Assembly: GCA_945861465.1 (NCBI GenBank)
Contig: CAMAVB010000051.1
Span: forward strand, 1-36,483
Reading direction: 5' to 3'
DNA length: 36,483 nt
From: Candidatus Kuenenia stuttgartensis
Lineage (GTDB): Bacteria; Planctomycetota; Planctomycetia; Planctomycetales; Planctomycetaceae
The notes beneath the pieces were generated by a model that saw only the letters and a program-made list of their open reading frames with translations, was not told the DNA's origin and ran no database searches. A program made the translations under genes and the position numbers. Each line of letters starts with the position of its first letter. The first letter of the stretch is position 1. Positions 1 through 36,483 of this stretch are shown here, one piece after another.

Positions 1-5
1 CTCCC

Positions 6-1178
6 ATGTCCACCACAATCGCCGCACTCTTTGCCACGTTGATCACCACGGGAATGACATCCGCCGTGTCGCATGACTTCACGATTGTGGGTGGAAGTAT
101 CGCCACCGTGATCTTTGCCGCATCGACAGTTGTTCGGCGAGACGCCAGCGTTTACCCGGTTTTTCTGATCGGGACGATCTCCATGGTTCTCATCGCCCTG
201 GTATCGTCGGAAGCAAATACGTCACCATTCCCGAGTACAATTCATGTTTTGTCCATGTACATGGCTCTCATTGGCCTGGCATTCTCTTCGAGGAATCTCT
301 CCAGTTTCTGTCAGCAACTGATGATGGGCACAAACGTGCTGCTGACAGGATGGGTTCTGTACCAGGGATATAATGCCGAACCACTGAAGGCGTGGCAAAT
401 TTCCAATCCGACCGGAGGTGCGAACGCTATGGCAGCCGAGATCAACATGACGCTGCCACTGATTCTCGCTCGCATCTACGCATCAACCGGACAGAAAAAG
501 CTGGCCTATATTCTCCTGATCTGTCTGAATTGTATTGCCGTCGTGCTCGTGATGTCACGAAATGGCGTGGCTGCGATGTTGATCATTTTGACCTTGTACT
601 TCCTGTTCAACCACAGGCGAATGGCGTTCCTGGTGGTTGGTATGATCATTGGAGTAGGCGCTTCAATGGACAACATTATTCAAAACTCAGTCATTCAGAC
701 TTTGCTCGTCAGACTCCGATTTGTCGGATATAACCCTGATACGCCTCGCTCTCTGATCTGGCGCGTGGCGTGGGATCATATCAAAACTCATCCCATGCTC
801 GGCGTGGGGCCGGGTGGCCCGAAAAAGGCCCTTGCTGTGATCGATATCTATCACGCCCACAACAATTTTGTGCAGGTGGCATTGGAGACCGGCATTCCGT
901 CCTGTGCCGTCTTTACGCTGCTGGTCATGCTGCTGCTGTGGCTGCCGGGGAAGACGATTCTCAGGAGTCGCGAATGTTTTGTACTCACACTCTCGATTCT
1001 GGCTTATCTGTCTTTTTCATGGACGGCCATGCCACTGACTTATCCTGGAATAACGCTGCTGTTGGCGGCGTGTGTGAATGAAGCACGCACAGCCATCCAA
1101 TTCGAGAATCGAATGACTTGGTCACGCCAACATTTTCAAAAGCCAGCGATACCACGCAGCACTGCGCGTGCGGCCTGA
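6..1178 (+). CDS. O-antigen ligase / Wzy-like polymerase, membrane protein
   Basis: This polytopic inner-membrane protein probably ligates or polymerises lipid-linked glycan repeat units. It has about ten hydrophobic segments. A loop near residues 283-287 reads HAHNN and is followed by an Ala-Leu-Glu-Thr-Gly stretch; this is the conserved His-x-His-Asn signature of the O-antigen ligase (Wzy_C, PF04932) family. The ATG at 6 is used, but no stop lies between it and the window edge, so the true start may be upstream and the 390 residues may be a 5'-truncated view. It heads a run of glycan genes on the same strand, which fits a surface polysaccharide role. Ligase and polymerase cannot be told apart from sequence alone. 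Confidence 0.8.
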   Translation: MSTTIAALFATLITTGMTSAVSHDFTIVGGSIATVIFAASTVVRRDASVYPVFLIGTISMVLIALVSSEANTSPFPSTIHVLSMYMALIGLAFSSRNLSSFCQQLMMGTNVLLTGWVLYQGYNAEPLKAWQISNPTGGANAMAAEINMTLPLILARIYASTGQKKLAYILLICLNCIAVVLVMSRNGVAAMLIILTLYFLFNHRRMAFLVVGMIIGVGASMDNIIQNSVIQTLLVRLRFVGYNPDTPRSLIWRVAWDHIKTHPMLGVGPGGPKKALAVIDIYHAHNNFVQVALETGIPSCAVFTLLVMLLLWLPGKTILRSRECFVLTLSILAYLSFSWTAMPLTYPGITLLLAACVNEARTAIQFENRMTWSRQHFQKPAIPRSTARAA

Positions 1179-1265
1179 CAATTGCTCTTGTCATAAATCA
1201 TGTAATTCGAGAGAACTATCCTGACAGGCATGTAACGCGATGTGTCACTTCAAGGAATGGATTCT

Positions 1266-1952
1266 ATGCTAGGCGCAATCCGGAAGTTCTGCCGGCATAT
1301 TGCATTGATAATCCTTCCTGACTCTGATCGGCTCCGATTCCTTGCCTACAAGCCAAAGTTCGAAGCATGGCGAAAGAAGCAAGTTGGAAAGCATCCGATC
1401 TTTGCTGACAGGACTGAGATGTACGATTTCATTAACCGTGAAATTATTGGCAACCAGCCAATGGTGTATCTGGAATTTGGAGTATTCAAGGGTGACAGCA
1501 TAAAATACTTCGGTGGTATCCATGGAAATGAAGAATCACAATTTGTGGGGTTCGACACGTTTGAAGGGCTTCCCGAGGACTGGCAGGATTTTTCCAGAAC
1601 CTTAAGCAGCAGGACCTTCAGCACAGACGGAAAGCCCCCTCTCACTGACGACAGACGCATTTCGTTTGTGAAAGGACTGTTTCAGCAGACTCTGCCGTCA
1701 TTCCTGGAACAATACTCGTCGTCGAAACAGTTGATCATCCATAATGACTCGGACCTTTACTCCGCGACCATGTACGTGCTGAGTCGCGCGAACGATATCA
1801 TTGTCCCAGGAACTATCATCATCTTTGATGAATTTTACAGCGCGATGCATGAGTTTCGCGCATTTGATGACTATTGCTCGTCGTATATGCGCAACTACGA
1901 AGTGATTGCAGCGCAGGAAGGGCACGGCAAAGTCGCTGTGAGAATGCTTTGA
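1266..1952 (+). CDS. TylF/MycF-like SAM-dependent methyltransferase
   Basis: This is a predicted cytoplasmic O-methyltransferase of 228 residues. Residues from about 69 read LEFGVFKGDS, a class I motif I for binding S-adenosylmethionine. The GFDTFEGLP stretch around 95-103 supplies the acidic residue after strand 2, and IHNDSDLYSATMY and IIIFDEF follow in the order seen in TylF-like sugar methyltransferases. The ATG at 1266 is preferred because AAGGA at 1252-1256 lies 9 nt upstream; GTG at 1242 and ATG at 1257 are weaker alternatives. The gene follows the ligase gene by 87 bp and probably methylates a sugar of the same polymer. The exact substrate is unknown. Confidence 0.75.
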   Translation: MLGAIRKFCRHIALIILPDSDRLRFLAYKPKFEAWRKKQVGKHPIFADRTEMYDFINREIIGNQPMVYLEFGVFKGDSIKYFGGIHGNEESQFVGFDTFEGLPEDWQDFSRTLSSRTFSTDGKPPLTDDRRISFVKGLFQQTLPSFLEQYSSSKQLIIHNDSDLYSATMYVLSRANDIIVPGTIIIFDEFYSAMHEFRAFDDYCSSYMRNYEVIAAQEGHGKVAVRML

Positions 1953-1982
1953 CCGTCGTAATCCTTGCTTGCTATCAGTTAT

Positions 1983-2184
1983 TTCAGGCCCAACGGGCCG
2001 GCTCTATGTCAGCCTGGGGCATCGCCCGAGGACGAACCCACAAGCGAATCAAAGAGCCCCAAAGGGGCGGCACTAACAGGAATATTCGGTTAGGACCGCC
2101 CCGTTGGGGCTATGTGAACATTGTTTTGCATGTAACCTGGGGCGTTGCCCCAGGCTGACATAGGACCAGCCCGTTGGGCCTGAA
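1983..2184. repeat. 200-bp nested-palindrome element, copy 1
   Basis: This fills most of the 316-bp gap before the glycosyltransferase gene. Its ends are inverted (TTCAGGCCCAACGGGCC at the left, GGGCCTGAA at the right). Inside are further inverted arms: AGCCTGGGGC with GCCCCAGGCT, and GAGCCCC with GGGGCT. A closely similar copy in the same orientation lies at 3512-3713 on the other side of the gene. It has no convincing coding content. Confidence 0.85.
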
Positions 2185-2268
2185 GACAGACCTTGGAAGA
2201 CTATTCAAAAAGATCGATGCTTTGGAAAGTCACGACACATAGAATTCAATGGGTCAGGGAAGTTGCCC

Positions 2269-3393
2269 ATGTTGCCGACAACCAGTCACTACGTTCTCTG
2301 CGTGAACGGATCACGCATCGTCAACAAACGCATGGCGATGTTTTTTGAAGGCATTCAGTCCAATGGACTGGGAATCCGGACATGGGCATTGCCGCGAGGC
2401 GCGTGGGTCCTGGATAAGTCTGAAAATCCAACCGTCCCTGCTCGCATCGGACGAATGTCCGTCGATATCGGACAGGTCAAGGGAGCCACGTTGTCGGCGG
2501 TCATGTGCTTTCACTGGATCGTGCTGCCGCTGGCCGTCGCAGTCGGATTCATTCGCCGCGTTCCCGTCCTTTACGATGAACACGACCACTACGAGATGAA
2601 TACGCTCGAAGGCAGTGGCTCACGGCTGAAGTGCTTTGTTTTCAGTTTGCTCGTACGCTCAATTCATCGCATTTGTCTCCCTTGGGTTTCGCTTGTCACA
2701 TGTATTCACATGGACAAGCAAACGCTGAAACGCCACCTGGAGCGATGGCAACCATCGGTACTGGAAATCCACAATTTCCCGGCGTCCGTCTGGCGTGAAT
2801 CCGGGCACACGCGTTCCCCGACGGGTAAACTTTGCTTCGTCTATATTGGTGGCGTCTACACCGAAAAAGGTGTTGGCGCAGCGGCGGAAGCGTTTCAACT
2901 GTTGCCGGAGCACGTTCAGAAGAATTCCGAACTGCATGTCTTCGGCGAAGGAGACGCGAATCTGATCCAGCGACTGCGGACAATGTCGGGGATTACGGTT
3001 CACAACGGTGTCACACCTGCGGAGTTTCAGAATTTCACCGCAACACACCGCTGCTGCGGACTGGCACTGCTCGCCAGCACACCACGTTACAAGCTGGTTG
3101 GAACCAATTGCACAAAGTTGTTCGAGTACCTGGCTCTGGGCTTGCCGGTGATTGGCACGCGGGTGGGAGAATTTCCAGAATGGATCGATGGTCGAAAGGT
3201 GGGATTGCTCATTGACGGCGATCTGAATTCTCTACAACTGGCAACACAGATGCAGAAGCTTGCTGAGGACACCGCACTCTTCGATCTGTGTTCCCGCAAC
3301 GCCATTGCGCTGATGTCCAGTGATGAGATGACATGGGAATATGAATGGAGCAGAATCCATGAGACCGGTATCATGAGTCGGAAGGCAGCGTGA
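2269..3393 (+). CDS. Glycosyltransferase family 4-like
   Basis: This protein probably adds a sugar during surface glycan assembly at the cytoplasmic face of the membrane. At 374 residues it has the usual length for a GT-B enzyme. The N-terminal half contains YDEHDHYE around residue 102. The C-terminal half contains GGVYTEKG near 195, which opens the second Rossmann domain, HVFGEGD, and FEYLALGLPVIG from 285, the donor-binding region typical of GT4. The ATG at 2269 is preferred over TTG at 2263 because AGGGA lies about 9 nt upstream. The gene is bracketed by two same-orientation copies of a 200-bp palindromic element, so it could have been gained, or could be lost, as a cassette. Donor and acceptor are unknown. 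Confidence 0.85.
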   Translation: MLPTTSHYVLCVNGSRIVNKRMAMFFEGIQSNGLGIRTWALPRGAWVLDKSENPTVPARIGRMSVDIGQVKGATLSAVMCFHWIVLPLAVAVGFIRRVPVLYDEHDHYEMNTLEGSGSRLKCFVFSLLVRSIHRICLPWVSLVTCIHMDKQTLKRHLERWQPSVLEIHNFPASVWRESGHTRSPTGKLCFVYIGGVYTEKGVGAAAEAFQLLPEHVQKNSELHVFGEGDANLIQRLRTMSGITVHNGVTPAEFQNFTATHRCCGLALLASTPRYKLVGTNCTKLFEYLALGLPVIGTRVGEFPEWIDGRKVGLLIDGDLNSLQLATQMQKLAEDTALFDLCSRNAIALMSSDEMTWEYEWSRIHETGIMSRKAA

Positions 3394-3417
3394 GCGGCAT
3401 GTCGAATGAAATGATTT

Positions 3418-3781
3418 ACAACAGAAGACACAGAGGTACACAGAGGAATCGCAAAGAGCTGACGCTACCCAATTCTATGCGCAGTTAACGAAACCGAGTC
3501 CACCGGGTGCATTCAGGCCCAATGGGCCGACGCTATGTCAGCCTGGGGCATCGCCCCAGGACGGAAATCCAGACGAGTTATTGAGCCCCAACGGGGCGGC
3601 ACTAAAAGGAAATGAAGTTAGGATCGCCCCGTTGGGGCTATATAAGATATTGTTTTACATGAAACCTGGGGCGTTGCCCCAGGCTGACATAGGGCCAGCC
3701 CCTTGGGCTTGAAAACGGATTTGCATGGCTAACTCCTTTTGCGATTCCTCTGTTTTCCTCCGTGTCCTCTGTGGTAAAAAA
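3418..3781. repeat. Composite repeat: CACAGAGG inverted arms around an inner palindrome
   Basis: The left arm (about 3418-3458) reads ACACAGAGGTACACAGAGGA and continues to ATCGCAAAG. The right arm (about 3737-3781) is its inverted counterpart, from CTTTTGCGATTCCTCTG to GTGTCCTCTGTGGT. Between them lies copy 2 of the 200-bp palindrome. Similar CACAGAGGACAC arms occur at 9103-9137 and 9450-9485. The 484-bp gap 3394-3877 holds only these repeats. Confidence 0.8.
3512..3713. repeat. 200-bp nested-palindrome element, copy 2
   Basis: This is the same element as 1983-2184, in the same orientation and of the same length. It again has TTCAGGCCCAA and GGGCTTGAA ends, the AGCCTGGGGC/GCCCCAGGCT arms and the GAGCCCCAACGGGGC hairpin. 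The long arms are conserved while the linkers vary, as expected when secondary structure is maintained. Confidence 0.85.
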
Positions 3782-3877
3782 TGTCTTACGACACGCTGGT
3801 CAATTGACAATCCTTGATATCGTGTGTCACTCGTCCCCGCTTTCCTGTTTCTGTCCTTCTGAACCGTCTGTCTACGC

Positions 3878-4858
3878 ATGTCTCAGCATCCAACACCCGT
3901 CTTCATCCTCGGCAGCGGTCGATCGGGCACGACGATCACCGCCTCGCTCTTGAGTCATCTGCCAGGCGTACAAATCGCAAAAGAGTCCGGGTACATCGCT
4001 CAGAACCTGGCCCTGCTGCAGGACATCACCAAACCGGAATCACTGAACCGGCTGATCGAAAAAACGAACTCGTGGCTGAAACAAAACCAATGGGAGAATC
4101 GCGCCAGCGTTGAAGACTTTCAGCGATTTTGCGGACAGAATGACATTCACGGTGCGAGCGCTTTTATACACTATATCTGGCAACTGGATTCTCCAAAGCC
4201 TTGGCATGAACTGTCTTTCATCGGAGATAATACGCCGCTCTACGTGATGTCAATACCTGCAATTCAGAAAATTATGCCAAGCGCACGCTTCATTCACATG
4301 GTTCGCGACCCTCGGGACGTCGTATGTTCGATCGTTAAAATGCGATTCGGAGCGGACGATCTTGTCGTTGCAGCTATGGAATGGCATTTATATGTGGGTT
4401 GCTGGATGATGGCCGAGCGGGTCGTGTCGGCAGACCGGCGGATGGAATGTCGCTACGAAGACCTCTGTACGGCACCCGAACCGACGTTTGCCGGTTTGGC
4501 AAGGTTTCTGAACCGCACCGAAGCGGACGCAGCCGCAGCGCTCGCACAGCATGCCGCGGGTGGATCAAAGTCCAAAACGGGATTTGAAAAGGTGGCAACC
4601 GCGTCGCACCACTCGCGTCTCACAGAACCATTGAGCCCCAACCGGGTCGCACGCTACAGGTCTGAACTGACGGCTGCTCAAATTCAAGCCGTTGAAGAGA
4701 TCGCGCAATACGGTATGCTGGCTTATGGCTATGAGCCAACAAAATGGCATGTGCATCCATTGCTGCGCGAGGACAGAATCAGCATCTGCAAGTCGATGAT
4801 GCGCGACATTTTCAACCGTTGCCTGAAACGCCTTCGGGGGTCGTGGGTGCCGAAGTGA
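3878..4858 (+). CDS. PAPS-dependent sulfotransferase family protein
   Basis: This protein is predicted to transfer sulfate from PAPS to a glycan or small-molecule hydroxyl. Residues 12-19, GSGRSGTT, form the 5'-phosphosulfate loop. MVRDPRDVV at 141-149 is the 3'-phosphate-binding motif of the Sulfotransfer families. The 326-residue length is typical. It sits inside the glycan cluster, which suggests a sulfated polymer. The 102-bp mobile repeat begins directly after its TGA stop, so the element lies flush with the 3' end without altering the protein. Confidence 0.85.
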   Translation: MSQHPTPVFILGSGRSGTTITASLLSHLPGVQIAKESGYIAQNLALLQDITKPESLNRLIEKTNSWLKQNQWENRASVEDFQRFCGQNDIHGASAFIHYIWQLDSPKPWHELSFIGDNTPLYVMSIPAIQKIMPSARFIHMVRDPRDVVCSIVKMRFGADDLVVAAMEWHLYVGCWMMAERVVSADRRMECRYEDLCTAPEPTFAGLARFLNRTEADAAAALAQHAAGGSKSKTGFEKVATASHHSRLTEPLSPNRVARYRSELTAAQIQAVEEIAQYGMLAYGYEPTKWHVHPLLREDRISICKSMMRDIFNRCLKRLRGSWVPK

Positions 4859-4965
4859 CTAAGTTCCGGCGCAGAAATAACTGTCGTCTTCCGGACGTGG
4901 AGCACGTTTTCAACGTGCTCGGCACGATGGAATCGTGCCCCACTGATTTCTGTCTCAGTCCTAAG
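4859..4965 (-). repeat. 102-bp palindromic element (family 1), copy A
   Basis: The element is flanked by CTAAGTTCC at 4859-4867 and again at 4961-4969, exactly 102 bp apart. Its ends are CCGGCGCAGAAATAA and, inverted, CTGAGACAGAAATCA. Internal hairpin arms are GAGCACGTT/AACGTGCTC and GGCACGATGG/ATCGTGCC. It is in the opposite orientation to the copies at 7039 and 35582. It lies between the sulfotransferase stop and the next gene. Confidence 0.85.
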
Positions 4966-5013
4966 TTCCTGGCCACAGCATCGTAACGCTCCATATCATG
5001 AGAGGATAGTTTT

Positions 5014-5973
5014 GTGAACAAAATCGGCAAGGCTTTGCTTCCTGTCTTTGACCTGCTTCTCGCTCCTTTGCTGATTCCTGCGGCCGTGCTGATGAGACTC
5101 CTGCGCCGAGCGGGTGCGCATAACATGCCGATGTGTCGCAGGATCCTCGCGGCAATCGGCGTCTTTCCTGTGACGAATCATTACTACGAGCCGTTGATCG
5201 ATTTCAGCCTGTTGTCCCGTCCGCTCGATCAACCGCGAAATCTGCCGGGCATTGATATGAATGTCGCAGAACAACTGAGCCTGTTGAAGGAATTTCAGTA
5301 CAGTGAAGAGCTCAGGCCCTTTACCGCTCCGAAAAGGGACGAATTGACGTACAGCTTCGGAAATGGATACTTCGATGCCGGCGACGCTGAGTTTCTGTAT
5401 AACCTTGTTCGTGTCAGGAAGCCAAAACGCGTCGTTGAAATCGGGAGCGGCAACTCAACACTCCTGGTCATCGAAGCGATTCGTAAAAATAAACGATCGC
5501 AGGCGAACTATGACTGCGAACACATCTGCATCGAGCCCTATGAAATGCCATGGCTCGAGCGATCCGGAGTGACCGTACGCCGCCAACTGGTTGAAGCAGT
5601 TGATAAGGCAGTGTTTCAACAACTCGCAGCGGGAGATCTGTTGTTCATCGATTCATCCCATGTCATTCGCCCTCAGGGCGACGTGCTTTGTGAGTTTCTT
5701 GAAATTCTGCCGATCCTGAAGAAAGGCGTGATCGTCCACATTCACGATATCTTCACGCCGCGCGATTATCCCAAAGCATGGGTTGTCGACAGGGTTCGAC
5801 TCTGGAACGAACAGTATTTGATGGAGGCATTGTTGAGCGGCAATCCACAGTGGAAGATCATTGGTGCCTTGAATTTCCTGTTTCACGAGCACCATGTGCA
5901 GCTAAAGGCCGCATGTCCTTTTCTGACCCAGGATCGCAATCCCGCCTCGTTCTATATCGAAAAGGCGATGTGA
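5014..5973 (+). CDS. Class I SAM-dependent methyltransferase (Methyltransf_24 type)
   Basis: This is a predicted methyltransferase of 319 residues. The N-terminus has a hydrophobic stretch (about residues 9-28) that may associate with the membrane. Then comes motif I, EIGSGNSTLL from residue 142, and LLFIDSSHV around 210-217, where the Asp is the usual post-motif acidic residue. HIHDIF follows, as in Methyltransf_24 proteins. GTG at 5014 is chosen because AGAGGA at 5001-5006 is well spaced. It follows the family 1 element and continues the glycan cluster. The substrate is unknown. Confidence 0.75.
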   Translation: MNKIGKALLPVFDLLLAPLLIPAAVLMRLLRRAGAHNMPMCRRILAAIGVFPVTNHYYEPLIDFSLLSRPLDQPRNLPGIDMNVAEQLSLLKEFQYSEELRPFTAPKRDELTYSFGNGYFDAGDAEFLYNLVRVRKPKRVVEIGSGNSTLLVIEAIRKNKRSQANYDCEHICIEPYEMPWLERSGVTVRRQLVEAVDKAVFQQLAAGDLLFIDSSHVIRPQGDVLCEFLEILPILKKGVIVHIHDIFTPRDYPKAWVVDRVRLWNEQYLMEALLSGNPQWKIIGALNFLFHEHHVQLKAACPFLTQDRNPASFYIEKAM

Positions 5974-6073
5974 ACTCCCAAAGTGGGCCTTGCTGACATT
6001 GACGGCGCGTGATGCCAACTGCGAGACTGGGAAAGCAGAATTGCACTTGGTGCTCAGTCAAACGTCTTTCGAC

Positions 6074-6138
6074 GTGTGCCACTGGCTCTGCCAGCGCTTC
6101 CTGCAGATGGGGAGCACTGGCAAAGCCAGTGGCACACA
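6074..6138. repeat. Intergenic inverted repeat
   Basis: GTGTGCCACTGGCTCTGCCAG pairs with CTGGCAAAGCCAGTGGCACAC across a short spacer, giving a stem of about 20 bp in the 291-bp gap upstream of the FkbH-like gene. No poly-T run follows it, so it is a dispersed repeat rather than a clear terminator. Confidence 0.75.
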
Positions 6139-6264
6139 ACCCATCAATAAATGCGTGACAAAGCACTGGGCGACGTGCAAAGCAACTTCTGCTTGACCAG
6201 ATTTTCGAAAGCACCTAAGGTTCGCCGTGTGGAATGAAGTGCGAAGTTCGCAAAGGAGTGTGCG

Positions 6265-8256
6265 GTGTTTCAAGTGACGTGGCAGGATGCCACCTCGTGG
6301 AAGCGGCAAGGAGGCGATGAGTCTCTGCCAGCCCCGCCGCCAGATCCAACCGTGACAGCAGTCGGCCTGTTGTGTTGGGAAGAACACTGCGTCGAATGTT
6401 CGATGCCGCAATGTTATGCGACGTGTTCCCTGTTCGTCGCACGCCCGGATCGGAAGTGCGCTCGGTTCGTGTATGGCATCATGCCAAACAGACAAGTGCA
6501 TGGTTTATTCCGATTTGGTGCGGACATCCGATTTCGACGCTGGGCAAAACTGCAGACCGCCTGGCCTGCACGATTGGCGATGCTCGGTACTGGCACTATT
6601 CGGACCCAGACCGCGCTGATGGACTGGACAGAGAAAGTAGTCAGCAATACGGCGAGAGTTTTTCGCCGGTTGTCACCGAAACGACGTCTCAATGGAGCGT
6701 TTACGCTGGCACGTCGCAAGCTGCTTGAGAATCAGTCGGCGTTGCTATCACAGCGTGAGTCAAATCCCCACGCCTTTTTCATAAAATGCTTCTCCAGCGA
6801 ATCGACGGCCTTTCGCATCCAACTGGAACTCGCGACCGATGTGCCCGTGTTTCGCACCAGCCTGCAGATTGAGCCGGGCTGGAATGAACATTATCTCGAC
6901 GCCGCAGAACTGATCGCCCTGGCGGCTGAAAAGCCCGGCATCCTGCGCCTGTCGATCGAAAATGACCGCGAAGTGCGGCTCGTCTTTACGTGGCTGGATT
7001 TTGTGTGCCTGAGTCACGGACTCAGTTCGATCCCGCAACTGAGCAATGGAGCAGAGATATGTGGGGCACGATTCCATCGTGCCGAGCACGTTCAAAACGT
7101 GCTCCACGTCCGGAAGCCGACAGCTATTTCTGCGCCGGTCCTTAACGGTACCGCAAAGCCATCGACTGAGATTCCGAACCATCCTGCCCCGGCCGCGAAA
7201 ATCAAATGTGTGGCGTGGGATCTGGACAACACACTTTGGCACGGCGTGATCGGCGACGCAGGTGCCGCTGGTGTGACTGCGAACGATGACATGATCGGTC
7301 TGATTAAAAGACTGGATGAACGTGGCATTCTGCAGACAATTGTCAGCAAGAATCATTACGACACAGCCTGGCCAAAAATCGAACAACTGGGGCTTGCTGA
7401 CTACTTTCTGTATCCCGCAATTCACTGGGGGCCAAAGAGTCGCAGTGTCCAGCAGATTGCGGACGAACTGAATATCAACGTCGATACACTTGCCGTGATC
7501 GACGATTCACCGTTCGAACGGCGTGAAATCACCAACCTTCTGCCTCAGGTCCGCGTCTTCGACCCCGCGGTCGGTGCATCGCTTATGGATGACACGGCGT
7601 TTGATGTTCCAGTGAGCGACGAATCACGCGGGCGACGCTTGAGTTACCGTACGGAAGCCATGCGGAAACGCATCCATCAATCGTGGCGCGGCGATTATGC
7701 TGAGTTCCTCAGGAGTTGCCACATGGTGCTGCAGATTCGGCATCCGCAGTCGTCAGACTATTCTCGTTGTATCGAACTGTTGCAGCGAAGTAATCAGTTT
7801 AATCTTTCTGGTCGCAGTTATCTGGCAGACGACTTTCATGGACTGTTGCAGTCCGAGCAGCACGACTGTTTCTGCTTCGAAGTCGCTGATGACTTCGGCG
7901 GCTACGGGATTGTGGGTTTCGCTGCATTTGAAACATCCGACGATGGGCCGTATCTGGTTGATTTTGTGCTCTCATGCCGCGTCGCTCAGAAAATGGTCGA
8001 GGCCACTTTTCTGAAATGGTACGCAGCACGGCAGCAGCATATCGGATATCAGCAACTCCGAGCCCGATTGCGAGTCACCTCACGCAACGCACCGCTTCGC
8101 GACGTCTTGAAACAATTGGGATTTGTCGGTCTGACCTCCGAAGACGATCGACAGCTGCTGGAACTTCAATTTGAGGAAGTCGTCGTTATCCCCGACGTGT
8201 TTACAATTGACGATCAGACTGAAATCGGAAATCCGTATGAGAAAGTGGCGGCATGA
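6265..8256 (+). CDS. FkbH-like HAD-IIIC / GNAT protein with an in-frame repeat insertion
   Basis: FkbH proteins load a glyceryl unit from 1,3-bisphosphoglycerate onto carrier proteins, and relatives act in glycan and secondary-metabolite loci. The HAD phosphatase motif is WDLDNTLWHGVIGD, with catalytic Asp319 and Asp321. VIDDSPFER follows, and then a GNAT-like C-terminal half (about 480-645). Residues 259-292 are encoded by the family 1 palindromic element, just before the HAD domain. GTG at 6265 has AAAGGAG at 6252-6258, but the first 120 or so residues are Arg/Trp/Cys-rich and unlike the rest. Another frame (6372-6728) reads well there, so the true N-terminus or an old frameshift is unresolved. 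The stop overlaps the next start (ATGA). Confidence 0.8.
   Translation: MFQVTWQDATSWKRQGGDESLPAPPPDPTVTAVGLLCWEEHCVECSMPQCYATCSLFVARPDRKCARFVYGIMPNRQVHGLFRFGADIRFRRWAKLQTAWPARLAMLGTGTIRTQTALMDWTEKVVSNTARVFRRLSPKRRLNGAFTLARRKLLENQSALLSQRESNPHAFFIKCFSSESTAFRIQLELATDVPVFRTSLQIEPGWNEHYLDAAELIALAAEKPGILRLSIENDREVRLVFTWLDFVCLSHGLSSIPQLSNGAEICGARFHRAEHVQNVLHVRKPTAISAPVLNGTAKPSTEIPNHPAPAAKIKCVAWDLDNTLWHGVIGDAGAAGVTANDDMIGLIKRLDERGILQTIVSKNHYDTAWPKIEQLGLADYFLYPAIHWGPKSRSVQQIADELNINVDTLAVIDDSPFERREITNLLPQVRVFDPAVGASLMDDTAFDVPVSDESRGRRLSYRTEAMRKRIHQSWRGDYAEFLRSCHMVLQIRHPQSSDYSRCIELLQRSNQFNLSGRSYLADDFHGLLQSEQHDCFCFEVADDFGGYGIVGFAAFETSDDGPYLVDFVLSCRVAQKMVEATFLKWYAARQQHIGYQQLRARLRVTSRNAPLRDVLKQLGFVGLTSEDDRQLLELQFEEVVVIPDVFTIDDQTEIGNPYEKVAA
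7039..7145 (+). repeat. 102-bp palindromic element (family 1), copy B, inside the FkbH-like gene
   Basis: From GTGGGGCACG to GCGCCGGTC the sequence closely matches the copy at 35582, without gaps. The right flank is CTTAA at 7141; the position 102 bp upstream reads CTGAG, a plausible decayed duplicate. The left terminus is eroded (AGCAGAGATATG instead of ACAGAAATAAG), so this copy looks old. It adds 34 codons without a frameshift. Confidence 0.8.
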
Positions 8257-9053
8257 GTGTGCCACCGGGTACGATTATCGTCAACGCTGACGACTTCGGA
8301 CAATCTTCGACCGTGAATCGGGCGATCATTGCGTGTTTCGACTCCGGTCTGATTTCCAGTGCAACAATCATGGCCAACATGCCGGGGTTTGATGAGGCCT
8401 GTGCTCTGGCGATTTCCAATCAGCTGACTGGCCGGATTGGTGTCCATCTGAATCTCACCGACGGCTGGCCTCTGCTGCCGGAATTGCAGAGCAATCCTGC
8501 ATTGTGTGACGCATCCGGCAGATTTCGTCGATTCCGGTCACGTCTCCTTTCGAAGTCTGATCGCGCCATGATTGCCGCAGAGGTCGGCGCTCAGATTCAG
8601 CGATGTCGTGCTGCAGGACTCCCGTTGACGCACGCGGATTCGCATCAGCACGTTCACAATGAGCCGATGGTTTTTCGGGCGATCCAGCCCGTCCTGAAAC
8701 ATCTCGGAATCCGGCATCTCAGAATCTCCCGGAACATGGATTCGCTGCCCGTCGTATCCTCAAAATACGTGGCCAAGTTATGTTTCAACCGCTGGGTCGC
8801 GTTCCACGGACTGCGAGGCACAGACTACTTCGGCTCGGTTGAAAACTTCGTGCATTTTCGATCAACCGATCGACTTTCAGGGGTATCAATTGAGATCCTG
8901 ACTCATCCGTCCTTTGATCAGGGAGGCACATTGATTGATCATTTCGACAACCTGCCGCTTCAGGATCGATTGGCCCGTGCATTTTGCGACCTGCGACTTG
9001 CCGGTTATCCATGTGGAGAGATTGTCGAACCATGCAAAGTCCGCGCCGCATGA
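8253..9053 (+). CDS. YdjC/ChbG-family carbohydrate deacetylase
   Basis: This protein is predicted to remove acetyl groups from N-acetylated sugars, using a metal-dependent NodB-like TIM-barrel fold. Residues 11-16, NADDFG, contain the catalytic and metal Asp pair. GVHLNLTDG starts at 63 and HADSHQHVH at 127, giving the remaining metal His residues expected of PF04794. The 266-residue length fits the family. Its ATG overlaps the TGA of the FkbH-like gene (ATGA), so the two are very probably translationally coupled and act on the same polymer or its precursor. Confidence 0.9.
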   Translation: MSVPPGTIIVNADDFGQSSTVNRAIIACFDSGLISSATIMANMPGFDEACALAISNQLTGRIGVHLNLTDGWPLLPELQSNPALCDASGRFRRFRSRLLSKSDRAMIAAEVGAQIQRCRAAGLPLTHADSHQHVHNEPMVFRAIQPVLKHLGIRHLRISRNMDSLPVVSSKYVAKLCFNRWVAFHGLRGTDYFGSVENFVHFRSTDRLSGVSIEILTHPSFDQGGTLIDHFDNLPLQDRLARAFCDLRLAGYPCGEIVEPCKVRAA

Positions 9054-9102
9054 CAACAGGATTTGAATGAAACGACTGAACCAGCGTGCTTTAAGACATT
9101 TG

Positions 9103-9485
9103 TTACCACAGAGGACACGGAGGAGCACAGAGGAATCCTGCCGCGGGCTTCGCCCGCAATCCAAAGTAGTCGTCACTCTCTGAGTGACGCAATGCGATTC
9201 ATTTGGCCAGTTCAGACAAGCGTCACTGAGGCAGTCGCGTTCTGGATGATCCGCACTTATCCCAATCAATCGCAATTCATCACTCAGAGAGTGATGGCTA
9301 CTTTGTACTCAACCAGGTGCTCTCCTGCTGGTCAGGATAAATCTTCTCAGAATAACAACAATCGCAACGTTTGCTGAGCAGTAGAGTGACGCTGGGTCAC
9401 ATGCACATCATCTTCCGATCGAGTCAGGATTTCTCTTCCTGCGATTTTGCTGCTCTCTGTGTACCTCTGTGTCCTCTGTGGTAAA
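9103..9485. repeat. Gene-free stretch bounded by CACAGAGG inverted arms
   Basis: The 523-bp gap 9054-9576 has no credible gene. The left arm (9103-9137, ACCACAGAGGACACGGAGGA) is inverted at the right (about 9450-9485, TGTACCTCTGTGTCCTCTGT). Between them are small hairpins such as CACTCTCTGAGTG and CATCACTCAGAGAGTGATG. Positions 9339-9381 match 14197-14240. Confidence 0.7.
9339..9381 (+). repeat. Dispersed direct repeat, copy 1
   Basis: AAATCTTCTCAGAATAA is followed by AACGTTTGCTGAGCAG. The same two blocks with similar spacing occur at 14197-14240, upstream of the 1059-residue protein. The function is unknown. Confidence 0.7.
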
Positions 9486-9576
9486 TCAATTCGTTAAATT
9501 CCGCTTTGAAAGTGCTAACGTCGCTCCGCTCGCCGGACTCATTTCCGACCGCGCACAGCATATCGCAGTGATTCAA

Positions 9577-10599
9577 CTACCACTTCAGGATGACTTTCCC
9601 TGATTGCCCGGACTTCATCGCTGCAAAGCCCTGTTCAAATTCTGTGTAGTGCAGCCGATGTGTAATCACCGGACTGATGTCCAGCCCGCTCTGCAGCATG
9701 ACGGTCATCTTGTACCACGTCTCGTACATCTCACGACCATAGATCCCATGGATCGTGAGCATGTTGAACACGACGAGATTCCAGTCGATTGAGATGTCTT
9801 CTGACGGAATTCCAAGCATCGCGATTTTTCCGCCATGAGCCATGTTTTTCAGCATGTCTCGAAACGCTGACGGATTGCCCGACATTTCCAGACCGACGTC
9901 AAACCCCTCCGCCATACCCAGCTCACGCTGCACGTCTTCCAGCGTTTCAGATTTCACGTTGACCGCACGTGTCGCACCCATCTTCTTTGCCAGTTCCAGA
10001 CGCCATGGATTGACGTCGGTCACGACGACAAAACGTGCTCCCGCGTGCCGTGCAACGGCGGTGGCCATCAGGCCGATCGGGCCAGCTCCAGTGATCAACA
10101 CATCTTCGCCAAGGACTGGGAATGCCAATGCCGTATGCACTGCATTGCCGAACGGATCAAAGATCGATGCAATGTCACGATCGATCGCAGAGTCATGGTG
10201 CCACACGTTGGTCATGGGCAGTGCGATGTATTCGGCAAACGCGCCCGGTCGGTTAACGCCGATCCCCTGTGTCTTCGCACAGAGATGACGTCTGCCTGCC
10301 AGACAGTTTCGACAACGACCGCAAACGACATGGCCTTCACCGCTCACGACTTCCCCGGCATGAAAGTCGACGACATTGGATCCTACTGAAACCACTTCGC
10401 CGACAAATTCATGCCCGACGACCATCGGGACCGGGATTGTTTTCTGTGCCCACGCATCCCATTCATAAATATGCACATCGGTGCCACAGATTCCCGTGCG
10501 ATCCACTTTGATCAGCACGTCGTTGACGCCCACTTTGGGTTCGGGAACATCTTCCAGCCAGAGCCCTTTTTGGGCATGTCGCTTTACCAGAGCCTTCAC
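9577..10599 (-). CDS. tdh: L-threonine 3-dehydrogenase
   Basis: This zinc-dependent medium-chain dehydrogenase oxidises L-threonine to 2-amino-3-ketobutyrate with NAD. With the GTG start at 10599 the protein has 340 residues. Cys38, His63 and Glu64 fall at catalytic-zinc positions numbered as in E. coli Tdh, and Cys93, Cys96, Cys99 and Cys107 form the structural zinc site. GAGPIG in the Rossmann fold and the [11 protein letters not shown] segment are also typical. This start is preferred over GTG at 10632 because AAGGA (10611-10607) is well spaced and the N-terminus then matches the family. No 2-amino-3-ketobutyrate CoA ligase gene is adjacent in the window. Confidence 0.95.
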
Positions 10600-10690
10600 G
10601 TCCTCGTCCTTTACCTGAAATTTAGATATCACTCAATCATCGCTCAGGGTATCAGTTGAACCTCGTCGTGACCACAGTCCTGGCAGTGGC

Positions 10691-10851
10691 GTGGAAGATT
10701 CCGGATTGCGGAACAGTAGGGTGGGACCAGCGGCTGATAAGCCGCGCCAGCCCACCAGTCGAAGCGGGGCGTGGTGGGCCGGCGCTCGCGTTGCTCACTT
10801 GTCCCACCCTACATTATTTGACCCCACGTTTCCCTATCCGGAATCCTCCAC
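10691..10851. repeat. Palindromic element overlapping the 3' end of the DUF1080 gene
   Basis: The outer arms are GTGGAAGATTCCGGAT (10691-10706) and ATCCGGAATCCTCCAC (10836-10851). The inner arms are GTAGGGTGGGACCAG (from 10716) and CTTGTCCCACCCTAC (to 10812). The right part encodes the last codons and the stop of the minus-strand DUF1080 gene. Confidence 0.8.
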
Positions 10852-11800
10852 GTTGTTGCCTGCCGCCGCGTTCACTGACGGACCAATGCAGAGGTCCTGG
10901 CGACAATGGAATCACAGACTCACCGCAGGCGCTGTCGGCATCATTCTCGGGTGCTTCGTTAACATTCTTTTCCGGTGCGACAACCGGCAGTTTACGCAGT
11001 CGAATTCGTCGAAAATGTACAACTGAGCCTTCGCTTTGCAAGGCAATGCTGCCAGAAGATGGTTTCGCACCGCTCACTTCGCCTGCTTTCCTGCCGTTCA
11101 CTTCCATTCTCAACCGACCACTCTGGCTGACAATCTTCCCTTCGTTCCAGGTATCCACTGCCCGCGCGAGATCAGGGTCCGCTTCACTGGAATGATCGCT
11201 CATCCCATCGCCACTGGGGAATATGCTGCCTGTCTTTGGTTGATGCAGCTGCACCTGCATTGATGTTGGCCAGATACGGGGTTCGTCCTGCGTGTAGACA
11301 AGCACGCCACTGTTGCCGTCCGGATCTTTGGGATACTTCCATTCCAGCGTCAGTTCAAACTCAGAAAACGTCTCCGTTGTATAAAGGAAGCCTTTGGGTT
11401 CGCCGGAACAAATCAGAACGAGTTCCTTTTCGTCCCCCTCGCGAATCACTTTCCAGATGGGCATGTCCTCTGTTGCAGGCACAGAACTGAAAACTTTCCA
11501 ATGCTGTGTCAGATCATCCGTCAACAAATCGACCGGCGCAAACTCATCCTTCTTAGGTACGATCTTGTCATCGACAGCGGCTACAGATTTCTCTTCGGTC
11601 TGTGTGTTCTTCCCAATCGACCGTGCTCCATTTGAATTGTCCTGCTGTTGCGGCGCTGCATCCTGAGCAATCGAAGTCCTGGCCAGGAGCAGCGCCAGCA
11701 CAAGGACGATACAGCGAATCGGTCGGCATTTCAGCCAGAGGATTGGTAGCTGTAACTTCGTTGAGACGCGACTTTGAAATTGAGACGGCCTCTGAGACAC
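10814..11800 (-). CDS. Exported DUF1080 (3-keto-disaccharide hydrolase-like) protein
   Basis: This 328-residue protein has a long basic N-region and a hydrophobic signal segment (CIVLVLALLLARTSIA, about residues 30-45), so it is probably exported. The DUF1080 domain (PF06439, a LamG-like jelly roll) spans about 95-270, with LTLEWKYPKDPDGNSGVLVY and GSIALQSEGSVVHFRRIRLR as hallmark stretches. The family is much expanded in planctomycetes and includes 3-keto-glycoside hydrolases. Catalysis here is not demonstrated. GTG at 11800 has AGGAA about 6 nt upstream, and no in-frame ATG is nearby. The final dozen residues are encoded by one arm of a palindromic repeat, so the native C-terminus may have been replaced. 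Confidence 0.8.
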   Translation of the reverse strand: MSQRPSQFQSRVSTKLQLPILWLKCRPIRCIVLVLALLLARTSIAQDAAPQQQDNSNGARSIGKNTQTEEKSVAAVDDKIVPKKDEFAPVDLLTDDLTQHWKVFSSVPATEDMPIWKVIREGDEKELVLICSGEPKGFLYTTETFSEFELTLEWKYPKDPDGNSGVLVYTQDEPRIWPTSMQVQLHQPKTGSIFPSGDGMSDHSSEADPDLARAVDTWNEGKIVSQSGRLRMEVNGRKAGEVSGAKPSSGSIALQSEGSVVHFRRIRLRKLPVVAPEKNVNEAPENDADSACGESVIPLSPGPLHWSVSERGGRQQRGGFRIGKRGVK

Positions 11801-12045
11801 CAGATATTCCTTGCTTGTACTTTGGCGGAACTCGTGCGTGGTAAAGGACGGCCTGCCGACAAGCGGTCTCGTTCGGGAAAGACTCTGAATGATGAACTAC
11901 ACATCGGAACAGGTCGATTGTCAATGCTACAGGTGTCAACGCCAAGACGGAAAATATCTGTTGACATGTTTTACTGAATTAGTGTACACCTGACAGGCCC
12001 TGTCTGACAAATTCCGTTGCCATTCGGCGTAGCAAGTGCGTGACC

Positions 12046-12912
12046 ATGAATCGGCCCCAAAGGATCTGGTTCGCAAATATCTGCGTCGTGATGACGATCG
12101 GTTGTCAATCCGTCGGAATTCCACCCGCCGTAGTCGCGTTGCCAGCGACGTCCGCCCCTGAGATTCCCCTGCGACTTGCCTCGTCGTCGAAAGTCGTCGG
12201 CTTCGATGTGACGATTGATGACCAGCGACCGGACTACGAACGTCAATATTATCCTGGTACCTGCGAGCCTCGACGCTGGCATGATGCCATGTCGTTTGTC
12301 CCGATGGAATCCTTTGCGCCGTCAATTGAAGATCAATTTCGTCAGCGCGCGGCTGCTGCGTTCGAGTCTGTGTCACCTGACGCTGATCGCGCCACAATGA
12401 CGCTCACGTCGTTTCAATTTGTCTTCGATCAACGGGAGGACATTCAGGGTGAATATCAGGCAAAGTATGTCAATTGGGCGGCAGTCAAAGAACGAGAAGA
12501 TGACGAACGGCAGGCACGCCGGGATGCACAATTGGACGAAAGATGGGATGAACGTCTGGAAAGCAATGAACCATTTAAATCCCTCGGACCATCGGTGGCT
12601 GGGGAAATTTTCATGGCATCAATGACTACGCTGTTCATCGACCTACCCCGAAGTGTCGCGCGAAAATCCGCAATTCAGAAACGGACACTCGCCGAAGCCC
12701 AAACACTCCCCACGGAAATTACCGACGGTAAACAGACCGGGCTCAACTGCCAGATTCATGCAGTAGTCAGCTTCGCAGGCAGTCATGGAGCCGACGTGCA
12801 ACGTATCATTCGCATCAATCGCCACGCTCCGCTGAGAGCCGACGGATCATTCGAGGAACAGACCGCTGACTTCATCGAAGCCGCACTCGATGAATTCTCA
12901 ACATCGCTTTGA
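12046..12912 (+). CDS. Putative lipoprotein of unknown function
   Basis: This 288-residue protein is not recognised. The N-terminus (RIWFANICVVMTIGCQS) is a short hydrophobic segment ending in a lipobox-like TIGC, suggesting a membrane-anchored lipoprotein. A highly charged Arg/Glu/Asp-rich, probably helical stretch lies around residues 145-185. Later parts are mixed alpha/beta. ATG at 12046 is preferred over GTG at 12040; neither has a strong ribosome-binding site. It is divergent from the DUF1080 gene across about 245 bp, which must contain both promoters but shows no clear motif. Confidence 0.65.
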   Translation: MNRPQRIWFANICVVMTIGCQSVGIPPAVVALPATSAPEIPLRLASSSKVVGFDVTIDDQRPDYERQYYPGTCEPRRWHDAMSFVPMESFAPSIEDQFRQRAAAAFESVSPDADRATMTLTSFQFVFDQREDIQGEYQAKYVNWAAVKEREDDERQARRDAQLDERWDERLESNEPFKSLGPSVAGEIFMASMTTLFIDLPRSVARKSAIQKRTLAEAQTLPTEITDGKQTGLNCQIHAVVSFAGSHGADVQRIIRINRHAPLRADGSFEEQTADFIEAALDEFSTSL

Positions 12913-13053
12913 CGTGTCTTCAGAGGCTGGCGCTTCAAACTTCAGTCGATCCACTCTAGACTGCACTGCGCACAGAGTAGGCCGGACCAAGTTGGCCGCG
13001 TGTGTCGGAACAGCGCAAACCCGCGTTCTTCCCCCACCTTTCCTCTAAAAGTG

Positions 13054-14070
13054 ATGTCGTCCGCAATGTATTGTCTGTTTTTGATTCTGTTGCCGATGGC
13101 AATCCTGTCGCATGCCGCGAGTGCCGGGGATCTGGTCACCGAAGAAGTTGAAGATGAAATTCGGATTGAGACACCTCATCTGAAAGCTGCGATCCGCAGA
13201 AAGGGATACGTGACCGGCGTGGCCGCCCAATCTTTGCTCGATAAGAAATCCGGATTTCGGGACGCCGGATTCGGGCTGGATATCGTTGACTGGATAATGG
13301 AACCAGGAAGTGACGAAGCGTATCGTGATCGGTTGGAAAAAGAATTGATCTACGAATTCGATAACCCGTGGCACGGGAAGACTGCCAAACGTTCGATCGA
13401 AGGGCCTCAGATCTGCACGCAGGCCAGAGAATTGCACCCGACAGTCACTGTCGGAACCGACTGCATTTTCATTGAACAGTCTTTCAAGTACCGCACCGCC
13501 GCGCCGGGCAGGCAGACGGGTTCCACATGGACTCAGCGTCTGGTATTTCCAGGCAACACGCGATACTTCATTTCGATGGACCGGATCGATGCCGTCAACA
13601 GCAGCGACGCCATGTTTCTGCGACTCGACATGCCCGGACATATCAAGCACACCAGAGGCGATACGTTTTCACAGGTCTATCTGAGCTATCACGGTCTGAT
13701 ACCGGCGTCGGAGTTTTTCGAAAACTTTGCCCCGCATGAGAAATTCAGCTATGTGCGGGACCGCGACGGCGTACCGGAACGTTTCATCCGGGCCTACCAA
13801 TTAAAAGATCCTGTTACCAGGAAGGCCGGATCATGGCTGGCCGGGATGACGCTGGATCCAGGTATTCCCAGCGAAGCCTGGTGTCACCAGCGTGGTTATG
13901 TGTGCATGATTGAAGAATTCGGTGGCCGCCCTGTCAAAGCCGGCGAATCCTTCAGCGCAGTATTCATCGTCGGGTACTTCGACTCGATCGAAGAAATGCA
14001 CATTGTCTATGACAAGTACAAGGGCGCCACGACGCTGGAGTTTTCGGCAACGGACTGGAAGCTGAAATAG
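13054..14070 (+). CDS. Secreted protein of unknown function
   Basis: This protein of 338 residues is not recognised. It begins with a clear signal peptide (MYCLFLILLPMAILSHAASA), so it is predicted to be exported. The body is rich in beta-forming and aromatic residues with no catalytic motif I can name. It could adopt a beta-sandwich or mutarotase-like fold, but that is only an impression. ATG at 13054 is chosen because it places the signal peptide at the N-terminus; GTG at 13051 is equally possible, and a longer reading from 13000 would bury the signal. Confidence 0.6.
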   Translation: MSSAMYCLFLILLPMAILSHAASAGDLVTEEVEDEIRIETPHLKAAIRRKGYVTGVAAQSLLDKKSGFRDAGFGLDIVDWIMEPGSDEAYRDRLEKELIYEFDNPWHGKTAKRSIEGPQICTQARELHPTVTVGTDCIFIEQSFKYRTAAPGRQTGSTWTQRLVFPGNTRYFISMDRIDAVNSSDAMFLRLDMPGHIKHTRGDTFSQVYLSYHGLIPASEFFENFAPHEKFSYVRDRDGVPERFIRAYQLKDPVTRKAGSWLAGMTLDPGIPSEAWCHQRGYVCMIEEFGGRPVKAGESFSAVFIVGYFDSIEEMHIVYDKYKGATTLEFSATDWKLK

Positions 14071-14114
14071 CGCCTGCTACTTGGCGCGGGCCTTGCCTGC
14101 AACCGAAACAAGTA

Positions 14115-14160
14115 AGCAGATTTCGCTGAAATCTGCTGTGCCGACTTCGGCGAAGTCGGC
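14115..14160. repeat. Two adjacent hairpins
   Basis: AGCAGATTTC-GCT-GAAATCTGCT is followed at once by GCCGACTTC-GGC-GAAGTCGGC. Both are perfect stems with 3-nt loops, in the 382-bp gap 14071-14452. There is no T-run, so a terminator role is doubtful. Confidence 0.75.
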
Positions 14161-14196
14161 CTACATCTTAGCCGCCCTCAAAATGATGCGTTGCCA

Positions 14197-14240
14197 AAAA
14201 TCTTCTCAAGAATATTCAACTCTCAACGTTTGCTGAGCAG
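14197..14240 (+). repeat. Dispersed direct repeat, copy 2
   Basis: AAATCTTCTCAAGAATA and CAACGTTTGCTGAGCAG repeat the block at 9339-9381 with small differences in the middle. Nothing else was recognised up to 14452. Confidence 0.7.
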
Positions 14241-14452
14241 AACCCCTGCCAGAAATGACCGAGTGCATTCTTTCACTCACCGCGAAAGAAATGGGCTCCA
14301 CGCTTGTTTTGGCACACACGATTGGCCTCCCATCCACCAGGACCAGACGAGTTTTTTTGCTGGCCGCTTGCTCCAGGGCAATTCTCTTGCGACGATGCTG
14401 ACGGCTTCGTTGATGAATCCCGCCCCCAACCCCGAATTTCTGGACTTTTGCC

Positions 14453-17400
14453 GTGATCAGATCCTCCGTTCGTACTGTTTCCCTGCGTTCGATGATTTCC
14501 AGCAGCACTTTTGCCGTTTGGACAATGATCTGTGGTCTGACAGCAGCAGAAGTGCGGGACAGAGCGGTCGTCAGTCTTACGTTTGATGATCTGCCCGAAT
14601 CAGGTGTCATCACGACGACTGCCGATTCTGCGAAGAGCGGTAAGGTCGCGGATGCCGTGTCGCTGACTCAGGTGCCATCACGCATTCCATCGGCATTTGT
14701 CGCGGGCAGCGCAGGAGCATCGCTGTTGCTCAATCCGGACAAGAAGCAGCAGATTGTCATTGCAAGCAGCGAAGACGTCAGCCGCCCGGATGCGGTGACT
14801 GTCAGCGGACTGTTTGCCAATTTGCAGTCGGCTGACTCCAACACCTATTACGGCCTGTTTGCCAAGCGCCATCCGACCAGCAGCACATCAAACTACGGAA
14901 TCAATTTCAATCCCGGTACGGATACACTTCAGGTGTACATTCATGACGGCACGGGATACAAACTTGGGCAGTACAGCGTCAAGCAGACGATTGGTTATCG
15001 ACGTCGGATGCATTTGACCATCAGCCTCGAACATGCCGATGCTCCGGGAGTTGACGCCGACGCAGATGTGGATGATGTTCGACTACGGGTGTTTGTCAAT
15101 GGTCAGCTGGCGACTCCGACGGTCGTCTCGGGTGGGTTCGCCGACAGCAACGTTGCGTGGCTGCAGGACATTTCTCTGGCGAAGTGTGTGAGCGATACGC
15201 CACTCACAGTTGGTTCCAGTTTCACCGACGGCGAAATGCTGCGACTCGTCTGTGATGAATTTCATGTCTTTGCCGAGGCCTTGACGAACGAAGATGCCTT
15301 GGCGTTGTTTACCGAAGTGGCTGGTGCATCCGCCGCTGAGATTTCACAGGAGCAGACAGCCGGTGCTGACAGCACTCGAGCACAACCCGTGATTGGTCGA
15401 GTGATCCCTCACGCGATTGAAATCAACAAGACAACGCGCGTGGAATTGGCCGGTCAGAATCTGCTGGGAGCAAGGCTGCACAAAGACGTGGCGGGCATTT
15501 CCTGTACGGTCGTGGAAGGTGGTAACGTGAACCAGGGACTCTTCGATGTGACGGTCGCAGACACCGTATTGCCCGGACGTTATCTGGTGCGGTGCGTGAC
15601 GGCTGGGGGTGTCAGCAAACCTGCCGTGATCGCGGTCGATCGCATTCCAACGGCAACTGACGGTACATACACCAGAGAATCCCCTGCGACGGCCCTGCCA
15701 ATTGCAGTCGCTGGCGTCATTTCCGGCACCGAACAAAAGCAACTTTGGTTTCGCGGAATCGCGAACCAAAAGATAGTCGCGGAAGTCGAAGCTCGGCGCG
15801 TTGGTTCGAAACTCGATCCGGTGGTTGAAATCCGTTCTGCCGAAGGAACCCCTTTGGCGCTGCAATGGCAGCAGGCGGAACTCCAGGGTGATGCGCGAGC
15901 CACAGTGACGCTGCCGGCCGACGGCCTGTACGTGGCGGAAGTTCACGATCTCCAGTTTCGAGCGGCAGGCGGCAGCATCTGGCGATTGATAGTGGGTGAC
16001 CTGCCACCGTCATCGATTGCCTTTCCGGCGACATTGACGTCCGTGGACACATCATTGAGAACCCTCAGCAGGAATTCGATTTCGGAAGCTGTTTCGATCC
16101 GGGAGAGCGCCGGCAGCATTACGATACAGGCGGGCGTGGCCATCCTTCCCCTGCCCGCACTCAGAACATTGAATGGCGTGCATGTGATCGAACCACTCGA
16201 AGGCACGTTTCCGGAAGCTGCTGTCGATGCCACGTTCACGGCAACTCCGTTTTTGCCGCTGTTCATCAGTGGACGCATCACCGCGCAGGGTGAAACCGAC
16301 ACCATTCTGCTGACGGTCACGCCACAGCAGACATTAAACTTTCAGCTGGCCGCCCATGCGATCTCCTCTCCGTTGCGCGGTCACCTTTCACTGTCCAATG
16401 GTGACGCGATCGTCGCGCAGAATGATGGGAATTCGGGAGTTGATGATCCAACATTCAACTTTACCGTGCCGGATGGTGTGACTCAATTGAAGGTCCGCGT
16501 GCGGGATATCAACGAAAAAGGTTCACAGGCGTCGGTCTATCAGCTTCAGATTGCCCGCCCCGATCGCCCCGCGTTTACGATGAGTACTCGCGAAGAATCC
16601 GTGCGTCTGCCGTTGAACGGATCGACGCCGGTCCGATTGTCGGTGGCTCGAACATCGCCTTCCTTTCGATACACGGGCCCGATTCATCTTTCAACTTCGG
16701 GGATGTCGTCGGTCACAATTGTGCCGCAGACGCTTGCGGCAACTGAGCAGAATCAGGACGTGTTGGTGATGCTGACTCGAAACGCAGCAGGGAATCCTGA
16801 CGTCGCGGCGGACGGGCAATCGCTGACAATTTCCGGTACTGGCGACGGATCAGCGTCAGGGTTTTCGGCGATAGTCTCTTTAGATCTTGACTCGGTTCCG
16901 ACGAATGCACTGACCCTGGCCGACGATGCCCTGGTGACCGGCCCTGCCGATCCGACTCCCGGCACGATCCTCCTGGACGCCGCGCCACCGATTCTGCTGC
17001 GCGGTCTGCCGACGGTTTTGCCGGTGAGAGTCCTCCCGGTGACGGAACAGACACCTCAATTTGTGCGTTTTGAAATGCTGACAACTGAGCCCGTTCGTCT
17101 GGAAGATCCAAACAAGCCTGATTCGCCGAGGAAGCCTGGCATCGCGCTGAATGAATTCCAGTTCGGTCCGGTTTCGCAGGGTGTGATCGGGCTGACTGTG
17201 CGTGTACCGACCGACACGCCGTCCTCTGCGATTGATGTCGCCATCTCAGCTGACTTTGTCACTCAGCCATTAGCATCCGGAATCGGTTCGCCGGCATGGA
17301 CCGCACCGACAACGCTGTTCATCGAAGACGCGGTCACCATCGCTCCACTCGCCGAAGTCAAAGGGACAAAGGCCGGTGGTGCCATCATCACTGGAACCGT

Positions 17401-17632
17401 CCAACGACATCCATCGTACGACGGTGAGTTCACGATCGTACTCGACGGTGTGCCCAAAGACTTCGCAGCTGCACCTGCCGTCGTCGCTGCAGGTCAATCG
17501 ACCTTCACATTGAACCTGACAATTCCCGAATCCGCCACGCCCGGCGAAGTCCCGAATCTGACTGTCCGAGCCCAGGCTGCCAGTGGATCCACTATCAGCA
17601 AACCAGCGGCAGTGAAGGTTGTGGTTGAGTAG
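14453..17632 (+). CDS. Large secreted protein with LamG-like and PPC-like domains
   Basis: This is a 1059-residue exported protein. A hydrophobic signal-like segment (about residues 14-32) precedes a LamG/concanavalin-like region (about 40-290) with VSLTFDD, GLFAKR and LRVFVNGQ. An IPT-like or beta-sandwich stretch follows (about 305-395). Later segments resemble bacterial pre-peptidase C-terminal (PPC) beta-sandwiches: QKLWFRGIANQKIVAEVEAR and then a second such unit around 605-700. It is Thr/Ser/Ala/Val rich, with few Cys. Planctomycete proteins of this layout are usually cell-surface proteins. GTG at 14453 is the longest start; ATG at 14492 is an alternative that still keeps the signal segment. 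No catalytic site was recognised. Confidence 0.7.
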   Translation: MIRSSVRTVSLRSMISSSTFAVWTMICGLTAAEVRDRAVVSLTFDDLPESGVITTTADSAKSGKVADAVSLTQVPSRIPSAFVAGSAGASLLLNPDKKQQIVIASSEDVSRPDAVTVSGLFANLQSADSNTYYGLFAKRHPTSSTSNYGINFNPGTDTLQVYIHDGTGYKLGQYSVKQTIGYRRRMHLTISLEHADAPGVDADADVDDVRLRVFVNGQLATPTVVSGGFADSNVAWLQDISLAKCVSDTPLTVGSSFTDGEMLRLVCDEFHVFAEALTNEDALALFTEVAGASAAEISQEQTAGADSTRAQPVIGRVIPHAIEINKTTRVELAGQNLLGARLHKDVAGISCTVVEGGNVNQGLFDVTVADTVLPGRYLVRCVTAGGVSKPAVIAVDRIPTATDGTYTRESPATALPIAVAGVISGTEQKQLWFRGIANQKIVAEVEARRVGSKLDPVVEIRSAEGTPLALQWQQAELQGDARATVTLPADGLYVAEVHDLQFRAAGGSIWRLIVGDLPPSSIAFPATLTSVDTSLRTLSRNSISEAVSIRESAGSITIQAGVAILPLPALRTLNGVHVIEPLEGTFPEAAVDATFTATPFLPLFISGRITAQGETDTILLTVTPQQTLNFQLAAHAISSPLRGHLSLSNGDAIVAQNDGNSGVDDPTFNFTVPDGVTQLKVRVRDINEKGSQASVYQLQIARPDRPAFTMSTREESVRLPLNGSTPVRLSVARTSPSFRYTGPIHLSTSGMSSVTIVPQTLAATEQNQDVLVMLTRNAAGNPDVAADGQSLTISGTGDGSASGFSAIVSLDLDSVPTNALTLADDALVTGPADPTPGTILLDAAPPILLRGLPTVLPVRVLPVTEQTPQFVRFEMLTTEPVRLEDPNKPDSPRKPGIALNEFQFGPVSQGVIGLTVRVPTDTPSSAIDVAISADFVTQPLASGIGSPAWTAPTTLFIEDAVTIAPLAEVKGTKAGGAIITGTVQRHPSYDGEFTIVLDGVPKDFAAAPAVVAAGQSTFTLNLTIPESATPGEVPNLTVRAQAASGSTISKPAAVKVVVE

Positions 17633-18193
17633 TCGCGCCTGTGGCGTATACTTCGTAGTCCCGCCCTGCGGTGTTGATTAAACTCCGAGCGGTCAGAGTT
17701 AAGGTTTTGTGAGCGGCTCGCGGCTCACCCAACAACAGGTCCCTCAGTCCTGGCCGCGCGGAGTAGAGACACGCCCTGCCAAATGCCGAACCGCCAGTGT
17801 GCACAGTCGGCTCCGGCAGTGTCTGCCGATGTACGGCCACGCAGACAGCTTTATCGACCAAAGATTCCGTGTCAGGAAGGCTGCGACGAGATTGACGATC
17901 GCGAAGTGCTGGCACTTGAGCCAAATTGTGTGTCTGGAAATATCAAAATCCTGTCCCGCCGACACAATCTGATACCTGAATGGCGCGGTTGCAAGAGAAC
18001 GCCGGTCGATAGGAATTACAACCCCCGATCGAGCACTAACCACACTGTGTGGGCTCAGGGATTTTCGTCGCATCATTCGCCGACAGCAGTGACTCCGGTG
18101 AGTTTTGATGGCAGATAAATCGGGTCTTGACTGTTTTCATTCGGGAGGAATGAAGGCTGGCAGGAACTCACGGAAGAGAAAGAAGAAGAAGCA
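17633..18193. other. 561-bp gene-free region upstream of the porin
   Basis: No credible gene is present. A palindrome lies at 17709-17728 (GTGAGCGGCTCGCGGCTCAC). The last 70 bp are purine-rich (AGAGAAAGAAGAAGAAGC) just before the porin ATG and probably act in ribosome binding. The porin promoter should lie here but no confident -35/-10 pair was seen. Confidence 0.5.
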
Positions 18194-19603
18194 ATGATAA
18201 GGCGATCATGGAAGTCGTTCCTCACTGGTATGGCACTTGTTGGTGGGATGACGGCGGCAACCGCCGTGTACGCCGCTGACGGTTGCGGTACGTCTGTCGG
18301 CTGCGGTGCGTCCGCTGGTCCTGACTGTAAACAATGTGAACAGATATTTGCGGACGCCGGCTCGAAGCTCACTGACCAACTGGCAGGCATGAGTTGCTGC
18401 GACGCCGGAAGTTGCTGTGCTCCGGGCTCGGTTTGCGATTCCGGCTGTACGAACACCTGCGGCGATGCTCTGGCAGCTTCCTGCGGCGAAGGCTGTGGTG
18501 ACGGCTGTGGTGAAGTTGCCGACGGCTGCGGCCTGTTCGGTGATTGCGGGCACGGAATCACGCTTGGTGGCTGGACCCAATTTGGCTACCAGGACGGACC
18601 AGACGGTGCCTTCACGGGCAACGGGGCGTTCAACGACGTCAACTTTGGCCCTGGTGCAGGCTACGGAAATGCCAAAGAGTGGAACAACGTCAACCTGAAT
18701 CAGCAGGCACTCTACATCAACAAGACGGCCGATGGCAGCAATGGTCTGGGCTTTGGTTTTCGCGCTGAATTAATGTACGGCGTGGACGGCAATGAAGCTC
18801 AGTCGTTCGGAAACAACGCCGGGCGATGGGACTACCTCAACGGCTTCGACCACGGGATCTATGAATGGGCACTGCCACAGTTGTATGCAGAAGCCGCCCT
18901 CGGAGACCTGTCGGTCAAGATCGGTCACTTCTATACACCGGTTGGTTATGAAGTGATCCCGTCCGGTGGCAACTTCTTCCTGAGCCGCCAGCTGACGTTC
19001 TACAACAGTGAACCGTTTACGCACACTGGTGCCCTCGGTACCTACAAAGCTGGCGACAACCTGCAGGTTCTCGGCGGCTGGGCTGCAGGCATGGATACGG
19101 GGTTTGATCGTCTGAACGAGGGCAGCGTCTTCGTAGGCGGCTTCATCTACAACGTATCCGAATCGACGGCTTTGACTTACATGACCTGTACCGGAAACAT
19201 GGGCGCACGTGGTGACGGATCGATCAACAGCATCTTCCTGACGCAAACCTGGTCGGAAAAGATTTCATCCGTGCATCAGTTGGATGTGTTGGGATCCAAT
19301 CTGGGCTCTGACTTTGCCACGACCGGGACTGCGGACAACTCGACGGGGCAGATCAATTACCTGTTTTATACCATCAACGACAAGTTGAAAGCCGGTATTC
19401 GACAGGAATGGTTCAAAGCCGACGGGACGTCTTACAACACCTTGACCTACGGCGTGAATATCAAGCCGATGGAAAACCTGACGATTCGTCCGGAATACCG
19501 CCAGATGTGGGCTCCAGGAGCTCAGAATTCGGCAGCAGCTCCCGGCCATGACGATCTGTTTAACTCGAACGTCTTCGGTATCGACGCGATCATCACCTAC
19601 TGA
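18194..19603 (+). CDS. Cys-rich beta-barrel porin (BBP2/OmpL-like)
   Basis: This is a predicted outer-membrane porin of 469 residues. A Sec signal peptide (about 1-28, ending VYA-A) precedes an unusual domain at 31 to about 117 that holds 16 cysteines, many in Cys-Cys, Gly-Cys and Cys-Gly patterns. The rest is a beta-barrel of the BBP2 type (PF07642): ITLGGWTQFGY opens it, KIGHFYTPVGYE and LSRQLTFYNSEPFTHTGALG are diagnostic stretches, and the chain ends on an aromatic residue (Tyr), as outer-membrane proteins do. The Cys-rich head could be disulfide crosslinked in the planctomycete cell wall; that part is inference. It stands alone and ends at a strong terminator. Confidence 0.85.
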   Translation: MIRRSWKSFLTGMALVGGMTAATAVYAADGCGTSVGCGASAGPDCKQCEQIFADAGSKLTDQLAGMSCCDAGSCCAPGSVCDSGCTNTCGDALAASCGEGCGDGCGEVADGCGLFGDCGHGITLGGWTQFGYQDGPDGAFTGNGAFNDVNFGPGAGYGNAKEWNNVNLNQQALYINKTADGSNGLGFGFRAELMYGVDGNEAQSFGNNAGRWDYLNGFDHGIYEWALPQLYAEAALGDLSVKIGHFYTPVGYEVIPSGGNFFLSRQLTFYNSEPFTHTGALGTYKAGDNLQVLGGWAAGMDTGFDRLNEGSVFVGGFIYNVSESTALTYMTCTGNMGARGDGSINSIFLTQTWSEKISSVHQLDVLGSNLGSDFATTGTADNSTGQINYLFYTINDKLKAGIRQEWFKADGTSYNTLTYGVNIKPMENLTIRPEYRQMWAPGAQNSAAAPGHDDLFNSNVFGIDAIITY

Positions 19604-19654
19604 TCTCAGCAGGCTGTTCGCAAGTTGCACCAATCGCCCATTTAGAAACCCTGA

Positions 19655-19690
19655 CCGCAGCGGAACGCAAACGTTCCGCTGCGGTTTTTT
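19655..19690 (+). terminator. Rho-independent terminator of the porin gene
   Basis: CCGCAGCGGAACG, a CAAA loop, then CGTTCCGCTGCGG form a perfect 13-bp GC-rich stem followed directly by six T residues. It lies 52 bp after the porin stop. Confidence 0.9.
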
Positions 19691-19758
19691 CGTTTTGGTT
19701 CACCGACAAATGAAATGCGCCGTGGTGAATTGTGTTCAACTCAATTGCAGGCGGGTGG

Positions 19759-19830
19759 GGACTGAGACAGAAATAAGTGGGGCACGATGCCATCGTGCCG
19801 AGCACGTTAAAAACGTGCTCCACGTCCGGC
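19759..19830 (+). repeat. 102-bp palindromic element (family 1), copy C, truncated
   Basis: The left end GGACTGAGACAGAAATAAG and both internal hairpins are intact, but the sequence departs from the family after CACGTCCGG. The right terminus, including the AGAAATAA inverted end, is missing. It is a relic between the porin terminator and the ABM gene. Confidence 0.8.
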
Positions 19831-19875
19831 CCTCGTTCGTCCGCGTAAGCACCTCAACCTGCGGGAACAGTCATT

Positions 19876-20160
19876 TCAGTGCTTGTACACCTTGTGCTGA
19901 GGCCGACCGGAGAGGATTTGCTCCTTGCCCCAGTTTGTGACAGCTCGAAATGCATCGCTCCGGATAAATTCCTGGAATGCCGTTTCGTCTGACCACTCAC
20001 TGGTAATCAGGTAGGACGCATCGTCACTGACGTCTTTCCACAAGGTCGAGCTTGTATGGCCGGGAGCAGCCTTCAGTGCGTCGATGACTCCGGCAAACTT
20101 TTCTTCAAAGTCTGACTGTTTGCCGGGAATCACGTGATAATTCATGCCAACTGTGATCAT
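19876..20160 (-). CDS. Antibiotic biosynthesis monooxygenase (ABM) domain protein
   Basis: This is a 94-residue single-domain protein with a dimeric ferredoxin-like fold (PF03992). The MITVGMNYHVIPGKQSDFEE opening strand-helix, then HTSSTLWKDVSDDASYLITSEW, and FIRSDAFRAVTNWGKEQ follow the typical order. Members act as cofactor-free monooxygenases, heme-degrading enzymes or small stress proteins, so the reaction cannot be assigned. The ATG at 20160 has a weak GGA upstream. It is a single gene between repeats. Confidence 0.8.
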   Translation of the reverse strand: MITVGMNYHVIPGKQSDFEEKFAGVIDALKAAPGHTSSTLWKDVSDDASYLITSEWSDETAFQEFIRSDAFRAVTNWGKEQILSGRPQHKVYKH

Positions 20161-20328
20161 TCAACTGTTCCAAGTCTGTAGTTTAATTGTCTAAGGTTCC
20201 GCGCCATCTGGCGATTGGTGCCGGACCCTTTTTCCAAGCCATCATGTATCAAAATGCCTGCCATGACGGGGACCCCGAGCACGGCTCGCTGGTCACATCC
20301 TGCCGTAACAGGTTGTCGAAAACGCACG

Positions 20329-20586
20329 TTAGGACCGCTCGAGAAATAACTGTCTCTTTTTATACCCCTCACCCTGCCCTCTCCCCTTCCAGGGGAGAGG
20401 AGCAACGCCGTTAAGAATTTGATCGCGTCAGATCCAGCGAATAACCCCCTCATCCGGCCTTCGGCCACCTTCTCCCCCTTACCAGGGGGAGAAGGGACTT
20501 CGAGAAACCCTGTGAAAACACGACGATAAATCCTTAACGGCGTTGGGAGAGGAGGATGCGGTCAATTATTTCTCGAACGGTCCTTA
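20329..20586. mobile_element. Family 2 MITE-like element, copy 1 (interrupted)
   Basis: The ends are GGACCGCTCGAGAAATAACT at the left and, inverted, GGACCGTTCGAGAAATAATT at the right, flanked by TTA on both sides. The interior contains a CCCTCTCCCC/GGGGAGAGG hairpin. It is split by a nested element at 20403-20545. An uninterrupted copy lies at 26938-27043. No transposase is encoded, so mobility would have to be in trans. Confidence 0.85.
20403..20545. mobile_element. Nested 143-bp MITE-like element with 9-bp target duplication
   Basis: Perfect 13-bp inverted ends CAACGCCGTTAAG / CTTAACGGCGTTG bound the insert. GGAGAGGAG occurs directly before it (20394-20402) and directly after it (20546-20554). 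The uninterrupted family 2 copy at 26938 carries GGAGAGGAG only once at the same point, so this is an insertion with a 9-bp duplication. The interior has a CTTCTCCCCC/GGGGGAGAAG hairpin and no coding content. Confidence 0.9.
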
Positions 20587-20715
20587 GTGTTCTGTCAAAG
20601 CAACGAAGTGGGGTTGAGTGCGAGCCGACGGAGCGGCTCGCCTACGTAGGTTCTCCGCTCCGTCGACGAAATTGGATCTTCCTCCAACCCCAAAACCAAG
20701 CATTGGCAGAGCACT
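20586..20715. repeat. 130-bp inverted-end element abutting the Pro/Gly-rich gene
   Basis: The ends AGTGTTCTGTCAAAG and, inverted, AGTGCTCTGCCAATG are followed by a second matching block, GTGGGGTT at the left and AACCCC at the right. The interior carries GAGCCGACGGAGCGGCTCG-type arms. Its right end contributes two bases to the minus-strand TAG stop of the adjacent gene (20716-20714). Confidence 0.7.
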
Positions 20716-21460
20716 AGTTCGGTGTCGCCGGAGTTTCTGATTTTTCGTCTTCCTTGGCAGGCTCGGTTGTCGGATCTGGCTCAGTTGGTGCGGCATCCGT
20801 TGGTGCGGCATCCGTTGGTGCGGCATCGGCTTCGCCTTCCGTTTTTGGAGCATCTGCCGGAGCGGGATTCGTCGTCTCATCGTCCATCGGAGGACGAAGG
20901 CCGCCACCACCGCCAACTGGAGGTCCGCCACCTGGAGGTCCGCCACCTGGAGGTCCGCCGCCTGGACGTCCACCACCAGGAGGTCCGCCCATTCCCATTC
21001 CTCCCGGCCCGCCCGGAGGCATTGCGGGCGAAGCATTGGGATCGACCGGAGGAGCAACATATTCACCATCGATCGAAGTGGAAAAGCTCAAGGCGGTTGG
21101 GGGACTAGCCTGATCTGCCCAGACGAAGAGTTCCGGGGATTTCTGCCCCATCAATGGGCGCAGCAGGCTGTACCAATAGTAGTGATGCACGTTTTCATCT
21201 TGACCAGGCTTGACATCGGATTTCGATGGGAACGCAGCAACCATTCCCTGCACTTCCGCGAGTGGCACGTTCTTAAACTGGTTGTTCTCCGACACGTTCA
21301 CGTTGTTAAACGCACGTAAAGTCAGAAACTGTCCGAGTCCAGCACGAAGTTCAATCCCGCTGACGACGAGCACGACGGCCAGGACAACGAGTGAAACACA
21401 CGTACGGGTCCCTGAGACTTTAGGGCCAGTGGGTGCCTTTGCAGGCGGAGTTTGGGCCAT
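20714..21460 (-). CDS. Pro/Gly-rich single-pass membrane protein
   Basis: This 248-residue protein has no recognised family. One hydrophobic segment (CVSLVVLAVVLVVSGIEL, about residues 21-38) anchors it. A folded-looking region to about 130 contains YYWYSLLRPLM. The C-terminal half is low complexity: repeats of PPGGG, then TDAAP three times (a 15-bp tandem repeat near 20786-20825), ending in an acidic Glu/Pro tail. ATG at 21460 is chosen because GGAG lies 7 nt upstream; ATG at 21466 is too close to it. The gene is divergent from the DUF4175 gene across 301 bp. The stop codon overlaps a palindromic element. Confidence 0.65.
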   Translation of the reverse strand: MAQTPPAKAPTGPKVSGTRTCVSLVVLAVVLVVSGIELRAGLGQFLTLRAFNNVNVSENNQFKNVPLAEVQGMVAAFPSKSDVKPGQDENVHHYYWYSLLRPLMGQKSPELFVWADQASPPTALSFSTSIDGEYVAPPVDPNASPAMPPGGPGGMGMGGPPGGGRPGGGPPGGGPPGGGPPVGGGGGLRPPMDDETTNPAPADAPKTEGEADAAPTDAAPTDAAPTEPDPTTEPAKEDEKSETPATPN

Positions 21461-21761
21461 GAACATTCTCCATTCAGAAATAATGAATTCACAACAACCG
21501 TGGCCGGAAACAAGATCGATCCACGGGATCTCAAGGATCGCGCCATAAAATACGCTGAATCGCCACCGTTGTCACCTGATCAACGGATCAGTCTTGCAGA
21601 ATCTTTCAGCATTTCGGGTATGCCGTGGCGTGCCGGGCGAAATCCAGGCGTTGCGTATCGCCATTCCGGCACAAACTTAAGATCCCCGGCTTGCAAATAC
21701 GCTGGACTTACAGCGACAATCAGGTTGAACACGCCTGCCTGTCGTTATGCGGAGTTGATCG
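21461..21761. other. Divergent intergenic region
   Basis: This 301-bp stretch separates the minus-strand Pro/Gly-rich gene from the plus-strand DUF4175 gene and must hold both promoters. I see no repeat, hairpin or small gene in it apart from ribosome-binding sites at each edge (GGAG at 21751-21754 for the plus-strand gene). Confidence 0.5.
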
Positions 21762-25498
<3,737 letters not shown>

Positions 25499-25502
<4 letters not shown>

Positions 25503-26398
25503 TGACCGCGACAGCCGACTTGATGAATCCCAGCGTTGTGATGGCCATTCGTTCGCTTGAAATGCGCGCGAAGCTGGTTGTGGATGGATTCCGAACTGGT
25601 TTGAACAAAAGCCCTCGGCACGGATTTTCGGTGGAGTTTTCTGAATACCGTCCATACACTCAGGGCGACGATCCCAGATTTCTGGACTGGAAGCTCTACG
25701 CACGAACGGATCGCGTTTACATTCGCCTGTTTGAAGACGAAACCAATCTGCGATGCTATATCGCCCTCGACATCAGCCGTTCGATGTCTTTCAGCTCAGG
25801 CGCGTATTCGAAACACGACTATGCACGCACGATGGCGGCATCGCTCGCATGGCTCCTCAATCGCCAGGGCGACGCCGTCGGACTGACATTGTTCGATGAA
25901 CATGTGCAGTCTGTTGTTCCGGCACGTTATCGTCCGGGACAATTGCGCAGGCTGTTTATCACTCTGGAGCAACCACCGACCGGGACAGATACGCAGCCCG
26001 CGATCGCGATGGAAGATCTGGCCCAGCGACTTCGCAAACGAGGCCTTGTCGTCCTGATCTCAGATATGCTGGCTCCCATCGATCAGATCACAGATGGCCT
26101 GCAGTTATTGAGGGGATGTCTTCACGATCTGGTCGTATTTCAGGTGCTGGATCCTGCGGAAAAACTACTGTCGTTTGACGGGCCAAGGTTGTTTGAAGAT
26201 CTGGAGAGCGGCCAGAAGATTTACAGCGACCCGGAGACCGTGCGATCGTCGTACCTTCAGAAATTGTCCGCGCACAATCAAGCAGTGCAGCACGCATGTG
26301 AATCCGTTGGAGCCGCATTTCGTCAGGTTACGACTGATGAACCGCTCGAACTGGCCCTTGCAGAATTCCTGCAGGCTCGTCGCCAACGTCGTTCCTAG
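25499..26398 (+). CDS. DUF58 (vWA-like) protein
   Basis: This 299-residue cytoplasmic protein of the DUF58 family (PF01882) has a von Willebrand A-like fold. FSEYRPYTQGDDPRFLDWKL is the family signature near residues 42-61. DISRSMS starting at Asp91 is a complete DxSxS metal-ion-dependent adhesion motif, and LVVLISDML gives a later strand and Asp. DUF58 proteins accompany MoxR AAA+ ATPases, but no MoxR gene is in the window. Its start overlaps the stop of the DUF4175 gene. Nothing follows it in the operon; 681 bp of repeats come next. Confidence 0.9.
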
Positions 26399-26633
26399 CC
26401 GGGCGTGGCCCTGCAGGGCTCGTCAATGGTGCTGATCGGGGAAATTCTGCGGGACTCTGCGGGGGGACTTTTCACCGGGACAAGGAAATTCATAAAACGG
26501 GCGTTTGGCACTTTGCGAAACCGGTAGAAACGTTTAAAAATCCGACTCTGAAGCGGAAAGTCAGCCGGTTTCATGAGTAAAAATTGTCAACGATCCGCCG
26601 CCGGGCTAGGATTCATCGTCGGGCCTTAACATC

Positions 26634-26698
26634 ATGGGCGAAAAGATGTTGGGCAAAAATGGCGGCTATTTTTCTGCCCATACATTTTTCTGCCCCGA
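26634..26698. repeat. GGGCAGAAAAAT-type dispersed repeat
   Basis: GGGCGAAAAGATGTTGGGCA and ATTTTTCTGCCCATACATTT pair partly, followed by TTCTGCCCC. It lies in the 681-bp gene-free gap 26399-27079, whose other contents are the two elements listed next. The first 230 bp of the gap show nothing else recognisable. Confidence 0.55.
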
Positions 26699-26795
26699 AC
26701 GTCCTCGCTCCTAAAACGTCGTATTGACGGTGTCGTACGCGCGAATTTCTCAGCTTAGCTTTGCAGCGGGCTGTTAAAAATTGTATTGTTTTATG

Positions 26796-26940
26796 TAACC
26801 GTTCACGACATTTCGAGAATGTCAGTTTCAACCACAGATGGACGCGGATGAACACAGATTGATTGTTGATGTCTATCTGTGTGAATTGGTGTTTACCTGT
26901 GGTTGTTTGCGCAGGTTTCGTTCTGATGCGTGAACGGTTA
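26796..26940. mobile_element. 145-bp element with 12-bp inverted ends
   Basis: TAACCGTTCACG at 26796-26807 is perfectly inverted as CGTGAACGGTTA at 26929-26940. Inside, ACCACAGATGGACGCGGATG and CTGTGTGAATTGGTGTTTAC with CCTGTGGT form a second, looser inverted pair. It shares its last TTA with the start of the family 2 element that follows. Confidence 0.75.
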
Positions 26941-27043
26941 GGACCGCTCGAGAAATAACTGTCTCTTTTTATACCCCTCACCCTGCCCTCTCCCCTTCCA
27001 GGGGAGAGGAGGATGCGGTCAATTATTTCTCGAACGGTCCTTA
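26938..27043. mobile_element. Family 2 MITE-like element, copy 2 (uninterrupted)
   Basis: This 106-bp copy matches 20329-20586 outside the nested insert, with TTA-GGACCGCTCGAGAAATAA at the left and the inverted GGACCGTTCGAGAAATAA-TTA end at the right. It provides the empty-site sequence for the nested insertion. It lies 36 bp before the hydrolase gene and could influence that promoter. Confidence 0.85.
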
Positions 27044-27079
27044 CTGTTTTATTTTAGCGTCGGTCCGTGGTAACCCGAC

Positions 27080-28183
27080 GTGTCTCAATCCGCGATTCGG
27101 ACTTATTTCATGGACGGCGTTCAGGGACAAACAATTCCGGAATACGATCTGACCGGCTCTCCGCAGGCGTGGCTCGATTCGCATCCGTTTTCAATCCCTG
27201 GTGACACATTGCCAGGCGTTCCGCAATTTCGACCTGCGCGCGGATTATCCAGTCCTCATGCACAGACGGCGTGGGCGACGTTTTTTCCCGGTCTTCTGCC
27301 GCTGACAGAGACCACCGAGCGGCGGCTGCGGCTGGATGACGGCGATCTGGTTGTCATGCACGACGATTTCCCTCAGGATTGGCGGCAGGGCGATCATGTG
27401 GTCCTGATGCTGCATGGTTTGTGCGGATCTCATCGCAGTGGCTACATGGTACGTCTGGCAGCGCGCCTGCAGCAACGCGGCGTGCGGTCGTTTCGAATGG
27501 ATCATCGCGGCTGCGGGGCTGGCACCAGTCTCGCCAGACACCCGTATCACGCCGGACGTGTGGAAGACCTTGCGGCAGCCGTTCACATGATCGAACGACT
27601 GTGTCCCGGATCTCCGATTTCTCTCGCCGGTTTTTCCCTCAGTGGAAACCTGTTGCTGAGATACCTTGGTGAATTTGGTGCCGATCTGCCGCTGAGTCTG
27701 TTTCGTGCCGTGGCCGTGTGTCCGCCGATTGACCTGCACCACTGTTCATCCATGCTGAATGCGTCTCGCATGGGCCAGCGCTACGATTCGTATTTTGCCC
27801 GAAGGCTGGTACGGCAACTTTCGAATACACCACAATGGCGAGAAGACGTCCCTTTAGCCAACGTTCGCCGACCACCAAGTCGCTTATACGACTTCGATGA
27901 GCTTTACACGGCACCGGCGTCGGGGTTTGAATCAGCCGACCATTATTACGAGCGAGCATCAGCCAAGCCGGTGATCGGTCAGATTCGAGTCCACACAACG
28001 ATTCTTGCGTCGCAGGACGATCCTGTGGTGAGTACTCATGCGTTCCGAGGACTGCAACTGCCGCCCAATGTCACGCTGTGCCTGACACAGCATGGCGGAC
28101 ATCTGGGTTTCGTTGGTCGCAACGGGATTGACCCCGACCGCCGCTGGATGGACTGGCGCCTGCTTGAATGGCTGCTGGATTAA
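27080..28183 (+). CDS. YheT-type alpha/beta hydrolase
   Basis: This is a predicted cytoplasmic esterase-like hydrolase of 367 residues. SSPHAQTAWATFFPG resembles the family's PHxQT entrance motif. VLMLHGLCGSHRSGY is the oxyanion loop. GFSLSGN (184-190) carries the likely nucleophile Ser186, with Ser188 where relatives often have Gly. SQDDPVV supplies the acid and QHGGHLGF the catalytic His. The physiological substrate of YheT proteins is unsettled. GTG at 27080 gives the full N-terminus; ATG at 27110 is an alternative. Its 3' end overlaps the convergent gene by 4 bp. Confidence 0.85.
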   Translation: MSQSAIRTYFMDGVQGQTIPEYDLTGSPQAWLDSHPFSIPGDTLPGVPQFRPARGLSSPHAQTAWATFFPGLLPLTETTERRLRLDDGDLVVMHDDFPQDWRQGDHVVLMLHGLCGSHRSGYMVRLAARLQQRGVRSFRMDHRGCGAGTSLARHPYHAGRVEDLAAAVHMIERLCPGSPISLAGFSLSGNLLLRYLGEFGADLPLSLFRAVAVCPPIDLHHCSSMLNASRMGQRYDSYFARRLVRQLSNTPQWREDVPLANVRRPPSRLYDFDELYTAPASGFESADHYYERASAKPVIGQIRVHTTILASQDDPVVSTHAFRGLQLPPNVTLCLTQHGGHLGFVGRNGIDPDRRWMDWRLLEWLLD

Positions 28184-28923
28184 CGTTCAGCATCGAGCAA
28201 GCTTTCGATGTCAACTTGAGGCAACCTGAGTAAGGTGCGTGTGTGACAAATCTGCTTGGCAATCGTGCTACGAAACATACCGACATCGTTTGACAAACTA
28301 CCTAGATGTGCCGCCTTGGATTGCAAGTCGACGACCCACTGATACTCACTGGTTTCTGACGCAATTGCAGCCAGATTGTTCTTGGCTGTCACGACGTCAC
28401 CCGCCAATCCTGCGGCAATGCCTGCATGAAACCAGTGCCAGATATTGGGCGATTTCATGCCCGTCAAACAAGTGGCTGTCTCGTGCAAGGTCGGAAAACG
28501 AGAGCGCAACCTGAGGATTTCCGTTTTCGCACGTTCGGCGAGAGAATTGGCGACACCGTTGAATTGTTCTGGGGACTCAAATGAATGAAATTCTTCTATT
28601 CGGTCGCCATGATCGAATGAGAGATAGACATTTTCTGTCCACAACCAACATGCGCCAACGTTCAGATAGCTGCCATTTGACCAGCTACTTGGTTGGAATT
28701 CGATCACTCCGACCCACCATCCGCGGTCGTCAAGCCACGTTCGAGAGCGGCCTTTTTGGGTGCACCCGATTGGACAGAGTACCGACTTAGCAGCGGCCCT
28801 TATGAGTTGATTGTGGTCCAAAGCGTGCCGTTCTTCACTGCCTGACTCTGAGTTACACGCGCCATGTGTATTGGCCAGGAGTGGCACAAGACACAGGAGA
28901 CATGATGGTTTTTTCAATATCAC
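28180..28923 (-). CDS. Protein of unknown function, possibly DUF4304-like
   Basis: This 247-residue protein has no confident family. The central part has the feel of DUF4304 proteins: AAAKSVLCPIGCTQKGRSRT, then GWWVGVIEFQPSSWSNGSYL and a Trp-rich strand. The C-terminal half is helical. The GTG at 28923 gives a hydrophobic signal-like start (LLCLVPLLANTHGAC) ending in Cys; an internal TTG about 34 codons later would give a cytoplasmic protein that starts where the similarity starts. Which start is used cannot be decided. It overlaps the convergent hydrolase gene by 4 bp. Confidence 0.55.
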   Translation of the reverse strand: MILKKPSCLLCLVPLLANTHGACNSESGSEERHALDHNQLIRAAAKSVLCPIGCTQKGRSRTWLDDRGWWVGVIEFQPSSWSNGSYLNVGACWLWTENVYLSFDHGDRIEEFHSFESPEQFNGVANSLAERAKTEILRLRSRFPTLHETATCLTGMKSPNIWHWFHAGIAAGLAGDVVTAKNNLAAIASETSEYQWVVDLQSKAAHLGSLSNDVGMFRSTIAKQICHTRTLLRLPQVDIESLLDAER

Positions 28924-29028
28924 ACGGCGCGTTCAATATCAAATATTAGACGCGCCGCAGAGATCACGGTATCAACATGCCCGACGGGTGACAATTTGGC
29001 TCAACGACACATGATGTGCGCGGCACAC

Positions 29029-29718
29029 TCAAGTGGATGAAGCTGTAACAACCGACTGCTCTGCAATCACCAAAATCTCGGTTGCGACATCATCGATCGT
29101 TCGCAACGATCCGTCGTCGTTCAGGCCATGAACCGTGCGCCAGTCGAGGCGACTGTGGGCGAGTGCGAGATAGCAGCGGCGGACTTTTTCGAGGTACGGC
29201 AGGTCGGATTCCTGGAGATCTGCTTTCTGGTCAGTATAGTCCCGTGCAGCTTTGAGCGCGACCAGTTCGCGACTCATCTGTGACGACATGTCGATCAGGA
29301 TTGTGAGTTGCGGACGCGGCAGTGCGAACACTTCAAATTCAATTCGTTCGATCCATTGAATCAGGGCCGCACGCGCGGCGCCTTCGAGTTTGGCGGACTG
29401 ATGTGCCAGATTGGATCCGACGAAACGGTCCAGCACGACCACATCATGTTCCTCCATCATCTGCAGCAGCAGCGATCGCGATTCATATCGATCGCCCGCA
29501 TACAACACGGCAGCCAGTTGCGGATGCACGTCGCCCAGCGATCCGAAGCGACCGTTCAGGAAATCGCCAATCGCGGAACCGAACGCCGTGGCTTTGTACC
29601 TGGGAAATTGAAGCGAATCCGCTTTCAATCCCCGGTCGCGAAGTGATGCCACAAGTCGATTGGCCTGAGTCCCCTTTCCTGCTCCGTCAATTCCTTCAAT
29701 GGCAATCAGCGTGGCCAT
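29029..29718 (-). CDS. tmk: Thymidylate kinase
   Basis: This enzyme phosphorylates dTMP to dTDP in DNA precursor synthesis. The 229-residue protein begins MATLIAIEGIDGAGKGT, where residues 9-17 form the P-loop. VVLDRFVGSN is the DR-containing nucleoside-binding segment, and a lid-like region follows (ARDYTDQKADLQESDLPYLE). ATG at 29718 has AGGA about 8 nt upstream and puts the P-loop at the usual distance from the N-terminus; a longer reading to 29802 is not needed. The start lies 13 bp inside the end of mtaB, so the two are co-transcribed. Confidence 0.93.
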   Translation of the reverse strand: MATLIAIEGIDGAGKGTQANRLVASLRDRGLKADSLQFPRYKATAFGSAIGDFLNGRFGSLGDVHPQLAAVLYAGDRYESRSLLLQMMEEHDVVVLDRFVGSNLAHQSAKLEGAARAALIQWIERIEFEVFALPRPQLTILIDMSSQMSRELVALKAARDYTDQKADLQESDLPYLEKVRRCYLALAHSRLDWRTVHGLNDDGSLRTIDDVATEILVIAEQSVVTASST

Positions 29719-31319
29719 GAACCATTTCCTGCTGTGAATAAAGTGGAATGCGGGGTTCCCAGTTGCACGAGGTCCGTGGGACCGGCGTCGCCCTCTGCAC
29801 ATGATTCCGGCGAGCGAAGGTGCGTCAGATCTCTGGTACGAAACGCGAGCGGAATGGTGCCAGCCACAGGTAACTGTTTCGTGCTTGACTCGCTGAAGTG
29901 ACGACCAGTCAGCGCTGGGCTGCTCAGGCGTTTGGCCACAATGCAGTCGCGACTTGCCGAAACTGCACGGCAGATCACAAACCGTCCAAGATCTTCATTG
30001 GTTCCGGGAACTTCGACCGGCATGTACCAGCGGTCTGAGCCTCGAACATAGCCGGGACGTGTTTCAGACGGGCGTTCGGCGAGGACTTCGAGTAGTGGAG
30101 GATCGTGCATCGAAACGGCCAGCGGAACGGCACCACCTGCCGCCACTTTCTGCATCGGCTCGCGAACGGCAGAGGGACCAATCACTGGCGACATGCCGCT
30201 CAGGGGGACAGCGTTGATGCGGCTGCGATAAAATCGCTCGGCTAGTTCGCGTTCAAGATCACTCAGGATGCCCACACGTTCCCGAATCACATCCGGCGGA
30301 ACCTGGTCGGGCATTGTGGCGGCGGGAGTTCCGTCGCGGCGACTGAACGGAAACACATGCACTTTCATAAAGCGGGCCGTGCGGCACGTTTCCAGTGTCT
30401 CGTCGAACTCGGCATCGGTCTCACCGGGAAACCCCACAATGACATCCGTGCTGAAAGCCGGGTCGTTGCCGAACATGTCGCGGATCTGATCGAGTCGCTC
30501 AAGGAAGCGTGCCACTCGATATCGACGTCGCATTCGAGTCAGCACCGTGTTACTACCGCTTTGCAGAGCAGGGTGGAACTGCGGGCAAAGGTGTTCGCAA
30601 TCTCCAGCGGCCTTAATGAAGTCGTCGTTGACTTCGACAGTTTCAATGCTGGACAACCGCATCCGCCATTCGCCAGGAATCCGATCGAGCCGCCTCAGCA
30701 AGTGCCACAATCGCTCCGGCTTGTCACCCGGTTGCAGATTGTTTGTATCGACACCGAAGTGTCCCATGTGAATCCCGCTGATCACGATCTCGCGATACCC
30801 ATGTTCAATCAATGCGCGAATCTCGTCTTCGATATCGATGGGCCGACGACTGCGAAGTCCGGGACGCACCTTTGGGATTATGCAGTATGAACACTTCAGA
30901 ATGCAGCCGTCCTGGATCTTTACAAAAGCTCGCTGATGTCCTTCAAACTCACTGATCCCGTTGGGCAGGTCCACGATGCCGAAGCGGCCGAGGACGTCGG
31001 GCAGTTCTCGCTTGTCCGTGACGACCTCAATCACGTTCGGCAGTTCCGACACCGCATGCGGATCGCGCGTGGCATAGCAGCCCATCACAATCGTTTTCGT
31101 GCCAGGATTCTGTCGCGACAGTTGCCGTATCACTTGCCGCGATTTGGCATCACCCGTGTTCGTGACCGTACACGTATTCACGACGCACAAGTCGGCAGGC
31201 TCATCGTCGTTCGCTTCACGATAACCGCTCTGCAGCAGGGCTTCGCGGACGAGCTGAGTTTCATATTGATTGACTTTGCAGCCCAGGGTCACCAGGCGGC
31301 AGGTTCGAAATGGGGACAT
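29706..31319 (-). CDS. mtaB: tRNA t6A37 methylthiotransferase MtaB
   Basis: This radical-SAM enzyme adds a methylthio group to t6A at position 37 of tRNA. Cys14 (GCKVN), Cys50 (NTC) and Cys81 (GCYA) form the N-terminal UPF0004 iron-sulfur site, and Cys139, Cys143 and Cys146 form the CxxxCxxC radical-SAM site. VIVGFPGETDAEF is typical of the family. At 537 residues it is about 100 longer than usual. There is extra sequence in the TRAM-like region and a tail of about 70 residues after VICRAVSASRD that does not look like the family. ATG at 31319 is preferred over TTG at 31337. tmk starts inside its 3' end. Confidence 0.9.
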   Translation of the reverse strand: MSPFRTCRLVTLGCKVNQYETQLVREALLQSGYREANDDEPADLCVVNTCTVTNTGDAKSRQVIRQLSRQNPGTKTIVMGCYATRDPHAVSELPNVIEVVTDKRELPDVLGRFGIVDLPNGISEFEGHQRAFVKIQDGCILKCSYCIIPKVRPGLRSRRPIDIEDEIRALIEHGYREIVISGIHMGHFGVDTNNLQPGDKPERLWHLLRRLDRIPGEWRMRLSSIETVEVNDDFIKAAGDCEHLCPQFHPALQSGSNTVLTRMRRRYRVARFLERLDQIRDMFGNDPAFSTDVIVGFPGETDAEFDETLETCRTARFMKVHVFPFSRRDGTPAATMPDQVPPDVIRERVGILSDLERELAERFYRSRINAVPLSGMSPVIGPSAVREPMQKVAAGGAVPLAVSMHDPPLLEVLAERPSETRPGYVRGSDRWYMPVEVPGTNEDLGRFVICRAVSASRDCIVAKRLSSPALTGRHFSESSTKQLPVAGTIPLAFRTRDLTHLRSPESCAEGDAGPTDLVQLGTPHSTLFTAGNGSWPR

Positions 31320-31344
31320 TGTCTGAGCGTGAAACAAAAAGGAG

Positions 31345-31512
31345 TTAAGGACTGAGACAGATATAAGTGGGGCACGATTCCATCGTGCCGGGCCCGTTAA
31401 AAACGTGCCATCGGGGTTACAAACGTGCCATCGTGCCGTGCCATCGTGCCGGGCACGTTACAAACGTGCCCCACGTCCAAACGACGACAGTTATGTCTGC
31501 GCCGGTCTTAAG
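31345..31512 (+). repeat. 102-bp palindromic element (family 1), copy D, expanded
   Basis: TTAAG at 31345-31349 and 31508-31512 flank it as an exact direct repeat. The ends are GACTGAGACAGATATAAG and the inverted GACCGGCGCAGACATAACTG. The interior is enlarged to 163 bp by repeats of GTGCCATCG and ACGTTACAAACGTGCC. It lies just upstream of mtaB. Confidence 0.85.
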
Positions 31513-31519
31513 TAAATGT

Positions 31520-31756
31520 CCGTAGGTTGGACATTCTTGTCCGACGTTTCCCATCGAAACGACACCGCATCTTCGAATTCTCACGAATTCAGGTAAAATA
31601 CAAAGCGAATCTCACCGGTATGTTCACGGCTGGCCAAATATTGACGATCGGCAACTCGTAGGGTGTGACAAGCAACGCGCGGGCACACCGGATCACCGGT
31701 CTGGTGTGCCTGCGCTGCCGCTTGTCACACCCTACAAATTCACAAATTGGCCAGCC
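31520..31756. repeat. Further hairpins between mtaB and the Uma2 gene
   Basis: GTAGGTTGGACATTCTTGTC at about 31520 contains a GGACA/TGTCC stem. At 31658-31735, GTAGGGTGTGACAAGC is inverted as GCTTGTCACACCCTAC with a central GGCACACC/GGTGTGCC pair. Outside it, GGCTGGCCAA (31629-31638) is inverted as TTGGCCAGCC (31747-31756). No gene is present in the 448-bp gap. Confidence 0.75.
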
Positions 31757-31767
31757 GCAACGGTATT

Positions 31768-32319
31768 TTACTGAAACAGTTTCCCGACTGCGATGGACCA
31801 GTCGCCGAAAACATCGGAAGCCGCGAGGCGATCTTTCATGGTAAAAACGCGGATCTTAGTTTCACTGCGAAATTCCGTGACGTGTTTCTGCTTCGGATCG
31901 ACGATCCAGACAACTTTGCACCCCGCGTCGATCCAAGCCAAAGCTTTTGCCTGAACCTCCGAATAGGTATCGCTTGGGGAAACCACCTCAGCCACCAGGT
32001 CTGGACATCCTGGCCAATATCCTTTGACAACACCCATCTGGTCGACTCGCGCCTGAGTCACAAATGCCAGATCCGGAGCCCGCACAGTGTCCGGGCTTCG
32101 TTCAAGTAAGAAACCTGTTTTTGCGGCACAGACGATGCCAAGTTGATGTTCCTCGACGTACCGCGCAATCGGCCATGCCAGTTTGAGCGTAATCGAGCCG
32201 TGTTCAAATCCTGCGGGACTCGTCCGAATCAATTCTCCTTCGAGAAGTTCCGCCCTGCCTAAAGTTGATGACATCGCGAACATTGCTTCGGCTGTCAATG
32301 GATGAGTTGTGACTGACAT
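31768..32319 (-). CDS. Uma2 family (DUF820) predicted nuclease-fold protein
   Basis: This 183-residue protein belongs to PF05685, a restriction-endonuclease-like fold family abundant in planctomycetes and cyanobacteria. RAPDLAFV, PDLVAEVVSPSDTYSEV with KALAWIDAGCKVVWIVDP, and an early Glu in LLEGELI give the expected acidic and Lys positions. Whether these proteins cut DNA is not established. The ATG at 32319 is the only good start. The gene is single and divergent from the DUF1501 gene. Confidence 0.88.
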   Translation of the reverse strand: MSVTTHPLTAEAMFAMSSTLGRAELLEGELIRTSPAGFEHGSITLKLAWPIARYVEEHQLGIVCAAKTGFLLERSPDTVRAPDLAFVTQARVDQMGVVKGYWPGCPDLVAEVVSPSDTYSEVQAKALAWIDAGCKVVWIVDPKQKHVTEFRSETKIRVFTMKDRLAASDVFGDWSIAVGKLFQ

Positions 32320-32416
32320 GCTTCATTGATCCGATAGGACATATGTGCGATAGTCGATGTCATGAGGATACACGATTCCGCGTGTCCGTTCCACTTTTGT
32401 TTCCCGGGGTCCATTC

Positions 32417-33823
32417 ATGCTGACCATTCTCGACCGTCCAACGTCGTTGTGCGACGGGTTTTCCCGGCGCGAAGCGATGCGGATTGGTGGGCTGTCAGCG
32501 ATGGGATTGTCGCTGCCTCAGTTGCTGCAGCGTCCTGTTGTCGCATGTGACCAGGCAGAGGTGTCTCCGGGTTTCGGACGGGCGAAGTCCGTCATCCTGT
32601 TGTGGCTGCTTGGCGGTCCGCCGCAGCATGAGACATGGGATCCGAAGCCGAATGCTCCGAAAGAGGTTCGAGGGGAATTTGGCTCCATCGATTCGGTCGT
32701 GCCAGGTCTGCGAGTCGGCGAGCTGATGCCGAAAACGGCGATGCACACCGATAAGCTTGCCGTGTTACGCGCTGTGGTGACAAAGGATCAGGCGCATTCC
32801 TCAAGTGGCTATCAGATGCTGACGGGAGTTCCCCACGAGCCGCGAAGTCAGGAAAACGTGACTTCAAAGGCACCGAACCTGTCTCCGTCGCACGGGGCGA
32901 TCATGCGCGCCCTTCAATCCGATCGGGATGGAATGCCGTCATCCATCTCGCTGCCTTATCATATTGCAAACGACGGAGAAATTGTATGGCCCGGGCAAGG
33001 GGCCGGTGTGCTCGGACGAAAGTACGATCCGTGGCTGATCAACTGCGATCCTTCGAGAGCCGATTTCCGAATTCCCGATCTTGCACTTTCCGACGACTTG
33101 TCAGCGCACCGATTCGCGGCTCGGCGAACACTGCTGACGAATCTGGATACAGTCCGAGCCAATGTCGCACGTGCCGGCGCAGCGGGACGATTTCATGAAC
33201 ACACACTTCAGGCGTTTGATCTGCTGACCGGCAAGTCTGCCCGCCGTGCGTTTGAGATCGGAGAAGAGACAGAGGCAACCCGTGATCGCTACGGACGCAA
33301 TCGTTTTGGTCAATCCGTCCTGCTGGCGCGACGACTGGTGGAAGCAGGAACGGCTCTGGTTCAGGTCAACTGGACTCGAGTGGAAGCCATCTCGAAGAAC
33401 GGTTCGTGGGACACTCACAGCAGCCATTTTCCGGATCTCAAAAACCACCTTATGCCGCGTATGGATCAGGCGTACTCGGGGTTGCTGCAGGATCTGGACG
33501 AACGCGGGATGTTGCAGGACACGCTGGTCGTGTGGCTGGGTGAATTCGGTCATACACCAAAAATCAACGGCAATGCGGGACGCGATCACTGGGGCAACTG
33601 CTTTTCCATCGCGCTGGGCGGAGCTGGCATTCGCCCGGGCACCGTTCATGGCGAGTCAGATGCGCACGCGGCGTTTCCCGTGTCCGGAAGTGTGAGTCCT
33701 GCGGATATTACGGCCACAATTTTCCATTGCCTTGGATATTCGCCGGAGACTCTGCTGCACGATCAGACTGGCCGACCGTTTCCACTCAGTCGCGGGCAGG
33801 TCATCCGTGAGATCGTGGGATAG
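32417..33823 (+). CDS. DUF1501 exported protein
   Basis: This 468-residue protein belongs to the DUF1501 family (PF07394), an alkaline-phosphatase-like fold related to sulfatases and very common in planctomycetes. SRREAMRIGG at residues 16-25 followed by a hydrophobic stretch is a twin-arginine signal. ILLWLLGGPPQHETWDPKP is the family's opening motif; GGPPQ often reads GGPSQ. GSWDTHSSHF, VVWLGEFGHTPKIN and GRDHWGN complete the expected metal-site residues. In relatives it is usually partnered with DUF1549/DUF1553 proteins, but none is adjacent here. It is followed after 4 bp by the RNA methyltransferase gene, so co-transcription is likely. Confidence 0.93.
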   Translation: MLTILDRPTSLCDGFSRREAMRIGGLSAMGLSLPQLLQRPVVACDQAEVSPGFGRAKSVILLWLLGGPPQHETWDPKPNAPKEVRGEFGSIDSVVPGLRVGELMPKTAMHTDKLAVLRAVVTKDQAHSSSGYQMLTGVPHEPRSQENVTSKAPNLSPSHGAIMRALQSDRDGMPSSISLPYHIANDGEIVWPGQGAGVLGRKYDPWLINCDPSRADFRIPDLALSDDLSAHRFAARRTLLTNLDTVRANVARAGAAGRFHEHTLQAFDLLTGKSARRAFEIGEETEATRDRYGRNRFGQSVLLARRLVEAGTALVQVNWTRVEAISKNGSWDTHSSHFPDLKNHLMPRMDQAYSGLLQDLDERGMLQDTLVVWLGEFGHTPKINGNAGRDHWGNCFSIALGGAGIRPGTVHGESDAHAAFPVSGSVSPADITATIFHCLGYSPETLLHDQTGRPFPLSRGQVIREIVG

Positions 33824-33827
33824 AGCG

Positions 33828-34688
33828 ATGCCGTCGTTTGTTGAGACCGATAAGGGCGCGTCAGAGGCCATGCATGAGCGCATCGACACGCTGGATGATT
33901 CGCGTCTGGATGTCTTTCGAAATCTGAAGGCGAAAAATGCCGTACGGGATGCGCGGCTCTTTGTGGCGGAGGGTGCGACGGTCGTAGAACGCGTGTTGCG
34001 GAGCACGCTGCAAGTTCACAGTGTGCTTGTGAGTGATCGAAAGTTTGCGACCTGCGCGTCTTTTCTCCGGTCGGACGTTCGCGTCTTCAGGCTGCGTTCG
34101 GAGCTGGCGGATGAACTTGTTGGATTCAATTTTCACTGCGGCGTCATGGCCAGCGCGGTCCGACCTGCAGCACCGGATCCGGACGCATGGATTCCGGCCA
34201 ACGGTCCTGCGTTGATCATTGCGGCGGATCGCGTTGTCGATCCCGAGAACGCGGGGGCATTGATTCGAATTGCGTCGGCATTCGGAGCGAATGGAGTGAT
34301 CCTTGGAGAAGGATCGGCAGACCCGTTTTCACGCCGCGTGTTGCGCGTGTCGATGGGCAACGTCCTTTTTATGCCCATCGTTGAAACGATCAACCTGCCC
34401 GCATTGCTGACTGATCTGAGTGGGCCACGCAGATTCGATGTCTGCGGCACAGTACTGGACACTCATGCCACTTCCCTGGACGCATTCCGGTTTTCCGAAC
34501 GTACGGTGCTTGTGTTCGGCAATGAGTACGATGGCATTTCTGACGAAGTCCAGAGCGTGCTCACGAAACGACTGACGATTTCGATGCTCAACGGTACCGA
34601 TTCGCTCAACGTTGCGATCTCAGCCGGAATTTTCTGTCATCAGTATCGAGTTCAATCGGGAGAGATTCAGAATGTCCGACATGACTGA
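33828..34688 (+). CDS. TrmH/SpoU family RNA 2'-O-methyltransferase
   Basis: This predicted SPOUT RNA methyltransferase has 286 residues. An N-terminal substrate-binding region (VRDARLFVAEGATVVERVLR) precedes the knotted catalytic domain. Motif 1 is DPENAGALIRIASAFGANGV, motif 2 VLVFGNEYDGIS and motif 3 ISMLNGTDSLNVAISAGI. The target may be rRNA or tRNA and cannot be told. ATG at 33828 is chosen because GGGA sits about 8 nt upstream; ATG at 33870 is an alternative. It starts 4 bp after DUF1501 and overlaps the acylphosphatase gene by 17 bp. Confidence 0.9.
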   Translation: MPSFVETDKGASEAMHERIDTLDDSRLDVFRNLKAKNAVRDARLFVAEGATVVERVLRSTLQVHSVLVSDRKFATCASFLRSDVRVFRLRSELADELVGFNFHCGVMASAVRPAAPDPDAWIPANGPALIIAADRVVDPENAGALIRIASAFGANGVILGEGSADPFSRRVLRVSMGNVLFMPIVETINLPALLTDLSGPRRFDVCGTVLDTHATSLDAFRFSERTVLVFGNEYDGISDEVQSVLTKRLTISMLNGTDSLNVAISAGIFCHQYRVQSGEIQNVRHD

Positions 34689-34947
34689 GCAGATTCTGTT
34701 TTCCGGGCAGGTTCAGGGCGTGGGGTTTCGCTGGACGACACAACGAATCGCGTCGCGGCTGGCTCTTCGGGGGTTTGTCCGAAATCTGCCGGACGGATGC
34801 GTCGAGGCTGTCGTTGCGGGTTCTGCGGCAGGCATTCAGCAACTGATCGCAAAGCTGCGGGAGCGATTCGGTTCAGGGATTACAGACGTTCAGCGGCAAA
34901 CACTGGAAGGCGCGAATGACTTCGCAGGTTTCACGATTCGGAAATGA
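34672..34947 (+). CDS. Acylphosphatase
   Basis: This 91-residue enzyme hydrolyses acyl phosphates. GQVQGVGFRW (12-21) carries the phosphate-binding Arg20, and GFVRN (34-38) the catalytic Asn38. The full alpha/beta sandwich length is present. GGGAGAG at 34658-34664 gives a strong ribosome-binding site 7 nt before the ATG, inside the end of the RNA methyltransferase gene, so translation is probably coupled. Confidence 0.95.
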   Translation: MSDMTEQILFSGQVQGVGFRWTTQRIASRLALRGFVRNLPDGCVEAVVAGSAAGIQQLIAKLRERFGSGITDVQRQTLEGANDFAGFTIRK

Positions 34948-35010
34948 ATCGACTTCGTGCGACGCTTCAATTCGCAACAGTTCGCAGCATCGCACCGTGA
35001 CGATGATGCT

Positions 35011-35077
35011 GTCCGGTGGCCAAAGTGACAGAACGAGGCATCGTCTCGGCGGAGCGAGACGGCTACTTTGGTCCGGG
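35011..35077. repeat. Inverted repeat upstream of the CHAT gene
   Basis: The outer arms are GGCCAAAGT and ACTTTGGTCC, and the inner arms CGTCTCG and CGAGACG. No T-run follows. The remaining sequence of the 220-bp gap 34948-35167 shows nothing else. Confidence 0.6.
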
Positions 35078-35167
35078 CTACTTGTGTTGAACACTGGCTT
35101 CGCTCTACATTAGTACCTTGGTGTTGGAAACCAACCTCGTGCAAGTCTCTCTCTTTTTGCCGGTGCC

Positions 35168-36483
35168 ATGCAGGAAATCCGCGTCCACTTTTCGCCGTCC
35201 GACGAAAACAGCCACCGCGTCTCGCTCATCGATGGCGAAGGCAACAGCGTCGGTGTCGAGGTGTCGTTTTCGCCTTTCCTCGGCGACGACGATTACGACA
35301 ACATGCGCTGGTATCTGGAAGAGTACATGGAACTGCCCGATGGCGGTGCCGTCGTCCGGGCCAGGCACATTGAAGCCGATCTGCGGAAATGGGGCCGGCA
35401 ACTCCACGATGCCATTTTCTCCGCACCGGAAAACAAGGCAGCGCTCGAGACATTGTGCAACGCCGAAGAACCACGCGAGCTGACCATCGCCACGAGCGAT
35501 CCGGCCCTGCTGCGGCTGCCGTGGGAACTCATGGCCGACGCGACGGGAAGTCTGGCTCTGCGCGTCTCCGTGCGGCGGCAGCTTGAGACTGAGACAGAAA
35601 TAAGTGGGGCACGATTCCATCGTGCCGAGCACGTTGAAAACGTGCTCCACGTCCGGAAGACGACAGTTATTTCTGTGCCGGTCCTTGAGGTCCGTGGCAA
35701 ACTCGCGGCCCGCGAAGAAAAGCTGCCGCTGCGGATTCTGTACATCGTCAGCCGACCCGAGGACGCCGGGTTCATCGATCCTCGTGTCACGACGAAAGCA
35801 CTGTTCGCGGCGCTCGATCCGCTGTCAACGAATGTGCAGCTTGACTTCTGCCGCCCGCCGACGCTGGCACGTATGGGCGAAATGCTCCGCGACGCTCAAC
35901 AGGCGGGCGATGACTACGATGTCGTCCATTTCGACGGGCACGGAACTTTCATGGATCGGACGCAGCTCGGAGCACTGTGTTTTGAGCAGAGCGATGATGG
36001 CACAGGCGACTCAAAGACGGATCTGGTTCCGGCCGATCAGCTCGGCAATCTGTTTGCCAGGCACAAGATCCCTCTCGTTGTGCTCGAGGCCTGCCGCAGT
36101 GCTCAGATGAAAACGATCGTCTTCCGCTCCGTCGCCCCGCGACTCATTCAGGCGGGCGTGGGTAGTGTGCTGTCGATGGGTCACGCCGTGCATGTCGAAG
36201 CGGCCAGGATTCTGCTGGATCGTTTCTACCGCGAACTGGTCCGCGGCACCACGATTGGCCACGCCGTCGCGGAAGGACGCAGTGCCCTCCACGATTCGCC
36301 AGCGAGATGGCTGGAATACGGCCCCGGGGCTCGCACGCTCAAGCTGCAGGACTGGTTCCTGCCGCATCTTTATCAGCGAGGTCTGGACGATCGGCTGCTT
36401 CCCACCGGCGAGCGGCAGGGCGTCAGCCCTCCGAGTTCACGCACCGCCGATACCGCACTGCTCGGAGGGCTGACGCCCTGCCG
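35168..36483 (+). CDS. CHAT-domain cysteine protease, 3' partial, carrying two repeat insertions
   Basis: At least 438 residues are open from ATG 35168 to the window end. CHAT proteins are caspase-like proteases. VVHFDGHGTF holds catalytic His258 and VVLEACRSAQ holds Cys309, with LPWELM and ILYIVSRP before them, as expected for PF12770. Residues 139-172 come from the family 1 palindromic element, inserted in frame into the loop after RRQ, where removing it restores RRQLEVRGK. From about 414, GERQGVSPPS and then LLGGLTPC come from an inverted pair of another repeat. The remaining C-terminus is outside the window. Whether the two insertions leave the protease active is not known. No partner gene is visible. 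Confidence 0.85.
   Translation, partial: MQEIRVHFSPSDENSHRVSLIDGEGNSVGVEVSFSPFLGDDDYDNMRWYLEEYMELPDGGAVVRARHIEADLRKWGRQLHDAIFSAPENKAALETLCNAEEPRELTIATSDPALLRLPWELMADATGSLALRVSVRRQLETETEISGARFHRAEHVENVLHVRKTTVISVPVLEVRGKLAAREEKLPLRILYIVSRPEDAGFIDPRVTTKALFAALDPLSTNVQLDFCRPPTLARMGEMLRDAQQAGDDYDVVHFDGHGTFMDRTQLGALCFEQSDDGTGDSKTDLVPADQLGNLFARHKIPLVVLEACRSAQMKTIVFRSVAPRLIQAGVGSVLSMGHAVHVEAARILLDRFYRELVRGTTIGHAVAEGRSALHDSPARWLEYGPGARTLKLQDWFLPHLYQRGLDDRLLPTGERQGVSPPSSRTADTALLGGLTPC
35582..35689 (+). repeat. 102-bp palindromic element (family 1), copy E, inside the CHAT gene
   Basis: CTTGAG occurs at 35582-35587 and at 35684-35689, exactly 102 bp (34 codons) apart. The ends are GACTGAGACAGAAATAAG and, inverted, GACCGGCACAGAAATAACTG. 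Internal stems are GGCACGATTCCATCGTGCC and GAGCACGTTGAAAACGTGCTC in outline. Both termini are intact, so it appears younger than the copy in the FkbH-like gene. Confidence 0.9.
36407..36483. repeat. Inverted pair of the GERQGVSPPS-coding repeat in the CHAT gene
   Basis: GGCGAGCGGCAGGGCGTCAG at 36407 continues with CCCTCCGAGT to 36436. Its reverse complement, CTCGGAGGGC followed by TGACGCCCTGCCG, runs from 36461 to the window end. The direct copy equals those at 24891 and 24981. Confidence 0.85.

What the first reader, a model, noticed from the sequence alone, without database searches (positions are those of the whole stretch)
35582..35689. Palindromic element inserted in frame in the CHAT protease, with duplicated target bases
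CTTGAG occurs twice exactly 102 bp apart and brackets a palindromic element. Removing one repeat unit restores a smooth reading (RRQLEVRGK) in the loop before the CHAT core. The insertion adds 34 codons, keeps the frame and leaves His258 and Cys309 downstream. This mirrors the Rickettsia palindromic elements, which insert into protein genes, but the sequence is unrelated as far as I can see and the host is a planctomycete.
Basis: partly seen in the sequence, partly recalled or inferred. Interest (0 to 1): 0.85.

Follow-up and report, generated by a model that had tools for sequence, protein, structure and literature searches.

The report
Mobile palindrome inserted inside protein genes
A 99-base mobile DNA element, scattered over this bacterial genome in some two hundred copies, has landed inside several genes without breaking them, adding about 34 amino acids to unrelated proteins, and its ends look like those of a known transposon family that probably moves it.

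Summary
Positions 35586-35684 hold one copy of a 99-bp palindromic element whose hairpin core occurs exactly 237 times in this genome. The true target duplication is 3 bp (TTG here, mostly TAA/TTA), and 99+3 = 34 codons. All 12 aligned CHAT homologues lack the insert. Other in-frame copies lie in an Lhr helicase, a TIR/NB-ARC/TPR protein and a tRNA nucleotidyltransferase (domains on both sides), and next to FkbH and FGE-sulfatase domains (one side only). For the nucleotidyltransferase, 14 of 14 same-genus orthologues lack it. Best explanation: a non-autonomous transposon (MITE). Its right end fits a profile of ISAzo13-family ends (0 of 431,450 background sites as good); its left end fits only weakly. 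Two such transposases are in the genome, but no exact parent was found. It works like Rickettsia palindromic elements but is not shown to be one. Of 66 copies, 8 lie in long joined frames, and all 8 stay open. Its number of open frames is ordinary, so adaptation to coding is not supported. New variant of a known kind.

The parts
35168..36481 (+). CHAT-domain protein gene carrying the insert (frame open at the contig end)
   Evidence: PF12770 E 9.8e-23; ORF; 12 homologues aligned
35586..35684 (+). 99-bp family-A palindromic MITE, read in its frame +2
35583..35585 (+). left copy of the 3-bp target duplication, TTG
35685..35687 (+). right copy of the 3-bp target duplication, TTG
35586..35606 (+). 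left terminal arm (inverted repeat with 35664-35684)
35664..35684 (+). right terminal arm, the one closest to ISAzo13-type ends
35608..35626 (+). internal hairpin 1, GGCACGAT/ATCGTGCC; 99% of cells paired over 61 distinct copies
35627..35647 (+). internal hairpin 2, GAGCACGTT/AACGTGCTC; compensatory A-T/G-C change in the family
35650..35662 (+). small third hairpin (CGTC/GACG)
7043..7141 (+). family-A copy read in frame upstream of the FkbH domain of ORF 6238-8253; left arm decayed, flanks TGA/TTA; the part before it has no domain match
4863..4961 (-). another family-A copy, TTA flanks
31349..31508 (+). 160-bp family-A copy with extra hairpin units, TAA flanks
26941..27040 (+). 100-bp family-B element: same kind of ends, different interior, TTA flanks

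Best explanation
A non-autonomous DNA transposon (MITE) of 99 bp, moved in trans by a DDE transposase of the ISAzo13 family (PF07592) that recognises its terminal arms, inserts mostly at TWA and duplicates these 3 bp. Because 99 + 3 = 102 is a multiple of three and three of its six frames usually carry no stop, insertion into a gene in one of those frames adds 34 residues instead of breaking it; inside genes only such insertions have survived. Shown: multicopy family, 3-bp duplications, absence from homologues, and in-frame copies with domains or homologues on both sides in four genes (CHAT, Lhr, TIR/NB-ARC/TPR, tRNA nucleotidyltransferase). Inferred: that an ISAzo13-type transposase moves it, that the loss of out-of-frame insertions is due to selection, and that the proteins are made with the insert and work.
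For: Copies. Duplications: 40 of 66 short elements with such ends have identical 3-bp flanks, 37 of them TAA or TTA, against 2.2% of random spans. Insertion: 12 of 12 aligned CHAT homologues and 14 of 14 same-genus tRNA nucleotidyltransferase orthologues lack it. In-frame copies. Mobiliser: PF07592 genes in G000; ends of 18 IS of the class; right end of family A scores 24.7, inside the leave-one-out range of the IS ends (8.7-35.0), with 0 of 431,450 background 25-mers as high, also when the three flank columns are left out; inverted repeats found at other IS loci of the genome look different.
Against: No autonomous element with the same ends was found in the DNA held. The two full PF07592 copies in G000 have related but different ends, and their flanks are TAA with TTA, not identical. 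The left arm and family B fit the IS profile much less well (11.7-12.5; 4-8 background sites as high, 52-75 without the flank columns), and unrelated sites at control loci reach 11.4. 14 of 32 PF07592 loci were left out of the profile, the 18 kept were picked by eye from pairs required to start with GG, 8 of the 18 have identical 3-bp flanks, and 27 of 36 ends abut TAA/TTA. G014 has the ends but no PF07592 hit at E 1e-60. Nothing about translation was tested.
Confidence: 0.8

Rival explanations
1. A MITE moved by a DDE transposase of another family with 3-bp targets that was lost or lies in DNA not examined.
For: No exact parent found; left arm and family B fit ISAzo13 ends only weakly.
Against: The right end and the G364 end match ISAzo13 ends better than any of 431,450 background sites; the best inverted repeats at the PF01609 loci examined do not look like these ends.
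Confidence: 0.15
2. A counterpart of Rickettsia palindromic elements that spreads without a transposase, for instance by copying of hairpin DNA or gene conversion.
For: Same behaviour: palindromic, about 100 bp, in frame in unrelated genes (passages of PMC10969869). The internal hairpins are better kept than the arms (99 and 97.4% of cells paired against 88.6%).
Against: 3-bp target duplications and ISAzo13-like ends point to a DDE transposase; such ends are shared by elements with unrelated interiors.
Confidence: 0.1
3. REP/REPIN sequences moved by a RAYT (Y1) transposase.
For: Palindromic, and 19 Y1_Tnp matches in the genome.
Against: Target duplications and long terminal inverted repeats; 0 of 66 hairpin cores in the sample lack both arms.
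Confidence: 0.03
4. The insert is removed from the RNA or skipped, so the protein lacks it.
For: Strong RNA fold.
Against: The element is open in 8 of 8 long joined frames, which removal would not require; no Rfam family matched 35500-35780 at E <= 1.
Confidence: 0.03
5. Ancestral part of the CHAT protein, or a chance repeat.
For: A 6-bp repeat at this spacing is common by chance.
Against: 12 of 12 aligned homologues lack it; multicopy family.
Confidence: 0.01

Closest known systems
Rickettsia palindromic elements (RPE)
   Same: Palindromes of about 100-150 bp found in frame inside unrelated genes, adding a peptide (passages of PMC10969869, and of PMC3767692)
   Different: Here there are 3-bp target duplications and transposon-like ends, and the insertion tested within the genus (tRNA nucleotidyltransferase) is absent from orthologues, whereas PMC3767692 (abstract passage) reports orthologues sharing insertion loci. 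No sequence comparison with RPEs was made.
Bacterial and archaeal MITEs
   Same: Terminal inverted repeats, no transposase gene, short, multicopy, target duplication (passages of PMC3119063)
   Different: Interior made of strong hairpins; repeated in-frame presence in genes
Coxiella QMITE1/QMITE2
   Same: MITEs that contribute residues to proteins, some in frame (passages of PMC5896051)
   Different: Other size and direct repeats (QMITE2 150-190 bp, 7-11 nt); sequences not compared
ISAzo13-family insertion sequences (PF07592)
   Same: GG tip, AAATAACT at about positions 13-20, TWA target
   Different: About 1.3 kb with a transposase gene; ends similar, not identical
REP / REPIN
   Same: Short palindromes in many copies
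   Different: 20-40 bp units (abstract of PMC3733652) against 99 bp with target duplications here

Membership tests
MITE | terminal inverted repeats | tested here: met
   helix 1, 18 pairs, 88.6% of cells paired over 61 distinct copies
MITE | target-site duplication of fixed length | tested here: met
   40 of 66 identical at 3 bp, 37 of them TAA/TTA
MITE | no transposase gene, short, multicopy | tested here: met
   99 bp; 237 hairpin cores, 414 exact ends, controls 0
MITE | ends shared with an autonomous element | tested here: inconclusive
   similar, not identical, to ISAzo13 ends
ISAzo13-derived element | ends fit the ISAzo13 end profile | tested here: inconclusive
   right end and G364 end fit (0 background sites); left end and family B fit weakly (4-8, or 52-75 without flank columns)
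ISAzo13-derived element | same target preference and duplication length | tested here: met
   TWA, 3 bp in both: 37 of 40 for the MITE-type elements; 27 of 36 IS ends abut TAA/TTA and 8 of 18 IS have identical 3-bp flanks
ISAzo13-derived element | mobilised by an ISAzo13 transposase | not testable with these tools
   needs a transposition assay
Rickettsia palindromic element | palindromic, about 100-150 bp, in frame in protein genes | tested here: met
Rickettsia palindromic element | sequence relation to RPE families | not tested
   no RPE sequence was fetched; Rfam gave no match at E <= 1
Rickettsia palindromic element | host Rickettsia or Wolbachia | not tested
   genomes held are unnamed; the host was not identified
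REP/REPIN | 20-40 bp units spread by RAYT, without target duplication (recalled, size from PMC3733652 abstract) | tested here: not met
   99 bp with 3-bp duplications; 0 of 66 hairpin cores without an arm

The most novel reading that the evidence does not exclude
A whole class of ISAzo13-driven MITEs, with interchangeable palindromic interiors but conserved ends, spreads into protein genes of this bacterial class and acts as a ready-made source of new loops: the Rickettsia palindromic element phenomenon with a nameable transposase.
Probability: 0.3. Interest if true: 0.75.

Novelty: new variant of a known kind. Interest (0 to 1): 0.55.

Why it matters
How Rickettsia palindromic elements move is, as far as I recall, still open. 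Here a protein-invading palindrome comes with target duplications, an insertion absent from every same-genus orthologue examined (14 of 14), and a candidate transposase in the same genome, so both the mechanism and the fate of the inserted peptide can be tested directly. It also warns annotators that near-identical 34-residue stretches in unrelated proteins of this genome are mobile DNA.

Tried and rejected
Ancestral segment: rejected. REP/RAYT: rejected. Selection for coding compatibility: not supported. 2030 of 5000 Markov-1 sequences have as many open frames as family A, and 1867 of 5000 as many as the G364 element; 5 of 9 family-B copies are 100 or 101 bp and so not frame-neutral with 3 bp; 0 of 7 G364 elements examined (of 8 ends found) lie in joined frames of 60 or more codons on both sides. 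Autonomous parent: not found in held DNA. Support for the parts before the element in the FkbH-type and FGE-sulfatase ORFs: none in Pfam at E <= 1, and for the FkbH one none in the plasmid collection, so these two are one-sided cases. Lhr: an orthologue at E <= 1e-100 only in G014; the automatic alignment at the site is unreliable; by my own count from that output and the linker is 28 residues in G014 and 28 plus 34 in G000. Rfam: no match.

Printed precedent: searches. No title or abstract beginning listed describes ISAzo13 MITEs or in-frame palindromes in planctomycetes; the one paper holding both ISAzo13 and MITE (PMC9208149) does not in the passages seen. One search asked for a word stem as a whole word and could not have found anything; one search listed 15 of 56. 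PMC3733652 (REPs, passages) does place REP families in Planctomycetes.

Biases and dropped rows. The 809-kb sample is biased: its regions were largely picked from contigs listed. In one search, 49 of 143 elements found with a loose 4-mismatch pattern are class 'other', mostly chance, and were left out. Searches removed duplicates differently, hence 66 and 69 copies of 99 bp. One search used 68 of the 69 (L030:1735-1833 omitted). Of the 8 long frames, L010 has no domain match and L086 was not searched for domains; L086 looks like sequence upstream of a start codon. In one search some 'right arm only' cores are inner units of tandem copies whose left arm lies outside the 30 bases searched.

Full report
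Observation. The window carries CTTGAG at 35582-35587 and 35684-35689 with an inverted repeat between. The strand folds far better than shuffles, as RNA (z -7.8) and DNA (z -8.9): a terminal stem, then two hairpins with perfect stems and a small third one. A 6-bp repeat at this spacing is common by itself (23 of 36,375 positions), so the case rests on what follows.

It is a repeat family. A search of the window's own genome (8.22 Mb, 474 contigs) gave 40 places at 93-100% identity, that being the number scored of 396 first-look candidates. The hairpin core occurs exactly 117 + 120 times, control 0, and the end pattern TWAGGACNGNNNNAGAAATAA 228 + 186 times, control 0. In the sample 52 exact cores fall in 48 clusters, so 237 cores mean roughly 220 elements. 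In 809 kb of held sequence (biased, see Tried and rejected) a consensus search gives 76 hits, 45 full length. The 69 copies of exactly 99 bp match the consensus at 87-99 of 99 positions, median 95.

Target duplication. Aligned copies define the element as GGACTGAG...CCGGTCC. Of 66 short elements with such ends, 40 have identical 3-bp flanks: 20 TAA, 17 TTA, one each TTG (this one), CTG and AAA; random spans match in 2.2%. The six-base repeat is therefore read as a 3-bp duplication plus coincidence at the borders. 99 + 3 = 102 bp, 34 codons.

It is an insertion. Of 13 CHAT homologues found in named genomes (Verrucomicrobiaceae, Accumulibacter and two Holophagales loci at 55-75% identity in the best segment; cyanobacteria, an Azospirillaceae and a Parabeggiatoa at 29-35%), 12 were aligned and all 12 lack the insert. 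In the four closest the stretch from RR to PLRIL has exactly the length of the window protein minus 34; in the eight distant ones it differs by up to about three residues (my count). H258 and C309 are invariant. No homologue at E <= 1e-20 was found in the other 17 genomes of the genus. An AlphaFold2 model (mean pLDDT 74.4) is below 50 at 143-182, which overlaps the insert, and at 311-320 and 416-438; no other row of the alignment covers the insert, so low confidence there is expected anyway.

Other genes. Family-A copies run in frame through an Lhr helicase, a TIR/NB-ARC/TPR protein and a tRNA nucleotidyltransferase with domains on both sides of the element. In the FkbH-type ORF of the same window (TIGR01686 at 322-629 of 672) and an FGE-sulfatase-domain ORF only the part after the element has a domain, so there the element could lie near a gene start. 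For the nucleotidyltransferase, 14 of the 17 other genomes of the genus gave an orthologue at E <= 1e-30, and 14 of 14 lack the insert. With element and one repeat taken out, 8 of 66 99-bp copies lie in a frame of at least 100 codons on both sides, and in 8 of 8 the element is open in that frame, although only three of its six frames are generally open (67, 66 and 63 of 69 copies). Five of the 8 use frame +2, two frame -1, one (L086, doubtful) frame -2. So few copies lie in long frames and those that do cause no stop: selection against the rest is the simplest reading, on small numbers. Nothing shows that the element was shaped for this: its number of open frames is ordinary for its composition.

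Family and distribution. Among 40 genomes family A at E <= 0.001 was seen in G000 and, at 76-78% over the inner part, in G039; in 0 of 17 same-genus and 0 of 7 same-family genomes. The end pattern is in 3 of 40 relatives (G000, G014, G011) and 11 of 397 genomes of the class, 6 of these with a single site; the reversed control also hits once in each of two genomes, so single sites may be chance. Elements with such ends but other interiors occur in G000 itself (family B), G014 and G011 and in G364, another family of the class: the 7 of its 8 places that were read are elements of 99 bp (5) or 100 bp (2), all 7 with identical TTA or TAA flanks. Ends are thus the constant part and the palindromic interior is exchangeable. 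None of 66 hairpin cores in the sample lacks both arms (51 both, 12 right only, 3 left only). The inner hairpins are kept almost perfectly (99 and 97.4% of cells). Covariation and percent paired exceed 500 of 500 shuffles, but the number of pairs with a change on both sides (5, reached by 83 of 500) and of pair types (71 of 500) does not; the main signal is one compensatory pair carried by 22 of 61 distinct copies, probably one event.

Who moves it. The 3-bp TWA target suggested ISAzo13 (a recalled lead). PF07592 gives two full-length matches and a fragment in G000, a match with a stop in G011 and a sub-threshold one in G012, among 21 genomes, and matches at E <= 1e-60 in 55 of 297 genomes of the class. 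Of 32 loci examined, 18 gave inverted repeats that I judged to be the ends; they share GG at the tip and AAATAACT or close to it at about 13-20, and 27 of 36 ends abut TAA/TTA. A profile from these 36 ends scores the right end of family A 24.7 and the G364 end 23.4, inside the leave-one-out range (8.7-35.0), with 0 of 431,450 background 25-mers as high, with or without the flank columns; the left end and family B score 11.7-12.5, with 4-8 background sites as high, or 52-75 without flank columns. The background was not cleaned of family B, so some of those may be MITE ends. At other IS loci (PF01609, Y1) the best inverted repeats look different; scores above 12 there fall on MITE-like sites, other sites reach 11.4. 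No exact parent was found, and the resident PF07592 copies have TAA/TTA, not identical, flanks.

Verdict. The insertion and its absence from relatives are shown; the mobiliser is a good inference resting mainly on one end and the target; translation and protein function are not tested. It works like the Rickettsia palindromic elements (passages) and the in-frame Coxiella MITEs (passages), and is filed as a MITE.

Noticed in passing
window 36415-36483: A second, unrelated inverted repeat (GGCAGGGCGTCAGCCCTCCGAG...) runs off the contig end inside the CHAT reading frame, beyond where the homologues end; similar motifs show up in loci L114 and L115.
   Followed up: partly
window 6238-8253: FkbH-domain ORF with an in-frame copy of the element before the domain; the 268 residues before it match nothing in Pfam or in the plasmid collection.
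   Followed up: partly
window 31349-31508; L078:831-979: Expanded elements (160 and 149 bp) with extra hairpin units, as if the interior had slipped during replication.
   Followed up: partly
L076:964-1062 and L086:4239-4337: In two copies hairpin 2 is replaced by an inverted copy of hairpin 1.
   Followed up: no
L159 (G252): A 453-bp span with the same left end, a looser right end and TTA flanks; may be a longer relative.
   Followed up: no
L119, L106, L120 and others among L102-L120: Other inverted repeats near Y1 transposase genes, for example GGCTCGCCGTTAAACGA and GCCCGTTGGGCC.
   Followed up: no
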